From Legionella quateirensis (GTDB lineage: Bacteria > Pseudomonadota > Gammaproteobacteria > Legionellales > Legionellaceae), in NCBI RefSeq assembly GCF_001467955.1, contig NZ_LNYR01000003.1:124001-188000 (forward strand): a stretch of 64,000 nucleotides of DNA, given 5' to 3'. A program made the position numbers and the translations under genes. The notes beneath the pieces are model-generated. The model ran no database searches. It worked only from the letters and a program-made list of their open reading frames with translations, and had not been told where the DNA came from. Positions 1 through 64,000 of this stretch are shown here, piece after piece (positions within the stretch are counted from its first letter, which is position 1; every line of letters begins with the position of its first letter).

Positions 1-59
1 TAAAAAATTTAGTTTACTATATCAGTAAAAAAAGGACATAAAAATAAAAATCGAAACAA

Positions 60-371
60 TTAATAGCGATTGGCAAACGGATCATAATTATTGCAATAAT
101 TTGTAGATGAATAACTACGATAATTGTTGTCATGATTTCTATAATAATCATCAAATGAATTGCTAGAACCAAATGTATTACCATTTACATCCAGACAACC
201 AATCATTGGCAGGCCGCTTGCAGGATTAATTTTTGTATCATTTGATTCAGAGTAAGAATGAAAAGAATGCCGTTTAGCATACACTGCCTTCTCTTCTTCA
301 GTCCATTCACTATAGGGTCGAAAATGAATGATTTTAGCAATTTTTTTCAGAAATCTTTTTAATATATCCAT
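60..371 (-). CDS. small hypothetical protein, leading region
   Basis: The protein is about 103 residues and I do not recognise a characterised family. It has a basic, hydrophobic N-terminus (MDILKRFLKKIAKII), then a polar region holding PASGLPMIGCLDVNGN and a tail rich in Asn, Tyr and Ser. A motif of the type sGLPMxGxxDvxGNpfG recurs in short uncharacterised plasmid and phage proteins; that is a recollection, not a search. I chose the internal ATG because an AGGG lies about 13 nt upstream and the protein then starts with its conserved-looking part. An upstream in-frame start would add 20 residues. By the predicted nick polarity, this would be the first gene to enter a recipient. Confidence 0.5.
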   Translation of the reverse strand: MDILKRFLKKIAKIIHFRPYSEWTEEEKAVYAKRHSFHSYSESNDTKINPASGLPMIGCLDVNGNTFGSSNSFDDYYRNHDNNYRSYSSTNYCNNYDPFANRY

Positions 372-514
372 GATATAAATATCCCTATTGAGTAAATGGT
401 TAAAAAAATACTGTGAATCACAAGTACGCAATTATTACGCGCTTTTCAAAAGATTTAATTTAAATAAATAATACTTAAATGCCCAGTTAAATATACATAC
501 AAAAAGAATGACTA

Positions 515-550
515 AATAAAAAAGAACACACCCCTCGCAATGTTCATTGC
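515..550 (-). other. nic: predicted nic site and relaxase-binding inverted repeat
   Basis: Read on the minus strand, the sequence is TTGCGAGGGGTGTGT followed by TCTTTTTT. The F-plasmid site is TTGCGTGGGGTGTGG followed by TGCTTTT, so nearly every base on the 5' side of the cut matches. By alignment the cut falls between positions 526 and 525 on the minus strand. Immediately 5' of it, GCAATG-TT-CATTGC (537-550) forms a short hairpin in the place of the F-plasmid hairpin bound by TraI. The cognate MOBF relaxase lies at 1.7-7.5 kb. The exact cut position is inference. Confidence 0.75.
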
Positions 551-628
551 ATAAAACATATTTATTATTATTCAATAACTTACGTACAGATTTGCATTTT
601 TAATTCTGCTAACTCCTCTGTTTTATAT

Positions 629-749
629 AGGTGCGTATCCACTCTTTAATAATAATCAATAAGTTATAAAATATCAACACCCAATCCACACCTAACAATT
701 GAATATAAATAGTTTATAAAACAATAATACACACCTATTCGACACCTAT
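629..749. promoter_or_regulatory. CACCT boxes between oriT and the TraM-like gene
   Basis: CACCT half-sites occur at 689-693, 732-736 and 743-747, with an inverted copy (AGGTG) at 629-633. The two at 732 and 743 are CACCTAT direct repeats spaced 11 bp, one helical turn apart. They lie where TraM binds in F-type plasmids. The same half-site recurs upstream of the transfer operon near 27.03 kb, which suggests one protein recognises both places. Protein binding is inferred. Confidence 0.45.
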
Positions 750-826
750 AATTAAATGATATAATTATTTAGCATCAGTTAAAATTAATGCACTGAACCT
801 GCATTCTAAATTTAAAAGAGGATTTT

Positions 827-1195
827 ATGCCCAAGGCTTATTGTTATTTAAATCAAAAAATCATTGATCAACTCGAATCCATTAAAAAAGATGAAGGCCA
901 TGATTCATCGTCTCAAACAATGAAAGAAATGATTGAGCTAGGGATAAAGGTTTATCTCCATAATAAAGATAATCCAGTGATAAGCGAGGATGAAAAAAGA
1001 CGTTTAGAAAAGGAAGAGGAATTAAATCGTCAACACACGACTCATCTTTTAAGATTGCTTGGAATCAGTGCTGATATTTTTCGTTGTGTTTATGATAAAA
1101 ATAAACTTCAAAGTGATTCGAATAATCCCGAAGAACATATCGCAGAACTTAAGAAAAAGGTAGATAATTTCATTGAAGGATTTATCAATAATTAA
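827..1195 (+). CDS. traM: TraM-like relaxosome DNA-binding protein
   Basis: At 122 residues it is close to F TraM (127). The N-terminus (MPKAYCYLNQKIIDQLESI) aligns with the ribbon-helix-helix start of TraM. The segments MIELGIKVY and HLLRLLGIS match the TraM stretches LLELGLRVH and SSVAKILGI. The tail LKKKVDNFIEGF matches IREKVSSEMERFF. TraM binds sites in oriT as a tetramer and links the relaxosome to the coupling protein TraD. A Shine-Dalgarno site (AGAGGA) precedes the ATG. In F, traM is the first gene of the tra region. Here it sits beside oriT at the far end of the operon, beyond traI and on the opposite strand. The family call rests on reading this alignment by eye. Confidence 0.75.
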   Translation: MPKAYCYLNQKIIDQLESIKKDEGHDSSSQTMKEMIELGIKVYLHNKDNPVISEDEKRRLEKEEELNRQHTTHLLRLLGISADIFRCVYDKNKLQSDSNNPEEHIAELKKKVDNFIEGFINN

Positions 1196-1259
1196 GTTTT
1201 ATAAATGGTATTTACCGTTAAATTTGAAAGTAAGACAGATAATTTTAATTCTAAAAATT

Positions 1260-1682
1260 TTACCAAGAATTGGACATTAATTGTTTTAATTGGAAATGAG
1301 TGGTTAATCCAATTAAAGTAAATGCGCCTAATGAAATAGCTAAACTACCATAATAAAACAGATCATTTCCATTGGGAAAATGAACTATTTGGTCAATAAA
1401 TTCGATAAATAAAAAATACAATATCCAAATCAAAAATAACCACAGAGACAATCCCCTTTTTACATCGAAATAAAAACAATGAATACGACTTAATATTGCT
1501 AAAACGATAAAAAACGGGAGCGATATAAAATAGAAGAACATTTGCATTCCAGATGGATCATACGCAACCTGTAATAGGTTATTCATTTTAGTGGAACAAG
1601 CTATTAATACATAGACATAAATAAGGTAGGATGATGATCCATTTATCAATATAAGAGAGATTATTCCACTTATTTTTTTCAT
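1260..1682 (-). CDS. integral membrane protein, last gene of the tra operon
   Basis: About 140 residues, mostly hydrophobic, with roughly four predicted membrane segments (near residues 5-25, 45-65, 75-95 and 110-130) and short charged loops. I do not recognise the family. I chose the ATG beginning MKKISGII because AGGAA precedes it at a good distance. An upstream ATG would add seven residues. It follows traI by about 30 bp on the same strand and is probably cotranscribed. F-like plasmids carry genes such as traX or finO after traI, but no similarity to either is evident. A role in pilin modification or exclusion would be a guess. Confidence 0.55.
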   Translation of the reverse strand: MKKISGIISLILINGSSSYLIYVYVLIACSTKMNNLLQVAYDPSGMQMFFYFISLPFFIVLAILSRIHCFYFDVKRGLSLWLFLIWILYFLFIEFIDQIVHFPNGNDLFYYGSLAISLGAFTLIGLTTHFQLKQLMSNSW

Positions 1683-1713
1683 ATAAAAAATTCCTATGAT
1701 CAATTAACAGATT

Positions 1714-4700
1714 TTAATATATTTCCATTTCTTCTCGCTGAAGGGTCTTTAATTTATCAATTGAATTGCTTTTAATTTCAGGAATTTCAAGTTTAACCTG
1801 TTGTGAAATGGCTTCAAGGCACTTCTTAATTTGATCTTGATTTAAATCTGTTTTATTGAGGCTTCCAATCAATTTATCAACACTAACTGCTTTATTTAAT
1901 GTATCAACTACTCCTTGTATCCCCCCGCTTTTATTGACATCATTAAAGTCTTTTTGATGCAGAGGAATAGCAATTTCTACAGTCTTTCCATGCTGTTTTA
2001 ATCGTTCAATGGTTTGAATAATTACCCTATCCTCTTTAATAGGTTTACCATCATTATCCATGCAAATGACTATTTTATCAGTGAGCAATGCCATATCGAT
2101 ATTTACAAAATTTTCCTTGCCCAGTGTAGCTATAACGCGTTCATTTTGAACTGCATCTCTGATGCTTAGTCCTGTTTCTACACCTTCTGCAATATAGGTA
2201 ACACTTTCATGCCCTGTACCCTCATTTAATATGACTCCAGCGCCTGCTTTTGAGCCATAAGTTTTCTTAGGTTTCATCTTCATTATCGCTTTATTTGCGG
2301 TTTCATTATCCAGATATACCGCTTCAACGCAGGCTACTTTATTGTCTTTGTCCCGAGCAATATTCAATAGTGCTGGTCTGTAGCGAACTTCTTCGGTATC
2401 TTTAGTATAAACATGGGGATGAAAGCGAATATTTTCTCCAGAAACATTATGAATCTTTCTGATTTCTTTTAAATACCGCTCTGCTATTGTGCCTGATATG
2501 GGTTTAGATTCTCGCGCTAATTGCATTCCATAATCTGATGTTTTTCTTTTCTTATAAGAATCGATTTCTTGAATCTTATTAGGGGTTTTGCTTGCTAATT
2601 TAATACGTTCCTTTAAGTCATCACCTGTTAATTTTGCAGCATATTCAAGACTTTCTTTAAAGTTTAGATTTAATGTTTTTTGAATCAAATGAAGCATATT
2701 TCCTTTTTCCTTTGTTTCAAAGTTATGCCAAACACCTCTTTTTTCTCCACTTAAACAGATGCTTAAGCTGCCGTTAGTACCGTATCGATATTCTGTTTTT
2801 GAAGAAAGCGCTCTATTGGGTTCTCCAAGTAGTGTTTCAATCACAAGCTCAGCCTGGTCGGATAAATGTTGTGACAGCGTGTTGGCATCATAGCGAGCTT
2901 CCTGGTTCTTAATTTGGGGCATGCTTTGCGCTAGCTTGGGTGATTTTGGTGGCTCATTGGGCGTTTTGGACTTTATTGGGGTATTCAGACGGCCAAGCGA
3001 TTCCAATGCAGAAGTTTTTTCAGGAGTAACACGAAGTTGTTTTTGTAGTTTTTTATGATCGTCTGTATAAATCATCGCATGCAAGGAGCCTCGCGTTACC
3101 ATGATATAAAATGAACGTAGATGGTTTACTTGAGCATTTTTAGTTTCAGCAACTCCAATAACAAATGGGGATGAAGCCCCTTGAATGGAGTAACTGGTAG
3201 CAGTATAACTATAATCCCAATGGGAATCCTTCAGCTGTTTTTTTTCCAGTACGTGCGCCACACCACTGCTGTCTTTTACGGTAAATGACTCATCATTTAC
3301 CTCCGTCACCTGCACCCTTTCATTAGCGAAACGTCCCAAAGTTTTATCAGATTTTTTAAAGTGAATTTTTTCACCCACCGAAACCTTTCCTGGCATGGAT
3401 TGAAACAATTCAATCTTCCAGTCTTTATTTTCTTTTTCAGGAACAAAGAGACATTTATTTCCTTTCGTATCATTTAATACCACTACTTTCGCTGACTCAT
3501 CTACCGAAACCACTTTAAAATAGTGCTCTCCTTTCTTTAAAAAATACTCTTCTTTCTTTTTTAAGCAATCTCGATACGTTTCACAATAATAAAGCTCTGC
3601 AGTGGTGTAGTTCGTGCTTAGTAGCCGCGGAAACTCTTTGTTTTCAAGGCCTATGCTAGACTCTTTCATCAGCGCATTTCTAATCAGACCATTTGCAACT
3701 TCCCTTTTTTTATTCTCATGAATGATAACAATGGTGTTATCACGGCATGCGGGTGTACGTGATAAATAATCTCCTACAGCCATTTCTATGGGGCTTTTTT
3801 GTTTTAATTCTTCCTGGAAGAGTTCTCTTTGTTCTTGTTGAGTGGGTTCCTGTTCCAGGCTCGTTTGAGTCGAATGGCCTGTTTCAATAATTGAAGAGGT
3901 AATGTCATGGTAAGGACTATCGGCTTTAGTCCGGGTGATTGAGTCTAAGGGTTGATTAGCTAACTGAGTTAAGGCCTTATCAATATCACCCGTGATTAAT
4001 GTTTCGATTGCTTTTTTATATCCGATGACTTGTTGTCGCACCAAATCATCCATACAGGCCACTCTGATGCTTCCTTCTTGAATCAATATCTTGCTTGGCT
4101 TACCACTTTCAATGCTTTGATGCTGGCTAATATCGCCAAGCATTGCGCAACGAGCGCCCGAACTATGAATTTTTTGGATGAGGCTTGCGCAATCTCGATT
4201 AGAGACCATAGAAGATTCATCAAGCAGCACAAGTGTTTCTTTGTTTAATGTCGATTCCTGTTCTTGTTCAATAAGAAAACTCTTTAATGTTTGCGCTTCA
4301 ATGCCCAGCGCCCTCATTTCCTTTACAGCCTGGTGTGTGGGCGCGACCGCAATCAGCTCAACCTTTTCATGAGTCATCGATTGAACATGTCTGATGGTGT
4401 CAATCGCACTTCGAGTCATGGTTGTTTTTCCTGTTCCTGCATAACCCTGAATCATAATAAACTGATCGGATGTAGTCGTGATTAACTCACAGGCTTCTTT
4501 TTGGCCTTTGGTAAGGTGCGTCAGTTCTAATTGTTTTCGTGCTTCATCACCACTCATCAGCGGCTTTATCATGTTAATGCCTGCTTTAACATTCTTGATA
4601 ATTGACTCTTCAAATGCCACCGCTTCTTTGGTGGTCAAAATCTCGTTCCCCCCTGATATTAAATCCCCATTAGTTATGACCTTATCCAAGACGTTATTTA

Positions 4701-7551
4701 ATTCGTTAAGTCCTGCTTTTCCTATAGCCTGATGAACAGCAACCTTAAGCAAGTCTGACCGAGTAAAGGCTGCTTCTCGTTCCGAAAGATGTGCTATTGC
4801 AAAATTCAGCGCTTTTTCTGCATCACTTTTCGGGGTTTTTTCCGCGGTTAAAACAGTTAAGGCCTGTTCCAGTGACGTGAGCAGATCAGCCGTGGTTCTA
4901 CGGTCAATAATCTGTGCACCATGATTGGTTTTGGCAGCATCCAAAGTCAGCGATATCGCTGAGGATTTTGTTGCAGTCTTCATTGCAAACCGATTAGCCT
5001 TGTCCACATCATCCGTAATAATCATTAATTCTTCTTTGCTCGATTCGCATAATACCGACATGGTATTTTGTTTGAGCGCATAGGCCGGTAGTGTCATAAT
5101 GGTTTGTTTCACGGGTTTAATATCATCAGAATAAATGGTTTTGGCATAGGCATGGCTCAATGGGAAATGCTTTTCGTTACTTGTGATAAGATGAATAGTT
5201 TTTTTTCCATCTTTTATTTTTATTCCATGGCGGGTAAATGCAGTGACCTCATATTGGTTGCCGATTTTTAATCCTTCAAAGGATAAACTGCCCGTAGCAA
5301 TTAATCGATCTCCTATCCCTACTGATAATGGTGTTTGTTCATAAACCTGCATGGAATCTGTAATATTTTTAGCAGCAAGTTGTGATCTTGCCCCGTTATG
5401 ATTCCGAACAATCAATTGATTGTCTTTTTCATTGACACCGATTACCGTGAATTTTTTTGATTCTGTACGGGTGTTCTGGATTAATACCCAATCGGGCTGA
5501 TAACTTTTGGCCAGTTTTTTTTCACTGAGGGTCAAGGACATACGGGTTAACGTATTTATACTCTTTTCATCTACTGAAATCTCCCCGTGCTCTTTTAACT
5601 GCTTACGGATTGCTTCATTGACCTCTTTCGCTTCGAGCTTTGAGACAGTTAATACTTTTGTATTCTGCCTCTGGTTCAACGGCAAGTTACTGTACATTTG
5701 TGCTGTTTTTAGAATACGCCCTTCAATCGTTTTTTCTTCTATGAGATTGATGTTGGTGGCAGGCGCTTTCCTGTCATCAACATCAAATGTTTTTATGCCG
5801 GCTTTATTCAACAAGTCGGGAATATCGGATTTAAAACCAGAAAGGGATTGTGATTTTTCCAGCAAAATGACTTTGGCACTCCGCTTGTCGGCAATAGATA
5901 ATAAAGTATTCATCTCGTCAGGTGTCAGACGCTGTGATTCATCCACAATCAGCACCTCGCGCTCCTTTTTACTGTTAAAGAAAGGTAATTTATGCTCTGA
6001 ACGATGACGATAATTAAAGCCTGCTACTGTTTCACACAAATCCTGTTTTCCAATAGATACAATCCATTGCCACAGGGTAGGCGCTGATTTAGTCATGTCC
6101 TTATTCATCGTCCGCGCAGAAAATGCAGAAGGAGAAAGAATACGAATTTTTTTTGAATCCTGTGAATAATCAATTAAAGTGCTTAAGAGCTCACGCGAGG
6201 CAGCGCTTTGTTGTTTGATGCGCACAACTCCTTCTTTGTTAAATAAGGCTTGAGTTACTGCTTTTTGAATGGACTCATTTTCGGTGAGTTTGCAAACCTT
6301 TTCCGTATTGCGTTCTATGCCTTTTTTTTGGTGTGTGAAGTTCACGATTTTTTTAATGAGCTCTTGTTCCTTGTTAATGAGCTTACTCGTTGTAAAAGAG
6401 GAGTTTTCTGTATTAAGAGCAATCAGATTTTGTGCATCAATTTCTTTATCAATCCGTGACATCAGCGCTTCAAAGCCCTGTTCACCTAAGGAAAAATAAA
6501 GGCTAGTCTGTAACACTTCCTGATAGGTAAAGGTTAGTTTTTTTTCCTCTAAATGCGCAATTGCATCAAGAACACTTCTATCGAGTTCTTGATTATTGGA
6601 CATGGCTTCTTTGGGCGTATGCGATTCTTTAGTTTTTTCTTTTAAGGTGGCAAGATAGGTGGCTGGATTAATGCCTAACGCTTCACTTTCAGCGCTCCAT
6701 CGTGTGCGTAATTGCTCTGGAGAAACCATTTCCTTTGATTTCCTTGAATCCAAAGTTGCTCTGTCATACGCTTTTAATGAATGAGAGTGCATCCCTTTAA
6801 TGTGTTCTTCAACCTGGGTACGGCGTTTAGAGATTTGTTCCAACAATGCCTTATCAAAATGCTTGATTTCAAATAAACCATGGGCATCACCCGTATGCTC
6901 TATTTCGAGTCCCATTTCTTTTAAACCCAGAGCTATTTCAGATCGGTACACAAGCCCCAAAAAGATTTGATTATTCATAATCCATTCCATGGTGCCATTA
7001 TTGCGACTGATATCAGAAGCCAAAGCACGCCATTTGCCATCCAACCGCTCGGTGAAATTCATCAACAATGCGTGCACATGCAGCTGAGGATCAAGCTCTC
7101 GGGAGGTATCATGAAGAATGGCTGCAAAACAAAGATTCCCTGTTTTTTCATATTCCATGCCATCTTTTCCTGATTTACGGGCTTCTGCCGCCTCCTTCTC
7201 AATCAGTTTTAAGACTGTCTTTACCGCATTAAGGTGCAAATCAATAAATTCTTTGTGTTCACAAACCAGTCCAAGATACGACACGGATTTTGGGGCAGAA
7301 AAAGTTAAATCATAGCCGCCTCGCCTGTTCATTTCACCAGTGGCTGATTTCAAGCCTTTAATCAGATCGCTACTTGGTAATTCGCCACTGACAAGAGACT
7401 CAAGGGTATTTACGTTAACTTCTCCAGAAAGATTTTGACGTGCAGCACTTAATCCAAACCATTGGGTAACCAATTGGTTCGTAAAATAATAATTTTCCTG
7501 ATCAAAATAATAACCAGGCTTTTTAATGGGTTTAACTCGCAGACTTAACAT
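1714..7551 (-). CDS. traI: TraI: MOBF relaxase-helicase with C-terminal TOPRIM domain
   Basis: This 1945-residue protein nicks oriT, stays attached to the 5' end and unwinds the transferred strand. The N-terminal TrwC-type relaxase has the paired tyrosines expected of MOBF enzymes (Y14-Y15 and Y21-Y22; F TraI has Y16-Y17 and Y23-Y24). It also has the metal-binding motif HVHALLMN near residue 159. A degenerate helicase-like segment follows. The active RecD/UvrD-like helicase carries Walker A GYAGTGKTT near residues 1033-1042. The C-terminus differs from F TraI: after about residue 1560 there is a DNA-primase-like segment, then TOPRIM motifs EGVETGLS (about 1787) and VICMDNDGKP (about 1830). 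A good Shine-Dalgarno site (GAGGAA) supports the start. The gene follows traD by 14 bp. Confidence 0.95.
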   Translation of the reverse strand: MLSLRVKPIKKPGYYFDQENYYFTNQLVTQWFGLSAARQNLSGEVNVNTLESLVSGELPSSDLIKGLKSATGEMNRRGGYDLTFSAPKSVSYLGLVCEHKEFIDLHLNAVKTVLKLIEKEAAEARKSGKDGMEYEKTGNLCFAAILHDTSRELDPQLHVHALLMNFTERLDGKWRALASDISRNNGTMEWIMNNQIFLGLVYRSEIALGLKEMGLEIEHTGDAHGLFEIKHFDKALLEQISKRRTQVEEHIKGMHSHSLKAYDRATLDSRKSKEMVSPEQLRTRWSAESEALGINPATYLATLKEKTKESHTPKEAMSNNQELDRSVLDAIAHLEEKKLTFTYQEVLQTSLYFSLGEQGFEALMSRIDKEIDAQNLIALNTENSSFTTSKLINKEQELIKKIVNFTHQKKGIERNTEKVCKLTENESIQKAVTQALFNKEGVVRIKQQSAASRELLSTLIDYSQDSKKIRILSPSAFSARTMNKDMTKSAPTLWQWIVSIGKQDLCETVAGFNYRHRSEHKLPFFNSKKEREVLIVDESQRLTPDEMNTLLSIADKRSAKVILLEKSQSLSGFKSDIPDLLNKAGIKTFDVDDRKAPATNINLIEEKTIEGRILKTAQMYSNLPLNQRQNTKVLTVSKLEAKEVNEAIRKQLKEHGEISVDEKSINTLTRMSLTLSEKKLAKSYQPDWVLIQNTRTESKKFTVIGVNEKDNQLIVRNHNGARSQLAAKNITDSMQVYEQTPLSVGIGDRLIATGSLSFEGLKIGNQYEVTAFTRHGIKIKDGKKTIHLITSNEKHFPLSHAYAKTIYSDDIKPVKQTIMTLPAYALKQNTMSVLCESSKEELMIITDDVDKANRFAMKTATKSSAISLTLDAAKTNHGAQIIDRRTTADLLTSLEQALTVLTAEKTPKSDAEKALNFAIAHLSEREAAFTRSDLLKVAVHQAIGKAGLNELNNVLDKVITNGDLISGGNEILTTKEAVAFEESIIKNVKAGINMIKPLMSGDEARKQLELTHLTKGQKEACELITTTSDQFIMIQGYAGTGKTTMTRSAIDTIRHVQSMTHEKVELIAVAPTHQAVKEMRALGIEAQTLKSFLIEQEQESTLNKETLVLLDESSMVSNRDCASLIQKIHSSGARCAMLGDISQHQSIESGKPSKILIQEGSIRVACMDDLVRQQVIGYKKAIETLITGDIDKALTQLANQPLDSITRTKADSPYHDITSSIIETGHSTQTSLEQEPTQQEQRELFQEELKQKSPIEMAVGDYLSRTPACRDNTIVIIHENKKREVANGLIRNALMKESSIGLENKEFPRLLSTNYTTAELYYCETYRDCLKKKEEYFLKKGEHYFKVVSVDESAKVVVLNDTKGNKCLFVPEKENKDWKIELFQSMPGKVSVGEKIHFKKSDKTLGRFANERVQVTEVNDESFTVKDSSGVAHVLEKKQLKDSHWDYSYTATSYSIQGASSPFVIGVAETKNAQVNHLRSFYIMVTRGSLHAMIYTDDHKKLQKQLRVTPEKTSALESLGRLNTPIKSKTPNEPPKSPKLAQSMPQIKNQEARYDANTLSQHLSDQAELVIETLLGEPNRALSSKTEYRYGTNGSLSICLSGEKRGVWHNFETKEKGNMLHLIQKTLNLNFKESLEYAAKLTGDDLKERIKLASKTPNKIQEIDSYKKRKTSDYGMQLARESKPISGTIAERYLKEIRKIHNVSGENIRFHPHVYTKDTEEVRYRPALLNIARDKDNKVACVEAVYLDNETANKAIMKMKPKKTYGSKAGAGVILNEGTGHESVTYIAEGVETGLSIRDAVQNERVIATLGKENFVNIDMALLTDKIVICMDNDGKPIKEDRVIIQTIERLKQHGKTVEIAIPLHQKDFNDVNKSGGIQGVVDTLNKAVSVDKLIGSLNKTDLNQDQIKKCLEAISQQVKLEIPEIKSNSIDKLKTLQREEMEIY

Positions 7552-7565
7552 GATTTATTCCTCTA

Positions 7566-9419
7566 TCAAAAAATGAATTCTTTATCGGACTCGCGTTCGA
7601 TACGTTTGATGTTGGTTGGCGCTTGCACCTCAAAACGATTGCCGGTGGGCTCATTAACAGCAGAATCATTTTTAAGATTTGCATCACACGGAGGGAGAGA
7701 CGGCATGGCACGAGGTAAAAACCCTGCGGCCTTTATACTTCTTTTTTGATAATGAAGTTCCAGCTTTGTAATAGGGTATTGACCTGGCAATCGCAGATAA
7801 CAGGTAAGCGGATCAAGTCCCATAATTTCAGGATAGGTTACTAAGGGGCGTGTTATACGGTTTTTTCCTAATGAAATACCGTCACGAATGGAGTTGGCTC
7901 CATAAGAGTAATTTTCTCGGGTGTCATCAATTTCTTCATCCCCAAGCTCTTTACTGACAAGTTGCGCCATTTCATGGCTTGGACTTGCAAAAAAGGCTCG
8001 GGTATTAAGCAAATCAAAAATTTCAGCTGCCCCACTACGACCATATACCTTCTCTAATTGACTAAAGCTCTGCATTCCCAGAAGAAAACAGCCGCCAAAT
8101 TTCCTGACTTCAGCAATGGTTTCACCCAATAAGGGTAATTTGTGCAGGCTTGGTAATTCATCGCAAATAAACCAAATTCGCCTGTTCGCGTCTTCTGGCA
8201 AACTTAAGAGTGTCAGTGATGCCATGGCAATCCACATCGAAATCAACGGCTTTAAAGATTTATGTTGTTCCCCATTGCTTGATATAAAAAGCCAGCCCTC
8301 CAAATCTTTATTTAACAGATAATCACGAATGGAAAAGGAAGCCTTCCCAGACTCATCAAGCCCACTTAACGACTGCATTGATTTAAGGTAGGTTGTAATG
8401 ACGGAGCGAATGGAGATGGCTGTTTTTTCTATTTTATTACTGACTAAAGTCGCTGCAGCTGTACCGCTGAGATAAGGTTCCAACTCGCTAAACTCGCCAG
8501 TTACAAGTAACCCTAACAGCTTGGATAAGGAACGTTCTTTATCCTCACGCATTTGACTTGCAAGACAGGCAAACACGGTACGTGCTGCATTAACCCAAAA
8601 CGGATCGTTTTCTCCGTGCATGGGGATGAGGCTTTCTGCCATATTCTCCAGTAATTCATCTTTTGGGGCTTCCAGCCATAAATCCCAATTAGCGCAGCGT
8701 GCATCAAAGGGATTGAGTAAGACATCATGACCTTCCTGAAAATACGCCTGAGTAAACGTGCACCCCTTATCATAAACAATGACTCGGTCGCCACGCGCAC
8801 GTAAACAATCCATCAATTTCATGATGAACTGACTTTTTCCCATACCGACCGTACCATGTACTAATAAATGCTGTACCTCTGAGCCTTGCAAAAGAGGGAA
8901 TCCATCAAGATGTAAATCAGATGCTTTTCTTTGCTTTATTATCTGTTTTTTAAGTGTTTCTGATGAGACTAAACTCGCCCCTCGTATAAATTGGTTTTGT
9001 GTTTGTACCTTTCCTCTATAAATGAAATATCGGCTCACCAAAAGTGCCACAATCAACGATAAGGGAAAACTCCATAAAGTTGACTGTAACAAGAATGTCA
9101 GTAAACGATCTGAGGTAGCAGAAAAATAGTGATTGTGGAGAAGCTGCTCGACAGTTTGTGATGCATACCCCCCTTTAACAGGGATAGAAAATACATGTGG
9201 CACCCCTGCCAGGTGATAAAAATGAGCCGCGTGATAGGACACCGTCTGTCTTATCATTCCATGTGGCGCAAAGATACAAGTCAATACAATGCTTAACCCT
9301 GCCCAAATGAATAAGTAAACATGAAAGAGCGCTTTGTTAATCTGAAACCACATCCGCAGATTATGGAATGAGATCTGGCCTCCCCGGGTATAATGTTTGT
9401 AATTGGATTCATGACTCAT
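7566..9419 (-). CDS. traD: TraD: VirD4-type coupling protein
   Basis: A hexameric inner-membrane ATPase that brings the relaxosome to the secretion channel. The protein is 617 residues, with two N-terminal membrane segments (about 31-51 and 112-130). Walker A is GTVGMGKSQ near residue 191 and the Walker B region IWFICDELPSLHKL is near residue 420. It is shorter than F TraD (717), and no long Gln/Pro-rich C-terminal tail is visible, so the TraM-contacting end differs from F. AGGAGGA sits just upstream of the ATG. The gene lies between the membrane protein at 9.5 kb and traI, as in F. Confidence 0.95.
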   Translation of the reverse strand: MSHESNYKHYTRGGQISFHNLRMWFQINKALFHVYLFIWAGLSIVLTCIFAPHGMIRQTVSYHAAHFYHLAGVPHVFSIPVKGGYASQTVEQLLHNHYFSATSDRLLTFLLQSTLWSFPLSLIVALLVSRYFIYRGKVQTQNQFIRGASLVSSETLKKQIIKQRKASDLHLDGFPLLQGSEVQHLLVHGTVGMGKSQFIMKLMDCLRARGDRVIVYDKGCTFTQAYFQEGHDVLLNPFDARCANWDLWLEAPKDELLENMAESLIPMHGENDPFWVNAARTVFACLASQMREDKERSLSKLLGLLVTGEFSELEPYLSGTAAATLVSNKIEKTAISIRSVITTYLKSMQSLSGLDESGKASFSIRDYLLNKDLEGWLFISSNGEQHKSLKPLISMWIAMASLTLLSLPEDANRRIWFICDELPSLHKLPLLGETIAEVRKFGGCFLLGMQSFSQLEKVYGRSGAAEIFDLLNTRAFFASPSHEMAQLVSKELGDEEIDDTRENYSYGANSIRDGISLGKNRITRPLVTYPEIMGLDPLTCYLRLPGQYPITKLELHYQKRSIKAAGFLPRAMPSLPPCDANLKNDSAVNEPTGNRFEVQAPTNIKRIERESDKEFIF

Positions 9420-9508
9420 TTTATCTTCCTCCTGCTTGTTTTGGGCAAAGCAGCGGCTTCCACTGCTTGTATTTGTGGTTAAAAATTATTCTTTTTGGTG
9501 TGTTTTTT

Positions 9509-10132
9509 TTATTTTAAGGGTATTGCCGCACTGGCATTTTTATCCTTATCAAAATAATTCTTTATGAGAGTAAACAGCGCACTGATGCCTATTCTATTGA
9601 GCTCCATTTCAACAAGGATGCTCGTTAAGATCCCGCTGATGAAAAAAGCGCCAAAGGATATGAAGAAGGCAGCACTGGGAAACAAGAACAGTGAAGGAAT
9701 CAAAACAATCCCCGCAAATATTCGATAGGCTATAGTTCCAGCCCGCCTTATTTGTTTTACTATCAATGAGCCTGTTCTTAGTTTGTGTTTCAATTGATAG
9801 TCAATCAAAATGTATTGATTTAATGAGCTGTAAATGAATAGAAAAACAAAAAGGCACAGTCCTAGAGCCATTAATGGCAGCCAGAAAAAAATGTAGATGA
9901 GCTCGTGCGTTGAAGTCTCCACCATCAACACGTTCCAATAAAAAGGAAGTGGAAGTAAAAATCCTAGAAGTATTGTTCCATATAGTTTAAAAAAAACATG
10001 CAAAAACAAACGCCTGTTCGCCTGGTAATACTCCTTGGCCGGCATAATATCCACGTCCAAGGTTTTTAATATTTCTATATCCAAGGCGATGGCCTCTTTT
10101 AATTCTTGTGAATTCATTTCTTCATTATTCAT
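9509..10132 (-). CDS. membrane protein in the traS position
   Basis: About 207 residues. A polar N-terminus of roughly 55 residues is followed by two hydrophobic pairs (about 60-80 and 90-115; about 145-165 and 168-190). I chose the ATG at MNNEEMNS because GGAG lies seven bases before it, inside the end of traG, giving an 8-bp overlap and likely translational coupling. In F the genes between traG and traD are the exclusion genes traS and traT. This protein has the position and membrane character of TraS, but I see no clear sequence identity. An entry-exclusion role is inference from position. Confidence 0.6.
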   Translation of the reverse strand: MNNEEMNSQELKEAIALDIEILKTLDVDIMPAKEYYQANRRLFLHVFFKLYGTILLGFLLPLPFYWNVLMVETSTHELIYIFFWLPLMALGLCLFVFLFIYSSLNQYILIDYQLKHKLRTGSLIVKQIRRAGTIAYRIFAGIVLIPSLFLFPSAAFFISFGAFFISGILTSILVEMELNRIGISALFTLIKNYFDKDKNASAAIPLK

Positions 10133-13010
10133 GGATAAGCTCCTTCTTTGGGGCTGATTTATCATGATGATCAACCCATTTAGTAAAATAGGCGGGTATA
10201 GCCACGTTGGTTTGCCCCAGTTTTTTACCTTCGCCTACATCGTTGTTTGTTGTTTCAACCGCTTGCTGGTATTGACTCTTTAAACGCCCTCCTCCACTGC
10301 TTGTTTTATTGACCGCCGCATCTACCTGATTATTAATTTTTTGCTGCATACTTTTGACTCTTGATGCATCCATGCCAACTCCCATAGCCTTTCCAGAATC
10401 CTCCAATGCATTACTGTTTTTGTGGTAGTCAGCTCTCATTTGTGACTCTTTTGTACTTAATGGATTTGCTGCATCCTGATAAAAGGAGTCAATCCGAGCA
10501 TTTTTAGAAGCATTGCCGTATTGTGCGATTAAACCTTCTCGTTGTTCACTGATAAACTCATTAGCTAGCGTTTGTAATTGTTTTAATGAGGCCAGATCTG
10601 AAGGATTGGAATACAATTCATCTCGTGCCTTCTCTCCAATGCGGTGTGCCACAAAGCCAGGAAATGCCTGATTAAGATCGGTGGTAATCTGATCGGAGTT
10701 TGATTCCACATAACTCCTGGCCGTGCTAATGCGAGCCGCTTTAGACATCGAGGCATCGTAGTTTTGGCTTGCCGTTTGCGCCTCCCTTAAATCGGTACCC
10801 ATTTGATTCGAAAGGCTTGCCCCTTCCGAATGGCTGTTATCAAAATGATGGTTTTGGGCAAACTGACTCACGTAATTAAGCGCCTGATTAAAGTCTTCTG
10901 CTTCCTTCGCTGATATGCTGCTGTCCGTTCCTTCATGGTAACGATCACTACTCGTTGATGACCGATCGAACTTGGCATGGCTATCAGCACCTCCTGTTGC
11001 TCCAAAAGCAAACCGCCCAATGCTTCCCAGCATGCTTTTTTCACTTGCAACTCCGGCGTGGATATTTAATCCAGCAGCGGTCATATGAGCCAGCGCATCC
11101 TCTTGGCTTATCCCTTCGCGTTTAGCTACATCCGAGGCAATATGCGTCATGGTCGATAATGCCTGGCTGTATTGACCGGATTCACTTGTCGACACTCCAT
11201 CGCCCAAACGCATATCATGACCCTGCATTTTAGATAACTGCACGGCACTGTGCGCAAAACTGGACAAGGACGTTTGATAATGCTGACTTTCATTGGCTGC
11301 AGCCTGTCTGGATTCTTCAAAAGCCTGATTTAAAGAGCCGCTTAAGGCCTTTGTATCTGAAATGTGTACGGGTCCTCGTGACATCCCAGGATTTACGTCA
11401 AAAACAGCATCCCCATGGCTTGTGGTAGTCTTAAGCACACCACTTCCCAATTGTTCCGTGTGCATCCCATGCATGTTCGTCCAATTGGTATCGTGCTTGT
11501 TAGCCGAAACGTTATTGGCGCTGGTATTTTCATAGTTCATATTCCAACCGCTGTAACTTGCCATTGAGATGTTACCTGCAGCTGTAGATTGCGCTTCACT
11601 GACTGACAAAGATTGTGCCATACCACCAAAATGCTGGGAGGATGTACTCAAAATCTGTCCCAATCCTTTCGTGATGTACAGGGCAATAACAGGAACACTT
11701 GCCGCCAATGCACCTGCCGTATAGGCAAAATTACTTTGCATGCTGGCTAATGAATCGATATTAGAGAAGGTCACACCTCCTGTTTTTTGACCAAACAAAG
11801 TAATGGTGGTACTTGAGGCCATGGAAACAAACCAATGAAAAATAATAAACATCGGCGGCCATGACCAAAGGTAGATTTGAGATTGCACCCACAGGAAATA
11901 AGCGTTACTCAGGGTCGGAAAAAATGAAATCAAAACGACTAATGGAAAGATACACAGCGTCAACATCCACATCACGGTCATATAGTAAGGCAGGCGAAAT
12001 CCTGCAAGCCAAAAGCTATTGGCTTCAGCGATGTGCATTTTTTGGGTGCTGTCCGTATTGGTGTAATTCATGAGTGCGGCATCAGCTCCTGAGAAAGCAA
12101 AAGCATCGGCTGCGGCATCTCGGGTCGCATTAATTAAGATATTTTGGGTGAGTGTTTCGGCAGCATCTTCGGTAATGTTCATGTAATATTTGTGAGCGGC
12201 CTCCAACCTGTCACCAAAAGTCTTTTCGCCAGGCAACGAACTGCTGTCTGTGTTGCGTGATGTTAAAGCGCCTGTGGTTACCAGATGATTAAGACGTTCC
12301 AACTCCAATTTCGCTGCAATGGGTAGTCGAGTCTTCAAATTGGCTGCTGCATCACCACAACTTAAATTGACTCCATTATGCATAATCACCCGATAAATGG
12401 GTGATGGCTCTTCAAAATAGGTTTTAGAAAGATGAGCACTTTGGGTAAGCTCTTGAGGGCTTAATTGATGGCTTGCCAAAAGTTTTGCCGTAAACACGCA
12501 TTGGCGGATATAGGACGATAGATCTTGTGCCAAATCAGGCGACATGGAGAGCCTTGTCTGAGTTGCTGCAAGCCAAGTCCTTGCACCAAAAATCATTCCT
12601 GTTTTGTTGTACTCCAGACTATCTGGCATGCGAAATACATCACTAAAGGCGGTCGTAATTCCATACCCCATGCCACTAATCAATGAGGCAGGTAAAGCAA
12701 CGCCTAGAGGTACATGATCAACCGTTAAGGCTTCCCCTGCTCCTTCGGCTGTCTGCATGTCAATAATAGCCACAGGCACTTTAATTCCCAGCACGCAATA
12801 CATAACTAAAAAGGTGGTCAGCATAAAGCGAGTTAATGATTCGAGCTTTTTCCCCATCACGTACTGATAACCGACCATACCAACGGATAGAATCATGATA
12901 ATGTCACACGCCGTACTAAAGGTAGATTCAGTAAGCAAAGTGGCCATACCATCGAGCAGCTCTTTTAAATAAATCCCATTTTGTGGGGTATAGATTAACA
13001 ATGGGCTCAT
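10125..13010 (-). CDS. traG: TraG: mating-pair stabilisation protein
   Basis: At 961 residues it is close in size to F TraG (938). The N-terminal part is membrane-embedded, with hydrophobic segments near 35-75, 350-375 and 385-405 and a further one near 445. The C-terminal half is a long polar periplasmic region rich in Ser, Ala, His and Gln. In F the N-terminal domain is needed for pilus assembly and the C-terminal domain for mating-pair stabilisation and entry exclusion. The start overlaps the end of traH by 4 bp. Confidence 0.93.
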   Translation of the reverse strand: MSPLLIYTPQNGIYLKELLDGMATLLTESTFSTACDIIMILSVGMVGYQYVMGKKLESLTRFMLTTFLVMYCVLGIKVPVAIIDMQTAEGAGEALTVDHVPLGVALPASLISGMGYGITTAFSDVFRMPDSLEYNKTGMIFGARTWLAATQTRLSMSPDLAQDLSSYIRQCVFTAKLLASHQLSPQELTQSAHLSKTYFEEPSPIYRVIMHNGVNLSCGDAAANLKTRLPIAAKLELERLNHLVTTGALTSRNTDSSSLPGEKTFGDRLEAAHKYYMNITEDAAETLTQNILINATRDAAADAFAFSGADAALMNYTNTDSTQKMHIAEANSFWLAGFRLPYYMTVMWMLTLCIFPLVVLISFFPTLSNAYFLWVQSQIYLWSWPPMFIIFHWFVSMASSTTITLFGQKTGGVTFSNIDSLASMQSNFAYTAGALAASVPVIALYITKGLGQILSTSSQHFGGMAQSLSVSEAQSTAAGNISMASYSGWNMNYENTSANNVSANKHDTNWTNMHGMHTEQLGSGVLKTTTSHGDAVFDVNPGMSRGPVHISDTKALSGSLNQAFEESRQAAANESQHYQTSLSSFAHSAVQLSKMQGHDMRLGDGVSTSESGQYSQALSTMTHIASDVAKREGISQEDALAHMTAAGLNIHAGVASEKSMLGSIGRFAFGATGGADSHAKFDRSSTSSDRYHEGTDSSISAKEAEDFNQALNYVSQFAQNHHFDNSHSEGASLSNQMGTDLREAQTASQNYDASMSKAARISTARSYVESNSDQITTDLNQAFPGFVAHRIGEKARDELYSNPSDLASLKQLQTLANEFISEQREGLIAQYGNASKNARIDSFYQDAANPLSTKESQMRADYHKNSNALEDSGKAMGVGMDASRVKSMQQKINNQVDAAVNKTSSGGGRLKSQYQQAVETTNNDVGEGKKLGQTNVAIPAYFTKWVDHHDKSAPKKELIHE

Positions 13011-14389
13011 TGTGCTCCTCCAGTATAGGATTGTCTTAAGATGGGATTAAGGGCATTAAGTGCCTGCTTCACGTTGTTTTGAACCAATTGATTGGTGGTC
13101 AGTGCCGCATTAAAACGCGCTCTTGATTCGCTATTAAAATTATCTACAAATTGTTGTGCCACCTGCAGATTTTTAAATAGTTTTTCTTCATGGGCATTTC
13201 CTATATCACGCCCTGCAAGGGATGCTCGAATCACTTCAAGTGAGTTTGCAAGATATTGCGCAAGCAAATCCGTTGCTACACTCTGGGCAAGCTCATAACT
13301 GCTTTGTATGCCAATATTCTGCTGTGCGCTGGCTGAAATAAGCTGAAATACGGACGGCTGGGTGAGTTCAATTAACCCTTTTTGTTGGGGCGTTAACGCA
13401 GTCCCTGATTTGATATTCTCATAAACTCCCTGCAGGATGGCTTGCACCTGAGAAACCAGAGCGTCTTTGCTGCTGATCTCCTGGCTTCCTTTCACATTGA
13501 TGGCAACACATTTTATGGGCTTGTTCGAATCAGTACACTTATAGCTGGGTAATTTGCCTCCATAGAGCAAGGCTTTTACAAAATCCTGATTAGTCGCTAA
13601 TGAGGGATACGTTTGCATCCCTCCTTTGGCATCAAATACCAGCGTTCCTGAAATCGACATATAGACTTCTGAAATTTCTGTATCTGATTTGATGAATTCA
13701 TTCAGTTGTAATGCATCCCAAACTACGTTGGTATTCAAAAGAGCCCTGTCTTTATATTCTGAATCGTTTTTTGCCTGTTCCAATCGTTTTTCAATCTCCC
13801 CTCCTGTCGAACATTTATGTCGGGCTTCTGCCCAATCGGTGTATACATTACGATTACGCCCGATGTCCTCACACAAACGCTGATGTGCCGCTCTATTTTT
13901 AGGATAAAGCGCTGCAGTCAGATTTTCTCCCATCTCGCACGAATTAAAATTAGTCCCATTAATATCATTTGCCAGTTTTTGCATGTACTGCATGGCATGA
14001 GCAATTTCAGGCAGTTCGGTCTCGAGTGCAAGGTTCATTGCATAGCCTGCCCCGTTACTTAAAATATTCTGCATGAATGAAACAATCTGCTCTGATTTAA
14101 TAAAGGAAAAACCACCTGCAAAAATATCAATTCCGCCACATCCTGAGCGAAAACCAGGTACATCAACGTGAGCTATCTGAATGGAGCGCACCTGATTTCT
14201 GGCATAGACAGAACCTAATGATGCAAATCCTGCTGCCTGTGATTCATAGGAATGGCTACCTGTGACATTCGCAGAATAACCAAGATTATTAAAAAAATGA
14301 TTTAAATCGGTACTGGCTGATGCATGAACACCATTTCCTGCCACGCAAGTAAAAGACGCAACAACGGTTAGCACAAGAGCTCTAATCAT
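13007..14389 (-). CDS. traH: TraH: F-type pilus assembly protein
   Basis: About 460 residues, matching F TraH (458). TraH is a periplasmic or outer-membrane-associated protein for pilus extension. The start at MIRALVLTVVASF gives a clear signal peptide ending near NGVHA. A GAGGAG seven bases upstream supports it, whereas the longer frame begins with TTG. The region GFRSGCGGIDIFAGGFSFI is characteristic of the family. It overlaps the end of trbB by 8 bp. Confidence 0.93.
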   Translation of the reverse strand: MIRALVLTVVASFTCVAGNGVHASASTDLNHFFNNLGYSANVTGSHSYESQAAGFASLGSVYARNQVRSIQIAHVDVPGFRSGCGGIDIFAGGFSFIKSEQIVSFMQNILSNGAGYAMNLALETELPEIAHAMQYMQKLANDINGTNFNSCEMGENLTAALYPKNRAAHQRLCEDIGRNRNVYTDWAEARHKCSTGGEIEKRLEQAKNDSEYKDRALLNTNVVWDALQLNEFIKSDTEISEVYMSISGTLVFDAKGGMQTYPSLATNQDFVKALLYGGKLPSYKCTDSNKPIKCVAINVKGSQEISSKDALVSQVQAILQGVYENIKSGTALTPQQKGLIELTQPSVFQLISASAQQNIGIQSSYELAQSVATDLLAQYLANSLEVIRASLAGRDIGNAHEEKLFKNLQVAQQFVDNFNSESRARFNAALTTNQLVQNNVKQALNALNPILRQSYTGGAQ

Positions 14390-14876
14390 TAAATTTCTCC
14401 TCAATGTGTTGCTTTAATTCATGAACTCTTTGTGCCAGCTGATAAGGTGTTGCCTCTCCAAACAAGACAGCGTAGGCTTCCAGGGTATGTCGATTGACTA
14501 AAAACAAGGCGGGAACCGTAGGCTTATACCCTCCTGATACATAGAACGTTTGAAAAAGTTCAGGTGTTAATGGTGTGGTATCGAGTCCATCCAGGGATTC
14601 TCCATCCAGGCTAAAAGCACGAACCTTAATATGAAATGTTTTTGAAAAATCCTTTAAAACAGGGGAGAATTTTTTACAATGCGGGCAGGTGCTTCGATAA
14701 ATAAATGCAAAATAATAATTTTTAGATAAATCTTTAGCTTCAGCTGATTCCTTCTGTGCAAAAGCTTTAGGGGCTTGCTTTTTCAATAACAATGCATTGA
14801 GTTCTTCAACTGCGACATTGGCGTGCAATGGATTAATTACAGAACAAAGCAGTAAAAAAATGATGCGGACAATCAT
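14382..14876 (-). CDS. trbB: TrbB-like periplasmic thioredoxin-fold protein
   Basis: 164 residues with a signal peptide (cleavage near HAN) and a thioredoxin fold carrying the redox pair C64-P-H-C67 in YRSTCPHCKKF. F TrbB is a periplasmic disulfide isomerase encoded between traF and traH, and this gene sits in exactly that position. It probably keeps cysteine-rich Tra proteins such as TraN and TraU correctly oxidised. The start overlaps the end of traF by 4 bp. Confidence 0.85.
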   Translation of the reverse strand: MIVRIIFLLLCSVINPLHANVAVEELNALLLKKQAPKAFAQKESAEAKDLSKNYYFAFIYRSTCPHCKKFSPVLKDFSKTFHIKVRAFSLDGESLDGLDTTPLTPELFQTFYVSGGYKPTVPALFLVNRHTLEAYAVLFGEATPYQLAQRVHELKQHIEEKFND

Positions 14877-15655
14877 GCTTCAAACCCCTCATAGCTGTAT
14901 CGTTTGTAATGAGTCGCCACATCCAGCAGACGTTCCTTTAATTCGGTTGTGGAGACAAAACCGTAGGACAAGGGCAACATTTGTTGTGTTTTTAAATCAA
15001 CAAGAAACAGTGCTGGCATGTAGCGTGACTGCAAATTCATTGTTTTTTGTATTTCATGAAGAGGTATGTTTTTAGGATTAGGAAGACCTTCAATGGGTTG
15101 TCCATCTGTCGTGACCGAAATCATGGAAAAGTGGGTCAGATTGACGAATGGCACAAGATGAGTGATGAATTTTTGCGAAATGGAACTGTTCCCTTTGTAA
15201 AAAAGGATTAATCCATAACGTTTCGCCCCTTCTCTGACTACCCTCTCCATTAAAAGATTCATTGAATCATTGCGAATGGCCACAGCCGTATTGTCGGTTG
15301 GAAAATTTAAGGAATGATCCAGCTCGGGATGAGACAACAGCACCTGTTGCCAGTACTGGACAAATTTCTGATTGTTTTTGGCATACACCTGCTGGGCTTT
15401 CATGTACTCATAAGTTGCATCAAATGATGGGGCAATTAATGCCGATGCGAGCTTATTCATTGTGGCTTTGCGGACTTCCATGAGCTGCTCATAAGGAGTC
15501 AGCGAAGGCTTTGGCACCTTTGGATTTTGAACAGGTTTCATCTGAGGCTCTTTGTTTTCTGTACTGTACCAATGAAACCCATGAGCGGGTGGACTTACTA
15601 AATCAGCCATGACCGGCATGGAAAGTAACATTAAAATAATAGTGAATAATCTCAT
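14873..15655 (-). CDS. traF: TraF: thioredoxin-fold pilus assembly protein without CXXC
   Basis: 260 residues (F TraF 247) with a signal peptide ending at PVMA. The N-terminal region with GFHWYSTE and the C-terminal thioredoxin-like fold match the TraF family. No CXXC is present: the active-site region reads LILFYKGNSSISQKF. This agrees with TraF proteins being structural members of the fold, while the neighbouring TrbB-like protein keeps the catalytic cysteines. It is involved in pilus assembly in the periplasm. The start overlaps traN by 4 bp. Confidence 0.92.
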   Translation of the reverse strand: MRLFTIILMLLSMPVMADLVSPPAHGFHWYSTENKEPQMKPVQNPKVPKPSLTPYEQLMEVRKATMNKLASALIAPSFDATYEYMKAQQVYAKNNQKFVQYWQQVLLSHPELDHSLNFPTDNTAVAIRNDSMNLLMERVVREGAKRYGLILFYKGNSSISQKFITHLVPFVNLTHFSMISVTTDGQPIEGLPNPKNIPLHEIQKTMNLQSRYMPALFLVDLKTQQMLPLSYGFVSTTELKERLLDVATHYKRYSYEGFEA

Positions 15656-17463
15656 TTTTGTTCCGCCTTTTTCTGGACTCGCCGTTTGATTTCATCCATG
15701 GCTTTTGAAGGATCTGGGCTATTTAAAACGACATCGCCTACAATTCCTGCTTCTTTTGTTGGCTGTCCTTGGGGAAATGGATAGACAGGGTTTAAAAAAT
15801 CGATGCGCCCCATATCAAGGCTTTGTAATTCATTCACACTGAGCCCCGCGCAGCGTGTATGCTCTGCATCTCCTAAAGCATTGGGATTTAATTGTCTTAA
15901 ACGTCCTTCGGCCTGGATAATGCGTGCCATTTTGCTGTCAAAAACACAATAGGTTCGTTTGTGCTCCAGACAGGTGCCAAAAATGGGATCTTTCTGACTG
16001 CAAAATTCGCCTACATAATGAGCCAGATAATTGAGTTTGGCTTTGCCTAAAGCCTTATCTTCTTCACGACACAAATCGATATGGAGCTTGTCTGCCCAGC
16101 CTTCATTCGAACAACAATCAATAATGTCCCAAACCCAGATTTTGCACTGCACGGGATGGCCTGAAAATAAGGTGGCTTGCGTTTTACCAAACTCAGCGCC
16201 AGCAGCCCCTGCAACGGCCATGGGTGCCATCGCCTCTCCAAAACCATCATTCTGAGTTGCTGTATGTTCCGTACAGTCTCCATCGGCACAAAAGAGATCA
16301 CGCACACAGGGCACAGGCTGTGGGCAGACTGTCTCATCGCAACGATATACCTGCTCATAGAGTGAGCAGGCATTATTGTTCATTAATATGCAGCGCGAGC
16401 TTGCCTGTAAACATCCTTTTTCACGTTGCGTTTTACATTCATCGGCTGCAGCGGATGCGCACTGGTATCGTGCATTAAGCTCCCAGCAATCACGGGTGAC
16501 AGGCAGGCCATTAATGACACGGGTTGGATTGGAATCAGTACACTGTTCTTGTGTTTTTTGACATAGGTTGTTTGTCTCAAGAGTGGCGCATTCATTATCC
16601 CAGTGCTCTTCTTCCACATAGGATTTCGAATGAGCATTAATCGTCAATGCCACCTGAATTGGGTAATAGCGACTGAACTTATCTGAAATATACAAAGTGA
16701 TTACGCCTCCATTTTGGCAGGTTGGAAGTCCCACAACACGCACCCAATGAGCAGAGCCACCATTATTTAAAATGGAGTGAACCGTGGCTTTCATTTCTTC
16801 ACAGGGATGATTTAATTTCACTGGATTGGTTAAGTGACCGCCTGCGCTATTGGTCATGGCACCCGTTATAAGATTAACCGCAATGAACCCCGTCCATTTT
16901 TTATGAACCCAAACCTCAAAATCAGCCCTTTGACTTAAACGCTCGGTGTTCACGGTTACTTTGCGTTTTTTAAAACACTGCTGCTCGGGCAATTGCCTTG
17001 ATGTATGACAGATTTCCTCATGCGATTTAATGTCACAAGCCTGTGGCTTTTCATCACATTTGACTCGCTCATTAGATTGTCCATGAGTAATTGCATAACT
17101 TTCTTCTTCAATTAATTTAGCGTTTTTAATCGCTTCATTTTTAGTATTGATTTCAAATTGGCGCTGACCAAAATGCTCGGTCACAGTATGTCCACCGGCA
17201 TCATTTTGTAAGGCATTGGCAGCAAAGGTACTTAAATCTGTTTTTTCTGTCTCAACCCCCTGATAATGAAGCGATTGCGAGGGAGTTTCCGTATAGTCTT
17301 TGAAGGTATTCTGGGGCTTAAATTCATTCATGGCGCTCAGCGGTTGATTCCCCAAAGATTTTGCGTATTCTTTTAACTTCTGAAAGTCCTGGGCTGTTGT
17401 ATTGGCAGCCGAGAAAGTGCAAAAGCCAAAAATACAGGCGATAGCCAACATACTTCTAAACAT
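15652..17463 (-). CDS. traN: TraN: cysteine-rich mating-pair stabilisation adhesin
   Basis: At 603 residues it is almost identical in length to F TraN (602). It has a signal peptide (cleavage near SAANT) and dozens of cysteines, many paired in CxxxC-like arrangements, as expected for an outer-membrane protein stabilised by disulfides. TraN contacts a receptor on the recipient cell, so its central region may set host range. The start overlaps the end of trbC by 8 bp. Confidence 0.93.
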   Translation of the reverse strand: MFRSMLAIACIFGFCTFSAANTTAQDFQKLKEYAKSLGNQPLSAMNEFKPQNTFKDYTETPSQSLHYQGVETEKTDLSTFAANALQNDAGGHTVTEHFGQRQFEINTKNEAIKNAKLIEEESYAITHGQSNERVKCDEKPQACDIKSHEEICHTSRQLPEQQCFKKRKVTVNTERLSQRADFEVWVHKKWTGFIAVNLITGAMTNSAGGHLTNPVKLNHPCEEMKATVHSILNNGGSAHWVRVVGLPTCQNGGVITLYISDKFSRYYPIQVALTINAHSKSYVEEEHWDNECATLETNNLCQKTQEQCTDSNPTRVINGLPVTRDCWELNARYQCASAAADECKTQREKGCLQASSRCILMNNNACSLYEQVYRCDETVCPQPVPCVRDLFCADGDCTEHTATQNDGFGEAMAPMAVAGAAGAEFGKTQATLFSGHPVQCKIWVWDIIDCCSNEGWADKLHIDLCREEDKALGKAKLNYLAHYVGEFCSQKDPIFGTCLEHKRTYCVFDSKMARIIQAEGRLRQLNPNALGDAEHTRCAGLSVNELQSLDMGRIDFLNPVYPFPQGQPTKEAGIVGDVVLNSPDPSKAMDEIKRRVQKKAEQK

Positions 17464-18121
17464 GGCCTTTCTCCAAAATGGTGGCCGCTAATGTCGCTCC
17501 TGCGTCTCCTTTCTGGACGATGAGCTCAAGTCCTTTTTTAATGCTTGCATTGCCATACACTACATCAAACGGTTGATTGGCGCAGGGCTGCCCTGAACCG
17601 CAAGACCTGGAGGGCTCTGTTACTACAAGCGCTGGAACCGTTGTAATGTGGAATTGATTAAACCAGACTGGATCAATAGAAATTCCCCTAAAGTTTAAAT
17701 GCTGCTTTTGGGCTTCACTATTGAGGCGTTTAAATGTTTCTATGGTTTGTTTAAAATCCCCATCCACTAACCCATTAATGACCACAGGAATATGAAACCG
17801 TGCTGCTTCATCGCTTAATGCAAATAAAAGTGAGTCGGGCATGGAAAAGGATACAAATAAAATGGCACCTTCAGCCCCCTGCAGTTTTTGATTGCTTTGT
17901 AAACCGTCTGTGCTGCGTTGCATGAGTGTATCAATTAATAATTGATGCTCTGATTGATTCCGTGAGGACGTGCGCTTTAGCGTTTCAATTGTCTTATTCG
18001 AAATGGTTGATACCTGGTGAGCCCCTTCTTCTTGGTAATGCCTTAACTCATCATTAGTGTTTGCAAAGCATCCGCCAATCCCAGTTAGAAACAGAATAAT
18101 GATTTTAATGTAGTGCGCCAT
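17456..18121 (-). CDS. trbC: TrbC: pilus assembly protein
   Basis: About 221 residues (F TrbC 212), with a signal peptide ending near GGCFA. The core LFVSFSMPDSLLFALSDEAARF and the later FHITTVPALVV, a thioredoxin-like segment without a redox pair, are typical of the TrbC/TraF-like family. I chose the ATG at MAHYIKII because AAGGAGG lies six bases before it. The longer frame would run into traU. It works with TraW and TraU in pilus assembly in F. Confidence 0.92.
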   Translation of the reverse strand: MAHYIKIIILFLTGIGGCFANTNDELRHYQEEGAHQVSTISNKTIETLKRTSSRNQSEHQLLIDTLMQRSTDGLQSNQKLQGAEGAILFVSFSMPDSLLFALSDEAARFHIPVVINGLVDGDFKQTIETFKRLNSEAQKQHLNFRGISIDPVWFNQFHITTVPALVVTEPSRSCGSGQPCANQPFDVVYGNASIKKGLELIVQKGDAGATLAATILEKGHV

Positions 18122-18132
18122 GAAAGGCCTCC

Positions 18133-19110
18133 TTATAAAAAGCAACAATTTCTCTTGCGCCAAATCATGAAACCAAAATTATCCCCGTCCCCAGGATAGG
18201 TATGTCCGGCTTCCCAGGTAATGACTGAACGGCCAAAGGGCTGGCAGCGTTTTGCATCAGGTAATGTGTTGACTAATTGGTAGCGATACCGGCTTTTAGG
18301 TAAAATGGAAGAGCGATAAGTGCTACAAAGTGCAGGCCAATCTTTAACAACGGAATCTTTAATTGCTCCAAGGCGATGAAGCTTAAAGTCGGTGCGTTCT
18401 GTCAGAAGCGTTGCGGCACTAATGGGACTTGCCTGATTGGCAACAAAACCATTGAGAGGATAGGTGGAGCCTTGAGCGCCCATGCACCAGAATAAAGAAT
18501 CCATGGCCGTCCCTGCCAATGCTTTGGTTGCATCTGCAGCACAAGACGCACGCACTGGCGGTGTGGTAAATAAGGTGGCTTCAGGATTAAGAACAAAAGC
18601 AAACTCAGAGTCATTCCATGTTGGATCAAGTTCACTCAAATACATCACATCAAAATCTTCTGTCTCCATACAGCCGATGGAAGTGAGTACCTGCAGCCAA
18701 TACATCAGTGGGTATTTGTACCAATGCACGTAATAAAATGCGCCACGCCCATCGGTATCAGGCATTTGTGAACCACCCAGCCCCTGATCTTTAATGTGCA
18801 ATTGCACCCCAAGATTCACCATGCAATAAGGCTTTCGTGTCACATCCACTAACGCAAAGGGTTCCCAATAACCTATGGTAACTCCTAAAAGTTGTAATTT
18901 GTTTGGGCAGGAGCAGATAGGATTGCCAGGGTTTTTCGTATCAGGATATTGGCTCTTTACCACTTCGGAGGAGCCAATGGTTAATGGGAACAAACAATCC
19001 CAGCAAATGTCGGTTATAGGATTGACAAAATGCCCCTTACATTGTGATGCATGTAGTGAACTTATGAAGAATAAGCTCACAACAATCGAATAGAAGAATC
19101 GTTTATTCAT
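18133..19110 (-). CDS. traU: TraU: conjugal DNA transfer protein
   Basis: 325 residues (F TraU 330). It has a signal peptide ending near LHASQ, followed by the family signature CKGHFVNPITDICWDCLFP. Cysteine pairs continue through the protein (CSCP, FWCMG). TraU is periplasmic and is needed more for DNA transfer than for pilus formation. The start overlaps the end of traW by 8 bp. Confidence 0.95.
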   Translation of the reverse strand: MNKRFFYSIVVSLFFISSLHASQCKGHFVNPITDICWDCLFPLTIGSSEVVKSQYPDTKNPGNPICSCPNKLQLLGVTIGYWEPFALVDVTRKPYCMVNLGVQLHIKDQGLGGSQMPDTDGRGAFYYVHWYKYPLMYWLQVLTSIGCMETEDFDVMYLSELDPTWNDSEFAFVLNPEATLFTTPPVRASCAADATKALAGTAMDSLFWCMGAQGSTYPLNGFVANQASPISAATLLTERTDFKLHRLGAIKDSVVKDWPALCSTYRSSILPKSRYRYQLVNTLPDAKRCQPFGRSVITWEAGHTYPGDGDNFGFMIWRKRNCCFL

Positions 19111-19738
19111 CGTTCACTCCTATTTCTTTGACCTGCCAATCAAGACCTTCCTGACTGACTACGCTTGGAACGTGTTGAAGGTGAAGTTTGGATGAAATGT
19201 TGCCGTTCACATCAAAATAAATTCGACCAAAAAGCTCTGCAGCAACTCGAACATCCCCGCCGGTCAAAATAAATTTAACGTGCTTAAAGTCGGTGTAATG
19301 TTTTTTAACCCAGGCAACTTGTCCTGCATCATCTGCATTAAAAAAAATCAGAGTTTTAAGGAAATGAACGCGCTCAAATGGATTGATCCGAGTTCCTGCC
19401 TTTGCAATTAAGTGCCCATCAGGTGTCCAGACATCATGAGATACAGTCACTGCCGGTGAAATGCGAAACGTCTTAGGCTTGCGAGTCGTGCTCAATGCCA
19501 AAGGGGTTGGCCTCATCGCCTGACGTGCGGCTTTCTGCTCTAAATCGCGCTGAACATGCTCTAAATCACCGCTTTGCTGCAATGCATAGAGTTTGTTCAT
19601 AATGACTTTCCTTATATCCTCTTCCTTGACAGGGAATGTCTGACCATAATGACCTATATTTTTTGCATGACCCACAGGTTCTAGTAGACAGAAAAAACCT
19701 AGAATAAGGAGAAACAATCGTTTACTAGCGCGCTTCAT
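19103..19738 (-). CDS. traW: TraW: periplasmic pilus assembly protein
   Basis: 211 residues (F TraW 210). It has a signal peptide ending near GHAKN, then the family core GQTFPVKEEDIRKVI and DGHLIAKAGTRINPFERV. It also has the segment KHVKFILTGGDVRVA, as expected of TraW. It acts with TrbC in the periplasm. It overlaps the end of trbI by 14 bp. Confidence 0.93.
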   Translation of the reverse strand: MKRASKRLFLLILGFFCLLEPVGHAKNIGHYGQTFPVKEEDIRKVIMNKLYALQQSGDLEHVQRDLEQKAARQAMRPTPLALSTTRKPKTFRISPAVTVSHDVWTPDGHLIAKAGTRINPFERVHFLKTLIFFNADDAGQVAWVKKHYTDFKHVKFILTGGDVRVAAELFGRIYFDVNGNISSKLHLQHVPSVVSQEGLDWQVKEIGVNDE

Positions 19739-20090
19739 GTTTTATCCTTGTTATGGTCAAGGCAATAAGCTCATCCGTCACATCCACAGGGGACGGTTTG
19801 AAACCCGCCAATACGGACGCACTCACAAGAGTTACCCGATGTGACGCTCCATAATCCTTGATGACTTCTGGGAGGGTGCGCGAAAAGCGCTCCATTATTT
19901 TTAATTGTTCTTCATGAGTCAGTTTGGAACGAGCAAGCATTACCGAAGGCGCTTCAATGGCTCGATTCATGTCAACCACCAAAAGAGGAAAAGGCTTAGG
20001 CCACATCACCAAAATACCCGCCAGAATTCCAATTAATCCGCCAATTCCTGCAAAGACCCAGTGCATGGTTTTGATCTGGTTAAGCCGCAT
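19725..20090 (-). CDS. trbI: TrbI: small inner-membrane pilus protein
   Basis: About 121 residues (F TrbI 128), with one membrane segment near residues 10-30 and a periplasmic domain. F TrbI influences pilus retraction and outgrowth. I chose the ATG at MRLNQIKT, preceded by GGGAGG. An ATG four codons earlier, preceded by AAGGAG, is equally possible. Longer frames only run antisense-free through traC and are unlikely. The start lies inside the end of traC, so the two are probably translationally coupled. Confidence 0.85.
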   Translation of the reverse strand: MRLNQIKTMHWVFAGIGGLIGILAGILVMWPKPFPLLVVDMNRAIEAPSVMLARSKLTHEEQLKIMERFSRTLPEVIKDYGASHRVTLVSASVLAGFKPSPVDVTDELIALTITRIKHEAR

Positions 20091-22629
20091 AAGACCTCCC
20101 ATAATGCTCCTTTGCCACTCGCGATACGGCATCAAGAAATAACAGTCCCTGTGCCACATAATTAATGACTGCCTGATAATCATCACCATCGGAAGATAAA
20201 AGCACGCGAGTAAACGGATCAACAAACAAGCGATGAAAGGAGGAAATACCATTAGCACGCAGCAAAACTTGAGAAAAACCCGCTTCTTTCGCTATTGGGA
20301 ATGATTTGAGAATAGTCATCTCGTAGTCTGAAAAAGTCTCATGCTTTTTTTGATGCTCTAAAAGCGGTGATTCCTCTTGTAAAAAAACAAGCTTTAATGC
20401 GGAATTTTCCCAGGCGGCTCGCGCTTCTGAAAATTCGAAATAATCCTCAATCCCCTGGGTAATCGTGACAAATGATGCTTTATGTCGCCGACCAGTACGA
20501 AAGCCTTTGGTAATAAAGTTCACCGCAATTGAATCTCCTGTAAAAAATGACCAGGCTTCATCAATGATGCACATCTTTTGTTTGTTCCTGTCTGAGTTGA
20601 ACATACGTCTTTGAAATTGGGAGATAACGGACAGAAGAACCGGTGCACGAATGCTTTGATTGTCTTCAATTTCCTTCAAGTCAACTACAATCATACGGGC
20701 ATCAGGTGATAGTTGAGATGGCTCATTAAACGCTTTGCCATGCTCTGAGGCAGAACAGTAGCGCTGGAGGTTCTTAGACAAAATGCGCGCTGTAGGATAG
20801 GTTTCGCGGTCGTGCTCGTACAACGACAATAAGACTCCTGCAACTTCATCAATGCGCGTTTGATTCTGAGTTGCTCCAAAAGCGGTTAAAATAGCTTCTC
20901 TTAAAGTGCCTCGGTCGTCATCTGTAGCACCGCTGGTAGGGCAGGTTAATAATTCAAACAAGGCAATGATGTCATCAATTTCCCGTAAAATGTCCGTTAC
21001 ATGGGTAAAGGGATTCATCGCCAAATTGCTGTATTCAAGATAAGTCCCACCGAGTGCCTCACACAGTTTTCTATAGCTCCCGCCCACATCAATAATGAAA
21101 ATATCTCCGCCATTAAACAGGATATTGAGCATCAGCATCTGAATGAAAAAGCTTTTTCCTCCGCCCGAGGTTCCAGTGACAGCCATGTTGTAATTGCTTC
21201 CAAATACACCAGAGAAAGGATCGATGCAGGCAAATTGATCGCGCATGGTAGGCAACAAGATACCCTTACCTACTCCGCGCCAGTCAGAAAGAATGGGCAT
21301 GTATTGGGTTGCATTCCATGAAGAAATTGGCCACATCATTGTGGGAAGAGAAAAATCCTTAACCAGATTTCCTGTGAAAAAAAATGGCATCGAGACTAAA
21401 AAATAGGGACATTGCATGCGTTTACACAATGCCAGTTTAATGTCATTAAACGCAAATACTGTGCGAGCAGCTTCTACATCACGCTCTTTCTCATGAGGTC
21501 TGGAAAAAAGAACCACGTTATAAAGCATCTTTACAGAGCGAGTCTTTTGTGAGGATAAATCATCACGAAAGGTACGCCATACCCGTGCCTGCTCCTCCGT
21601 TCCCGCCACATTTAATGCGTAATCACTTTTAGATTTTTTATCCAAATCACGGGTTTTACGGTTCGCCCTACCCTGAGCACGTCCTTGCTCTTCAACCAGA
21701 TAGATGACCGAGATGATGTGGTTGCAGGATATTCTTTTATCAGGATGAAAGATATTGCTGGTATTATTAATATTCTCCCATAAACAATATTGGCGAGGCA
21801 GGCGATCAATGGTCAGAACTGATACGGCTGTTTCATAAGCATGCCCAGATTCATTAACCCCTTGAATCACTACTTCATTATTTTTAAATTCAATATCAAA
21901 GTCATGAGACAGCGCCTGCTCTTTGAGTAATTTGGTTTTATCATAAATAACAGGGCGTGGAGTAATGACATCAGGACAATTATCCAGATAAAAATGAAGC
22001 AAATGCAAAAAATCAGTTGCATCTGCTTGCTTGAATCCAATTTTTGCAGCACTTAAAGATGCTTCAAACGAAACGCGAAACTGACCAAAACAGGCTTTTA
22101 AATCACTCTCAGATTCTTTTTTGATTTTATCAATAACGATATAGCAATCTGTATGCGTTAATCGAGGTGAAAGCATCGTGTTGGTTTTAAAACCATGGAT
22201 GGCGGCTTTTTGATAAAAGGCCTTAAGGTTATCTCCTAACAGACTTAAATTTTCAAATTCGCTTTTTGAAAACTGGGAAGTAAACGCCTCAATATCATTC
22301 CCAACTTGATTGTGTTTGACGCAAATCAACTGCAAGGTGAACTCATGCGACACTTTAGATTGCAGCAGCGTATCCAGTTGTTCCGCTATGTGTTCATTCG
22401 CACCTGTTAAAGGAATAATGCGATAAATTAATCCTGCGTTGTATTCATTAAAAAACAGCTTCGATTCCTCATCAAAATATTGATAAGGTACTATTTTTTC
22501 AGTAAAAGAAGGATATTGATGTGCCTTGAGGTCAAAATCAGATTCATTGTCCGTTAGCTCTTTGTCATTCCAGGCATCCTTAAGCAACTCATAAGTATCT
22601 TGAACCCATTCTATAGCGTTTGTAAACAT
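20080..22629 (-). CDS. traC: TraC: VirB4-type secretion ATPase
   Basis: About 849 residues (F TraC 875). It is the cytoplasmic ATPase that powers pilus assembly. Walker A is GTSGGGKSF near residue 486. A Walker B-like segment is KMCIIDEAWSFF, and an RRHKASFVTITQG motif follows. I chose the ATG at MFTNAIEW because AGGAG lies seven bases upstream. The longer frame adds a basic stretch unlike TraC. It follows traV by about 28 bp. Confidence 0.95.
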   Translation of the reverse strand: MFTNAIEWVQDTYELLKDAWNDKELTDNESDFDLKAHQYPSFTEKIVPYQYFDEESKLFFNEYNAGLIYRIIPLTGANEHIAEQLDTLLQSKVSHEFTLQLICVKHNQVGNDIEAFTSQFSKSEFENLSLLGDNLKAFYQKAAIHGFKTNTMLSPRLTHTDCYIVIDKIKKESESDLKACFGQFRVSFEASLSAAKIGFKQADATDFLHLLHFYLDNCPDVITPRPVIYDKTKLLKEQALSHDFDIEFKNNEVVIQGVNESGHAYETAVSVLTIDRLPRQYCLWENINNTSNIFHPDKRISCNHIISVIYLVEEQGRAQGRANRKTRDLDKKSKSDYALNVAGTEEQARVWRTFRDDLSSQKTRSVKMLYNVVLFSRPHEKERDVEAARTVFAFNDIKLALCKRMQCPYFLVSMPFFFTGNLVKDFSLPTMMWPISSWNATQYMPILSDWRGVGKGILLPTMRDQFACIDPFSGVFGSNYNMAVTGTSGGGKSFFIQMLMLNILFNGGDIFIIDVGGSYRKLCEALGGTYLEYSNLAMNPFTHVTDILREIDDIIALFELLTCPTSGATDDDRGTLREAILTAFGATQNQTRIDEVAGVLLSLYEHDRETYPTARILSKNLQRYCSASEHGKAFNEPSQLSPDARMIVVDLKEIEDNQSIRAPVLLSVISQFQRRMFNSDRNKQKMCIIDEAWSFFTGDSIAVNFITKGFRTGRRHKASFVTITQGIEDYFEFSEARAAWENSALKLVFLQEESPLLEHQKKHETFSDYEMTILKSFPIAKEAGFSQVLLRANGISSFHRLFVDPFTRVLLSSDGDDYQAVINYVAQGLLFLDAVSRVAKEHYGRSYAA

Positions 22630-22657
22630 GGCTTTTCTCCTGTGATCTGGTCGGCGC

Positions 22658-22885
22658 CTACTTATAACCTGAATAAAGAACCTGGCTTTTTGCCTGCTGC
22701 ACGAATTGACCATCGGGTGTGTAGCGTTTTTCCTGTACCATGCGATTCACCATTTCCATGCTTTGACAACCACCCCTGTCAGCAAAGGGACATCTGGCAT
22801 CCTCATTGTCCAGGATGGATTTGGAGCAGGCAGATAACTGCGACACTAAGAAAAGAGTAATCAATAAAAATAGAGGTTTAATCAT
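22658..22885 (-). CDS. traV: TraV: outer-membrane lipoprotein, short form
   Basis: About 75 residues, with a lipoprotein signal ending LSAC, so it should be lipid-anchored in the outer membrane. The sequence after the lipobox contains CPFADRGGC, like the cysteine pair of TraV proteins. F TraV has 171 residues, so much of its C-terminus has no counterpart. TraV forms the outer-membrane core with TraB and TraK. I chose the ATG preceded by GAGGAG. It overlaps the end of traB by 8 bp. Confidence 0.8.
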   Translation of the reverse strand: MIKPLFLLITLFLVSQLSACSKSILDNEDARCPFADRGGCQSMEMVNRMVQEKRYTPDGQFVQQAKSQVLYSGYK

Positions 22886-24344
22886 GAAGTGGCTCCTCAT
22901 TTTGTACGGTTGAAAATAAGGGGGTAGGTGGTTGTCCTGGTTGATTTAAGAGGGGATTCTCAACTGGATTAACGGTTTGAACCATGGGCTCTTGATTATT
23001 GGACTGCATCAATGAAGCGCCATTCACAGGGTGTGTATTTAATTCATAGGCACGGCTTACAGTGGTTGTAACCCCAGACTCGTTTTGAGCATGTCCTTCG
23101 TTGATAGCGCGTCCTGACTCGTACACCTGATGTTCTTTGTCTATCCAAAAGCCTTTAGTAAATAAAACTGAAACACGACGACCAGCACGTGCCACAACCA
23201 GTGGATGATAAATATCAGCAATGCGCATTACATAGTCTGAAATACGATTGGCAGGATTACTAAGCGCACCACCAGCAGCCGATTGAGCAAGGGTTGATGC
23301 CTGCCCATAGGTTGTAATGGTGCCAGCCCCGGGATTGATTGTTTGAGCGGTATTTAAATTCTTTAACCCATCACCAAATCCTGCCAGCATGCCTGCCGCT
23401 GCCGAATAGGTTAACAGAGGTTTTGTTTTTAAAATGGAAGTTCCGCGTAAATCCTGCATGGCATCCAAATCAAATACAGAGCCGTAGGCCTTTTGTTCAA
23501 AATTGATGTTGTTTCCTGCGCAAGACAGTGTTTCTAAATGCATCACCACGGAACTTCCTGATAAATCACCATAAGTGGATACCAGGGCGACACAGTCTTC
23601 CAGATGAGAATGCTGGTTGTTGGGCATGATTCCTCCGCTGGTAAGGCGGATTAAAGCAGTTCCCATGTTTTTTGAGCCGTTTATTCCTGCATCACCTAAA
23701 ACCCCAGTCAGCAACACCCCTTCAACAAAGGTTCCCGCCCAAACGTAATTTTTAGCGGTTCGTACTTCTTTGTTTCTTTTCTTCCGGTTGTTAAATTGCA
23801 CTGTTTCCAGTCCTGATTTTGCTAGCAGTTCGCGCTCTGCCAGATGCTTTTTCTTTTGCTGTGCTTCCATTTCTTCACGAGTTGGCGGCCTAACGGTGAC
23901 CAGGCTTGCCTGACGGGTAGAAACCAGTGCAACCTGTAATTGTTCGTTCATTTTTTTATTTTCTTCTTCAAGGTGTGCAAGCTGTTCTTTCATGGCCTGT
24001 ACCAAGGCTTTTGTTTCCGAATCTTCTGTATTCACAGGTGCTGCTTTCTGCTGATTTTTATGATGTTCTGCCACTAACTCTTTTAAAGAATCAATTTGTT
24101 GCTGCTGTTGCAGAAGGAGTGCTTCGTCACTGCCCTGATTAAAAGTACTTTCAAAAATACTCTCGAACGGAGCTTCTTCCTGGTGGACTGGTTTTTTTTT
24201 CTCAGCTGATGAGTAACAATAAAATCCATAGGATGCGCCACCCACTAGTAATAAAATGGCCGCGTGCTTCAATTGTTCCTTTTTAGCCAGTTTATTGGCG
24301 TTTTGAGGCTTTAGCGTCAGCCATCGTTTTATTTTTTTAAACAT
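22878..24344 (-). CDS. traB: TraB: VirB10-type envelope-spanning protein
   Basis: 488 residues (F TraB 475). A cytoplasmic basic start is followed by one membrane segment (about 28-47) and a Gln/Glu/Lys-rich coiled coil (about 70-150). The beta-barrel TrbI/VirB10 domain follows, with the segment NYVWAGTFVEGVLLTG. It spans the envelope and joins the inner-membrane ATPases to the TraV/TraK outer ring. It sits between traK and traV as in F. Confidence 0.94.
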   Translation of the reverse strand: MFKKIKRWLTLKPQNANKLAKKEQLKHAAILLLVGGASYGFYCYSSAEKKKPVHQEEAPFESIFESTFNQGSDEALLLQQQQQIDSLKELVAEHHKNQQKAAPVNTEDSETKALVQAMKEQLAHLEEENKKMNEQLQVALVSTRQASLVTVRPPTREEMEAQQKKKHLAERELLAKSGLETVQFNNRKKRNKEVRTAKNYVWAGTFVEGVLLTGVLGDAGINGSKNMGTALIRLTSGGIMPNNQHSHLEDCVALVSTYGDLSGSSVVMHLETLSCAGNNINFEQKAYGSVFDLDAMQDLRGTSILKTKPLLTYSAAAGMLAGFGDGLKNLNTAQTINPGAGTITTYGQASTLAQSAAGGALSNPANRISDYVMRIADIYHPLVVARAGRRVSVLFTKGFWIDKEHQVYESGRAINEGHAQNESGVTTTVSRAYELNTHPVNGASLMQSNNQEPMVQTVNPVENPLLNQPGQPPTPLFSTVQNEEPLHD

Positions 24345-24384
24345 TACCTACTCTCCTTCCAACTCTTTTTAAGCAGCGTCTGAT

Positions 24385-25119
24385 TTATCCCTGATTGCTG
24401 TATAACCCGTATAAATAAGCGATTTTTTTGGGAGGAAGTTCCTCTTCACTTAATGACAGGGATTCTGCGTCCTTATGGGCAAATAAGGCTGTTGTAAGCG
24501 CTAGTTCATGATTTGATGTATTTTCTAACCGATAGATAAAGCCTGAGAAACGCTTACCCTGATATTGCTTTTCAAGGGTTACCTTTATGTTTTTTTTAAT
24601 GTAAAAAGTTCGTGGAACAACCCGTTTTTCATTAAATTCTTTGGGAGTCTCCCCTGCTTTCATGGCAGCCATTGCCTCATCTACTTCACTGGCATCAGGG
24701 GTATCCAGTTTCACAAATTTCAATTTTGTTTGAGCGCGCGGCACAAGCCTTAAGGTTTTTCCAACCGATTCATCAGGTGTCAGGGTAAGTGATACGTGAT
24801 GTCCTTTATCTGTAGTTAGGAACAGGGTAATGGGAACTTGAAAATTGGGCTTTATATACACCGAAGAATCGGTGCTTTCAGGGTTATCCATCTCACTTTT
24901 ATCTACTGTAATAGCATGCTCTGGGTAACTTAATTTAGTGATCGATTCCCCTTCAACAAACACACGATTAAAGTTAATACTCGATAAGGTCAGATTAAAC
25001 TGCTCTCCTTCTTCAAAAGCGATGACCGAAGGAGCTGTGCTTGCACCAACAATTCCTGAGCACAAACAACTGATAAGAAGAATGGTTTTTTTAGCTTTAT
25101 CATAAATTGAGTTAGTCAT
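24385..25119 (-). CDS. traK: TraK: VirB9-like secretin-type protein
   Basis: About 244 residues (F TraK 242), with a signal peptide ending near VGAS. The beta-rich periplasmic protein forms the outer-membrane ring with TraV and TraB. I chose the ATG at MTNSIYDK, which has AGGAG seven bases upstream. The longer frame adds eight unlikely residues. The start overlaps the end of traE by 8 bp. Confidence 0.92.
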   Translation of the reverse strand: MTNSIYDKAKKTILLISCLCSGIVGASTAPSVIAFEEGEQFNLTLSSINFNRVFVEGESITKLSYPEHAITVDKSEMDNPESTDSSVYIKPNFQVPITLFLTTDKGHHVSLTLTPDESVGKTLRLVPRAQTKLKFVKLDTPDASEVDEAMAAMKAGETPKEFNEKRVVPRTFYIKKNIKVTLEKQYQGKRFSGFIYRLENTSNHELALTTALFAHKDAESLSLSEEELPPKKIAYLYGLYSNQG

Positions 25120-25672
25120 GGTGTATCTCCTGAATGGACACAAGATTTAAAAGGCCTGATTGATATGAAAACTGCACTCGATACATTTTGTGTTGTGGCT
25201 TTAATTGAAGCCCATGGCTTGTGCGATACAATTGCCCTTCGATTTGACCTTGATTTTTAGAGACATCCACGGATACTTTTTCAGCATAAAAAACGGAGCT
25301 TACATTTTTTTCATGTACTGTTTTTCGCTCGGCATCCAATAGTTTGGAAAACGATTCCTGGTATTTCGCTGGAATCAGATGAGACAGCATGGTGTAGCGT
25401 GCATCAATGGTCTCTGGGTTGTAGGTCAGGCGTAAGTCAGCAGCTTTTTGCGTCATTTCTTTCAGGTATTCGGGTGAATAACCTTTATCGCCAATGCTAA
25501 ACTCAAGACCAGTGCACACTGGAAGCCAGTGAACCTGCTTATGCAGTAAGGTATAAAAATTTAAGGCGCACAGAACAATAATTGCAAATGTACTCGATAG
25601 CGCCCAAATCAGCGTCAGTTTGAATAACAGTCTGTTTTTTGCAATCGCATTATCACGAAATGAAGTATCCAT
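25112..25672 (-). CDS. traE: TraE: VirB8-type assembly protein
   Basis: 186 residues (F TraE 188). A short cytoplasmic N-terminus precedes one membrane segment (about 15-37), then a periplasmic domain with the family segment NPETIDARYTMLSHLIPAKY. It is a core assembly protein of the conjugation channel. It follows traL by 4 bp. Confidence 0.93.
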   Translation of the reverse strand: MDTSFRDNAIAKNRLLFKLTLIWALSSTFAIIVLCALNFYTLLHKQVHWLPVCTGLEFSIGDKGYSPEYLKEMTQKAADLRLTYNPETIDARYTMLSHLIPAKYQESFSKLLDAERKTVHEKNVSSVFYAEKVSVDVSKNQGQIEGQLYRTSHGLQLKPQHKMYRVQFSYQSGLLNLVSIQEIHHD

Positions 25673-25676
25673 TAAA

Positions 25677-25967
25677 TCACCTGATATAAATTCGGTTGGC
25701 AGAATCGGGCAAAGCTCGAAATAAAAGGGACGTTAACCTGTGAGGCAGCGACCAGTACACGATGGCAAACAGACTCCGCAGAGGCAGTCCGCCATACTTG
25801 ATATGCATCGCAACGCTTAGGGCTGCGCCTATCATAAAAAGCTGATAGGCAAGTCCTGTTAAAAGCCCAATTCCTGTGAGTAAAAAAATGGGCAGGCCTG
25901 TGGTAACAGGAATACCCGCAATTTTTGGCTCATCAGAGAGCATAAAGGTTTGGTAGTTGCGAGCCAT
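25677..25967 (-). CDS. traL: TraL: VirB3-type inner-membrane protein
   Basis: 96 residues (F TraL 91). The N-terminal motif YQTFMLSDEPKIAGIPV leads into two close membrane segments (about 25-65). TraL works next to the TraC ATPase. Its ATG shares a base with the traA stop codon, so the two genes are tightly coupled. Confidence 0.92.
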   Translation of the reverse strand: MARNYQTFMLSDEPKIAGIPVTTGLPIFLLTGIGLLTGLAYQLFMIGAALSVAMHIKYGGLPLRSLFAIVYWSLPHRLTSLLFRALPDSANRIYIR

Positions 25968-26278
25968 TATTTCAATGCCCAGTGAGTAAACACCATCAAT
26001 ACCGGAACACCCGCAAGGACTGCGATATTTTTGGTTTTGATGTAGGCATAAGCCCCTGCAAGCCCTTCTGCTAACAAAAGAAAATAAGGAAGATCTGAAT
26101 CCGCTCCAAAGGTTGCCTTTACTTCCTCTTTTAATCCAGAAAGCCGATTCTCAGCAGCGAAACAAGAGTCAGGCATCAAACACAACAGTGCCAAACTAAT
26201 CATTAAAAAAGGGAGCAGCTGCCTGGCATACAGATATCCTTTAATGCTCAAATCGTTCATTGCTGTTCTATAGTTCAT
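25967..26278 (-). CDS. traA: TraA: F-type pilin precursor
   Basis: About 103 residues. The precursor has a long leader ending CFA before AENRL. That gives a mature pilin of about 62 residues with two hydrophobic stretches (PYFLLLAEGLAGAYAYI and IAVLAGVPVLMVFTHWAL) separated by a short basic turn, TKN. This is the F pilin architecture. I chose the ATG because AAGGAG lies six bases upstream; a GTG one codon earlier is less well placed. The conserved AAG pair seen at the F pilin start is absent. Confidence 0.88.
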   Translation of the reverse strand: MNYRTAMNDLSIKGYLYARQLLPFLMISLALLCLMPDSCFAAENRLSGLKEEVKATFGADSDLPYFLLLAEGLAGAYAYIKTKNIAVLAGVPVLMVFTHWALK

Positions 26279-26384
26279 CACATTCTCCTTTTTTGGTTAA
26301 AAAAATCCCCTGAGCCCCAATTTGTGCTCATTTTTTATTCTTTTTATTTAATAAATCGTGTTTTTGCGGTTTTAAAAAGAGTGC

Positions 26385-26756
26385 TTACTCATCCATGGCT
26401 ACTCCTTTATTGGGCATGTTTTGACTTAATAGGTGATTGCTCTTTTTCAGTTCATCTAAAATTTGCGTCAGTAGGTGATTTGCTAAATCCAGTTTTTTGA
26501 ACAAAGCCACATACTCAACTGATTTGGCTACGTCAGGAACCTCGGTATTCAGGGCTAAAACAAGTGCATAAAGTCCTCCACCAGTCAGAACGTGTTTAAA
26601 ATATTCGAAATCATGTTCCTTATTCATTGCTGCATCAACTGCAAGTATCTGATTGAGCTTAACGTTATTTTCAGGCAGTGTTACGGGCTCTGCATAAATA
26701 ATTCCACTTACGACCATGAAGGTCATCGATAGCATGAGTGTTTTAATTGCGTTCAT
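26385..26756 (-). CDS. small secreted protein upstream of traA
   Basis: 123 residues with a signal peptide (cleavage near IIYAEP) and a mostly helical, charged mature part. I do not recognise the family. AGGGG is well placed before the ATG. It precedes traA by about 100 bp on the same strand and probably shares its promoter. A role in pilin handling or surface exclusion is possible from position only. Confidence 0.6.
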   Translation of the reverse strand: MNAIKTLMLSMTFMVVSGIIYAEPVTLPENNVKLNQILAVDAAMNKEHDFEYFKHVLTGGGLYALVLALNTEVPDVAKSVEYVALFKKLDLANHLLTQILDELKKSNHLLSQNMPNKGVAMDE

Positions 26757-26791
26757 AAAGTACCCCTTTTCTATTGGCTTATTTTTATCAG

Positions 26792-26977
26792 TTAATGCAC
26801 TGTTTCATTCTCAATCGGATACATTAAAAACAACTGCTGCCTTCTTAATAATGAATAAGCATATATTGCTGCTTGTGCATTCTTATCAAAATCAAAGCCA
26901 CCTATGTTCAGGGCCGCCTGTTGCAAGCAGGAAATACAACTCTCTAAAATATCAAATACTTCTTGTTCTACATTCAT
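26792..26977 (-). CDS. small hypothetical protein, first gene of the tra transcript
   Basis: 61 residues, helical, with a CISC motif and no signal peptide. I do not recognise it. The Shine-Dalgarno site is weak. It is the first frame after the CACCT boxes and may be the first gene of the transfer operon. It could be a regulatory peptide or non-coding leader. Confidence 0.4.
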   Translation of the reverse strand: MNVEQEVFDILESCISCLQQAALNIGGFDFDKNAQAAIYAYSLLRRQQLFLMYPIENETVH

Positions 26978-27027
26978 AATGGATTATTTTGATGAGCGAT
27001 AAGGTTATTGAACCATCATTTAAGTGA

Positions 27028-27046
27028 AGGTGCATTCACCTAGGTG
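27028..27046. promoter_or_regulatory. CACCT/AGGTG operator-like cluster upstream of the tra operon
   Basis: Three half-sites lie together: AGGTG (27028-27032), then the perfect palindrome CACCTAGGTG (27037-27046). On the minus strand this reads as TGCACCT twice, 13 bp apart. The half-site matches those beside oriT, so a relaxosome protein such as the TraM-like product could autoregulate or control transfer here. Binding is inferred. Confidence 0.4.
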
Positions 27047-27052
27047 CAAGGA

Positions 27053-27079
27053 TAAGAAAAAAGTGAAAATTTTTTCTTA
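27053..27079 (-). terminator. AT-rich hairpin after tfuA
   Basis: A perfect 10-bp inverted repeat, TAAGAAAAAA with TTTTTTCTTA around a 7-base loop, lies 11 bp beyond the tfuA stop codon. The run of T residues suits an intrinsic terminator for the YcaO/TfuA operon, although the stem is AT-rich. It separates the cargo island from the transfer operon. Confidence 0.5.
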
Positions 27080-27090
27080 GAATGAATAGA

Positions 27091-28125
27091 CTAATTAAAA
27101 TAACTATTGAAATCGTAGGTAATTATCAAATATTTCATCAACTTTACATAATCGGTAAAGAGTTGTTCCAGGTTAGACTCATGCAATCCCATGTCCTTTA
27201 ACCAGTTAAAAAAATCCTCTCCTTTTAACAAGTTATGCTCCTCTCTAAATTGTTCGACTTGATATATAAGCTCGCATTGTGTAATTGCATACGTTTGTTG
27301 ATCAAGAAGAGATAGTAAGTATTGATAACGGAGCCTATTCTTTTTTGTTTCAGGAATTGATAGTAATTTAAGAATATTTTCCACTCTCTTTAGAGACACT
27401 AAACATTCTGTCTGCTCATGCACCGGGGCACGCAACCAAACAGGAGACAAAGTGGACTCAATTAATTTTTTTTCAAAAAGAGTAAACTCTCTTTTTTTTC
27501 TATTTAAATCAGAAACCGTAGAAAGAATGTGTTGTTGATTTAAAGAAAGCAATAACGACTTTGCATCCTCTTTTTTTGCATCTATATAATTAGATTTAAT
27601 CAAATGATAAAGATCTTCTGACACGTGTTGAGCAATTTTCTCCCAAGTTCTTTCAGCATAAAAAATGGATCGTATTGAATTTAAAACAGTTCCGTTATTA
27701 ATACTATTTTGTCGTTCAAGCGTTAGACGAATATTGATTAAAGGAATAGTTTGCACGTTATTGAATTTAGAATAAGCAATTGCCACTTCATCGTCGCCAT
27801 CTACTTCTTCATTCTTATACATCTCATATATACGCCCATGTCCACGCATGCCAAAAGAATCCAGCTCGGCTGCTCTCAAAGCCCCCATTGAAGCTGCACC
27901 CCAAACCTCAATACCGTAGTCTAATGCTGTTAATATTTCTTTATGCCACACAGAAGGAACCCAGGAAAAATTTCCATCGATGATAACTATCCGTTTATAC
28001 CCTGATTTTATTGCTTTAAGTACATCTCCCTTTTTGATTGAAGGTAAATACGCCGCATGGGGAAGTAGATGTATCGCTTCTTGGTGGGTTAACGAAGTTT
28101 CTAAAAAAACTACTGTTTCATACAT
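27091..28125 (-). CDS. tfuA: TfuA-like thioamidation partner protein
   Basis: 344 residues. The N-terminal TfuA domain has the diagnostic segments VPSVWHKEIL (about 57-65), GAASMGALRAAEL (about 76-88), FGMRGHGRIY (91-100) and DGDDEVA (about 109-115). TfuA proteins occur with YcaO enzymes that convert a backbone amide to a thioamide, as in methyl-coenzyme M reductase modification and thioviridamide-type peptides; TfuA is thought to deliver sulfur. The C-terminal two thirds is helical and not recognised. The start overlaps the end of the YcaO gene by 8 bp, so the pair is probably translated together. The pairing makes thioamide chemistry the leading prediction; the substrate is unknown. Confidence 0.9.
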   Translation of the reverse strand: MYETVVFLETSLTHQEAIHLLPHAAYLPSIKKGDVLKAIKSGYKRIVIIDGNFSWVPSVWHKEILTALDYGIEVWGAASMGALRAAELDSFGMRGHGRIYEMYKNEEVDGDDEVAIAYSKFNNVQTIPLINIRLTLERQNSINNGTVLNSIRSIFYAERTWEKIAQHVSEDLYHLIKSNYIDAKKEDAKSLLLSLNQQHILSTVSDLNRKKREFTLFEKKLIESTLSPVWLRAPVHEQTECLVSLKRVENILKLLSIPETKKNRLRYQYLLSLLDQQTYAITQCELIYQVEQFREEHNLLKGEDFFNWLKDMGLHESNLEQLFTDYVKLMKYLIITYDFNSYFN

Positions 28126-29179
28126 GACTTATCAAATCCATAGAAATTAGTTTTACTTTTAAAATGCATATTTCTTTGTCATAGTATTTATAAACTAAAA
28201 TATCCTGATTGTTTCCCTTAATCTTTTCAAACAGAGCTGAAAGTGCATCTTCTATTGTCTTTACCGAATAATTAGGCAACTCAGAAAAATCCTTCTTATC
28301 TTTGACGACAGGAAACTCACTAGTTTGAAAATCATACTTTGTATGAATCAAGTCATCACGGGAACCTGCTATTGTAGTTACTCGCGATTGAATAGCCTCA
28401 GTCAGTGCTCGATTTAAAGCTATTTGTTTATCGAGATGACATCCACCGCCTTTAAATAGAATTTGATTTTCAAAAGGATTTTTTGATTTAATCCATACCT
28501 CAAACGAAGGAATTTCATAAATATTTTCATGAAAGTAAATATGATAATCAAATTTTTTTGTTATATTTTTGACCATTTCACCCTTAACAAAAGCAGTTAC
28601 GGATATTTTTAGAGCATTTTGTCGTTCTATTACCTCTAGAATTCCGTGTAAAAGGGCCTCTTTAAAGTTATTTCCCCCCGCAAGTCCAGTGGTATCAGGA
28701 GAGTAAATCAATACTTCTGGCAAATAAGAATTTAGTGAGAACTCAGCAAAAGGCACAAGAATGGATTTTTCTGCAAATATTAATTCAGCTTGTACCCAAT
28801 TCATTGGCCGTGAAGAATCACTAAAGTGTACAGACTTTGAAAGATCGTTTAGCGGTATAAAAATAGCTTTGTCTTGAGCTAGCTCAAGCTCTGACTTATT
28901 AGTCAGTTGTGGTATTAATTCTTCGGCAAAATATACTTCAATGGACTCCATCAATGCCGAGCACTGAGCGGCCTCTTTTGTTAATCCTTTTCCCTGACTT
29001 GTGGTTAACGATTTTGCTCTAGGTCTTATTGCAGTATAGACAGGTAGAGCGGTGTAATCTAAATGGGTTAAATCGGCTAAGCGTGTAATTCCTGCCAGTT
29101 TCTTTAAAGAAGTCAATAAACCTAGTGTTTCGCTGTAATTACGAGCTCTTAAAGACGTTTCTTGATGCTCAAAAATCAT
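28118..29179 (-). CDS. ycaO: YcaO-domain cyclodehydratase/thioamide synthetase
   Basis: 353 residues. YcaO enzymes use ATP to phosphorylate a backbone amide oxygen. Visible motifs are the nucleotide-binding SQGKG (61-65), the glutamates of ALMESIE (E79, E81), GGNNFKEAL (about 168-176) and ILEVIERQ (E182, E185, R186). A later ALTEAIQSR segment also fits. The C-terminus lacks the PxPxP ending of azole-forming YcaO proteins, and no dehydrogenase gene is nearby. With TfuA next door, thioamide formation is more likely than azoline formation. The start overlaps the end of the E1-like gene by 4 bp (ATGA). Confidence 0.9.
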   Translation of the reverse strand: MIFEHQETSLRARNYSETLGLLTSLKKLAGITRLADLTHLDYTALPVYTAIRPRAKSLTTSQGKGLTKEAAQCSALMESIEVYFAEELIPQLTNKSELELAQDKAIFIPLNDLSKSVHFSDSSRPMNWVQAELIFAEKSILVPFAEFSLNSYLPEVLIYSPDTTGLAGGNNFKEALLHGILEVIERQNALKISVTAFVKGEMVKNITKKFDYHIYFHENIYEIPSFEVWIKSKNPFENQILFKGGGCHLDKQIALNRALTEAIQSRVTTIAGSRDDLIHTKYDFQTSEFPVVKDKKDFSELPNYSVKTIEDALSALFEKIKGNNQDILVYKYYDKEICILKVKLISMDLISHV

Positions 29180-30198
29180 TTAGAAAGCCTTTCATTAAGA
29201 TAATAGGCATCAACACCTAAGTTTCTTAGTTCTGATACAAACAATTTACTTCGATATCCTGATGCACAATAAAATACCAACTTCTTATCTTTATAGGATA
29301 AGAAAAATGAATAATCAGTATTCTCTTTAACAGGAAAAAATAGATCATCTTCTAATTTGGTAATCTCTCGTTCTTCTTTTTGCCTTATATCAACTAGAAA
29401 ATGTTTGGTTCTATCAAGTTGCCCCAGGGAAATTCCATAATCAGCGCCCTGATTCTGCAGATAACTTAAGCTGATTTTTCTTTGTTTACATGCAAAACAG
29501 TTATTATTTTGCTTTATAGGCATTGAAGAGATATTGAAGTTTTTCGCATCTATTATTCGTATCTGTGGTATTTTTTCATTCTCTATCTTGAGTAAATAAT
29601 TTAATGCCAAATTAGCAGCCATGGTTCCTGCCATTCCTGTCACAGTGCCTAAAACACCCGCTTCCGAACAATTAGGTATTACACCTATAGGTGGTGGATT
29701 TGGGTATAGACAACGATAACAAAAGTGCTTTGTATCAAATAAAGCAAGTTGAATGATATTGACCAAAATACTACAGCTGATAAATACTTTATTCTTTAAA
29801 ACACAAATATCGTTAATAAGGTATCTTGTTTCAAAATTATCTGTTCCGTCAATAATCAAGTCAATATCAGATACTAAGGAATATCCGAAATCCACATCAA
29901 ACCTTTTAGTGTGAACCTCTATGACAATATTTTTATTAATTTTTCTTAAAACATCTCTCGCTTTTTCTGCCTTATAGAACCCTATATCGCATTCATTAAA
30001 TAAGATCTGTCTATGCAAATTAGAAAGGTCTACTTTATCATCGTCGACAAGAATTAACTTTCCAACACCAGCTGCGGCAAGATATTGCGCTACTGGACTT
30101 CCTATCCCGCCGAGTCCAACGATCATAATTGTTGCGTTATTTATTATTTTTTGACCTTGCTCTCCAATAACGGAAATTTGACGTTTATATCTATCCAC
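29176..30198 (-). CDS. MoeB/ThiF-type E1 adenylyltransferase with rhodanese domain
   Basis: 340 residues. The E1-like domain (1-245) has the nucleotide motif GLGGIGS (28-34), the R/DxxNxxR region DLSNLHRQ (57-64), the metal site C160/C163 with C234/C237, and a likely catalytic Cys177 in IPNCSEAGVLG. The C-terminal rhodanese domain (about 258-340) keeps its sulfur-carrying loop, C311 in YCASGYRS. Such proteins adenylate the C-terminal glycine of a ThiS/MoaD-like protein and convert it to a thiocarboxylate. The carrier is encoded just upstream (4-bp gap) and YcaO just downstream (overlap). The sulfur is probably delivered to the YcaO/TfuA pair. Confidence 0.9.
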   Translation of the reverse strand: MDRYKRQISVIGEQGQKIINNATIMIVGLGGIGSPVAQYLAAAGVGKLILVDDDKVDLSNLHRQILFNECDIGFYKAEKARDVLRKINKNIVIEVHTKRFDVDFGYSLVSDIDLIIDGTDNFETRYLINDICVLKNKVFISCSILVNIIQLALFDTKHFCYRCLYPNPPPIGVIPNCSEAGVLGTVTGMAGTMAANLALNYLLKIENEKIPQIRIIDAKNFNISSMPIKQNNNCFACKQRKISLSYLQNQGADYGISLGQLDRTKHFLVDIRQKEEREITKLEDDLFFPVKENTDYSFFLSYKDKKLVFYCASGYRSKLFVSELRNLGVDAYYLNERLSK

Positions 30199-30202
30199 TC
30201 TC

Positions 30203-30454
30203 CTACCCTCCTGAAATAGAAGTCACAATACACACTTCATCATTTGGGTTAAGAATAATGTCTTTAATGGATGATATCTGTTCTGAGTTAACAAATACGG
30301 AAATGTATCCTTTTGAACAACCAAAGTCGTCAAACATCTTTTCAAAATTTTCTTTATAAAATTCTGCTAATACTTGTTGCAAGTTTGATTTACTGGAAAC
30401 CAATTGGGTTTGTTTTCTATCTGAATTAAACTCTATTAATTGATATTCATGCAT
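30203..30454 (-). CDS. ThiS/MoaD-like sulfur carrier protein ending in Gly-Gly
   Basis: 83 residues with a beta-grasp pattern. The segment VFVNSEQISSIKDIILNPND and the end VCIVTSISGG match the ThiS/MoaD ending, in which the terminal Gly-Gly is adenylated and then thiocarboxylated. It differs from housekeeping ThiS (about 66 residues) in having a longer middle with an FEKMFDDFGC segment. It lies directly before the E1-rhodanese gene and is probably its dedicated partner. Only AGG is visible as a ribosome-binding site. Confidence 0.85.
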   Translation of the reverse strand: MHEYQLIEFNSDRKQTQLVSSKSNLQQVLAEFYKENFEKMFDDFGCSKGYISVFVNSEQISSIKDIILNPNDEVCIVTSISGG

Positions 30455-30485
30455 TCTTATAACCTGTAGATTTTTGTATAAACGA

Positions 30486-30514
30486 CATATATAATTTACT
30501 TATATTTTTAACAA
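30486..30514 (-). promoter_or_regulatory. candidate promoter of the carrier-E1-YcaO-TfuA operon
   Basis: On the minus strand, TTGTTA and TATATG are separated by 17 bp. They lie about 32 bp before the carrier start, inside the 149-bp gap after the ATP-grasp gene. The fit is moderate in an AT-rich region. Confidence 0.3.
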
Positions 30515-30527
30515 TTGTGACGAAAAT

Positions 30528-30590
30528 ATGAACGAACAACTGTTTAAAGACCTTACTAAAAACTCATCAGCAGCCAAAATGAGGCTATAA
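30528..30590 (+). CDS. candidate 20-residue peptide inside the biosynthetic cluster
   Basis: A 20-codon frame runs ATG to TAA on the plus strand, opposite to the neighbouring genes, in the gap between the carrier gene and the ATP-grasp gene. The peptide begins MNEQLFKDL, continues with TKNSSAAK and ends MRL. It resembles a short leader or substrate peptide. However, there is no clear Shine-Dalgarno site, and a frame of this length is expected by chance. The same DNA contains inverted repeats that could be a weak terminator for the ATP-grasp gene. I list it because YcaO/TfuA systems often act on peptides and no other precursor is visible. Confidence 0.2.
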   Translation: MNEQLFKDLTKNSSAAKMRL

Positions 30591-30603
30591 TCGATTTTTA
30601 GAA

Positions 30604-31767
30604 TTAATATATTTCTACAATATCTTGCTCTGCAAGAAAGCTACCTGCTTGGTTGATTTCAGTAATACAGTCATCCCAACAAATCACCATCACTGACTTA
30701 GACATATGCGCCATTTCCTCACTGGTATCATCAGGCCTAACAAAAAGTGTCCACTCGTTTTGTACATGGAGTTCTGGCTTGTGAATTTTTTTTATAACAC
30801 CGTTCTTTCTAGGAAAATAACCACAAATGTAATGGCTTTTATTCTTTACCAAGCGAGGAGGGTCAACCTCACAAACAATACAACATAAAATTGTTTCAAG
30901 ACTCAAGGAGTATTTCTTTTGGTATAACTTATTTAGACCAATACCTGGAGGTCTAGCATTAGTTTCAATAAACTGAATACAACCATCCTCACTCATGAAA
31001 AACTCGGTGTGAAGCACCCCGTTATTGAATTCTAATAACTGGCAAATCTTAACTGAAGCATCCAAAATTAATTGTCTCTGATGCTCATCTAAAATATTCA
31101 GACTAAATATAGGCAAATTTTTACTGACCATTAAATGATTTGGATGCGTATATTTTCTGGCTTCTACAAACAATATATTCCCATCAAATACTGCCAATTC
31201 TGAATGGTATAAATCATCTGCAACATAAGCTTGAACGATATACTTTTCCTCGCTCTCTTTTTTATTGGCCAAAAAATCACAAAAATCCTTCTCGGTTTTA
31301 ATATGATATGTCTCATACGAGCCAGATGAATTAATAGGTTTAATAAATATCTCTTGATCACCTATCCTTTCTTTGATTGATTTTAGGTTTGAAGATTCAA
31401 TCAATGTTGTTGTTTTAGGATATAAAAATAAACCATCCAATTTTTGATACATAAGATCTTTATGACTTAATAGCATCGATGTATTCAAACCCATGCCTGC
31501 TATATTTAGTTTTTCCCTGACTCTTGCTACATCAACAAACATATCTTCCGAAAAACAGACTATATAATTAGGGCGAATCGAATCACAAATAGCGAGCAGA
31601 TCTTCAAATGAAAATGAGCTTACTAATACATTTTCTCTGTCCTTAACAAACTTAGATTCTTCTTTAATCAAAAAAATCGGGGAAATTCCTAGCTGAACTA
31701 GTAGATCACAATCAATTAGCTCATAATCCTGGAGGGGATCAATGCATAACAGTGTCTTTATTTTCAT
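30604..31767 (-). CDS. ATP-grasp carboxylate-amine ligase
   Basis: About 387 residues. It shows the ATP-grasp pattern: a pre-grasp Rossmann-like start (CIDPLQDYELID), EIFIKPINSSGSYETYHI with the ATP-binding lysine near residue 145, KYIVQAYVADDLYHSEL, and the metal-binding end FIETNARPPGIGLNKLY. Family members activate a carboxylate as acyl phosphate and join it to an amine or another nucleophile. In this cluster it could join amino acids or extend a peptide before or after thioamidation. The gene overlaps the end of the 420-residue unknown by about 29 bp. I chose the ATG over an earlier TTG. Confidence 0.85.
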   Translation of the reverse strand: MKIKTLLCIDPLQDYELIDCDLLVQLGISPIFLIKEESKFVKDRENVLVSSFSFEDLLAICDSIRPNYIVCFSEDMFVDVARVREKLNIAGMGLNTSMLLSHKDLMYQKLDGLFLYPKTTTLIESSNLKSIKERIGDQEIFIKPINSSGSYETYHIKTEKDFCDFLANKKESEEKYIVQAYVADDLYHSELAVFDGNILFVEARKYTHPNHLMVSKNLPIFSLNILDEHQRQLILDASVKICQLLEFNNGVLHTEFFMSEDGCIQFIETNARPPGIGLNKLYQKKYSLSLETILCCIVCEVDPPRLVKNKSHYICGYFPRKNGVIKKIHKPELHVQNEWTLFVRPDDTSEEMAHMSKSVMVICWDDCITEINQAGSFLAEQDIVEIY

Positions 31768-33001
31768 TGTATTTAATACCAAAGCATCCTACTAAAAATG
31801 TTGTTTTAGAAGGGAACTGATCTACTGAATAACCAAGTTTATCTGTTACTTCTAAAAACCGAGAATCATAAGAAAAAATTGTCTCTCTAGGCAATTTAAA
31901 TAGATTATTAGTCACTTGATTATTTTTTTCATGAAAAAGTGTTAAATCCAGATTAGTAGCACTTTCAAAAAAAGGGGTACTCTTGAAATGACCTAACTTC
32001 TTTATATGATCCGCATATTGCAAATAAGTATCGTATATTAATTCACATCGTTGTGGTTTATTTGAAAATGATGTTGGTTTAAAAGCCATCTCTTCTTTGA
32101 GTATTGAATAAAAAACAGGATTGTTTTTATTTTTATCAAAATGCACTGGCTCCATAACAAAGGGAATGTATTTGGATTTATATATATCGCGATACACCTC
32201 AACAATAAAATCTAAAGGTAATAAATCATCACCAACAGCTAATCCGTAGCCAGGAACTTGTCCTGTCCCTATAGTAATTAATTGGCTAATCGCATTATTA
32301 GTAAATTCATTTTGAGATATTTCTGGATTATTTGCACGAACATAGGCCATTAGATAATTATAAAAAGGCAGATTTGCGTAATATCCTGTTTGATTAGAAT
32401 CAAACTCCATCACCAAACTCAAAAGAGTAGGTAATTTATTCTCTTTTATTAAAGTTACAATTTCAGAGGGAAATACCAATAACCTTGAACGCCAACTACA
32501 ATTGGCTGCATCGCACAAACTTTTGAAGGTTAAATAATGATTTCCAAGATCATCTGGAACAGGAATATCCGCCTTAAAATATTTTTCTAAACTAGCATGA
32601 GGCCTTGCATCCGCTACAGGACAGAGTAAGAATGTATTCCTTGCGCCGGAAGATATTTGCAATATATCTGTTGGATGATGAGTATTTGAAGCATTATAAA
32701 GTGAACTAACGCTTAAAAAATCTCCCTCTCTATAGACCTGATGTGTACTTGACTTCCCTTTAAACTCAATAAACATTTCAAGATTTTTTTCTAAAACCAT
32801 TGAGAAAGGAACTGAAGACAGTCTGCCACCCGTATTTGGTAAATAAAAATGGTGTTCATCTGCAATAATCTGCCCATACTGATATTCAAGAACAGTAAAA
32901 AGCATATTTTCAATGCCATCTATGGTTTCCAATACTTCATAGAGGCGTTTGCTAACCCGAGCTATGTCCGTTTTTACCTTATCCCACGATAATTCACTCA
33001 T
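31739..33001 (-). CDS. unknown 420-residue protein, first gene of the ATP-grasp operon
   Basis: I do not recognise the family. The protein is soluble, without signal peptide or membrane segments. It is slightly acidic, with a helical start (about 1-45), an apparent beta-rich middle (50-130), a segment CPVADARPHASLEKYF (about 127-142), and TIGTGQVPGYGLAVGDDLLPLDFIVEVYRD in the second half. The Gly-rich VPGYGLAVGDDLLP stretch looks like a substrate or cofactor pocket, but no standard motif fits. It overlaps the ATP-grasp gene, so the two products probably act together. It is divergent from the small LuxR-type regulator. Confidence 0.75.
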   Translation of the reverse strand: MSELSWDKVKTDIARVSKRLYEVLETIDGIENMLFTVLEYQYGQIIADEHHFYLPNTGGRLSSVPFSMVLEKNLEMFIEFKGKSSTHQVYREGDFLSVSSLYNASNTHHPTDILQISSGARNTFLLCPVADARPHASLEKYFKADIPVPDDLGNHYLTFKSLCDAANCSWRSRLLVFPSEIVTLIKENKLPTLLSLVMEFDSNQTGYYANLPFYNYLMAYVRANNPEISQNEFTNNAISQLITIGTGQVPGYGLAVGDDLLPLDFIVEVYRDIYKSKYIPFVMEPVHFDKNKNNPVFYSILKEEMAFKPTSFSNKPQRCELIYDTYLQYADHIKKLGHFKSTPFFESATNLDLTLFHEKNNQVTNNLFKLPRETIFSYDSRFLEVTDKLGYSVDQFPSKTTFLVGCFGIKYNENKDTVMH

Positions 33002-33116
33002 ATGGCATCAATTTAAAATCCTATTAATTAACTGAATCATACAAGAGAACATGAGGGTATTCAATCAATCCGTATTTCATGTAATAAAATTTATTGGTAA
33101 AAATAACAATTTTTAT

Positions 33117-33128
33117 TGCATTAATGCA
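33117..33128. promoter_or_regulatory. palindrome in the divergent promoter region
   Basis: A perfect 12-bp palindrome, TGCATTAATGCA, lies between the 420-residue unknown gene (minus strand) and the small LuxR-type regulator (plus strand). It is placed to control either one. The small regulator at 33.2 kb is the obvious candidate ligand. No binding evidence exists. Confidence 0.3.
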
Positions 33129-33183
33129 TTTCAAGTTATAAATTATGTCACATGGAACGCGTTTTTATATAAACGGAGTTTAA

Positions 33184-33378
33184 ATGACAATTGATCATGT
33201 GGATAATCAAATCATAAAAATGATAGTCAGCGGCTGTCATGTGAATGACATTGCAGAAGATACAAAAAAGTCAAAGAGATACATTCTTTACCGACTCAGT
33301 GACTTAAAAACTAGCTTTAATTGTAAAACCACGCCGCAGTTAATTTATATGCTGGCTACATCAGGTTTAATTAAGTAA
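33184..33378 (+). CDS. stand-alone LuxR/GerE-type helix-turn-helix regulator
   Basis: 64 residues, which is only the DNA-binding domain. NQIIKMIVSGCHVNDIAEDT, then SKRYILYRLSDLKTSF, then TTPQLIYMLATSGLI follow the LuxR C-terminal pattern. No receiver or ligand-binding domain is present. GGAG precedes the ATG. Similar short GerE-type proteins can act as constitutive activators. It lies between the biosynthetic genes and a winged-helix protein, 21 bp upstream of the latter, so it probably regulates the cluster. Confidence 0.7.
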   Translation: MTIDHVDNQIIKMIVSGCHVNDIAEDTKKSKRYILYRLSDLKTSFNCKTTPQLIYMLATSGLIK

Positions 33379-33399
33379 TATTTTTCACATGGATGTATT

Positions 33400-34422
33400 A
33401 TGAATAATTCGATTTATTATTTAGGCTTTAACAAGCTTCTCTCATTAACCAAATGCTCTAAAGAAGCACTTCTCTTAGATAAAATAATTTTTCATCATCA
33501 AGGTACCCTTTTAAAGCGCGAAAATAGATTATGGTTTACAAAAAAAATTCCAGAACTTGCAGCAGAGCTTGGGTTTAGCGAAAGCAGAATATATATTTAC
33601 CTAAAAAACTTAGAAGAAAACGGCTTCATTATCAGAAAACGATTTAAATATTACGGTGTGCCTCGATCGTTTATAACCCTTACAGAAACGCTTCAAAGAA
33701 AATTACAACTGATCCCCAAAGAACCCAAAAGCACTATAGAGGTAAAAGAAAAAGAGCTTGTTTCTGAGCCAGATATAAACGAGAGAATGGATTATCTTGT
33801 TTCAACAGATATCATTAATAAAGAAAAAAATAGAGTAATTAATAATATTACCTTTTCTCAGTCAGACACCAGATTACCACTCAATGAGCTCCATATTGCT
33901 AAAGGGATGTTGATGAATGTTCAAAAGCAACACGGAGTAAAACTATCCTCACCACAAAAGGTCTTGGATGAGGTTGTATTTTCATTAAGTAACCAAGAAC
34001 AATTCCAAAACATTGGCACTTTTCAACACAAAATTAATATCATTTCTCAACTTCTTCGCTCAAATCGCTGGAGAACACCCAAAGGATTTGATAAATATTC
34101 TCCTGAAGGGAAACGTTACAAGGAAAAGCACGACCTGGAAAATGCTGTTCGACTACAATTGAAGAAGGAAGAATGTACATATTCTGGATTAGATGAGATC
34201 GCTACACATAAACATTTATCCAATGTTTATGAATTGGCTCATCCCCCATGTACTAACATAGAATTACAAAAGTCACTTCAAATTCAACAAAGTCTTATAA
34301 ATGGCATTAAAAAAGATATCAAAACAATAAAAAACCCTAATGTATTGGATAATTTTCTAAAAATATTAGCTCAAGAAGAAACAAAATTATCCAAATTACA
34401 GGCGGAGTTATCGTTACAATAG
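33400..34422 (+). CDS. winged-helix DNA-binding protein
   Basis: 340 residues. Residues about 15-95 form a winged-helix domain: LTKCSKEALLLDKIIFH, then FTKKIPELAAELGFSESRIYIYLKNLEENGFI, then a basic beta turn. This type occurs in plasmid replication and regulatory proteins that open with a statement of input type and helix-turn-helix. The rest is helical and charged, ending in a likely coiled coil. I do not recognise the full-length family. The stop codon is 1 bp from the convergent transporter gene. It could be a cluster regulator, or a plasmid-backbone protein interrupted by the cargo. Confidence 0.6.
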   Translation: MNNSIYYLGFNKLLSLTKCSKEALLLDKIIFHHQGTLLKRENRLWFTKKIPELAAELGFSESRIYIYLKNLEENGFIIRKRFKYYGVPRSFITLTETLQRKLQLIPKEPKSTIEVKEKELVSEPDINERMDYLVSTDIINKEKNRVINNITFSQSDTRLPLNELHIAKGMLMNVQKQHGVKLSSPQKVLDEVVFSLSNQEQFQNIGTFQHKINIISQLLRSNRWRTPKGFDKYSPEGKRYKEKHDLENAVRLQLKKEECTYSGLDEIATHKHLSNVYELAHPPCTNIELQKSLQIQQSLINGIKKDIKTIKNPNVLDNFLKILAQEETKLSKLQAELSLQ

Positions 34423-34423
34423 A

Positions 34424-35878
34424 TCATGCTACTCCTTCGATCGCTTCGACCGAGATTTTTTGTATACTATTCTCAATCGTTTTAGAACATAACCAGAGAA
34501 TGAGTGCACCAAAGATGGCATAAAGACCTAGCTGGGTAAATGCGCTCATATAATGTTCATTGCTAATAAGCGGATTTAGTGATTCCGATTGAGTCATTAA
34601 ATTAGAAAAATAGTTGGATAATGTGGCTGCTATTCCTGAAGCCATCATCCATATCCCCATCATAAGTCCTTGCAGTTTTTCTGGTGCAAGACTTCCTATC
34701 ATCGCGTAACCAACAGGAGCAATAAGCAACTCCCCTATCGCCTGAAGAAGATAATGCGCAATAATCCAAATCATGCTAGTTAATCCCTCAGTACCACAAT
34801 TCATTATGCCAACAGTCAATGCCAAAAACGACAATGCAATAAACACTAAGGAACACATAAATTGTTTTGATATTGAAATGGTGATTTGTTTCTTTCTTAG
34901 TTTATCAAATAGAGTGATTGCTATAGGTGAGCCAATAATTACAAAAATTGAGTTTAAATTCATTAACCATTGTGGAGGAATATAATAAGTACCTATGTAA
35001 ATACTCACGTTATACTTCAAGAATTGAGTCACACCCATAGGTCCTACAAAATAAAGCATCCAAAATACAATTGAACTTACCGTTAAAAATACAAAAGAAT
35101 ATATTTTTTTTCGTGCATTTTGTGTACTTAAACTTCGTCCAAGTAATGTTATATAGAATAAAGCCGCAGAACCAATTAAGAGTATGAGGCCATTTGCTAA
35201 CCAAGAATAATAAAACCCTGCTAGAAGAATAGGTATAATAAATATGATTAATATCAGACCTAGTCGACCCCTCTTTATCTCCTCCCTGGTATTTACTTTA
35301 TTTTTTGCGAAATATCTCCACGATTTAATAATGAAAAACACCGTAATTAGATTAATCAAATTACTTACTTCAAATAAACGATCGTATCTATCGTGAATAT
35401 CAATAAATCCGCTCATAACATAACCAGAGAGGAATCCTATATTCATAGCACTGTAATTATGAAAAAATGCTTTTTCTCTTAATTCATTTTCGTTACTTGT
35501 AAATTGTTGGGTAATAAGGCAGTTAATACATGTAGATCCTAATCCACACCCTATAAGAAACAAGCTTAACCCTAGATACACAATAGAATCAGAAAAATTA
35601 AGTACTATTAACCCTAAAGTTTGTATAAGCGTTGAAATGGCAAATAGCAATCGATTACTTAAAAATCTATCCCCAATGTACCCCGCTACAAAATGTAAAA
35701 TAAAATTTGATGCCAGAAAAAATCCTACGATTCCATTGGATTGCATTTGAGTTAAGCCAATATTCTTTGTTAAATAAAGGGATAATGATGAAAATAAAAT
35801 AGCAAAACTGAATGTAGTTATTGCATTTAGCCAATGTAGATAAACTACCCCTTTTCGCTCACCCCTTACAGCATGCAT
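34424..35878 (-). CDS. POT/MFS-type transporter of the biosynthetic island
   Basis: 484 residues with about 12-14 membrane segments. The pattern matches the proton-dependent oligopeptide transporter branch of MFS: GYIGDRFLSNRLLF after the second helix and LLQAIGELLIAPVGYAMIGSLAP near the tenth. The first helix lacks the ExxER motif that peptide importers use for proton coupling (it reads HWLNAITTFSF). It could therefore be an exporter or act on an altered substrate. It lies 33 bp after the LOG-like gene on the same strand. The likely job is export or re-uptake of the cluster product. Confidence 0.85.
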   Translation of the reverse strand: MHAVRGERKGVVYLHWLNAITTFSFAILFSSLSLYLTKNIGLTQMQSNGIVGFFLASNFILHFVAGYIGDRFLSNRLLFAISTLIQTLGLIVLNFSDSIVYLGLSLFLIGCGLGSTCINCLITQQFTSNENELREKAFFHNYSAMNIGFLSGYVMSGFIDIHDRYDRLFEVSNLINLITVFFIIKSWRYFAKNKVNTREEIKRGRLGLILIIFIIPILLAGFYYSWLANGLILLIGSAALFYITLLGRSLSTQNARKKIYSFVFLTVSSIVFWMLYFVGPMGVTQFLKYNVSIYIGTYYIPPQWLMNLNSIFVIIGSPIAITLFDKLRKKQITISISKQFMCSLVFIALSFLALTVGIMNCGTEGLTSMIWIIAHYLLQAIGELLIAPVGYAMIGSLAPEKLQGLMMGIWMMASGIAATLSNYFSNLMTQSESLNPLISNEHYMSAFTQLGLYAIFGALILWLCSKTIENSIQKISVEAIEGVA

Positions 35879-35911
35879 TTCATTTCCTTATTAAAAACTT
35901 TTACTGTTACA

Positions 35912-36472
35912 TCACACAAACAATTCTTCAGATTTTACTTGGACTAAATCACTCAATAATTTTTTAGGTTCAACTTGCACGGAGGGAATAGCTGTTTGCT
36001 CAGCTGTTATAAATCCATTTTTATTACAATGATCCATAAAACTAAATAGTTTTATAAAGTAATCATCAACGTTAAGAAACCCTATCTTTTTGTCAAGCTC
36101 TCCAATTTTTATTGCATTCCATGTTTCAACAGCTTCCTCTAGTGTTCCTAAACCACCAGGCATAACGATAAATGCGTCAGCCAGATATTGAAGCATTTTT
36201 TTTCTTTCTTGCATGGAGGAGACTATATGAAGTTCATCTAGAATGTCTAACGGTTTTTCTTTGTCTAAAAGATGTGTGGTAGTAACCCCGATCGCTTTAC
36301 CGCCCAACTCTTTTACAGTTCTTGCTAATAAACCCATCATACCAAGACGTGACCCACCATAAACTAGTGTAAGTCCATGAGCAGCTATTTCATGAGCAAG
36401 CTTAATAACAGCTTCTTTGAATACCAGATTATTTCCAGAACTAGCACCAAGATATACACAAATTGTTTTCAT
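35912..36472 (-). CDS. LOG-family nucleotide phosphoribohydrolase
   Basis: 186 residues. The LOG signature PGGLGTLEEAVETW is present, with YGGSRLGMMGLLA before it. LOG proteins cleave the N-glycosidic bond of (cytokinin) nucleoside 5'-monophosphates and release the free base; many bacterial members act on ordinary purine nucleotides. The protein has the usual length. It is placed before the transporter, so it belongs to the cargo island. It might release a base-like part of the product or protect the host. It could also be unrelated cargo. Confidence 0.88.
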   Translation of the reverse strand: MKTICVYLGASSGNNLVFKEAVIKLAHEIAAHGLTLVYGGSRLGMMGLLARTVKELGGKAIGVTTTHLLDKEKPLDILDELHIVSSMQERKKMLQYLADAFIVMPGGLGTLEEAVETWNAIKIGELDKKIGFLNVDDYFIKLFSFMDHCNKNGFITAEQTAIPSVQVEPKKLLSDLVQVKSEELFV

Positions 36473-36488
36473 TACTAATTATCTCATT

Positions 36489-36544
36489 CCCCGTAAACGT
36501 CGCACCCATCAATAAAATAATATATCCCCGTAAATGTCCCACCC
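36489..36544 (-). repeat. two iteron-like repeats downstream of rep
   Basis: Two 19-bp copies (36489-36507 and 36526-36544) lie 37 bp apart and differ at only two positions. On the minus strand they read GGGTGCGACGTTTACGGGG and GGGTGGGACATTTACGGGG. They match the five copies near 40.3-40.45 kb, in the opposite orientation, so the rep-parB-parA block is bracketed by related sites. They are likely Rep- or ParB-binding sites. Confidence 0.65.
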
Positions 36545-36570
36545 TTAAAGTTTATAGCTATTCTTAATTG

Positions 36571-37848
36571 CTATTGAACTAAGTCAATATAATCTTCCAT
36601 TGATATGATAGTACCTATTTCACTATATCTATTTTCTTTAATGAAGCTATGAAAAGAAGCTTTGGTTGCAGGGTGATCCAGACCATGCTTTTTATACCAA
36701 TTTTTGAGAATACTACTTTGCACCTTTATGAATTTCTCAAAATCATTATTTAAATCGATTTTTTGATGTTCTGTTAGTTTCTCTAGGTATGTGTTTATCT
36801 TTTTGTTTACATACTGTTTGTAGCGATCTGATTGCTCTTCCAATTTTTCTTTCTTTTCTTTTTCTTTAGCTTCTGAGATCTTGCGACGTTCATTAATTAC
36901 AGCTTTGCTTGATCTGCTAAGCTTATAATCTTTTTTTAATGCTTCAATCAAATACCCAGCTAAGCCTCTAATTTTTCCAGCAACAAAACTTTCTGATTGA
37001 GTAATAATTTCTACTTTTTCTCGAATGTACTCACTGTCATACTTTGCATATGTCTCATCAATCATTTGAGTTGAAAATCCAAATGTATTAATCAATATTT
37101 GTTTTAATCCTTCGTCAATCGATAAGTCATTAAGTTGGATTGGAGACTCATCAAACTGTTTTTCTAGTTTGAATCGAACTCTAGTTACTTTCTGATTAAC
37201 TCGTTCTATTTCAGGTAAAATACGAATAGGTGATACGGCATTTACTTCATTAACGCCAACATCAAGTACTCTTTTCTTAAAATCCTTAAATACTTGATAT
37301 TTTCCATCAAATACGCCCATTAACTTTCTAAAAATCTCTATTGGAAACCATGGTGTCTGTGCAAGTCCTTTGTATCGAATACAGTTCTCGTAAAGTGCTA
37401 AGCCATAACCTGATTTAAACTTTGAAATCAGATCAATATTGATTTGGCCATAAATTTCGGGTTGATACATAAGGTCTTTCATTACCTGGCTGTATTCATA
37501 GATACAAACCCCGTTAGAAAGCTCCGCAGACGCCAATATTGAGCTAGCCTTCCACCTTTTTTCTTGCCCAGTTGTACAGTCAATAACGTTCCATTCAATA
37601 GCTATTGTTATTAATCCAAGTAAAGCTTCTTTTAGCTTTGCAGTATCTTTGCTATTGTAGCCAATCAGTTGATATAGATCTTTTCCTCTGATTTCGAATT
37701 GCTGTTTGTAAGGCAGATCTGGGTACGCATTAAACAGCAACGCATTAAAAAGCTTTCGCTGAACTAATGACAAGTTATTAGAACAATGTATCGCGTTAAC
37801 ATGTTTTTTAAGTTCAAGACTTTTATTATTTATTGCTACGCTTCCCAT
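36571..37848 (-). CDS. rep: Rep_3-family plasmid replication initiator
   Basis: About 425 residues with the two winged-helix domains of RepB/Rep_3 initiators. It begins KKHVNAIHCSNNLSLVQRKLFNALLFNAY and continues with FEIRGKDLYQLIGY and GLALYENCIRYKGLAQTPWF. The C-terminal part is a lysine/glutamate-rich helix (about 310-370) and a short domain. Rep proteins bind iterons to start replication. I chose the ATG at MGSVAINN because GGAG lies six bases upstream. An ATG four codons earlier is possible, and the longest frame starts with TTG. The gene is about 50 bp after parB. Confidence 0.9.
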   Translation of the reverse strand: MGSVAINNKSLELKKHVNAIHCSNNLSLVQRKLFNALLFNAYPDLPYKQQFEIRGKDLYQLIGYNSKDTAKLKEALLGLITIAIEWNVIDCTTGQEKRWKASSILASAELSNGVCIYEYSQVMKDLMYQPEIYGQINIDLISKFKSGYGLALYENCIRYKGLAQTPWFPIEIFRKLMGVFDGKYQVFKDFKKRVLDVGVNEVNAVSPIRILPEIERVNQKVTRVRFKLEKQFDESPIQLNDLSIDEGLKQILINTFGFSTQMIDETYAKYDSEYIREKVEIITQSESFVAGKIRGLAGYLIEALKKDYKLSRSSKAVINERRKISEAKEKEKKEKLEEQSDRYKQYVNKKINTYLEKLTEHQKIDLNNDFEKFIKVQSSILKNWYKKHGLDHPATKASFHSFIKENRYSEIGTIISMEDYIDLVQ

Positions 37849-37874
37849 ACGTTTCTCCATGCTACCAAACAAGT

Positions 37875-37917
37875 AATCCGAGTACTCGGATTCACTCTCA
37901 ATCCGAGTACTCGGATT
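37875..37917. repeat. twin perfect palindromes between parB and rep
   Basis: An 18-bp perfect palindrome, AATCCGAGTACTCGGATT, occurs at 37875-37892 and again at 37900-37917, with centres 25 bp apart. The right-hand copy encodes the last residues of ParB (ESEYSD) and the left-hand copy lies just before rep. Perfect repetition inside a coding end suggests selection for binding. It may be a parS centromere bound by ParB, or a Rep operator. Confidence 0.6.
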
Positions 37918-38905
37918 CTGCTATAATTTGCTCTAAATAATTTGAAACGTGCTCGCACATATCTTCCACATTAACAAAACTAGCAATCTCTTTATTAAGA
38001 ACAATAGATGGAAGTCCTCGATAATCTGACTTACAAGTAAATAATTTTTTCCCATTTACAGAGATATAAGACTTAGCATTACTGACAGTTTTAGTTTTAT
38101 TTTTTTGTCGTGACTCGTTCTCTTCAAAAATTTTTTCTAACTTAGCTTGTGAGGTGATTGTTTTACCTAACTGATTGGCAATAGAAAACATTTTACTGTA
38201 GTTTTCTTTAGACTTATTAAGTATTTGAACAATCGTTACAGCAAGCTGTTTTGAAAGGGCATGTACATCAGGGATAGCTCTCACTATATCGTCTGGAATT
38301 TTAGAATAAGCCATCAATTCGTTGAATGTAGAATAGGAGATGCGTAATTTTTCAGAAAGTTCCTTTTCTGTTTTAAATACATTATCTAATAACAATCGTT
38401 TATAAAGCATCGCATTAGAATAATTACTAACATCATTCCGTAATTTATTCTCTGCATCTTGCGATGCAATAGCGTCTTGAACGTTGGGAATATCTTTTCT
38501 AATTACAAGAAAGGGGATTCCTAATCTCATGCAGGCGATATGTCTTCTTCGACCGAAAATAACCTCATATTTTATTTTTCCATGAGGATTAGGATGACTT
38601 CTTACTAAAGCTGGCTGCAACTGCTTATTTGATTTAATAGAATCAATTAGACCATCAATATCACCTAATTCACCTTCTTGGCGATTAGCGTATTTCCATG
38701 GTTCGCATTCCTCTGGATTAACATAAATTAATTCCTGTTCAGCAAATTCAATTCCAGATTGAGTTTTAAAATAAGATGGAGTCTTGGGAGTAGCTGGTTT
38801 TAAAATAATTTCTTCTTCAGTAGTCTCTATTTTTTTTACTTGACCACTTTTCATGAGCATACCTAAAGGGCCAGAATTATGAACGTTACGCTTACTATTA
38901 TCCAT
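37898..38905 (-). CDS. parB: ParB plasmid partition protein
   Basis: About 335 residues. The ParB/RepB N-terminal domain has VNPEECEPWKYANRQ, IKSNKQLQPALVR and FGRRRHIACMRLG, the CTP-binding region. A helix-turn-helix follows (EKELSEKLRISYSTFNELMAYSKIP). It binds centromere sites and stimulates the ParA ATPase. I chose the ATG with GGAG six bases upstream; a GTG four codons earlier is possible. It overlaps the end of parA by 8 bp. Confidence 0.92.
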   Translation of the reverse strand: MDNSKRNVHNSGPLGMLMKSGQVKKIETTEEEIILKPATPKTPSYFKTQSGIEFAEQELIYVNPEECEPWKYANRQEGELGDIDGLIDSIKSNKQLQPALVRSHPNPHGKIKYEVIFGRRRHIACMRLGIPFLVIRKDIPNVQDAIASQDAENKLRNDVSNYSNAMLYKRLLLDNVFKTEKELSEKLRISYSTFNELMAYSKIPDDIVRAIPDVHALSKQLAVTIVQILNKSKENYSKMFSIANQLGKTITSQAKLEKIFEENESRQKNKTKTVSNAKSYISVNGKKLFTCKSDYRGLPSIVLNKEIASFVNVEDMCEHVSNYLEQIIAESEYSD

Positions 38906-40115
38906 GTTGCTCTCCACTTACAAAGGATGCTTTAGCTTGTTTATCCCAGATTTCTTTAAAGTTATTAATAATTTCAAGATTGACATCATCCAAATGTTGC
39001 AAGGCTCTACGATAAGCTTCTCGACTACCACGGGGCTTTGAAACATCATAGATGGTTCCGATCTCATTAGCTGCTTTTGCAACCTCTACTGTTTCACACA
39101 TATGGTTAGTGAGAATATATCTGCCAAACTGCTCTCGCATCATATTCTCCATCTGTAACGCCTCATTACTTCCGCTGTGTTTAGAAATGAGAATTCGTAA
39201 ATATTCCAATTTTTTTGAAGGTAATTCTTTGAACATGTTTCGTAAGGTAGCTGTATACATAATAAAACTTGAATAATCATTCATACTTGGAGGAATAGGG
39301 ATAATGATCCCATCGCACGCAATGATTGCATTAAGTGTTAGTAAACCAAGATTTGGTCCACAATCAATTAGAATTACATCATATTGATTTTTAATAATTT
39401 TTAATGACTCTGATAATCGTATGAAGGGTGAACCTAGGCGCTCATGATTGTTTTCTTTTTCGTTAGGTAAAATCAGATCGCAATCTTGTATCGCTAAGTT
39501 AGCTGGGATGATATCAAGACCATCAAAATGAGTTTTTAATATTACATTTTTTATATTATTAGGATTGGATATTAACACATTGGTTATTGTATCTTCATAA
39601 CGTAATTCTAAATCAGGTATTAATCCTGAACTAATTAAAGTTGCTGTTCCTTGTGCATCAAAGTCTAAAAGTAGGACTTTTAAACCTTCTATAGCAATTT
39701 TTTTTCCTAAATCAACTGTGGTTTCAGTTTTTCCAACTCCACCTTTTAAGTTAGAAACAGCTATGGTTAAACACTTTGAGCCCTTTGGTCTTTTATATCG
39801 AGTTTCTGCTTTATCTCTAAGCGCATTAATAGCTGCCAAAGTATATTTTTTAATTTTCCTGCCATTTTCAGAGTCTTCAATTACTATTCCAGGGATATCA
39901 TCTGATGATTCTAGCAATTTTCTGAACGTAGGATCGGAAACTTTAACCATTTTTGCGGCCTCAATAGCTCCCCAAGTTCTAGGTTTTTTTCTTTTCTCAG
40001 GACTAATCACAAAATTTCTTAGTGTTAGTAACATTTCGTTACCTGCTTGATAGAACTTATCCATTAACTGTTCTGGATTATCTGTTCCATACGTAATGAT
40101 TTGAGGATCAAGCAT
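38898..40115 (-). CDS. parA: ParA plasmid partition ATPase with N-terminal HTH
   Basis: About 405 residues, the size of type Ia (P1-like) ParA proteins that carry an N-terminal DNA-binding domain and repress their own operon. KKPRTWGAIEAAKMVKVSDPTFRKLL is the likely helix-turn-helix. The deviant Walker A KGGVGKTETT lies near residues 118-132, and Walker B-like DVILIDCGPNLG follows. I chose the ATG with AGGG six bases upstream instead of a GTG further up. Upstream lie the iteron-like repeats, which may be its operator. Confidence 0.93.
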   Translation of the reverse strand: MLDPQIITYGTDNPEQLMDKFYQAGNEMLLTLRNFVISPEKRKKPRTWGAIEAAKMVKVSDPTFRKLLESSDDIPGIVIEDSENGRKIKKYTLAAINALRDKAETRYKRPKGSKCLTIAVSNLKGGVGKTETTVDLGKKIAIEGLKVLLLDFDAQGTATLISSGLIPDLELRYEDTITNVLISNPNNIKNVILKTHFDGLDIIPANLAIQDCDLILPNEKENNHERLGSPFIRLSESLKIIKNQYDVILIDCGPNLGLLTLNAIIACDGIIIPIPPSMNDYSSFIMYTATLRNMFKELPSKKLEYLRILISKHSGSNEALQMENMMREQFGRYILTNHMCETVEVAKAANEIGTIYDVSKPRGSREAYRRALQHLDDVNLEIINNFKEIWDKQAKASFVSGEQHG

Positions 40116-40470
40116 GATTTCCCTTTTATTAAAATAAGTAATTTTCACATTTCTTATAATTTATCTATGATTTATTGAAAATGCAACAGAAAAATGAAAT
40201 TTCTATTTACTATAGAAACACAACGTGTTTTAATTTTTTTAAGATCTATTTATTAGTTGTTTAGAAACTAAGTCAGTCAATCTTCTTAAGGGTTATAAGA
40301 GAGTCAGAGGGACTTTTACGGGGATTATTAGGGACATTTGCGGGTAAGGGTGAGGCTGCTACGGGACAAGGTGAGACGTTTTCAGGAAGTAAAAATAAGA
40401 ATAATAACTAAAGGTGCGACGTTTACAGGTCGGGTGGGACGTTTGCAGGGATAATTGAGGAGAGACACTC
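40116..40470. other. intergenic control/origin region between parA and second parB
   Basis: This 355-bp region has no gene. The half next to parA is AT-rich and likely holds the parA promoter. The half next to the second parB contains five iteron-like repeats. With DnaA boxes after the second parB and a rep gene nearby, it is a good candidate for part of the replication origin. Confidence 0.5.
40307..40450 (+). repeat. five iteron-like direct repeats
   Basis: Five 17-bp copies fit GTGnGACrTTTnCrGGG. They lie at 40307 (GAGGGACTTTTACGGGG), 40329 (TAGGGACATTTGCGGGT), 40371 (GTGAGACGTTTTCAGGA), 40414 (GTGCGACGTTTACAGGT) and 40434 (GTGGGACGTTTGCAGGG). The last two are 20 bp apart. Two inverted copies occur at 36.5 kb. 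Such arrays are bound by Rep_3 initiators; binding by the nearby ParB is an alternative. Confidence 0.7.
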
Positions 40471-41346
40471 GTGTCAAATTTAGAATTGAAGGGATTGAAG
40501 TTGCTTCGAGCTCTAGACAATTCATTCCAGGATGGAAAATCGAAACCCTGTGAATCGATAACTCATTTAGCTGTTGAGTTATTAAATTCTGGAAAATATC
40601 AGCCTAGAAAACAATTTGATGAAACTGTTTTAGATGAGCTTGCAAGCTCCATCAAAGTTCAAGGGATTATCCAGCCACTTATTGTTAGAAAGATTGCAGA
40701 AGAACGTTATGAGATTATTGCTGGCGAAAGACGCTGGCGAGCGGCAAAAAAAGCAGGATTAACTTATGTACCTGTTATTATTAGAAATGTTGATGATAAT
40801 ATTGCTCTCGCATTTTCACTGATTGAAAATATTCAACGTGAAAATCTCAACCCAATTGAAGAGGCGCTAGCATTAAACCGTTTTCGCGAAGAGTTCCATA
40901 TGACTCATGAAGACATAGCACAAATGATAGGGCGCTCTAGAGCTTCAGTTACTAATACGCTTCGCTTACTATCTTTGGATTCTAGAGTAATAGAGATGCT
41001 AAACGAGGGTAAGATTGATATGGGACATGCCCGAGCAATTTTGAAACTTTCGCCAGAACATCAATATCAAGTTGCATGTGCCGTTATTGAGAAACAGCTC
41101 AATGTGCGTGATACGGAGGCATTAGCAAACCGATTGAAGTCATCAGGGGATAAGGAACATGACAAGACTTTTTTTTCAGCTACACGCCATGACAAGTGTG
41201 AGGAGTGGAGTACCTATCTATCCCAACAATTTACAACAAATGTTTCTGTAAAAGTAAATGCTGAAGGTAAGGGAAAAGTGATTATCGAGGTGAATTCTGC
41301 TAGTGAGGTTGATTGGTTGATCAAACTAATGAGCGAAAGAGGATAG
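40471..41346 (+). CDS. second ParB, chromosomal Spo0J type, without a ParA
   Basis: 291 residues. It has the full chromosomal ParB layout: KYQPRKQFDE, LASSIKVQGIIQPLIVR, the CTP motif YEIIAGERRWRAAK, the helix-turn-helix MTHEDIAQMIGRSRASVTNTLRLL, and a C-terminal dimerisation region. It starts with GTG, preceded by GAGGAG. It is divergent from parA and has no ParA partner of its own here. It resembles chromosomal ParB more than its neighbour does. Possible roles include a second segregation system using the host ParA, or a regulator of the iteron region. Confidence 0.9.
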   Translation: MSNLELKGLKLLRALDNSFQDGKSKPCESITHLAVELLNSGKYQPRKQFDETVLDELASSIKVQGIIQPLIVRKIAEERYEIIAGERRWRAAKKAGLTYVPVIIRNVDDNIALAFSLIENIQRENLNPIEEALALNRFREEFHMTHEDIAQMIGRSRASVTNTLRLLSLDSRVIEMLNEGKIDMGHARAILKLSPEHQYQVACAVIEKQLNVRDTEALANRLKSSGDKEHDKTFFSATRHDKCEEWSTYLSQQFTTNVSVKVNAEGKGKVIIEVNSASEVDWLIKLMSERG

Positions 41347-41369
41347 TTATCCACAAAATCTGTTGATAA
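41347..41369. promoter_or_regulatory. DnaA boxes next to second parB
   Basis: TTATCCACA at 41347-41355 is a perfect consensus DnaA box. TGTTGATAA at 41361-41369 is an inverted box with one mismatch. A weaker match follows near 41374. Paired DnaA boxes near an iteron array and a rep gene suggest an origin that uses host DnaA. Confidence 0.5.
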
Positions 41370-41453
41370 CGTTGTGTGATAATCGTGGGTTATAACGTAA
41401 TTAAGCCTGTTAATGAGAAAGAAGAGCGTGTTTAATTTTTGGATTTTGGATTA

Positions 41454-42968
41454 ATGATGAGACCATTGCGTATTTTTATCAGTAGCGTACAACAAGAATT
41501 TAAAGAAGATCGTCTAGAGATATGCCATTGGTTGAAAAATGATCCCTTAATGCGTCGTTTTTTTGATCCATTTTTATTCGAAGAATTGCCAGCTCATGAT
41601 AGGAGGGCAGATCAAGTTTATCTAGAACAAGTAAGTGCTTGTGATATCTATATTGGTCTTTTTGGCTATGATTATGGCTTTGAGAATGCAAAAGGTGTTT
41701 CCCCTACTGAGGAAGAATACAATCTAGCTTCCGAGGAACATAAGACCCGATTAATTTTTATAAAGGGAAATGAAGAAAGTAAACGTCACCCTAAAATGAA
41801 AAATCTTATTACTCGTGTTGGAACTGAATTAATCAGAAGGCGTTATCAATCTATTTCCGAGCTTATTTCCAGTGTTTATGCGGCTTTAATACATGATTTA
41901 GAAGAACGAAAATTAATCAGAAATAGCCCTTTTGATGCCGCTCCTTGTCGAGGGGCAACATTATTAGATTTAGATGAAGAGGGGATGACGGCTTTTTTAC
42001 GTCGAGCAAAACGAGGACGTGGATTTCCACTGCCTATCGATGCGACCTCTTTTGAATTACTGTCCCATTTGAATTTGCTAGATGAGGATAAGCCTACACA
42101 TGCCGCAATGTTACTCTTTGGAAAGCAACCACAACGGTTTGTTATGTCATCCGAGGTAAAATGTGCTCATTTTCACGGGACAGAAGTAGCCAAACCCATT
42201 CCTTCATATCAAGTATATAAAGGCACGTTATTTTCACTGGTCGATCAGGCGATTGATTTCGTAATGTCCAAAATTAATCTTTGGGTGGGAACCAGAGAGA
42301 GCGGGGCGGAAGTGCCTGTTGCCTATGAAATTCCCCAGGAAGTTGTCGCAGAAGCGATTGTGAATGCGGTTGCTCATCGAGACTATGATAGTAATGGAAG
42401 TGTACAGGTAATGCTGTTTGCAGATCGATTGGAAATTTGGAATCCAGGAGGACTCCCTCCATCATTGACCTTAGAGAAATTACGTCATCCACATGGTTCT
42501 GTTCCAAGAAATCCCTTGCTTGCTGAGCCATTGTATTTAACGAAATATATCGAGCGTATGGGAACTGGTACAGGCGATATGATTCGTCGTTGCCGTGAGG
42601 TTGGACTGCCAGAGCCTGAATTTTCTATCTCCGATGGATTCAAGACAACCATTTGGCGTAAATCATCATCGATGACCGGACAAGTTACCGGACAAGTTAC
42701 CGGACAAGTTACCGGACAAGTCGATCCATGGGTTGAGCGGGTACTAAGAGCATGTGAGCTAAAAGGTGAGCTGAAAAGTATAGAGCTACAAGAGGTAGCA
42801 GGTATTAGGCATCGAGAAACTTTTCAACGTAATTATCTTGATCAATTGCTCAGGGATGAGTTAATCGAGCGTACTATCCCAGAAAAGCCTAAAAGTAGAT
42901 TGCAAAAATATCGTTTATCCAAAAAGGGAAAAATTTTATTAGAAGATTTATCTAAAAATAAAAAATAG
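41454..42968 (+). CDS. DUF4062 domain fused to GHKL-type ATP-binding regulator
   Basis: About 504 residues. The N-terminal DUF4062 domain (about 1-140) begins RIFISSVQQEF and has FGYDYGF and SPTEEEYNLA; it is related to TIR-like folds. Next is a region seen in RecG-like transcriptional regulators. Then comes the ATP-binding C-terminal type domain with VVAEAIVNAVAHRDYD, IWNPGGLPPSLTLEKL and ERMGTGTGDMIRRC. Four copies of TGQV form a linker before a winged helix. Similar proteins occur in mobile DNA and are suspected to act in defence or regulation. I chose the ATG over an upstream TTG; the next ATG fits equally well. Confidence 0.8.
   Translation: MMRPLRIFISSVQQEFKEDRLEICHWLKNDPLMRRFFDPFLFEELPAHDRRADQVYLEQVSACDIYIGLFGYDYGFENAKGVSPTEEEYNLASEEHKTRLIFIKGNEESKRHPKMKNLITRVGTELIRRRYQSISELISSVYAALIHDLEERKLIRNSPFDAAPCRGATLLDLDEEGMTAFLRRAKRGRGFPLPIDATSFELLSHLNLLDEDKPTHAAMLLFGKQPQRFVMSSEVKCAHFHGTEVAKPIPSYQVYKGTLFSLVDQAIDFVMSKINLWVGTRESGAEVPVAYEIPQEVVAEAIVNAVAHRDYDSNGSVQVMLFADRLEIWNPGGLPPSLTLEKLRHPHGSVPRNPLLAEPLYLTKYIERMGTGTGDMIRRCREVGLPEPEFSISDGFKTTIWRKSSSMTGQVTGQVTGQVTGQVDPWVERVLRACELKGELKSIELQEVAGIRHRETFQRNYLDQLLRDELIERTIPEKPKSRLQKYRLSKKGKILLEDLSKNKK
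42675..42722 (+). repeat. four tandem 12-bp repeats inside the DUF4062 gene
   Basis: ACCGGACAAGTT is repeated four times (last copy ends TC), coding for TGQV in tandem. TGQV runs are common in linkers of this protein family and can change copy number by slippage in units of four residues without breaking the frame. Confidence 0.9.
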
Positions 42969-43026
42969 GATGAAGCCGATGTTAGAAAAGAGAAAGAAAT
43001 AAAAAGCAATTATTAAGTGACTTTGA

Positions 43027-43209
43027 TTGAATGATTTCTGTTTGAGGGAGCGCTGTTTAGCAAAATATCACCGAAGGGCAATTTTTATGCGTTTAAGTAA
43101 AAAAATCAACTTCCATATTTTAGTTTTAAGCGTCGTTTTCACTACAACCAATGGTTTTGGTTACATAAATAACGTCGCTTTATTAAGCGCTATTAAAACA
43201 CGTTTATGA
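43027..43209 (+). CDS. doubtful small secreted-type peptide
   Basis: The frame gives up to 60 residues. From an internal ATG at 43087 it would give about 40 residues starting MRLSKKINFHILVLSVVF, which looks like a signal or membrane segment. I see no family and no clear Shine-Dalgarno site. It lies in a 295-bp gap between the DUF4062 gene and the integrase. It may be a remnant or non-coding. Confidence 0.2.
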   Translation: MNDFCLRERCLAKYHRRAIFMRLSKKINFHILVLSVVFTTTNGFGYINNVALLSAIKTRL

Positions 43210-43263
43210 TAACTCTGTATATTAAATAGTCAGTTAAGGCAAAACGGTAAGCCTTGGCGTCAT

Positions 43264-43848
43264 TTAGAAAATAGCCAAATTAGCAATGCGTTTTAGGCGA
43301 TCAGGGTTGTCTTCAACATAAATTGCTGTGGTGACAATGTTGGCATGACCTGCAAGACGAGAGACAGCTTTAATATCCGCGCCCTGTTCAATTAAGCGGG
43401 TAATGAAAGTACGTCGACCAGAATGGGAGCTTGCCCCAATGATTCCTGCCTTATCATAGAGTGACTTGAACCATTTTTGCAAACTATTAGGCGTAAAGCG
43501 ACTTTTGCGTTGGGTCTGAAATAAGGGTTTGTCTCGTGCAACATGTTTTAGGGTATCGAGATGAGCTTGGAGTGCTTTGCGGATTTTTTCATTGGCAAGA
43601 TAAGCGTAACGTTGCTTTTCACCTTTGGTCATTGAGCGCTTCAAACAAATCTCTTCAAGTAATTGATAGTTGTAATCGGCTACATCTGCAATAGTGAGAG
43701 AGGCAATTTCTTTCACTCGCAATCCAAGTCCAAAAGAACAATACACAAGGGCACTATTTCTTATAGCGAATTGCCCATCTTTGGCAACAATAAGCAGTCG
43801 CTTAAACTCTGCTTCACTTAAGACTCTGGCCTTTCCTTCTTTTGGCAT
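43264..43848 (-). CDS. short tyrosine recombinase (catalytic domain only)
   Basis: 194 residues. The complete catalytic set is visible: R44 in LGLRVKEI, a likely K75, H142 and R145 in SSHSGRRTF, H168 in LAGHANI, and the nucleophile Y177 in AIYVED. The N-terminal core-binding domain of usual integrases (about 300-400 residues) is missing. Short recombinases of this type occur as resolvase-like enzymes on plasmids. It may resolve plasmid multimers or mobilise the array to its right. Confidence 0.85.
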   Translation of the reverse strand: MPKEGKARVLSEAEFKRLLIVAKDGQFAIRNSALVYCSFGLGLRVKEIASLTIADVADYNYQLLEEICLKRSMTKGEKQRYAYLANEKIRKALQAHLDTLKHVARDKPLFQTQRKSRFTPNSLQKWFKSLYDKAGIIGASSHSGRRTFITRLIEQGADIKAVSRLAGHANIVTTAIYVEDNPDRLKRIANLAIF

Positions 43849-43947
43849 AAAAGACTCAATATTTTCCTGTTATAATGGTATTCTAAATAAATCAGGCTGT
43901 CTTGGCAAAAGCAAAAATATAATTGTGGTTTATAGTAGAACTTTAGT

Positions 43948-44406
43948 ATGAATACACTCATCGATGCAGCAATAAAATATCTTTCCAATCATTATTGCAG
44001 TGAAAAAGAACTTATAAGGCAATTAGAGAGGGATTTTTCGCATGTGCCCGAGTTAGATGCTCAGATTCATGCAACTATAGCTCGCCTTCGGGAATTACAT
44101 TTAATTAATGATAATCGTTTGGCTGAATCATTAAGTGCCCGTTATATCCATAAAGGAAACCGTTTTATTCAACAAATATTAAAACAAAAGGGCGTTAAAG
44201 AAGAAGTGATTGAGCAAATCTTAGAGCATATTGAACTGGAAGAAGTTCGCGCCCTAGATGAAGCTCGGAAAAAAATGCGTGGATTTAAAAATGATACAGA
44301 TGAGGCGATAAATACAAAATTAGCTCGTTTCTTAAGCGGCCGAGGTTTTTCCCATGCTACGATAAAAACCGTACTTAAACAGTTAAGTGAAGAACAGACT
44401 ACTTAA
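43948..44406 (+). CDS. recX: RecX-like RecA regulator
   Basis: 152 residues, the usual length. Three-helix repeats are visible: AIKYLSNHYCSEKELIRQLER, LRELHLINDNRLAESLSARYI, and LARFLSGRGFSHATIKTVLKQL. RecX binds RecA filaments and limits recombination. recX normally sits next to recA on the chromosome; here no recA is nearby, so it is cargo. It could dampen the SOS response while single-stranded plasmid DNA enters a recipient. Confidence 0.85.
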   Translation: MNTLIDAAIKYLSNHYCSEKELIRQLERDFSHVPELDAQIHATIARLRELHLINDNRLAESLSARYIHKGNRFIQQILKQKGVKEEVIEQILEHIELEEVRALDEARKKMRGFKNDTDEAINTKLARFLSGRGFSHATIKTVLKQLSEEQTT

Positions 44407-44488
44407 AGTTTTAGATAGTGTAGCGGATGAATACAACAATCATTTGCATCTATAAGAAAAGAAAACTGTAAATCAAACTCTGAATAAA

Positions 44489-45031
44489 ATGATAAACTTA
44501 CAACGCATCATGATTATTGGTAGACCAGGAAGTGGCAAGTCCACTTTTTCTATTATGTTGCAAAAGAGCCTAAATATTCCATTATTCCATTTAGATAAAT
44601 ATTTTTTTATTGCCGATTGGGTGCCACGAGAATATGAGGATTTTTTGTCACTCCAAAAAGAATTAGTCGCTAAGCCTTGCTGGATTATTGATGGTAATTC
44701 CAGTAAATCATTCGAGATACGTTATCAGGAAGCCGACATGTGCTTGTACTTTAATTTACCCAAGTGGCTATGTTATTGGCGGGTATTTAAGCGCTTTTTT
44801 TATAAGGCTTCAGAAATTGATGATAGAGCCGCTGGTTGCAATGAAACGGTACGATGGTCGCTATTAAGTTATATGTGGAACTATGAACAACGGATTAACC
44901 CTTTATTAAATGTCTTAAAGAACCAATATCCAAAAGTGAAATTCATTGAGCTGCGTAGTTCATATGATGTGGCGCACTTGATGCGTGTACTTAAACATAA
45001 AGAAGAGTACAGTATAGTGACAGGATTTTAA
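44489..45031 (+). CDS. FlaR-type P-loop nucleotide kinase
   Basis: 180 residues with P-loop GRPGSGKST (about 10-18), then FHLDKYFF and WIIDGNSS. This pattern matches small kinases annotated as topology-modulation proteins (FlaR, adenylate-kinase-like). The substrate is unknown. It begins the plus-strand array of modifying enzymes and is followed by another P-loop gene 3 bp later. Confidence 0.75.
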   Translation: MINLQRIMIIGRPGSGKSTFSIMLQKSLNIPLFHLDKYFFIADWVPREYEDFLSLQKELVAKPCWIIDGNSSKSFEIRYQEADMCLYFNLPKWLCYWRVFKRFFYKASEIDDRAAGCNETVRWSLLSYMWNYEQRINPLLNVLKNQYPKVKFIELRSSYDVAHLMRVLKHKEEYSIVTGF

Positions 45032-45034
45032 TAA

Positions 45035-46171
45035 ATGATGCCGACGAATATGATAATACTCTTGATGGGTATTGCAGGTACTGGTAAAAAAACCATAGGC
45101 GAGGCAACGACAACACTGGCGCCTCAGTTTCGATTAGCGCATCACCATGCTTGGATCGATCCGGTTCTAAAACTTTTAGGTAACGATGCTCAAGTATTTT
45201 GGTCTCTTGATGATAATGGATGGGCAGCGCTTAACAAAGCTCGTGATGTGATTTTTGATACGATGACTGCGGTTTGCTCTAAAGAAGCGAGCTTTGTTAT
45301 TACCTATGAGCTCTTAGCGAATAATTCTTGGCATCAGGAATTTTTTAATCAAGTACAAACCGTTTCTCAAAAACGGGGAGCTGTGTTTGTTCCTATCCGA
45401 CTGATTTGTAATGGTGCAGAGCTTGTTAAACGCTTAAAAGACTCAGATAGAAAGGGCTATTTTAAAACACAAGATGAGGCGCTTATTACAAAAAGATTGT
45501 TTGAAGAAGACGTTTATTTTAGCAAAGAGCCGTATGAAATGACTCTAGATGTGAGCCTCCTTTCAGCAGAGGAGTCAGCGCGTCGTATCTTGGATTGGAC
45601 TTCCTTAGTTTATGGGAGTAAAAATCAGAATCTGGAATTTAAACCATTGAGTCAAAGAGATTTGAACTTAATGACCCAATGGTTTGCAGAGCCTGAGGTG
45701 AAACAAGGGTATGCTCGGAATCAACAGTTTTCTTTGGAAGATATTAGGGCAAAGTACTTACCTCGCATTGAAGGCATAGATCCAGTTCCGAGTTTTATTA
45801 TTTATTTGGATCAAAAACCAATTGGTTTTATTCAATATTACTGTCTTGCCGACCATTTACCCGAAGGAATTTCAGGACATAATGCTTCCTTGTTTGACGA
45901 GGCCACACCTGAACAATTGGCTGGTATCGACCTTTTTATTGCGGAGCCATCGTGTCGTGGGGTAGGGTTGGGCAAACAAATTATAAGGCGTTTTATTGCC
46001 GAACAACTCTACAAATTTAAAGCTGTTGTGGTTGATCCACAAATTGGAAACGAGCAAGCCATTGCGTGCTATCAAAAGGCTGGTTTTCTTCCCACGCAAT
46101 ACAGTGAAGACGCTGATTACCTACTCATGATAAACATGCTTTCTTATAGAGGATCCTATGAATATTCTTGA
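45035..46171 (+). CDS. P-loop kinase fused to AAC(6')-like acetyltransferase
   Basis: 378 residues in two domains. Residues about 1-185 carry P-loop GIAGTGKKT and look like a gluconate/shikimate-kinase-like fold. Residues about 200-370 form a GNAT of the AAC(6') type: LNLMTQWFAEPEVKQGY, FIIYLDQKPIGFIQYY, and motif A RGVGLGKQIIRRF. AAC(6') enzymes acetylate aminoglycosides, but substrate cannot be told from sequence. The fusion of a kinase-like and an acetyltransferase domain recalls two-step drug modification. It overlaps the next gene by 14 bp. Confidence 0.8.
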   Translation: MMPTNMIILLMGIAGTGKKTIGEATTTLAPQFRLAHHHAWIDPVLKLLGNDAQVFWSLDDNGWAALNKARDVIFDTMTAVCSKEASFVITYELLANNSWHQEFFNQVQTVSQKRGAVFVPIRLICNGAELVKRLKDSDRKGYFKTQDEALITKRLFEEDVYFSKEPYEMTLDVSLLSAEESARRILDWTSLVYGSKNQNLEFKPLSQRDLNLMTQWFAEPEVKQGYARNQQFSLEDIRAKYLPRIEGIDPVPSFIIYLDQKPIGFIQYYCLADHLPEGISGHNASLFDEATPEQLAGIDLFIAEPSCRGVGLGKQIIRRFIAEQLYKFKAVVVDPQIGNEQAIACYQKAGFLPTQYSEDADYLLMINMLSYRGSYEYS

Positions 46172-46724
46172 AACTCCCCATCTGATTTTACGTACATGGA
46201 GAGAAGCTGATCTTGATCCTATGTCACTTATTGATCAAGATAAAAAGGTATGTCAATTTTTACCAGGAATAGGGAGTAAGAGTGCTACAAAAGCAGGCAT
46301 TGAGAGGATTATCGCACATTATAAAGAGAAGGGATTTTCTTTGTATGCTGTTGAACTGAAAAGTACAGGGGAAATGATAGGATTTTTGGGGTTAATGACC
46401 CCTTCTTTTGAAGCGCACTTTACCCCCTCTGTTGAAATTGGCTGGAGACTTTCCTCAACACATTGGAATCAGGGTTATGCTACGGAAGGAGCAAAAGCTG
46501 TTTTAGATTATGCATTTACCTCTTTAAATCTTCCCGAAGTAGTTTCATTTACAGCAGTAAATAATCTGGCTTCAAGACGTGTTATGGAAAAAATTGGTTT
46601 GCAACACCATACCAAGGATGATTTTGATCATCCCAAATTGGAGCACAATAGTCCATTGAGACGACATGTGCTTTATCGATTATCCAGAGCTGATTATCTG
46701 AACAACAAGAGTATCCAAGAATGA
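46158..46724 (+). CDS. RimJ/RimL-type GNAT acetyltransferase
   Basis: 188 residues of the Acetyltransf_3 type. It begins ETPHLILRTWREADLDPM, and HWNQGYATEGAKAVLDYAF is acetyl-CoA motif A. Substrate is unknown; relatives acetylate protein N-termini or small amines. It overlaps both neighbours (14 bp and 4 bp), so the genes form one operon. Confidence 0.85.
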   Translation: MNILETPHLILRTWREADLDPMSLIDQDKKVCQFLPGIGSKSATKAGIERIIAHYKEKGFSLYAVELKSTGEMIGFLGLMTPSFEAHFTPSVEIGWRLSSTHWNQGYATEGAKAVLDYAFTSLNLPEVVSFTAVNNLASRRVMEKIGLQHHTKDDFDHPKLEHNSPLRRHVLYRLSRADYLNNKSIQE

Positions 46725-47674
46725 TTTGGGAGACCACATTAAAAAGAATTACGGATGAAACGGCGAATCGTGCAGCTAATAAGTGGGTAAAAAACTCTAC
46801 CCATCTCAAGCTTATCAATAATCAAATTAACTGTGTTTATCGATTTGAATCTAAGAACCAAGGTTTTTATCTTCGCATGACACATGAAAAAATACGAAAA
46901 GCGCGTGAGCTTTTGAGTGCCATTGATTTTCAGAAGCATTTATTTTTGTGTGGTACACCTATTTGTGAACCGGTTGCATCTCAAGAAGGAAATGATGTCG
47001 AAACGGTACACCAAGAGGATTTGGAATTTTTTGTTCATGTTTGCCGTGAAGTGCCAGGACAAATCATGCATTTTGATTATTCAGATAAAAAAGCTTATCT
47101 AACATGGGGAAGGGCTCTAGCGCTATTGCATCAAGCCTCGCAAAGTTATGTTGCATCAGAGCATCATTTTTTAATTTGGGAAGATTTGTGGCGTGAAACT
47201 TGGGATTATGCGCGTCAAGAAGAGGCGCTGATCCAGGATTTATACCAAACCATTACGACACGCTTCAAAACTTTTTCAATCAACTCAGCTAATTTTGGCC
47301 TAACTCATGGGGACCATCGACCAGGAAATGTGCTGTATGATGGGAGACAAGTTCATCTGATTGATTTTGATGAGCCTGTTTATCATTGGTATCTTGCCGA
47401 TATTGCCAAACCTTTTTTGGACTTATGTAATAAGCCATGGCCTCTCTGGAAACCTGTGTTTGAATGGTTTATAGAAGGGTATAGACAAATCCGGCCATTG
47501 AGTTCAGATGAATTAAAAGAAATAAATCATTTTTCGCAAATGAAAAGCTTAGATATCTACCTTTGGTGTAAATACAACTGGTTTGAAGAAACAGCGCCAG
47601 GAGGAAAGCCACGGGAAGAGTGGCTTCAAGACTTAAAAACTATGGCATTAACTCCTTTGTTTGATGTGCAATAA
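46721..47674 (+). CDS. aminoglycoside-phosphotransferase-like kinase
   Basis: 317 residues of the APH/choline kinase fold. The catalytic loop is HGDHRPGNVLYD and the metal-binding segment VHLIDFDEP follows. It resembles SrkA/YihE-type and APH kinases; the substrate could be an antibiotic, a sugar or a protein. The ATG overlaps the previous stop codon (ATGA). Confidence 0.82.
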   Translation: MIWETTLKRITDETANRAANKWVKNSTHLKLINNQINCVYRFESKNQGFYLRMTHEKIRKARELLSAIDFQKHLFLCGTPICEPVASQEGNDVETVHQEDLEFFVHVCREVPGQIMHFDYSDKKAYLTWGRALALLHQASQSYVASEHHFLIWEDLWRETWDYARQEEALIQDLYQTITTRFKTFSINSANFGLTHGDHRPGNVLYDGRQVHLIDFDEPVYHWYLADIAKPFLDLCNKPWPLWKPVFEWFIEGYRQIRPLSSDELKEINHFSQMKSLDIYLWCKYNWFEETAPGGKPREEWLQDLKTMALTPLFDVQ

Positions 47675-47678
47675 CCGA

Positions 47679-48254
47679 TTAAGGCGATTTACATTGGGGT
47701 GGGTAATGAATAATATCATGAATGCGCGATAGTTCATTGGTTAAATTCCGGTAGCCATGCGGTTGATTGGCATTAAAACGAAGCCCTTCTCCTTTAGAAA
47801 GTGTTCTCCAGCTCCCGCCTAACAAAAGCTCAATGGTTCCATCCACAACAATGACATGCTCAATGACTCCATGTTTATGGGGAGGTGAAAGATGTTCACA
47901 TTCTGGCAATAGCTCAATAACAAACAATTCAAAATGGAGTTGTTCATCAAAAGGAAACAAGGGAAGTACTCGTATTTTTTCATCATCTGGATGCAAGGTT
48001 TCAGCATGTCCCGCCCTATAAATAGGATTGGTTGAATTATCCAGACTGTCTTCAATAAACGATGAAAAGGAGGTTTGAAAGCCGCTCGCAATTTTCCATA
48101 AGGTAGAAATCGTTGGACTTGATTCTTCTCGTTCAATTTGCCCAAGCATCGCTTTAGAAACACCGGTTTCAAGTGCTGTTTTATCTAAACTCCAACCCCG
48201 TTCTTGTCTTAATGATTTTAATGTTTTTGCAATACGGTTTGAAATTTCTTGCAT
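47679..48254 (-). CDS. XRE-family repressor with cupin sensor domain
   Basis: 191 residues. The N-terminal helix-turn-helix (about 10-65) is LKSLRQERGWSLDKTALETG followed by VSKAMLGQIEREESSPTIS. A C-terminal cupin (about 105-185) has PPHKHGVIEHVIVVDG. Proteins of this form sense a small ligand and repress adjacent genes. It is divergent from the trans-editing trio and shares a promoter region holding two similar palindromes. It converges with the kinase gene (4-bp gap). Confidence 0.9.
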   Translation of the reverse strand: MQEISNRIAKTLKSLRQERGWSLDKTALETGVSKAMLGQIEREESSPTISTLWKIASGFQTSFSSFIEDSLDNSTNPIYRAGHAETLHPDDEKIRVLPLFPFDEQLHFELFVIELLPECEHLSPPHKHGVIEHVIVVDGTIELLLGGSWRTLSKGEGLRFNANQPHGYRNLTNELSRIHDIIHYPPQCKSP

Positions 48255-48276
48255 GATGTCCCTTAATAAAAGCTTG

Positions 48277-48325
48277 TGCGTTTTAGCGCACGAGTATATA
48301 CTGGTTTATTATGCGTTATAACGCA
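48277..48325. promoter_or_regulatory. paired palindromic operator for the XRE-cupin repressor
   Basis: TGCGTTTTAGCGCA (48277-48290) and the perfect palindrome TGCGTTATAACGCA (48312-48325) are each followed by CGA, with centres 35 bp apart. They lie between the repressor gene and the divergent DUF2000 gene. They are the likely binding sites of the XRE-cupin protein controlling both directions. Confidence 0.65.
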
Positions 48326-48355
48326 CGAATTGTGAAGTAGATTGTGGAGGACTGT

Positions 48356-48778
48356 ATGGTGGAACACCCTTTTAAAAACAAACTGGTTGCGGTGCTTAAT
48401 AAGCGTATTGAGCCAGGAAAAGTGATGAATGCGCTTGCTCATATGTGTATTGGTTTAGGCGCTGTGATTGGTGAAAAAGAACTGCGTTTAACCAATTATC
48501 GAGATGCAGATGGAGGCTCTCACCCTTATATTTCAGAAATACCTTTTATCATTCTTTGTGAGAACCCCAATAAAATTAGAACATTACGCCAGAATGCTTT
48601 AGCAAAAAATGTTCTTTTTAATGATTTTACCGATACGATGACTGTGGGTACCTATCAAGAGCAAATTGAAAGAACAGCGCAGGTTAAAGAAAACGATCTG
48701 ATTTACTATGGCATTGTTTTATTTGGGGATTGGGACGTAGTGACAGAAATTACTAGAAAGTGTTCTTTGTGGCGATGA
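48356..48778 (+). CDS. DUF2000 family protein
   Basis: About 140 residues. KNKLVAVLNKRIEPGKVMNALAHM and the later DFTDTMTVGTY match DUF2000, whose fold resembles peptidyl-tRNA hydrolase 2. Function is not established. I chose the ATG with GGAGG five bases upstream over a GTG four codons earlier. It leads an operon with two aminoacyl-tRNA editing proteins, which supports a tRNA- or aminoacyl-related role. Confidence 0.8.
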   Translation: MVEHPFKNKLVAVLNKRIEPGKVMNALAHMCIGLGAVIGEKELRLTNYRDADGGSHPYISEIPFIILCENPNKIRTLRQNALAKNVLFNDFTDTMTVGTYQEQIERTAQVKENDLIYYGIVLFGDWDVVTEITRKCSLWR

Positions 48779-48785
48779 TGGGTGA

Positions 48786-49286
48786 ATGATCATGATGGAT
48801 AAAGGTAAAAATTTAAGTAAAAGCGCACAAATCATACAGGATTTTTTATCTCAAAAAGGGATATCATGTGAGGTCAAGGAACTTGGTTCAAGTACACGCA
48901 CTGCAAAAGATGCCGCTGATACTTTGGGATGTAGTGTTGCTCAAATTGTGAAGTCACTATTATTTTGCACTGAAAAAACCAACAAGCCGGTATTGGTATT
49001 AGCAAGTGGTGTTAATCGTGTGAATGAGAGCGAGATTGAACGTCTCATCAATGAACCTATTGGGAAGGCTGATGCAGATTTTACACGAGAAATCACTGGT
49101 TTTGCGATTGGCGGGGTTCCTCCCGTTGGCCATAAAAATGTTATTGATACTGTTCTTATTGATGAAGATTTGTTATGCCATGAAATTCTTTGGGCCGCAG
49201 CAGGAACGCCCAATGCCGTGTTTTCATTATCTCCCGATGAGCTTAAACAGCTAACCAATGGGATAGTGGTCAAGGTTAGAGAATAA
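48786..49286 (+). CDS. YbaK/EbsC-type aminoacyl-tRNA deacylase
   Basis: 166 residues. AQIVKSLLFC, the conserved lysine region, and FAIGGVPPVGHKN are characteristic of the YbaK/ProX family. Members remove wrongly attached amino acids (for example Cys or Ala on tRNA-Pro). Several ATG codons near the start make the exact N-terminus uncertain. It is followed 3 bp later by an AlaX-like gene. Confidence 0.88.
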   Translation: MIMMDKGKNLSKSAQIIQDFLSQKGISCEVKELGSSTRTAKDAADTLGCSVAQIVKSLLFCTEKTNKPVLVLASGVNRVNESEIERLINEPIGKADADFTREITGFAIGGVPPVGHKNVIDTVLIDEDLLCHEILWAAAGTPNAVFSLSPDELKQLTNGIVVKVRE

Positions 49287-49289
49287 ATT

Positions 49290-49925
49290 ATGCAAAAAAT
49301 ATTTTGGGATAATCCCTATCAACGCCAATTAATGACTAAAGTGATATCAGTGAATGAGAATCGACTACTTTTTGCAGAGACTATTGGTTTTTCGTTTTCT
49401 GGTGGTCAGGAAAGTGATACAGTCCGCGTGAATGGCTTGATGGTTACTCATTCCGAAATAGAAGATGACTTGATTTATTATACATTACCTTCGGGGCATG
49501 GGCTTTCTGAAGGGGATGTTGTCCTTATGGAAATTGACTTTGTTCGTCGCTACAAATTAATGCGTCTTCATTTTGCTGCTGAATTAATCTTGGAACTGGT
49601 CCAAAGAATGCTTCCCATTGAAAAAATAGGTGCTCATATTGCTGAACATAAAGCTAGAATCGATTTTAGCTATCAGCACAATATTTCGGATATCTTTGAC
49701 TCTCTTTTGTTTGAATACAATCAAATTATTGCAAAAGATATGCTTATTCGCACTGGGTTTTCTGATGAGAAGAGTCAAAGACGTTATTGGGAAATCGAAG
49801 GATTTTCTAAGGTTTCTTGTGGTGGAACACATGTAAAATCAACTGCTGAAGTGGGTTATATTACGTTAAAAAGGGCTAATGTGGGTAAAGGTAAAGAACG
49901 AATTGAAATTTATCTGATACAATAA
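49290..49925 (+). CDS. AlaX-like alanyl-tRNA editing protein with altered metal site
   Basis: 211 residues. It resembles free-standing AlaX proteins, which clear Ser or Gly from tRNA-Ala. SFSGGQESD stands for the usual GGGQPxD motif, and C177 and H181 in CGGTHV supply metal ligands. The first metal motif, normally HxxxH, reads H94-F-A-A-E98, so the second histidine is Glu. Glu can bind zinc, so activity is possible but may be changed. It forms an operon with DUF2000 and YbaK-like genes. Confidence 0.82.
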   Translation: MQKIFWDNPYQRQLMTKVISVNENRLLFAETIGFSFSGGQESDTVRVNGLMVTHSEIEDDLIYYTLPSGHGLSEGDVVLMEIDFVRRYKLMRLHFAAELILELVQRMLPIEKIGAHIAEHKARIDFSYQHNISDIFDSLLFEYNQIIAKDMLIRTGFSDEKSQRRYWEIEGFSKVSCGGTHVKSTAEVGYITLKRANVGKGKERIEIYLIQ

Positions 49926-49986
49926 ATTATCTTAAAATAAAGTGTTTTAGCCACAAAAAATGTCTTTAATTCTAGAGGGTTGATGA

Positions 49987-50430
49987 GTGAATGCAGAAGA
50001 AATTACAGTCTTAAATGATTTAAAAAACGATATAAATCAATTACTGGGATTTCATGAAGAAACACCAAGGATTAATTATGGTCCTTGTGGCGCGTTTGCC
50101 AAATTATTTTTTGATGCTTGGAATAGCCGATTTAAGGATAAAGTGCATATTGTTTTTGTGATGATGACATCCCATGAAGAGTGCTGGCATATTGCATTAC
50201 GCATGCCTTCAGGAGAACTTTATGATGGTGGAATTGGCCTTCATTGTGAAGAAGTTTATGGAGAAGGTTATTTATTTGAAGATATGATCGAATATGATCA
50301 TGAACGTTTGGAAAAATGGTCTTATGGTCTTGAACGTGAGTATCCACGATTTTGTCCTGATTTTAATAAAGAAGTGGTGAATTCATTGATTATTCATCAT
50401 CTAGATCGATTGCTATCTCAAGGAAGTTGA
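49987..50430 (+). CDS. hypothetical protein with possible Cys-His-Asp site
   Basis: 147 residues, starting with GTG; GAGGG lies seven bases upstream. I do not recognise the family. YGPCGAFAKLFFDAW, ECWHIALRM and LYDGGIGLHC suggest a papain-like or NlpC-like fold with Cys, His and Asp in the expected order. If so it would be a small cysteine hydrolase or amidase. It is separated from the AlaX-like gene by about 60 bp. Confidence 0.6.
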   Translation: MNAEEITVLNDLKNDINQLLGFHEETPRINYGPCGAFAKLFFDAWNSRFKDKVHIVFVMMTSHEECWHIALRMPSGELYDGGIGLHCEEVYGEGYLFEDMIEYDHERLEKWSYGLEREYPRFCPDFNKEVVNSLIIHHLDRLLSQGS

Positions 50431-50570
50431 GTTAATGCGTTATTTATCTCAATAAGCAATTCAAAAATTAAGTAAAGAGCATTACTCAAAACCGTGTTTT
50501 GTTTTTTTGGACTGGCTCTGTTTCTCCTAGGGAAGGAACGCAAGGTCGGATATTTGATGAGAAAATCGCT

Positions 50571-50921
50571 ATGAAACAAGAACACCAACTGATTTATGAG
50601 CTAGAGACTTCTCTTTTAAATCCGAAAACGAGAAAATCGATTACCCAACTGAAGTTACTGATTGCTGATGAATTTATCGAGTATGGGGCCTCTGGTTCAA
50701 TTTACAATAAGAATGACCTACTTGATTCTCTTCCTCAAGAAGAGCCACGAAGCTATAGGGTTAATGATTTTTCAGTTTTAGAGGTGTCGCCCGAAGTCAT
50801 GTTGGCAACTTATAAGGTTACCGTTGCCTCAAAAAATTCCTTGCGTTCTTCGCTCTGGCAATACAAACACAACCGTTGGCAAATGGTGTTTCATCAAGGC
50901 ACACCTTGCCAGGAGGAGTAA
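50571..50921 (+). CDS. DUF4440/NTF2-like small protein
   Basis: About 116 residues. HQLIYELETSLLNPKTR, LIADEFIEYGASGSIY and LRSSLWQYKHNRWQMVFHQGTP match the DUF4440/SnoaL-like fold. Such proteins bind small ligands; the specific role is unknown. I chose the ATG because the longer frame starts with TTG and adds an atypical N-terminus. Confidence 0.75.
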   Translation: MKQEHQLIYELETSLLNPKTRKSITQLKLLIADEFIEYGASGSIYNKNDLLDSLPQEEPRSYRVNDFSVLEVSPEVMLATYKVTVASKNSLRSSLWQYKHNRWQMVFHQGTPCQEE

Positions 50922-50942
50922 TTCATTTTTACAGGTATTAAG

Positions 50943-51410
50943 ATGATAACAATAGCCTATCTAAAACATCACTCCGATTGCATTCCAGAGCTTGCTAAGA
51001 TTTGGTATGAAGTATTGGGAAAAATTTGGGTTCCTGATGTGCCTATTTCACGTGTAGAAGAAAATTTACGAAATCATTTAAACATCAATCAGTTACCGCT
51101 CACTGTTGTTGCTTTTGATGAAGACAAGCCTGTTGGGATGTGCTCTTTACGCGCGAATGATGGGATCCGTCCCGAATTAACCCCATGGCTAGGTTCCTTA
51201 GTAGTCTCGCCAAGCCATCAAAAACTAGGTATTGCAAGACAGCTTATTCATCGAGTAAAAGAAGAGGCCCAAGCATTAGGGTTTAAAAATCTTTATCTTT
51301 TTGCTTTTGACCCTACCATTCCAGAATATTACAGTCGTCTTGGTTGGTGCACAATTGGCATGGACGAATTTAAAGGACATCCTGTCACCTTCATGGAGAT
51401 AATGTTGTGA
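50943..51410 (+). CDS. GNAT acetyltransferase
   Basis: 155 residues with acetyl-CoA motif A in SPSHQKLGIARQLIHRV, preceded by PWLGSLVV. FAFDPTIPEYYSRLGW is the usual C-terminal motif. The substrate is not predictable. The next gene starts on its stop codon (GTGA). Confidence 0.85.
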   Translation: MITIAYLKHHSDCIPELAKIWYEVLGKIWVPDVPISRVEENLRNHLNINQLPLTVVAFDEDKPVGMCSLRANDGIRPELTPWLGSLVVSPSHQKLGIARQLIHRVKEEAQALGFKNLYLFAFDPTIPEYYSRLGWCTIGMDEFKGHPVTFMEIML

Positions 51411-52657
51411 AGATTAGACAATTGTTTGATGCGGATTGGCATCTATGGAAAGAAATACGTTTAGAAGCTCTGACCAATTCACCAGAAAGCTTCGGCTCTT
51501 CTTATGAAGAGGAAGTGTTTATGTCCGATACTGATTTTCAAAATGGATTAAGTAAAGGGTATGTATTAGGTGTCTTTGTTGATGATTTATTAGTGTCTTG
51601 TGCTGGATTCTATACGCTTAATTCACTTAAAACAAAACACCGTGGTGTACTTTGGGGCATGTATACTCGTATTGAATACAGAGGGAAAGGTATTGCCACA
51701 GTATTAATTCAAACCCTGATACAGCATGCAAAGACCTGCGTTACTCAATTGCACCTAACCTGTGTAGTAGGTAATTTTGTGGCCTGCGCTTTTTATCAAA
51801 AGCAAGGGTTTCGAATTTATGGTACCGAACCTAAAGCGCTTAAAATTAATGATACCTTCTATGATGAATATTTAATGGTATTGGATTTCAATGAGGAACC
51901 CATGAAAAAACTGGATACCTATCAGAGCCTTTGTACTGAAGTATATGATTTAAGTAAACCTAATGCGCCACAAGATGCATACTCATTCTATCGAAGCTAT
52001 GCTGCGGAGACTAAAGGATCGATTTTAGAACCTATGTGTGGCACAGGTCGATTTATATTGCCTTTGGCTGCAGAAGGATTTGATGTTCATGGATTTGATG
52101 CAAGTCAGCCGATGTTAGAACGATTGCATGCAAAAGCCAGTAGCACAAATCTTAAACCAAAAGTCTGGCATGGTTTTATCGAAGATTTAAATCAATCCAA
52201 TAAATATTCTTTGATTTTTATACCCAGTGGTTCTTTTTGCCTCATTACACAAAAGGCAGATATCCAAAAAGCCTTAAAAACTATTTATCAGCATTTGGAA
52301 GACAAAGGACTTTTTGAATTTGAAGTAGAAACATGTCAAGCCGTGCCTAAAGAATTAGGTATATGGAGAGGATCAAGATGGCCTAAAGAAGATGGAATGC
52401 TTATAGTCTTAAGCCAATTGGCCATGCTTGATGAAGAGGTTTGTTACTCTATAGGTAAATATGAACTGGTTGATAACAACCGTGTGATTCAAACAGAGGT
52501 TGAGGAATACAAAATTCGCATTTATCAAGACCCTTCTTTCTTGCTTAATCTGCTTACTGAGATTGGTTTTAGGGAGGTCCGAATGGTTAAAGCTTTTGAG
52601 CGACACGCATCGCCTGAAGAAACAGATGAAAGCATTGTTTTTGAATGCAGAAAATAA
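51407..52657 (+). CDS. GNAT acetyltransferase fused to SAM-dependent methyltransferase
   Basis: 416 residues, starting with GTG over the previous stop. Residues about 1-165 form a GNAT (YRGKGIATVLIQTLI; FYQKQGFRIYG). Residues about 170-416 form a class I methyltransferase with motif I ILEPMCGTGRFILPLA. An internal ATG at the junction could also allow separate translation of the methyltransferase. Two modifying activities in one chain suggest a shared substrate. Confidence 0.83.
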   Translation: MKIRQLFDADWHLWKEIRLEALTNSPESFGSSYEEEVFMSDTDFQNGLSKGYVLGVFVDDLLVSCAGFYTLNSLKTKHRGVLWGMYTRIEYRGKGIATVLIQTLIQHAKTCVTQLHLTCVVGNFVACAFYQKQGFRIYGTEPKALKINDTFYDEYLMVLDFNEEPMKKLDTYQSLCTEVYDLSKPNAPQDAYSFYRSYAAETKGSILEPMCGTGRFILPLAAEGFDVHGFDASQPMLERLHAKASSTNLKPKVWHGFIEDLNQSNKYSLIFIPSGSFCLITQKADIQKALKTIYQHLEDKGLFEFEVETCQAVPKELGIWRGSRWPKEDGMLIVLSQLAMLDEEVCYSIGKYELVDNNRVIQTEVEEYKIRIYQDPSFLLNLLTEIGFREVRMVKAFERHASPEETDESIVFECRK

Positions 52658-52669
52658 TTGAGGTGATGA

Positions 52670-53059
52670 ATGAAAACACAAAAAGGAATACCTAAAGAAT
52701 ATCAGCACACTTCACCAGCAGGAGCTGAAGTACGATTGCAGATGAATAACCATTTAGGTGGGATGGCTCACTGTACTTTAAAGGCAGGAACAATTTCCAA
52801 AGCGGTTCGGCATAAAACGGTATCTGAATTTTGGCATGTCCTTTCTGGGGAAGGAGCTATTTGGCGTAAGTTGAACGATGAAGAGAGTATTACTCCTTTA
52901 ACACCTGGAGTCAGCATTGATATTCCATTGGGAGCACATTTTCAATATCGAAGTGATGCAGCAGACTTGGTATTTATTTGCGTTACTATGCCACCATGGT
53001 CAGGCAGTGATGAGGCAAGCTATGTTGAACATGGTGCCTGGCTTCCTACAGTGGAATAA
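52670..53059 (+). CDS. cupin-domain protein
   Basis: 129 residues with a single cupin fold. FWHVLSGEGAIWRKL and VSIDIPLGAHFQYRS are the two cupin motifs. It may be a small isomerase, dioxygenase or ligand-binding protein. GAGGTGAT precedes the ATG. It is part of the plus-strand array. Confidence 0.8.
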   Translation: MKTQKGIPKEYQHTSPAGAEVRLQMNNHLGGMAHCTLKAGTISKAVRHKTVSEFWHVLSGEGAIWRKLNDEESITPLTPGVSIDIPLGAHFQYRSDAADLVFICVTMPPWSGSDEASYVEHGAWLPTVE

Positions 53060-53064
53060 ATGAG

Positions 53065-53922
53065 ATGACTTTAAAATTATCTTTTTTAGAAAACCCAGAT
53101 CCTGATGATGTTCAAATATTAACAAATGGGATTAAGGCATATGCCAAACAACAAAGAGATTTCGAGTCTTTAGATTTTTTTGCTTGCTTTATTCGAGATG
53201 CAGACAATAGCATTGTGGGTGGTTGTAGTGGTGGAACGCTCTATGGAGGTCTTCATGTTGATAATCTTTGGGTGAGTGAGTCCATCAGACATCAAGGATG
53301 GGGAACGAAGCTCATGCAAGCGGCATTGAGGTATGGAAATGAAAAAGGTTGTGCTTTTGCAACAGTCAACACCATGGATTGGGAAGCAATAGAATTTTAT
53401 AAAAAATTAGGGTTTAAACTTGAGTTTGAGCGGCATGGGTTTCATAAAAATTCTATTTTTTATTTTTTGCGCAAAGAATTTCAGGAAACAAGAGATATCG
53501 AACTCTTTAATGGTGATTCAGTCTCAAGCTTAAGTCAAAAACCAAAATTACCTGTATCAGAGTCTATAGTGAGCGAAGAGGTTGTCTCAATAAGCAATGC
53601 CTCTCATTTTAAGTGGGGACAGGATTGTGATGGGTGGTGGTTAAAAAATAATGGTCAGTTTAGTGTTATTTATGAAACGATGCCCTCAGGAAGTTGTGAG
53701 ATAAAGCACTATCATCGGGAAACAGAGCAATTTTTTTATTGTTTACAGGGACAATTGGTTATTGAGTTTGAAGATTATGAACAAGTGTTGCAGGAACAGG
53801 AAGGAATAAGTATTAAAGCAGGGGTAGCTCATCAAGTGAAAAACTGTTCCGGAAATTTGGTTTCTTTTTTGGTGATTTCATCTCCTAATCTATCAGGGGA
53901 TAGAGTGAACCTGGAGTTCTAA
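53065..53922 (+). CDS. GNAT acetyltransferase fused to a cupin domain
   Basis: 285 residues. The N-terminal GNAT (1-140) has IRHQGWGTKLMQAAL and AIEFYKKLGFKLEFER. The C-terminal cupin (about 170-285) has IKHYHRETEQFFYCLQGQL and ISIKAGVAHQVKN. It lies directly after a stand-alone cupin and before another GNAT, so the fusion mirrors the gene order. Confidence 0.85.
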   Translation: MTLKLSFLENPDPDDVQILTNGIKAYAKQQRDFESLDFFACFIRDADNSIVGGCSGGTLYGGLHVDNLWVSESIRHQGWGTKLMQAALRYGNEKGCAFATVNTMDWEAIEFYKKLGFKLEFERHGFHKNSIFYFLRKEFQETRDIELFNGDSVSSLSQKPKLPVSESIVSEEVVSISNASHFKWGQDCDGWWLKNNGQFSVIYETMPSGSCEIKHYHRETEQFFYCLQGQLVIEFEDYEQVLQEQEGISIKAGVAHQVKNCSGNLVSFLVISSPNLSGDRVNLEF

Positions 53923-53923
53923 A

Positions 53924-54376
53924 ATGTCTGTTGAATTGATTATCCGCAAAGCATTAATTGATGATGCTCAACATCTTCACCCTTTAATGGAACAATTGGG
54001 CTATCCGCAATCGCCTGATGAATTGCAAAGACGACTTGAGCTATTTACTAATGAACCGCATTACGGTGTTCTTCTTGCGGAAATTGCTGGAAAAGTTGTT
54101 GGTTGGGTTGCTTGGTCTAAAAGCACTCTTTTTGTTTCCGACACAACAAGATTTCATATTGAAGGCCTTGTGGTCGACCAAGGATATCGTAATCAAGGAA
54201 TAGGTAAAAAGCTTATGATTACTGTTGAGGAATTTGCCAGGCAGTTTAGTCCCTGTATCATTGATTTGACATCGGGACTTAGGCGAGCCAAAGAGGGCTC
54301 TCATGATTTTTACAAATCCCTTGGATATCAGAATGAAGGTCATATGGCAAAACTGTATTTAAGGAAAGTGCTGTGA
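53924..54376 (+). CDS. GNAT acetyltransferase
   Basis: 150 residues. Motif A is YRNQGIGKKLMITVE, with HIEGLVVDQ before it and SHDFYKSLGYQ after it. It overlaps the next gene, whose GTG lies on its stop codon. Substrate unknown. Confidence 0.85.
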   Translation: MSVELIIRKALIDDAQHLHPLMEQLGYPQSPDELQRRLELFTNEPHYGVLLAEIAGKVVGWVAWSKSTLFVSDTTRFHIEGLVVDQGYRNQGIGKKLMITVEEFARQFSPCIIDLTSGLRRAKEGSHDFYKSLGYQNEGHMAKLYLRKVL

Positions 54377-55410
54377 ACATCAGAGAATTACAATCTGCTT
54401 TAAAAATTGAGACAGCCACATTAGATGATTATCCTACCATCCAAAACATGGCACGATTTTATGTATATGAACTCTCGCGTGACTGTGGTTTTATTTCAGA
54501 GGATTGGGCTTTACCTTCCGATGGCCTGTATGAAAGCTTCGATTTTAAAAATTACTTTGAAGCGCCGACAAGAAAAGCCTTTCTGATTAAAGTAGGCAAT
54601 GAATTGGCAGGTTTTGCCCTATTAAATCAAGAGGGAATTTACCCTGATACTGCATGGAATATGGGCGAGTTTTTCATTACTGCTAAGTTTCAAGGCAAAG
54701 GTTTAGGGTATTTAGTCTCCTCTGAGCTATGGAACATGCATCCAGGTTTATGGGAAGTTTCCGTGATTCCAGAAAATAAGCGAGGGCTTAGCTTTTGGCG
54801 CAATACTATTTCAAAAATTACACTGGGTAATTACCAGGAAGAAATCAAAACCATCGATTATGATCCACACCAGCCTCAGCGAGTTATTTTTCGTTTTGAT
54901 AGTAAAGCACTTGAATGCAGCGAGCCTTTAGATAGTAAAAAAGAATATCAAATCCAATTTGTTGATGAACTGGATGAAGCTACAGAAAAACGCATGATAA
55001 AGGGATTTATTGCTTATGAGGCTCAGCATGGTATTGACGTCAATTATCGACGTTTTTCAGTAACCATTTCTTCTGCCCAAGGGGAAGTTTTTGGTGTGAT
55101 TAATGCCTATACAGCCTTTTCAGAAATTTATGTAGATGATATTTGGGTAGATAATGTTTATCGTGGTAAAGGGTATGGCAAGCAGTTATTGCTTGCTCTA
55201 GAACATCATTTCAAAGGCCAGGGCTTTAATAATATCAATTTAGTGACCAGTGCTTTTCAAGCTCCAGAGTTTTATAAGAAGTGCGGTTACATAGCAGAAT
55301 TTACGAGAATCAATAAAAAAAATCCCAAGTTAAACAAGACATTTTTTGTTAAATTTTTTAACGAAGAATTAGAAACACAAGGCATTCTTAAGGCAGCTCA
55401 TGGTGAATAA
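54373..55410 (+). CDS. tandem GNAT acetyltransferase (two domains)
   Basis: 345 residues, starting with GTG. The first GNAT (about 10-165) has FQGKGLGYLVSSELW. The second (about 190-340) has VYRGKGYGKQLLLALEHH and APEFYKKCGYIAEF. Two-domain GNATs include enzymes in which only one domain is active; the first domain here looks more diverged. It overlaps the next kinase gene by 11 bp. Confidence 0.85.
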   Translation: MNIRELQSALKIETATLDDYPTIQNMARFYVYELSRDCGFISEDWALPSDGLYESFDFKNYFEAPTRKAFLIKVGNELAGFALLNQEGIYPDTAWNMGEFFITAKFQGKGLGYLVSSELWNMHPGLWEVSVIPENKRGLSFWRNTISKITLGNYQEEIKTIDYDPHQPQRVIFRFDSKALECSEPLDSKKEYQIQFVDELDEATEKRMIKGFIAYEAQHGIDVNYRRFSVTISSAQGEVFGVINAYTAFSEIYVDDIWVDNVYRGKGYGKQLLLALEHHFKGQGFNNINLVTSAFQAPEFYKKCGYIAEFTRINKKNPKLNKTFFVKFFNEELETQGILKAAHGE

Positions 55411-56416
55411 AAATCAACTGGAAACAATCTGTAAAAAATTAAAGATGAAGCAACCTTGCGACTTGCCTCAAAGAGTTTACGGCGGTCTTTTACATAAAAT
55501 GTGGTATTTGGAATGCAATGGCTCGCAATTTGCTGTAAAACAGCTCAATAAAAGGATTCAGTTAACTGAAGAAGTTAAATCCCAATATGAATTGACAGAA
55601 GATATAGCCTTCCAATTTTCCCAGCGTACTATTCCCGCAGTTCATGCTTTAAAATTAGAAAATAATTACTTAATCCTTTCAGAAGATGAGGCTTTTCTTG
55701 TTTATCCTTGGATAACAGCAAAAGCATTGGATAAAGACGCTATATCTGAGGCGCATGCACTTAAAATAGCCACTTTCTTGGCTAAAATTCATCAGATTAA
55801 TCTTAATGTTCCTCAGCTGAGCGCTCAAGAATTTGATATTCATCCTAATGAAAAAATTAGTGTGTTAATAGATCAGTCAGCAAGCCAAAATTTGGTGTTT
55901 AAGGATCAATTAAAAAGTAATCAACGGATTATAATTGAGCTTAACGACCTCTATCAAAAAGCAATACCTATTCTACAAAGTAGCAGTGTAGTAAGCCATG
56001 GTGATCTCGATCAGAAAAATGTTCTATGGGATAAAAATGATGCTCCGTTTCTTATCGATTGGGAATCTGCGCGAAAACTTAATCCCACTTATGAAATAGT
56101 CAATTGTGCTCTTGATTGGAGTGGAATTACTACTCCACTGTTTCATAAGCCTTTATTTATAAAAATGTTAAAGACATACGCATCTTCTGGAATAACAATA
56201 AATCACGATCATTTGGAAGCGGCCTTTTATGGTGTTCTGGGCAATTGGATCAATTGGTTGGTGTATAATATAGAGCGTTCTTTTAGCTCTGATAAAGAGC
56301 AGCAGGATATTGGTATTGAGCAGGTTCTTCAGGTTTTGCCTACTATTATTCAAGTCAAAGTGAGTATTACTGAATTAACTCAATTAGTAACACGTGAATT
56401 AAGAATAAACTGTTAA
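55400..56416 (+). CDS. APH-fold phosphotransferase
   Basis: 338 residues. The catalytic loop is SHGDLDQKNVLWD, with the metal-binding segment APFLIDWESA. The N-terminal lobe includes SQFAVKQLNK, where Lys is the likely ATP contact. Relatives phosphorylate aminoglycosides or thiamine or choline. It is the second APH-type gene in the array. Confidence 0.83.
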   Translation: MVNKNQLETICKKLKMKQPCDLPQRVYGGLLHKMWYLECNGSQFAVKQLNKRIQLTEEVKSQYELTEDIAFQFSQRTIPAVHALKLENNYLILSEDEAFLVYPWITAKALDKDAISEAHALKIATFLAKIHQINLNVPQLSAQEFDIHPNEKISVLIDQSASQNLVFKDQLKSNQRIIIELNDLYQKAIPILQSSSVVSHGDLDQKNVLWDKNDAPFLIDWESARKLNPTYEIVNCALDWSGITTPLFHKPLFIKMLKTYASSGITINHDHLEAAFYGVLGNWINWLVYNIERSFSSDKEQQDIGIEQVLQVLPTIIQVKVSITELTQLVTRELRINC

Positions 56417-56471
56417 CTTTACTCAACTTTGATTACCATATCGCACGAACTTAAGTTTCAAGGAATGTTTC

Positions 56472-57269
56472 ATGACGAACATCAACAATAATAAAGCTGC
56501 ATTAGTGACCGGAGCCAGCCATGGAATTGGTCTTGAACTCGCTAAAATTCTTTTAGGTGACGGCTGGGTTGTCTATGGAACAGGGCGGGATGTGAGCAGC
56601 TTAGCGGATACTAAAGCGCTATTTCCTCGTTTTGTTCCAATTCAATCGGATTTTACCCGCAATAGTGATATTGAAGAGGTTGCAAAAATTATTAATGAGT
56701 TTGGAATACCACTTCATCTTTTAGTTCAAAATGCAGGAATGAAAAGCCCGCCACGTCCATTAACTGAATACGATTGTGACAGTATTGATGAAGTGTTTCA
56801 GGTTAATTTATTAGCTCCAATGAAACTAACGGCACTCCTTGCGTTAGGGATGCCTGAGAAGTCTCGGATTTTATTTGTTACATCAAGAGCAGCCACTTTG
56901 AAACTTAAGGAAAGTTCAACATACTGTGCCAGTAAAGCTGGTTTGGATGAAGTAACCGCTATTGTGAGAAAAGAGTTAGCCGAGAAAAATATCGGCGTGT
57001 CTTGTGTTATTCCGGGGGAAGTGGATACAAGAATTCAAAAAATCTTAAGAGAAACAACTTCATTTCATTTACATAAAATGTTTGATGAGGCATATCAGTC
57101 CGGTCAATTAATTAGTCCAGAAACTTGCGCGGAATTCCTTAAATGGTTTCTTTGCAACTTATCTTTTGATGAATTCAAGCAAAGTAATATGCCTGTTTCC
57201 ATCTATGAAGAATGGCATCATCCATTCTGGCTTAGAGATAGGAATCAGCTACCTCCTTTTCCTTTCTAA
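56472..57269 (+). CDS. short-chain dehydrogenase/reductase
   Basis: 265 residues. The NAD(P)-binding motif TGASHGIGLELA (about 14-25), LVQNAGMK, the catalytic Ser in FVTSRAA and the YxxxK motif in STYCASKAGLDEV are all present. It could reduce a carbonyl in a toxic or nutrient compound; substrate unknown. It ends the plus-strand array. Confidence 0.9.
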   Translation: MTNINNNKAALVTGASHGIGLELAKILLGDGWVVYGTGRDVSSLADTKALFPRFVPIQSDFTRNSDIEEVAKIINEFGIPLHLLVQNAGMKSPPRPLTEYDCDSIDEVFQVNLLAPMKLTALLALGMPEKSRILFVTSRAATLKLKESSTYCASKAGLDEVTAIVRKELAEKNIGVSCVIPGEVDTRIQKILRETTSFHLHKMFDEAYQSGQLISPETCAEFLKWFLCNLSFDEFKQSNMPVSIYEEWHHPFWLRDRNQLPPFPF

Positions 57270-57285
57270 TTCATTTATGAATTTT
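57268..57285 (+). terminator. weak AT-rich hairpin after the SDR gene
   Basis: AATTCATTTATGAATT followed by a short T run can fold into a small hairpin directly at the stop codon of the array's last gene. The stem is AT-rich and short, so termination is uncertain. Confidence 0.25.
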
Positions 57286-57386
57286 TACGATCAGTTCCAA
57301 TAAAAATTCAACTTTGCAGAATAGATGCTTCATTTGTTTATTTTTCAAGGCATAATTCTTTTATGGAGGATATGCCTTCGCTCTTT

Positions 57387-57824
57387 CTACAATTGTTTCC
57401 TCAAATAGATTCGATCATGCCCTTCTAAATAATTGTGAATTGTTCCTAAATGCTGATAGCCTTGTTTTAAATAAAATCCTTCTGCCTGAAAAGAAAAAGT
57501 ATCTAATGTTGATACTGGAATTCCTCGTTTAATTGCTTCGGCTTCAACGCTGCGTAATAGCTCAGCACCGATACCAAGACCACGGTATTCGTCATTAACC
57601 CAGAGGACGTCAACGTATATTGAGCTTTTATGAGCATACACAATAGCTCCGCCAATAATATTACCTTCGTTATCTTTCACATAGATTGAGTAACGCTCTG
57701 GTTTGGTTCCCGTAAAAGGAGCATTAAAATTTACTATCCCATCACGAATAATTTTATCTTGCTGTTCTAGTAGCTTGGGGTCTATAACAAGCTCTAGTTG
57801 GTAATTCATTTGCGATTGATTCAT
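57387..57824 (-). CDS. GNAT acetyltransferase
   Basis: 145 residues. Motif A is YRGLGIGAELLRSVE, preceded by YVDVLWVND, with EGFYLKQGYQHLG near the end. It resembles the GNATs in the plus-strand array, and is about 110 bp beyond the convergent SDR gene. It is probably cotranscribed with the methyltransferase upstream. Confidence 0.85.
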   Translation of the reverse strand: MNQSQMNYQLELVIDPKLLEQQDKIIRDGIVNFNAPFTGTKPERYSIYVKDNEGNIIGGAIVYAHKSSIYVDVLWVNDEYRGLGIGAELLRSVEAEAIKRGIPVSTLDTFSFQAEGFYLKQGYQHLGTIHNYLEGHDRIYLRKQL

Positions 57825-57842
57825 GAGTTATATCTTTTAAAA

Positions 57843-59258
57843 TTATTTTGAATACAATAAATCATTGACAACTTCCATAGTAATTTCGGGTAGTTTTTGT
57901 GTTTGATCAATACTCTCTTGAATGGTTATAACAGCTTTTTTAATTTCATTGGGTAACATCTCAGATGGTGCATTGTCGTTTGGCCAAGAAGCATCTCGAG
58001 TCGCTTTATCAGGCCAACGAGAATAGGCAAGCCACATACCATCGTTAGTTTTATGCAGGCAAGAACCTAACGCACCGCGATATTGCACAAAATAGGAAGC
58101 GACCTGATGCCAGGCCTTTTGATACTCCATCTCAAGCCCGGGCTTAATAAAAGCTCGGTAAATAACAGCAAAACATTTTTTGGAAAGCAGCTTAAATTGT
58201 TCTAGCGCTTCTTCAGGTGTTATATCCTGGGTTCCTAAAACCTCTTCTGCTTTGAATATGTTTATCCCTTTGGGTATTGAAAATTGAGAAGTAAAATACA
58301 TTTGATCAAGGCCTATTCCAAAAGCACAATGCTCATAGCCTAGAACACGAAAGTAATTAATTGGTTGTTGGTTTTCATTAGTTAAGACATAGTTTTTGAA
58401 TTTGGGATTATAAAATCCATAAGTCATGTAATAATGAATACCTTGCCTTTCAAGATGTTGAATGATTTGAACCAAATTCTGGTGCATTTTTTCAGGCGAA
58501 TAAAGTTCAACATACATCCCAGCCTTTTCAACCGTTGAGTGTTCATTCTCGGGATAAGGAGGATTCAGCGCCACAAAATCACCAGGTGCCGCAATCGAAA
58601 TTACCTCCATAAAATCACCACTTCTGAATGAAACCTGATTCGCATTAAGTAGGTTAGATACACGGTCAACTTCACTCAAGAACAGTTCCAACGACAAATT
58701 CGCATGTTCAAGAAATCGATTGGCGTTTTTTCCTTCAAATAATTCACCTTCGCGATAGATAATATTCAATTCCTTATCATAAAAAAGGATTCCGCCCCAT
58801 GAATGATTGATGATAAAAGGAAGCACCAAAGATTTTTCTTCATGCTCAGTTTCTTGATTGTAATTCTCAATCACCTCAAGAAAAAAATCTTTCTTTGATA
58901 TGGAAACATTATATTTTTCTATTAAGGCAGCATAAGAAGCTTTGATAAGAGCAGGATTGTCTCTAATTAATTGCAGTGTATGAATCAGAATTTTATTGCT
59001 GTCATTGATAATATATTCTTCTGCAAGGCCAACTTCCATTGCAGCCATGCTCCAGGAAGCAGAACCAGCAAAAGGCTCAATGGCTTTCTTGTATTTTTGT
59101 CCCTTATTATTTGCCAATAATACAGAGAAATGTTCATTCAACCAGCTAGTGTCAGGGGACATATGCCCTGTCAAATCGGGAAGAGTAAGGTACCTATTTC
59201 CGAGATAATGGAGCGGCCCTCCATGATTTTGAGTTAATTGAATAGCTCTTGGGTTCAT
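57843..59258 (-). CDS. D12-class adenine methyltransferase fused to an ABM-like domain
   Basis: About 471 residues. The N-terminal part resembles Dam-like D12 methyltransferases: HYLGNRY at the start, motif I PFAGSASW (about 62-70), and the catalytic motif NPPYPE, where NPPY replaces the usual DPPY. Residues about 355-440 look like an antibiotic-biosynthesis monooxygenase (ABM) domain (FAVIYRAFIKPGLEMEYQKA; YRGALGSCLHK). That fusion is unusual. No restriction enzyme gene is adjacent, so it is an orphan modification enzyme or acts on another substrate. I chose the ATG over a GTG three codons earlier; neither has a clear ribosome site. Confidence 0.75.
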   Translation of the reverse strand: MNPRAIQLTQNHGGPLHYLGNRYLTLPDLTGHMSPDTSWLNEHFSVLLANNKGQKYKKAIEPFAGSASWSMAAMEVGLAEEYIINDSNKILIHTLQLIRDNPALIKASYAALIEKYNVSISKKDFFLEVIENYNQETEHEEKSLVLPFIINHSWGGILFYDKELNIIYREGELFEGKNANRFLEHANLSLELFLSEVDRVSNLLNANQVSFRSGDFMEVISIAAPGDFVALNPPYPENEHSTVEKAGMYVELYSPEKMHQNLVQIIQHLERQGIHYYMTYGFYNPKFKNYVLTNENQQPINYFRVLGYEHCAFGIGLDQMYFTSQFSIPKGINIFKAEEVLGTQDITPEEALEQFKLLSKKCFAVIYRAFIKPGLEMEYQKAWHQVASYFVQYRGALGSCLHKTNDGMWLAYSRWPDKATRDASWPNDNAPSEMLPNEIKKAVITIQESIDQTQKLPEITMEVVNDLLYSK

Positions 59259-59380
59259 AATGGTCACTATGTGGTAAATTTACTTAGCTGCACATCTTAA
59301 CATGAACTAATAAATTTTTTATTCTATTGATCAAGCATATCTTATTTTTTTAATCATTGATGTGGCGCATTATTGTGATA

Positions 59381-59836
59381 TTAAAACATACTATTTGAAT
59401 TAGCTGATTTTACTGGAATATCTTGTATTGCGTCCCAATGTTCTATGATTTTCCCGTTTTCTAATTTGAATAAATCAAAAATAGCTCTACCCCGAGTGCC
59501 AGGCTCACGAATAGAATGTACATGAAGAATAACATAGTCCCCATCAGTAAAAATTTTTTTAATTTCACTATGAGAATTAGGATAATATTCAATTAAATAT
59601 TGAATAAATGCTTTTAAACCTTCAGGTCCATCAGCGGCAACAGGGTTATGTTGTTTATAATTTGTTCCCAGGTACTTTAATGCTGCTTCAAAATTTTTTT
59701 GATTAATTGCTTTATTATAAAACTCAGTAACTATTTGTTTATTCATTTTTTGTTGCTCATCAATAAATGCATAGCTATTGTTAATAATTGATAGAAGCAA
59801 ACTTATAGCAAAGATTTTTGATTTATTAATAATCAT
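59381..59836 (-). CDS. secreted NTF2/SnoaL-like protein
   Basis: About 151 residues. A signal peptide ends near NNSYA. The mature part is a SnoaL/NTF2-like domain: VTEFYNKAINQKNFEAALKYL, YKQHNPVAADGPEGLKAFI and ENGKIIEHWDAIQDIP. Such proteins are cyclases, dehydratases or ligand binders. The chosen ATG gives a clean signal peptide; an ATG nine codons earlier overlaps the dienelactone hydrolase gene. Confidence 0.8.
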   Translation of the reverse strand: MIINKSKIFAISLLLSIINNSYAFIDEQQKMNKQIVTEFYNKAINQKNFEAALKYLGTNYKQHNPVAADGPEGLKAFIQYLIEYYPNSHSEIKKIFTDGDYVILHVHSIREPGTRGRAIFDLFKLENGKIIEHWDAIQDIPVKSANSNSMF

Positions 59837-59849
59837 AAAACACCATTGG

Positions 59850-60668
59850 TTATTTATTCTCATGGTTTATCTTGAGATAGCCATCAAAAAATTCGGGTAA
59901 ATCTTTCAATGCTTGTGCTCTTGCTGCTTCATTAAAACCAATATGATAATGCTCTCCTTTTTCGTCAATAACTTCTTTTGAAACTGGAAACTCAAAGTTA
60001 TCAAATCCGTGCAATGCATTTTCATAAATTTGGATGGAAACATTTTGATTGCTACCAGTACTATGGTCGACTAACTGAACGCAATCTTGGGTAGTTGCAC
60101 GATCATCATTTTCCCCAATAAATAGTTTGGTGATGGCTCTTAGTTTTGTTCCTTCTTCAAGTCGATGACATACGCCATAAAAAGAAGCCGCTGCTTTAAA
60201 AGAGAGCTTTTGGTAAGGTTTCGGATCTTGTTGTGATAAGGCCATGATTTTCAATACATCAAAGCCTCCCATAGAGAATCCCAAAAGTCCTATTCGGTCG
60301 GGATCAACAGAAGGAAGCTGCTTAAGATATTCATAGGCAGGAACGATATCATCAAGTTGTGCTTGTGTTGCTCTTTCCCAGCCTACTGAGCGGCGATCTT
60401 CCCAACCTCTGGGTTTAAAACTGTCTATCATATAGACTACGTATCCATGCTCTTTTAATCGGGTGGCCCAATCATAATTCACTTTTTCGATACCGGTACT
60501 CGCGTGCAATAATAAAATAGCAGGAGATCTCATCGTTGCATCAGGAATATAAAGACTGTGATGTGGATCATTGGGATCAAAGACATAATCTTCATTATGT
60601 GCTAGTACTTCAGTACACACTAATAAAATAAATAATATAAACAGCATCTTGGGATGGAAAAACATCAT
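59850..60668 (-). CDS. secreted dienelactone hydrolase family protein
   Basis: 272 residues with a signal peptide (about 1-24). The alpha/beta-hydrolase nucleophile is in GLLGFSMGGFDVL (Ser), and a likely acid and histidine occur in LFIGENDDR and ENALHGF. It would hydrolyse an ester or lactone outside the inner membrane. AAGGAA precedes the ATG. It belongs to the operon under the MarR-linked promoter. Confidence 0.88.
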   Translation of the reverse strand: MMFFHPKMLFILFILLVCTEVLAHNEDYVFDPNDPHHSLYIPDATMRSPAILLLHASTGIEKVNYDWATRLKEHGYVVYMIDSFKPRGWEDRRSVGWERATQAQLDDIVPAYEYLKQLPSVDPDRIGLLGFSMGGFDVLKIMALSQQDPKPYQKLSFKAAASFYGVCHRLEEGTKLRAITKLFIGENDDRATTQDCVQLVDHSTGSNQNVSIQIYENALHGFDNFEFPVSKEVIDEKGEHYHIGFNEAARAQALKDLPEFFDGYLKINHENK

Positions 60669-60683
60669 TTTAATTCCTTAGTT

Positions 60684-61403
60684 TTAAACAGTTAGCTTTA
60701 GACAGGATGCCTCATTATTTTCTAGCTTTTCCATGTGCTCTTTTAGATTACAAATTTCATCAAAACGAGCACCTTCATGAATTCGAGTGAGTGCTAACGC
60801 TTCCTTTTCCTTAATCTCTTCTGCTTTATTAATAGCATTAACTGCTTCTTCTTTATTCATGACAATAATGCCGTCTTCGTCAGCAAATATCAGCTCACCA
60901 GGATTTACCTCAACAGAACCACAATTGATTGGTTTTTTTATACTGCCAATTTTATTTTTACTTCCAGATTTGGCACATTGCCCCTTAGCAAAAAAAGGGA
61001 TATTGGTTGCTCTGATTTCAGAAACATCGCGACAATTTCCATCAGTAATAATGCCACCAAAACCTTTTGTTTTCGCCACATCTGCACACATGCCGCCCGC
61101 TACCGCAAGCTTGGTGCCGCAGGAAGCGATAACCAATAAAATAGGAACTCGGTCATCAGAACAACCAAGTTCGAGTATAAAATCAGGCAAGTCATCCAAA
61201 GCTTGCATGGTAGATAAAGAATCTTGAGCTGAGTTAACTGTATAAGCTCTACCTACAATTTTTGTTTGTGGCGATGTGTTAAAAGAATGAATATCTGAAT
61301 CCATGAGACGCACACTGGGTAAGGCATCACAGATTAAGGACGTTGACAGTTGAGATAATCGCTTACATATTTCAACATAACTATGTTCAATCTTTAGTTT
61401 CAT
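60684..61403 (-). CDS. RraA-like aldolase/decarboxylase family protein
   Basis: 239 residues. GGMCADVAKTKGFGGIITDG, then NCRDVSEIRATNIPFFAKG, is the RraA/HMG-aldolase signature, with the Arg-Asp pair of the metal site. Members include 4-hydroxy-4-methyl-2-oxoglutarate aldolase and RNase E regulators. Among catabolic genes, an aldolase or decarboxylase role is more likely than RNase control. Confidence 0.85.
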   Translation of the reverse strand: MKLKIEHSYVEICKRLSQLSTSLICDALPSVRLMDSDIHSFNTSPQTKIVGRAYTVNSAQDSLSTMQALDDLPDFILELGCSDDRVPILLVIASCGTKLAVAGGMCADVAKTKGFGGIITDGNCRDVSEIRATNIPFFAKGQCAKSGSKNKIGSIKKPINCGSVEVNPGELIFADEDGIIVMNKEEAVNAINKAEEIKEKEALALTRIHEGARFDEICNLKEHMEKLENNEASCLKLTV

Positions 61404-61452
61404 AAATAATCCTTAATATATCGATTCAGTTCTATCCAATTTGTATGAGGTT

Positions 61453-63048
61453 TTAGGGATAAAATAGGTGAAAATCTCCCTCATTTAATAAAGTGGTTAT
61501 TGGTTGATAATCTAAAGTATTTGCTGCTTGAGTAGCATTTTGGAATTTCAATCCGATGACGGATGCCATTGCTGACCAGGAGGTGGGTTTAAAATTATAC
61601 TGTGTAACATAGCCTTTTTCATAAAGGTTTGTTGTTACAAAATAATCATAACCCCGAGCAATAGTGTCAGGTTTCCAAAGTATTTCTTCTCCGGGTGCCG
61701 GGGTAAGGATAATTTGCTTTGCTTCTGCTATCTCTTTTTCAAGAGTGTAATTATCAATACCATAAGTAGATAATAATATTTGTGTTTGATATTGATTGAT
61801 TAATTCCTCAGTCAAGCTTTTGAGTTTATCTTTCTGGGATTCGCTGTCTAGATAAACAATATCGGGATCATACACTTGATTGTCAATTAAAAGTCCGCCG
61901 CTTTTGATAACCGTACTTTTCCAATATTCATATCCTCTTAACATTTCACGTCCTTTAGAACCATCACTCCCTGTCAATGGTAAAGCAACCCCCATGCGCA
62001 GTTTTTTGTGTGTCCTTGGGGTAAACTCAGGGACGAATGCTAAACCATTTGGTCCAACATGGGTTGGAATAGAGATGAGTTCAAAATTATGCAGATCTAT
62101 TTTAGATAAATGCTTGTCTGTTGCATTAGACACATAAGCATATTGACCGTCTGGATCAATTAAAACGTTAATTGGATTTAATCCGGTGACTAATCGTTTT
62201 ATCACTTTGCCTGAATGAACATCAATCACAGCAACCTGGTGATCAAAGGGCGCAGGTGCTAAGACATAGTTTTGATCTGGAGTAATATCTGAGTAAAGAA
62301 TTGGTCCTAGATTTAAATTAGTTAATTGTTTTTTAATGGCGAGGGTATCGGGATCAATAAAGACGATCTGATTGACAGCTGACACCATTAAGGAACGATT
62401 ATCTGGCGTATATTTTAAACCACGTACAGCTGAGGGCAAGGTGAGGCTTCCAGTAATTACTCCTGAATCAGGATCGATTCGAATGACGCCATCTTTACCC
62501 GCCATTAACCATAATGTTTTTCCATCATTAGAAAAAAACAGATTATGTGTATTAGGACTGACCGCAATTTTTTTGACGATGGTTTTGGTATCGACATCAA
62601 AGACGAGAATCTTTCCACCCTTTTCCACATTAACATAAAGTTGTTTTTCAAAAGGAGGTCTTAACTTAACACCATGAGGCGCGCTATCGATGTCTGAATA
62701 GTCTTTATTCTCTAGTGATTCAAAAGTAAATAGCCGATATTTCTCGACTTGATTTAATAAATCGATAACAGAAATGGACACACCGGGTACACCAGATCCA
62801 CTGTCATAGTCTCTAATCCCGAAATTACTGACATAAGCTGTCTTCCCATCTTTTGTAACAGCAATCTCATGAGGAAGGAAGGCAAGTTTCAGACTACCTT
62901 TTCTTGCACCTGTATCGGGATTATAGAAACTGATACGATCGGCATTTTCTTCAACAACAGCTAGCGTGGTGTTGATAGAAGAGGAGTAAGTAAAGCCATT
63001 GAAAATCGATAGAGCAAAGAATAGGCTGTAGGTTTTTTTGAACATCAT
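61453..63048 (-). CDS. secreted YVTN beta-propeller fused to ABC-type ligand-binding segment
   Basis: 531 residues with a signal peptide (about 1-22). Residues about 25-340 form a YncE/YVTN beta-propeller: TAYVSNFG, PNTHNLFFSNDGKTLWL and QYAYVSNATDKHLSKIDL are repeat units. Residues about 350-531 resemble the first part of a LivK-type periplasmic ligand-binding protein: MGVALPLTGSDGSKGREMLRGYEYW and LLSTYGIDNYTLEKEI. The second lobe appears short. The fusion may sense or bind the substrate of the downstream enzymes. It leads the operon, divergent from the MarR gene. Confidence 0.75.
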   Translation of the reverse strand: MMFKKTYSLFFALSIFNGFTYSSSINTTLAVVEENADRISFYNPDTGARKGSLKLAFLPHEIAVTKDGKTAYVSNFGIRDYDSGSGVPGVSISVIDLLNQVEKYRLFTFESLENKDYSDIDSAPHGVKLRPPFEKQLYVNVEKGGKILVFDVDTKTIVKKIAVSPNTHNLFFSNDGKTLWLMAGKDGVIRIDPDSGVITGSLTLPSAVRGLKYTPDNRSLMVSAVNQIVFIDPDTLAIKKQLTNLNLGPILYSDITPDQNYVLAPAPFDHQVAVIDVHSGKVIKRLVTGLNPINVLIDPDGQYAYVSNATDKHLSKIDLHNFELISIPTHVGPNGLAFVPEFTPRTHKKLRMGVALPLTGSDGSKGREMLRGYEYWKSTVIKSGGLLIDNQVYDPDIVYLDSESQKDKLKSLTEELINQYQTQILLSTYGIDNYTLEKEIAEAKQIILTPAPGEEILWKPDTIARGYDYFVTTNLYEKGYVTQYNFKPTSWSAMASVIGLKFQNATQAANTLDYQPITTLLNEGDFHLFYP

Positions 63049-63080
63049 TAAATCCCTTTATAAACACAAAATGTGCCGCC

Positions 63081-63131
63081 ATGATAGTAAGGGAATACGA
63101 TATTGTCAATATATATAGGTGCCTATATAAT
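63081..63131. promoter_or_regulatory. overlapping divergent promoters with a MarR-type operator
   Basis: Plus strand: TTGTCA (63103-63108), 17 bp, TATAAT (63126-63131), driving the MarR gene. Minus strand: TTGACA (63109-63104), 17 bp, TATCAT (63086-63081), driving the propeller operon. The -35 boxes overlap. The near-perfect inverted repeat TATATAGG-TG-CCTATATA (63112-63129) lies in the plus-strand spacer and reaches the -10 box. Binding there would repress marR and, by blocking the shared -35 area, possibly both. Confidence 0.75.
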
Positions 63132-63151
63132 AGCGCAAAAAGGAACTATCC

Positions 63152-63601
63152 ATGACATTTAATTTGAATGAACATACTGGTGTATTGATTAAAAAAGCAG
63201 CTCGCTTGTTTGAGCGTGTTTCAAATCTCAATCTTGAAGAACTAGGTGTGACCTATAGTCAGACTATTTTTCTGGTTCGCTTGTGGGAGCGGGATGGCCA
63301 AACGCAAATGGAACTCACAAAAAGTGCAGGACTGAAACAACCTACCGTAGTAGGTATACTTGATAAGATGGAAAGAGACCAGCTTATCACACGTGTTCGA
63401 AGTGAACAGGACAAACGCTGCTATCATTTTTTTCTTACTGAAAAAGCGAAACATGCTTGTCGTGAATTAGAAAAGCAGGGGATATTGATGCAGAATTTGT
63501 CTGCTGGTAATTTACCCGATAAAGAAGTTAGGAAGTTAAATGAGAATCTGTTATCAATTATAGAAAACCTAGAGCGCATTATTGAAAACATTCGGTATTA
63601 G
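63152..63601 (+). CDS. MarR-family transcriptional regulator
   Basis: 149 residues. A winged helix with QMELTKSAGLKQPTVVGILDKMERDQLITRV is typical, including the basic wing RSEQDKRCYHFFLTEK. MarR proteins are repressors released by phenolic or other small ligands. AAGGA precedes the ATG. It is divergent from the propeller/RraA/hydrolase operon, with a matching inverted repeat in its own promoter, so autoregulation and control of that operon are likely. Confidence 0.92.
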   Translation: MTFNLNEHTGVLIKKAARLFERVSNLNLEELGVTYSQTIFLVRLWERDGQTQMELTKSAGLKQPTVVGILDKMERDQLITRVRSEQDKRCYHFFLTEKAKHACRELEKQGILMQNLSAGNLPDKEVRKLNENLLSIIENLERIIENIRY

Positions 63602-64000
63602 AATTGGTGACTCTATTTTCAATCGTATTAAATGTTGAAGCGAATTTCTCAATCACTAAATCTGCGTCTCGATAAGCCATAAATGAAGAATGGGGCGTAG
63701 GTACTGGATGATTGTAATTTGCAATAGGCCCTATACAAAATAGATTTTCATGTACTTTGCCATGCTTATCGATCACTTGATAATGATCCGTTAAATGGAT
63801 GCCACCATAAGGCTTAGCGGTAATTAAACCAGTTTGCGCCAAATTGTCTAACAACATGGGCTTGACACTATTGGGGTCTGGTTTGTAACGATATCCAGTT
63901 GCATCAATAAGAGTTGTAGCATGCAAGACTTCGCCTGATGTAAATAATAATCGGAACCTGTGATTTACTTCATCATAGTTTACAGAAGCCAAGCCATGAT
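63579..64000 (-). CDS. FAD/NAD(P)-binding flavoprotein, C-terminal part (cut by window edge)
   Basis: The frame stays open to the window end, so only about the last 140 residues are visible. TTLIDATGYRYKPDP resembles the ATG-containing motif of FAD-dependent oxidoreductases, and ENLFCIGPIANYNHPVPTPHSSFMAYRDADLVIEKF is a typical FAD-proximal end. The family may be the FAD-NAD(P)-binding type linked to siderophore or amine oxidation. It overlaps the end of the convergent MarR gene by 23 bp. Confidence 0.75.
   Translation of the reverse strand, partial: HGLASVNYDEVNHRFRLLFTSGEVLHATTLIDATGYRYKPDPNSVKPMLLDNLAQTGLITAKPYGGIHLTDHYQVIDKHGKVHENLFCIGPIANYNHPVPTPHSSFMAYRDADLVIEKFASTFNTIENRVTNSNTECFQ

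What the first reader, a model, noticed from the sequence alone, without database searches (positions are those of the whole stretch)
27091..36472. Possible thioamidation system with its own sulfur relay on a plasmid
Directly visible: TfuA, YcaO, an E1-like protein with a rhodanese domain and a Gly-Gly-ending carrier are adjacent and overlapping, and an ATP-grasp ligase, an unknown protein, a transporter and a LOG hydrolase follow. Known: YcaO with TfuA forms thioamides, and E1/ThiS/rhodanese sets make protein thiocarboxylates. Inference: the carrier feeds sulfur to YcaO/TfuA, and the ATP-grasp enzyme builds or extends the substrate. I am not aware of a characterised cluster with exactly this set. 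The product may be a small thioamide peptide or a modified amino acid or base exported by the POT-type protein.
Basis: partly seen in the sequence, partly recalled or inferred. Interest (0 to 1): 0.88.

Follow-up and report, generated by a model that had tools for sequence, protein, structure and literature searches.

The report
Plasmid-borne thioamide peptide gene cluster
Legionella conjugative plasmids carry a conserved gene set that looks able to swap oxygen for sulfur in the backbone of a very short, unannotated peptide, and it shares an unknown helper protein with chromosomal clusters that methylate peptide backbones instead.

Summary
TfuA, YcaO, an E1-rhodanese protein, a Gly-Gly carrier, an ATP-grasp ligase and a 420-aa unknown protein (UNK) are adjacent at 27091-33001; a POT transporter is nearby; LOG is a neighbour, not a part. 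The set recurs in 18 Legionellaceae genomes (own included; one lacks carrier and E1 beside it), and a distant second type, shuffled, in 7 loci. The proposed sulfur relay is plausible, but that mechanism is already published for other organisms. This genome has no other E1 or ThiS protein, no MoaE and no ThiG over cut-off.

New here: (1) a 20-codon ORF on the opposite strand (30528-30590), the only one of 12 unannotated small ORFs conserved in divergent copies, is a likely precursor peptide. (2) UNK (no Pfam family; C-terminal half without a PDB match) also sits beside borosin-type backbone N-methyltransferases. (3) POT-linked methylation loci (18 of 18) and second-type thioamide loci share an N-x-I-x-x-I core; MFS-linked ones (0 of 13) and the window-type peptide do not. 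Best reading: one modular family of backbone-modified ribosomal peptides with interchangeable chemistry and a shared handling protein. All chemistry is inferred.

The parts
27091..28125 (-). TfuA (344 aa): presumed thiocarboxylate hydrolase that hands sulfide to YcaO
   Evidence: PF07812 5e-35; PDB 6xp8 TfuA 2.5e-28 with the ASMGALRA stretch aligned; 5 relatives of both types aligned
28118..29179 (-). YcaO (353 aa): presumed thioamide-forming, ATP-dependent
   Evidence: PF02624 8e-39; nearest solved structure MJ1094 6pe3 2e-15; below the McrA and SagD cut-offs
29176..30198 (-). E1-like adenylyltransferase with C-terminal rhodanese domain
   Evidence: PF00899 7e-67, PF00581 2e-4; Gly-rich loop, four Cys of two CxxC pairs and the Cys of CxxGxR invariant in 5 of 5
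30203..30454 (-). ThiS/MoaD-like sulfur carrier, 83 aa, ends Gly-Gly
   Evidence: PF02597 3e-6; terminal GG in 6 of 6 aligned; profile matches 2g1e Ta0895 at 0.002
30528..30590 (+). Candidate precursor peptide, 20 codons plus stop, opposite strand (MNEQLFKDLTKNSSAAKMRL)
   Evidence: only 1 of 12 unannotated small ORFs of the region conserved in divergent copies; found in 18 of 18 window-type loci, third codon positions change most; divergent from the carrier gene
30604..31782 (-). ATP-grasp ligase (listed from TTG; an in-frame ATG lies at 31767)
   Evidence: PF13535 1e-7; PDB L-amino acid ligase 4wd3 2e-13
31739..33001 (-). UNK, 420 aa: N-terminal cyclic-nucleotide-binding-like beta-roll plus C-terminal domain without a PDB match
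33184..33378 (+). 64-aa protein with weak LuxR-type HTH match, divergent; possible regulator
   Evidence: GerE 0.07, below cut-off; 88-100% conserved in the window-type loci
33400..34422 (+). 340-aa protein with weak winged-helix matches, conserved neighbour
   Evidence: HTH families, all below cut-off; 74-100% conserved in the window-type loci
34424..35878 (-). POT (PTR2) peptide transporter, presumed exporter of the product
   Evidence: PF00854 5e-30; beside UNK also in methyltransferase loci at 42-46% identity

Best explanation
A conjugative-plasmid pathway for a thioamidated ribosomal mini-peptide (RiPP). Inferred steps: (1) the + strand 20-codon gene makes the substrate; (2) E1 adenylates the carrier's Gly-Gly end and its rhodanese domain supplies persulfide sulfur, giving a carrier thiocarboxylate; (3) TfuA hydrolyses this and passes sulfide to YcaO, which has activated a backbone amide with ATP, giving a thioamide; (4) the ATP-grasp ligase tailors or extends the peptide; (5) UNK receives the modified core and delivers or trims it for export by the POT transporter. 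Steps 2-3 follow a published mechanism; 1, 4 and 5 are inference from genomics. Nothing here shows the product.
For: Family and structure matches for the enzymes. The gene set in 18 window-type loci (17 complete, 1 without carrier and E1 beside it) and, shuffled, in 7 type-2 loci; also POT-UNK-E1-YcaO-TfuA in one genome outside the family (L181). Own genome has no other E1 or carrier, no MoaE, no ThiG over cut-off. Cluster E1s apart from thi- and moa-type E1s. Precursor: 1 of 12 unannotated small ORFs conserved, 18 of 18 loci, codon-position bias; type-2 loci have 38-46-codon sense ORFs in the same gap with core [IV]SLN[ST]I in 7 of 7. UNK sits beside borosin-type methyltransferases (dbOphM 4e-39, SonM 3e-32), themselves RiPP enzymes, with small ORFs just upstream.
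Against: No expression, mass or activity data. The window-type mini-peptide lacks the N-x-I-x-x-I core of the other types; its ribosome-binding site in the window copy is weak; promoter-like sites are no more than chance. In the two most distant copies most changed codons alter the amino acid (9 of 12 and 11 of 14), and the copies are related, so codon counts are not independent. L076 lacks carrier and E1 beside it, though its genome has a pair on another contig. L181 has no carrier hit in its stretch and its E1 groups weakly with thi-type E1s. POT proteins usually import (recalled). UNK's role is unproved; several UNK genes outside Legionellaceae have no evident partner.
Confidence: 0.66

Rival explanations
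1. The set thioamidates a host or plasmid protein (as happens on archaeal McrA and on ribosomal protein uL16), and the mini-ORF is unrelated.
For: Apart from the general YcaO domain model, YcaO and TfuA score best against the McrA-thioamidation models in NCBIfam; protein targets are known (abstract starts; passages of PMC13063428).
Against: Scores are well below those equivalog cut-offs; a transporter, an ATP-grasp ligase and conserved small ORFs accompany the genes; UNK is shared with borosin-type loci.
Confidence: 0.1
2. The ATP-grasp enzyme makes a di- or tripeptide from free amino acids, which YcaO/TfuA then thioamidates; POT exports it. No ribosomal precursor.
For: Nearest solved relative is an L-amino acid ligase; POT transporters handle di- and tripeptides (recalled).
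Against: L181 has no ATP-grasp hit in the fetched stretch but has UNK, E1, YcaO, TfuA and a 54-aa ORF with the core motif; precursor-like ORFs are kept in 18 of 18 and 7 of 7 loci.
Confidence: 0.14
3. The + strand mini-ORF is not the substrate but a regulatory leader, antisense RNA or small toxin-like peptide; the true precursor lies elsewhere.
For: It is divergent from the downstream genes, only 20 codons, and lacks the core motif of its relatives.
Against: It keeps length and key amino acids while bases change, mostly at third positions; it stays in L076, where carrier and E1 are not in the locus; it is the only conserved unannotated small ORF.
Confidence: 0.28
4. UNK is a regulator of the Crp/CNB kind that senses product or a nucleotide, not a maturation or delivery factor.
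For: N-terminal half resembles cyclic-nucleotide-binding domains, and some matches run over whole Crp/Fnr proteins; multiple copies without evident partner outside Legionellaceae.
Against: The C-terminal half alone matched no solved fold, DNA-binding or other; 39 of 42 UNK loci have a modification enzyme in the fetched stretch.
Confidence: 0.35

Closest known systems
YcaO-TfuA thioamidated RiPPs (thioviridamide-like, thiovarsolins; mined in PMC6511847 and PMC8120280)
   Same: Adjacent YcaO and TfuA; ThiS-like proteins occur beside TfuA in some actinobacterial families (network 18 in PMC6511847, passages read).
   Different: Gram-negative conjugative plasmid; opposite-strand 20-aa precursor candidate; UNK, E1-rhodanese, ATP-grasp and POT added; the main text of PMC8120280 has no word beginning Legionell (supplements not searched).
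McrA glycine thioamidation (archaeal YcaO/TfuA; ThiS thiocarboxylate donor)
   Same: Same enzyme pair and donor logic (PMC13185837, PMC13063428 passages).
   Different: Equivalog scores far below cut-off; bacterial plasmid with transporter.
Split borosins (SonM/SonA, PMC8429565 passages)
   Same: Chromosomal UNK relatives sit beside SonM-like methyltransferases with separate small precursor-like ORFs.
   Different: The window cluster has no such methyltransferase; no held paper has both borosin and Legionella.
ycaO/tfu genes drawn beside Legionella F-type T4SS (PMC3218107, figure legend passage)
   Same: Same place beside transfer genes.
   Different: Called proteins of unknown function there; no pathway, carrier or precursor in the passages read.

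Membership tests
YcaO-TfuA thioamidated RiPP cluster | Adjacent YcaO and TfuA genes | tested here: met
   Overlapping genes, families over cut-off
YcaO-TfuA thioamidated RiPP cluster | Dedicated sulfur donor (ThiS-like carrier with GG end plus E1) | tested here: met
   sole members found in the genome; sulfur transfer itself not testable
YcaO-TfuA thioamidated RiPP cluster | Cognate precursor peptide gene | tested here: inconclusive
   Conserved 20-codon ORF in 18 of 18 window-type loci; substrate role not shown
YcaO-TfuA thioamidated RiPP cluster | Thioamide in the product | not testable with these tools
   No chemistry available
McrA glycine thioamidation proteins | Score over equivalog cut-offs NF033432 / TIGR03266 | tested here: not met
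   173.7 against 235.2; 137.4 against 365
SagD-type azoline cyclodehydratase | Score over TIGR03604 cut-off | tested here: not met
   70.3 against 219.25
Moco or thiazole E1/carrier pair | Equivalog score, partner MoaE or ThiG in the genome, phylogenetic grouping | tested here: not met
   moeB 158.6 against 376.55, thiF 210.9 against 275.25; MoaE absent; ThiG 20 bits, under cut-off 23; separate group in the tree
Split borosin | SonM-like alpha-N-methyltransferase in the cluster | tested here: not met
   None among the ten proteins scanned; seen only in other UNK loci
Split borosin (related UNK loci) | SonM-like enzyme with separately encoded precursor | tested here: inconclusive
   Enzyme match strong for the one protein searched, others by similarity to it; small ORFs upstream; their binding-domain fold and methylation not tested
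Crp/Fnr or CNB proteins (UNK) | CNB-type beta-roll | tested here: inconclusive

The most novel reading that the evidence does not exclude
UNK defines a new modular superfamily of backbone-modified ribosomal peptides in Legionella and related Gammaproteobacteria: one handling protein (a CNB-like domain plus a domain for which no PDB match was found) and one transporter serve interchangeable backbone chemistries (thioamidation, alpha-N-methylation, perhaps others by class I methyltransferases or paired ATP-grasp ligases), and the peptide core follows the transporter rather than the chemistry.
Probability: 0.5. Interest if true: 0.78.

Novelty: new variant of a known kind. Interest (0 to 1): 0.64.

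Why it matters
It would give a Gram-negative, plasmid-borne thioamide RiPP with its own sulfur relay, a precursor so short and so placed (20 codons, opposite strand) that length-limited gene finders miss it, and an uncharacterised protein family (317 proteins at E <= 0.001; no Pfam domain in the 120 rows shown) that marks further peptide clusters. The core motif shared by methylating and thioamidating loci makes it directly testable whether maturation and export are decoupled from the modification chemistry. Why conjugative plasmids of Legionella keep it is open.

Tried and rejected
Rejected: LOG as a cluster member. 61-aa ORF 26792-26977 as precursor: conserved in window-type loci but no NCBIfam match and outside the operon; not carried further, so not excluded. 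A sense-strand ORF in the ligase-carrier gap of the window type: not conserved. In one search the 61-aa and 64-aa ORFs were masked as genes, so 'only 1 of 12' concerns the remaining small ORFs. Promoters and terminators: 13 promoter-like sites against 16.6 expected, no terminator, so no information. UNK by sequence against PDB: 0 hits at E <= 10. UNK C-terminal domain against PDB by Foldseek: best E 0.54; this is not proof of a new fold. The order-level genome search gave the same 143 genomes as the family-level one, so it adds nothing. One weak TfuA place (G128, E 3e-4) was dropped from counts. Of the UNK places listed only part was fetched with surroundings. One search looked at 25 methyltransferase loci by eye; one search repeated this by script on 31 of the 32 seen (L083, short contig without a transporter, left out). 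The core motif was noticed first and tested afterwards; the POT-linked loci are close relatives, so 18 of 18 against 0 of 13 is not 31 independent tests; background 61 of 2514 small ORFs. The mini-ORF pattern was written from copies already seen. A third kind of YcaO/TfuA locus without UNK in the fetched stretch (L130-L138) was only sketched.
Full report
WHAT IS THERE. On the minus strand the order of transcription is UNK (33001-31739), ATP-grasp (31782-30604), carrier (30454-30203), E1-rhodanese (30198-29176), YcaO (29179-28118), TfuA (28125-27091); several genes overlap by a few bases. Families are from Pfam and NCBIfam. Upstream are a divergent 64-aa and 340-aa protein with weak DNA-binding matches, then POT, LOG and three genes that match the replication, ParB and ParA genes of an annotated L. 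hackeliae plasmid; in annotated relatives F-type transfer genes follow on the other side. The window is part of a 188,163-base contig. G+C of 26-40 kb is 0.33-0.36 against 0.41-0.45 from 10 to 26 kb.

CONSERVATION. Eight plasmid records match by DNA, all Legionella, seven over at least 80% of the stretch. TfuA profile matches occur in 31 of 143 Legionellaceae genomes, at 39 places. Sorting these by fetched loci gives 18 window-type loci (all have UNK, ATP-grasp, YcaO and TfuA; 17 have carrier and E1 beside them), 7 type-2 loci (L036-L040, L128, L129; in the first five UNK is 29-30%, E1 39%, YcaO 37-39%, TfuA 32-34% identical to the window, order changed; two carriers aligned are 23% and 27%), 13 places of a third kind without UNK in the fetched stretch, and one weak place that I dropped. 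E1 lies beside 24 of the 25 UNK-containing loci. The exception, L076 (same contig position as G087), belongs to a genome with an E1 and a GG-ending carrier on another contig. Outside the family, L181 has POT, UNK, a 54-aa ORF, E1-rhodanese, YcaO and TfuA in a row, with no carrier hit.

SULFUR RELAY. Carrier GG is kept in 6 of 6; E1 glycine loop, CxxC cysteines and the CxxGxR cysteine in 5 of 5 (the roles of these motifs are recalled). TfuA aligns to 6xp8 through ASMGALRA. In the own genome the plasmid genes are the only PF00899 and PF02597 matches at E <= 0.001, MoaE is absent and ThiG is below its cut-off, so service to molybdopterin or thiazole synthesis is very unlikely there. Other Legionella genomes do have chromosomal E1 and carrier genes. 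A tree of 31 E1s puts the 11 cluster E1s of types 1 and 2 on one side of a branch (100/99), away from E1s next to thi-like genes (e.g. L193, L195) and moa-like genes (L204), which I named by eye from their sequences. Third-kind E1s and the L181 E1 fall on the other side, L181 weakly (84/66) beside the thi-type ones; the tool warns that long branches meet. That TfuA hydrolyses ThiS thiocarboxylate with a Ser-Lys pair is stated in PMC13185837, and that carriers plus TfuA serve thioamide-forming YcaO in low-sulfide organisms in PMC13063428 (passages); the original (Liu et al. 2021) is not held. I did not test the Ser-Lys pair by residue.

PRECURSOR. The gap of about 150 bases between ATP-grasp and carrier is kept. 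In the window type it holds, on the other strand, a 20-codon ORF: window MNEQLFKDLTKNSSAAKMRL; L126 MNEQLFKDLSKSSSAAKMRL; L127 MNEQFLKDIVKNSSAAKMRL; L033 MNEQLFKDLGKNSSAAKMRL; L055 MNDKLFNDLVKTSSNFRMRM; L076 MNELFFNDLIKTGASLKIKL. Changes against the window by codon position are [1,1,6], [4,2,7], [1,1,6], [6,5,10] and [5,6,13] for L126, L127, L075, L077 and L115/L076; changed codons are silent/altering 5/2, 5/4, 6/1, 3/9 and 3/11, so the silent excess holds for the closer copies only. L076 and L055 have AGGAG- or GGAG-like sites upstream; the window's is weak. Of 12 small ORFs (15-110 codons) outside known genes in the region it is the only conserved one (the 61-aa and 64-aa ORFs counted as genes). 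In 7 of 7 type-2 loci the same gap holds a sense ORF of 38-46 codons with an acidic front and core PISLNSISLI, PISLNSIGLI, PVSLNTIELI or ESISLNSIDFI (two start with GTG).

UNK. It has no Pfam family and no sequence match in the PDB at E <= 10. A search with the window protein found 33 relatives, with the L181 protein 317. The model (pLDDT 87.5) has an N-terminal cyclic-nucleotide-binding-like roll; the C-terminal half, folded alone (pLDDT 85.0, pTM 0.83), has no Foldseek match below E 0.5. Of the 42 UNK loci examined, 10 have the thioamide set (L076 without carrier and E1), 29 have a TP-methylase (28 of them with POT or MFS) and 3 (L050, L051, L081) have neither in the stretch, two of them with POT. 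One such methylase was searched against the PDB: dbOphM 4e-39, SonM 3e-32, which are peptide backbone N-methyltransferases. Small ORFs lie just upstream. By script, 18 of 18 POT-linked and 0 of 13 MFS-linked methylase genes (31 of the 32 seen) have N-[KSTQ]-[IV]-x-x-[IV] in that ORF; so do the three type-2 thioamide ORFs given and the L181 ORF, but not the three window-type peptides given; background is 61 of 2514. The POT-linked loci are close relatives. Of the type-2 loci only L040 shows POT; L036, L128 and L129 have a 470-aa protein without a Pfam match instead, so the link of core to transporter is a hypothesis. A profile search found UNK in 24 of 369 sampled Gammaproteobacteria genomes, 22 of them outside Legionellaceae. 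In 20 fetched stretches partners include methylase+MFS (2), E1/YcaO/TfuA (1), paired ATP-grasp plus an alanine-dehydrogenase-like gene (1) and, in 6 by eye, a 220-240-aa protein; three of these were scanned and match class I methyltransferase models, two over the cut-off. Several have no evident partner.

WHAT IS KNOWN. PMC3218107 draws ycaO and tfu beside Legionella F-type transfer genes as of unknown function (legend passage). PMC10434180 reports that 34% of Legionellales plasmids hold biosynthetic clusters (passage). Searches for borosin+Legionella gave 0 papers, for Legionella+plasmid+YcaO 4, for Legionella+RiPP+biosynthetic gene cluster 35 and for three of TfuA/YcaO/thioamide/rhodanese 17. 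I read passages of eight papers; none of those passages describes this cluster. Only the held open-access library was searched.

VERDICT. A real, conserved, very probably functional thioamide pathway; its relay is a known mechanism, while its precursor candidate, its helper protein and its kinship with backbone-methylation loci are new as far as these searches show. The product and UNK's role remain unproved.

Noticed in passing
L176, L177, L179, L184, L187, L192: UNK relatives outside Legionellaceae sit next to about 220-240-aa proteins; of three scanned, two pass and one falls under the cut-off of class I SAM methyltransferase models. Possibly another peptide-modifying partner.
   Followed up: partly
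L173: UNK beside two ATP-grasp ligases, an alanine-dehydrogenase-like protein and POT, without YcaO or N-methyltransferase hits.
   Followed up: partly
L131, L132, L134, L136: A third kind of locus with two YcaO and two TfuA matches plus E1 (a GG-ending carrier seen in L131 and L136), no UNK in the stretch; L131 is on contig C1 (4.18 Mb) of the genome whose C2 has the length of L. fallonii plasmid II.
   Followed up: partly
L084, L087, L089 upstream of the methyltransferase: The candidate borosin precursors carry two copies of the core (SNKIVSIQ ... SNKIVNIK or SNKIVSIK), like multi-core RiPP precursors.
   Followed up: no
window 26792-26977, minus strand: A 61-aa ORF after TfuA, 74-100% conserved in the window-type loci, no NCBIfam match; followed in two annotated relatives by a csrA-like gene and traT.
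   Followed up: partly
L036 1248-2660 and relatives in L128, L129: A 470-aa protein with no Pfam match lies in type-2 thioamide loci, perhaps a transporter taking the place of POT.
   Followed up: no
L. anisa plasmid NZ_CP082853.1 94056-95618 (H8): Holds LOG and a stretch matching about two thirds of POT but not the rest of the locus, perhaps a remnant of a lost cluster.
   Followed up: no
window near 40 kb: GC skew changes sign at about 40 kb, next to the ParA-like gene.
   Followed up: no
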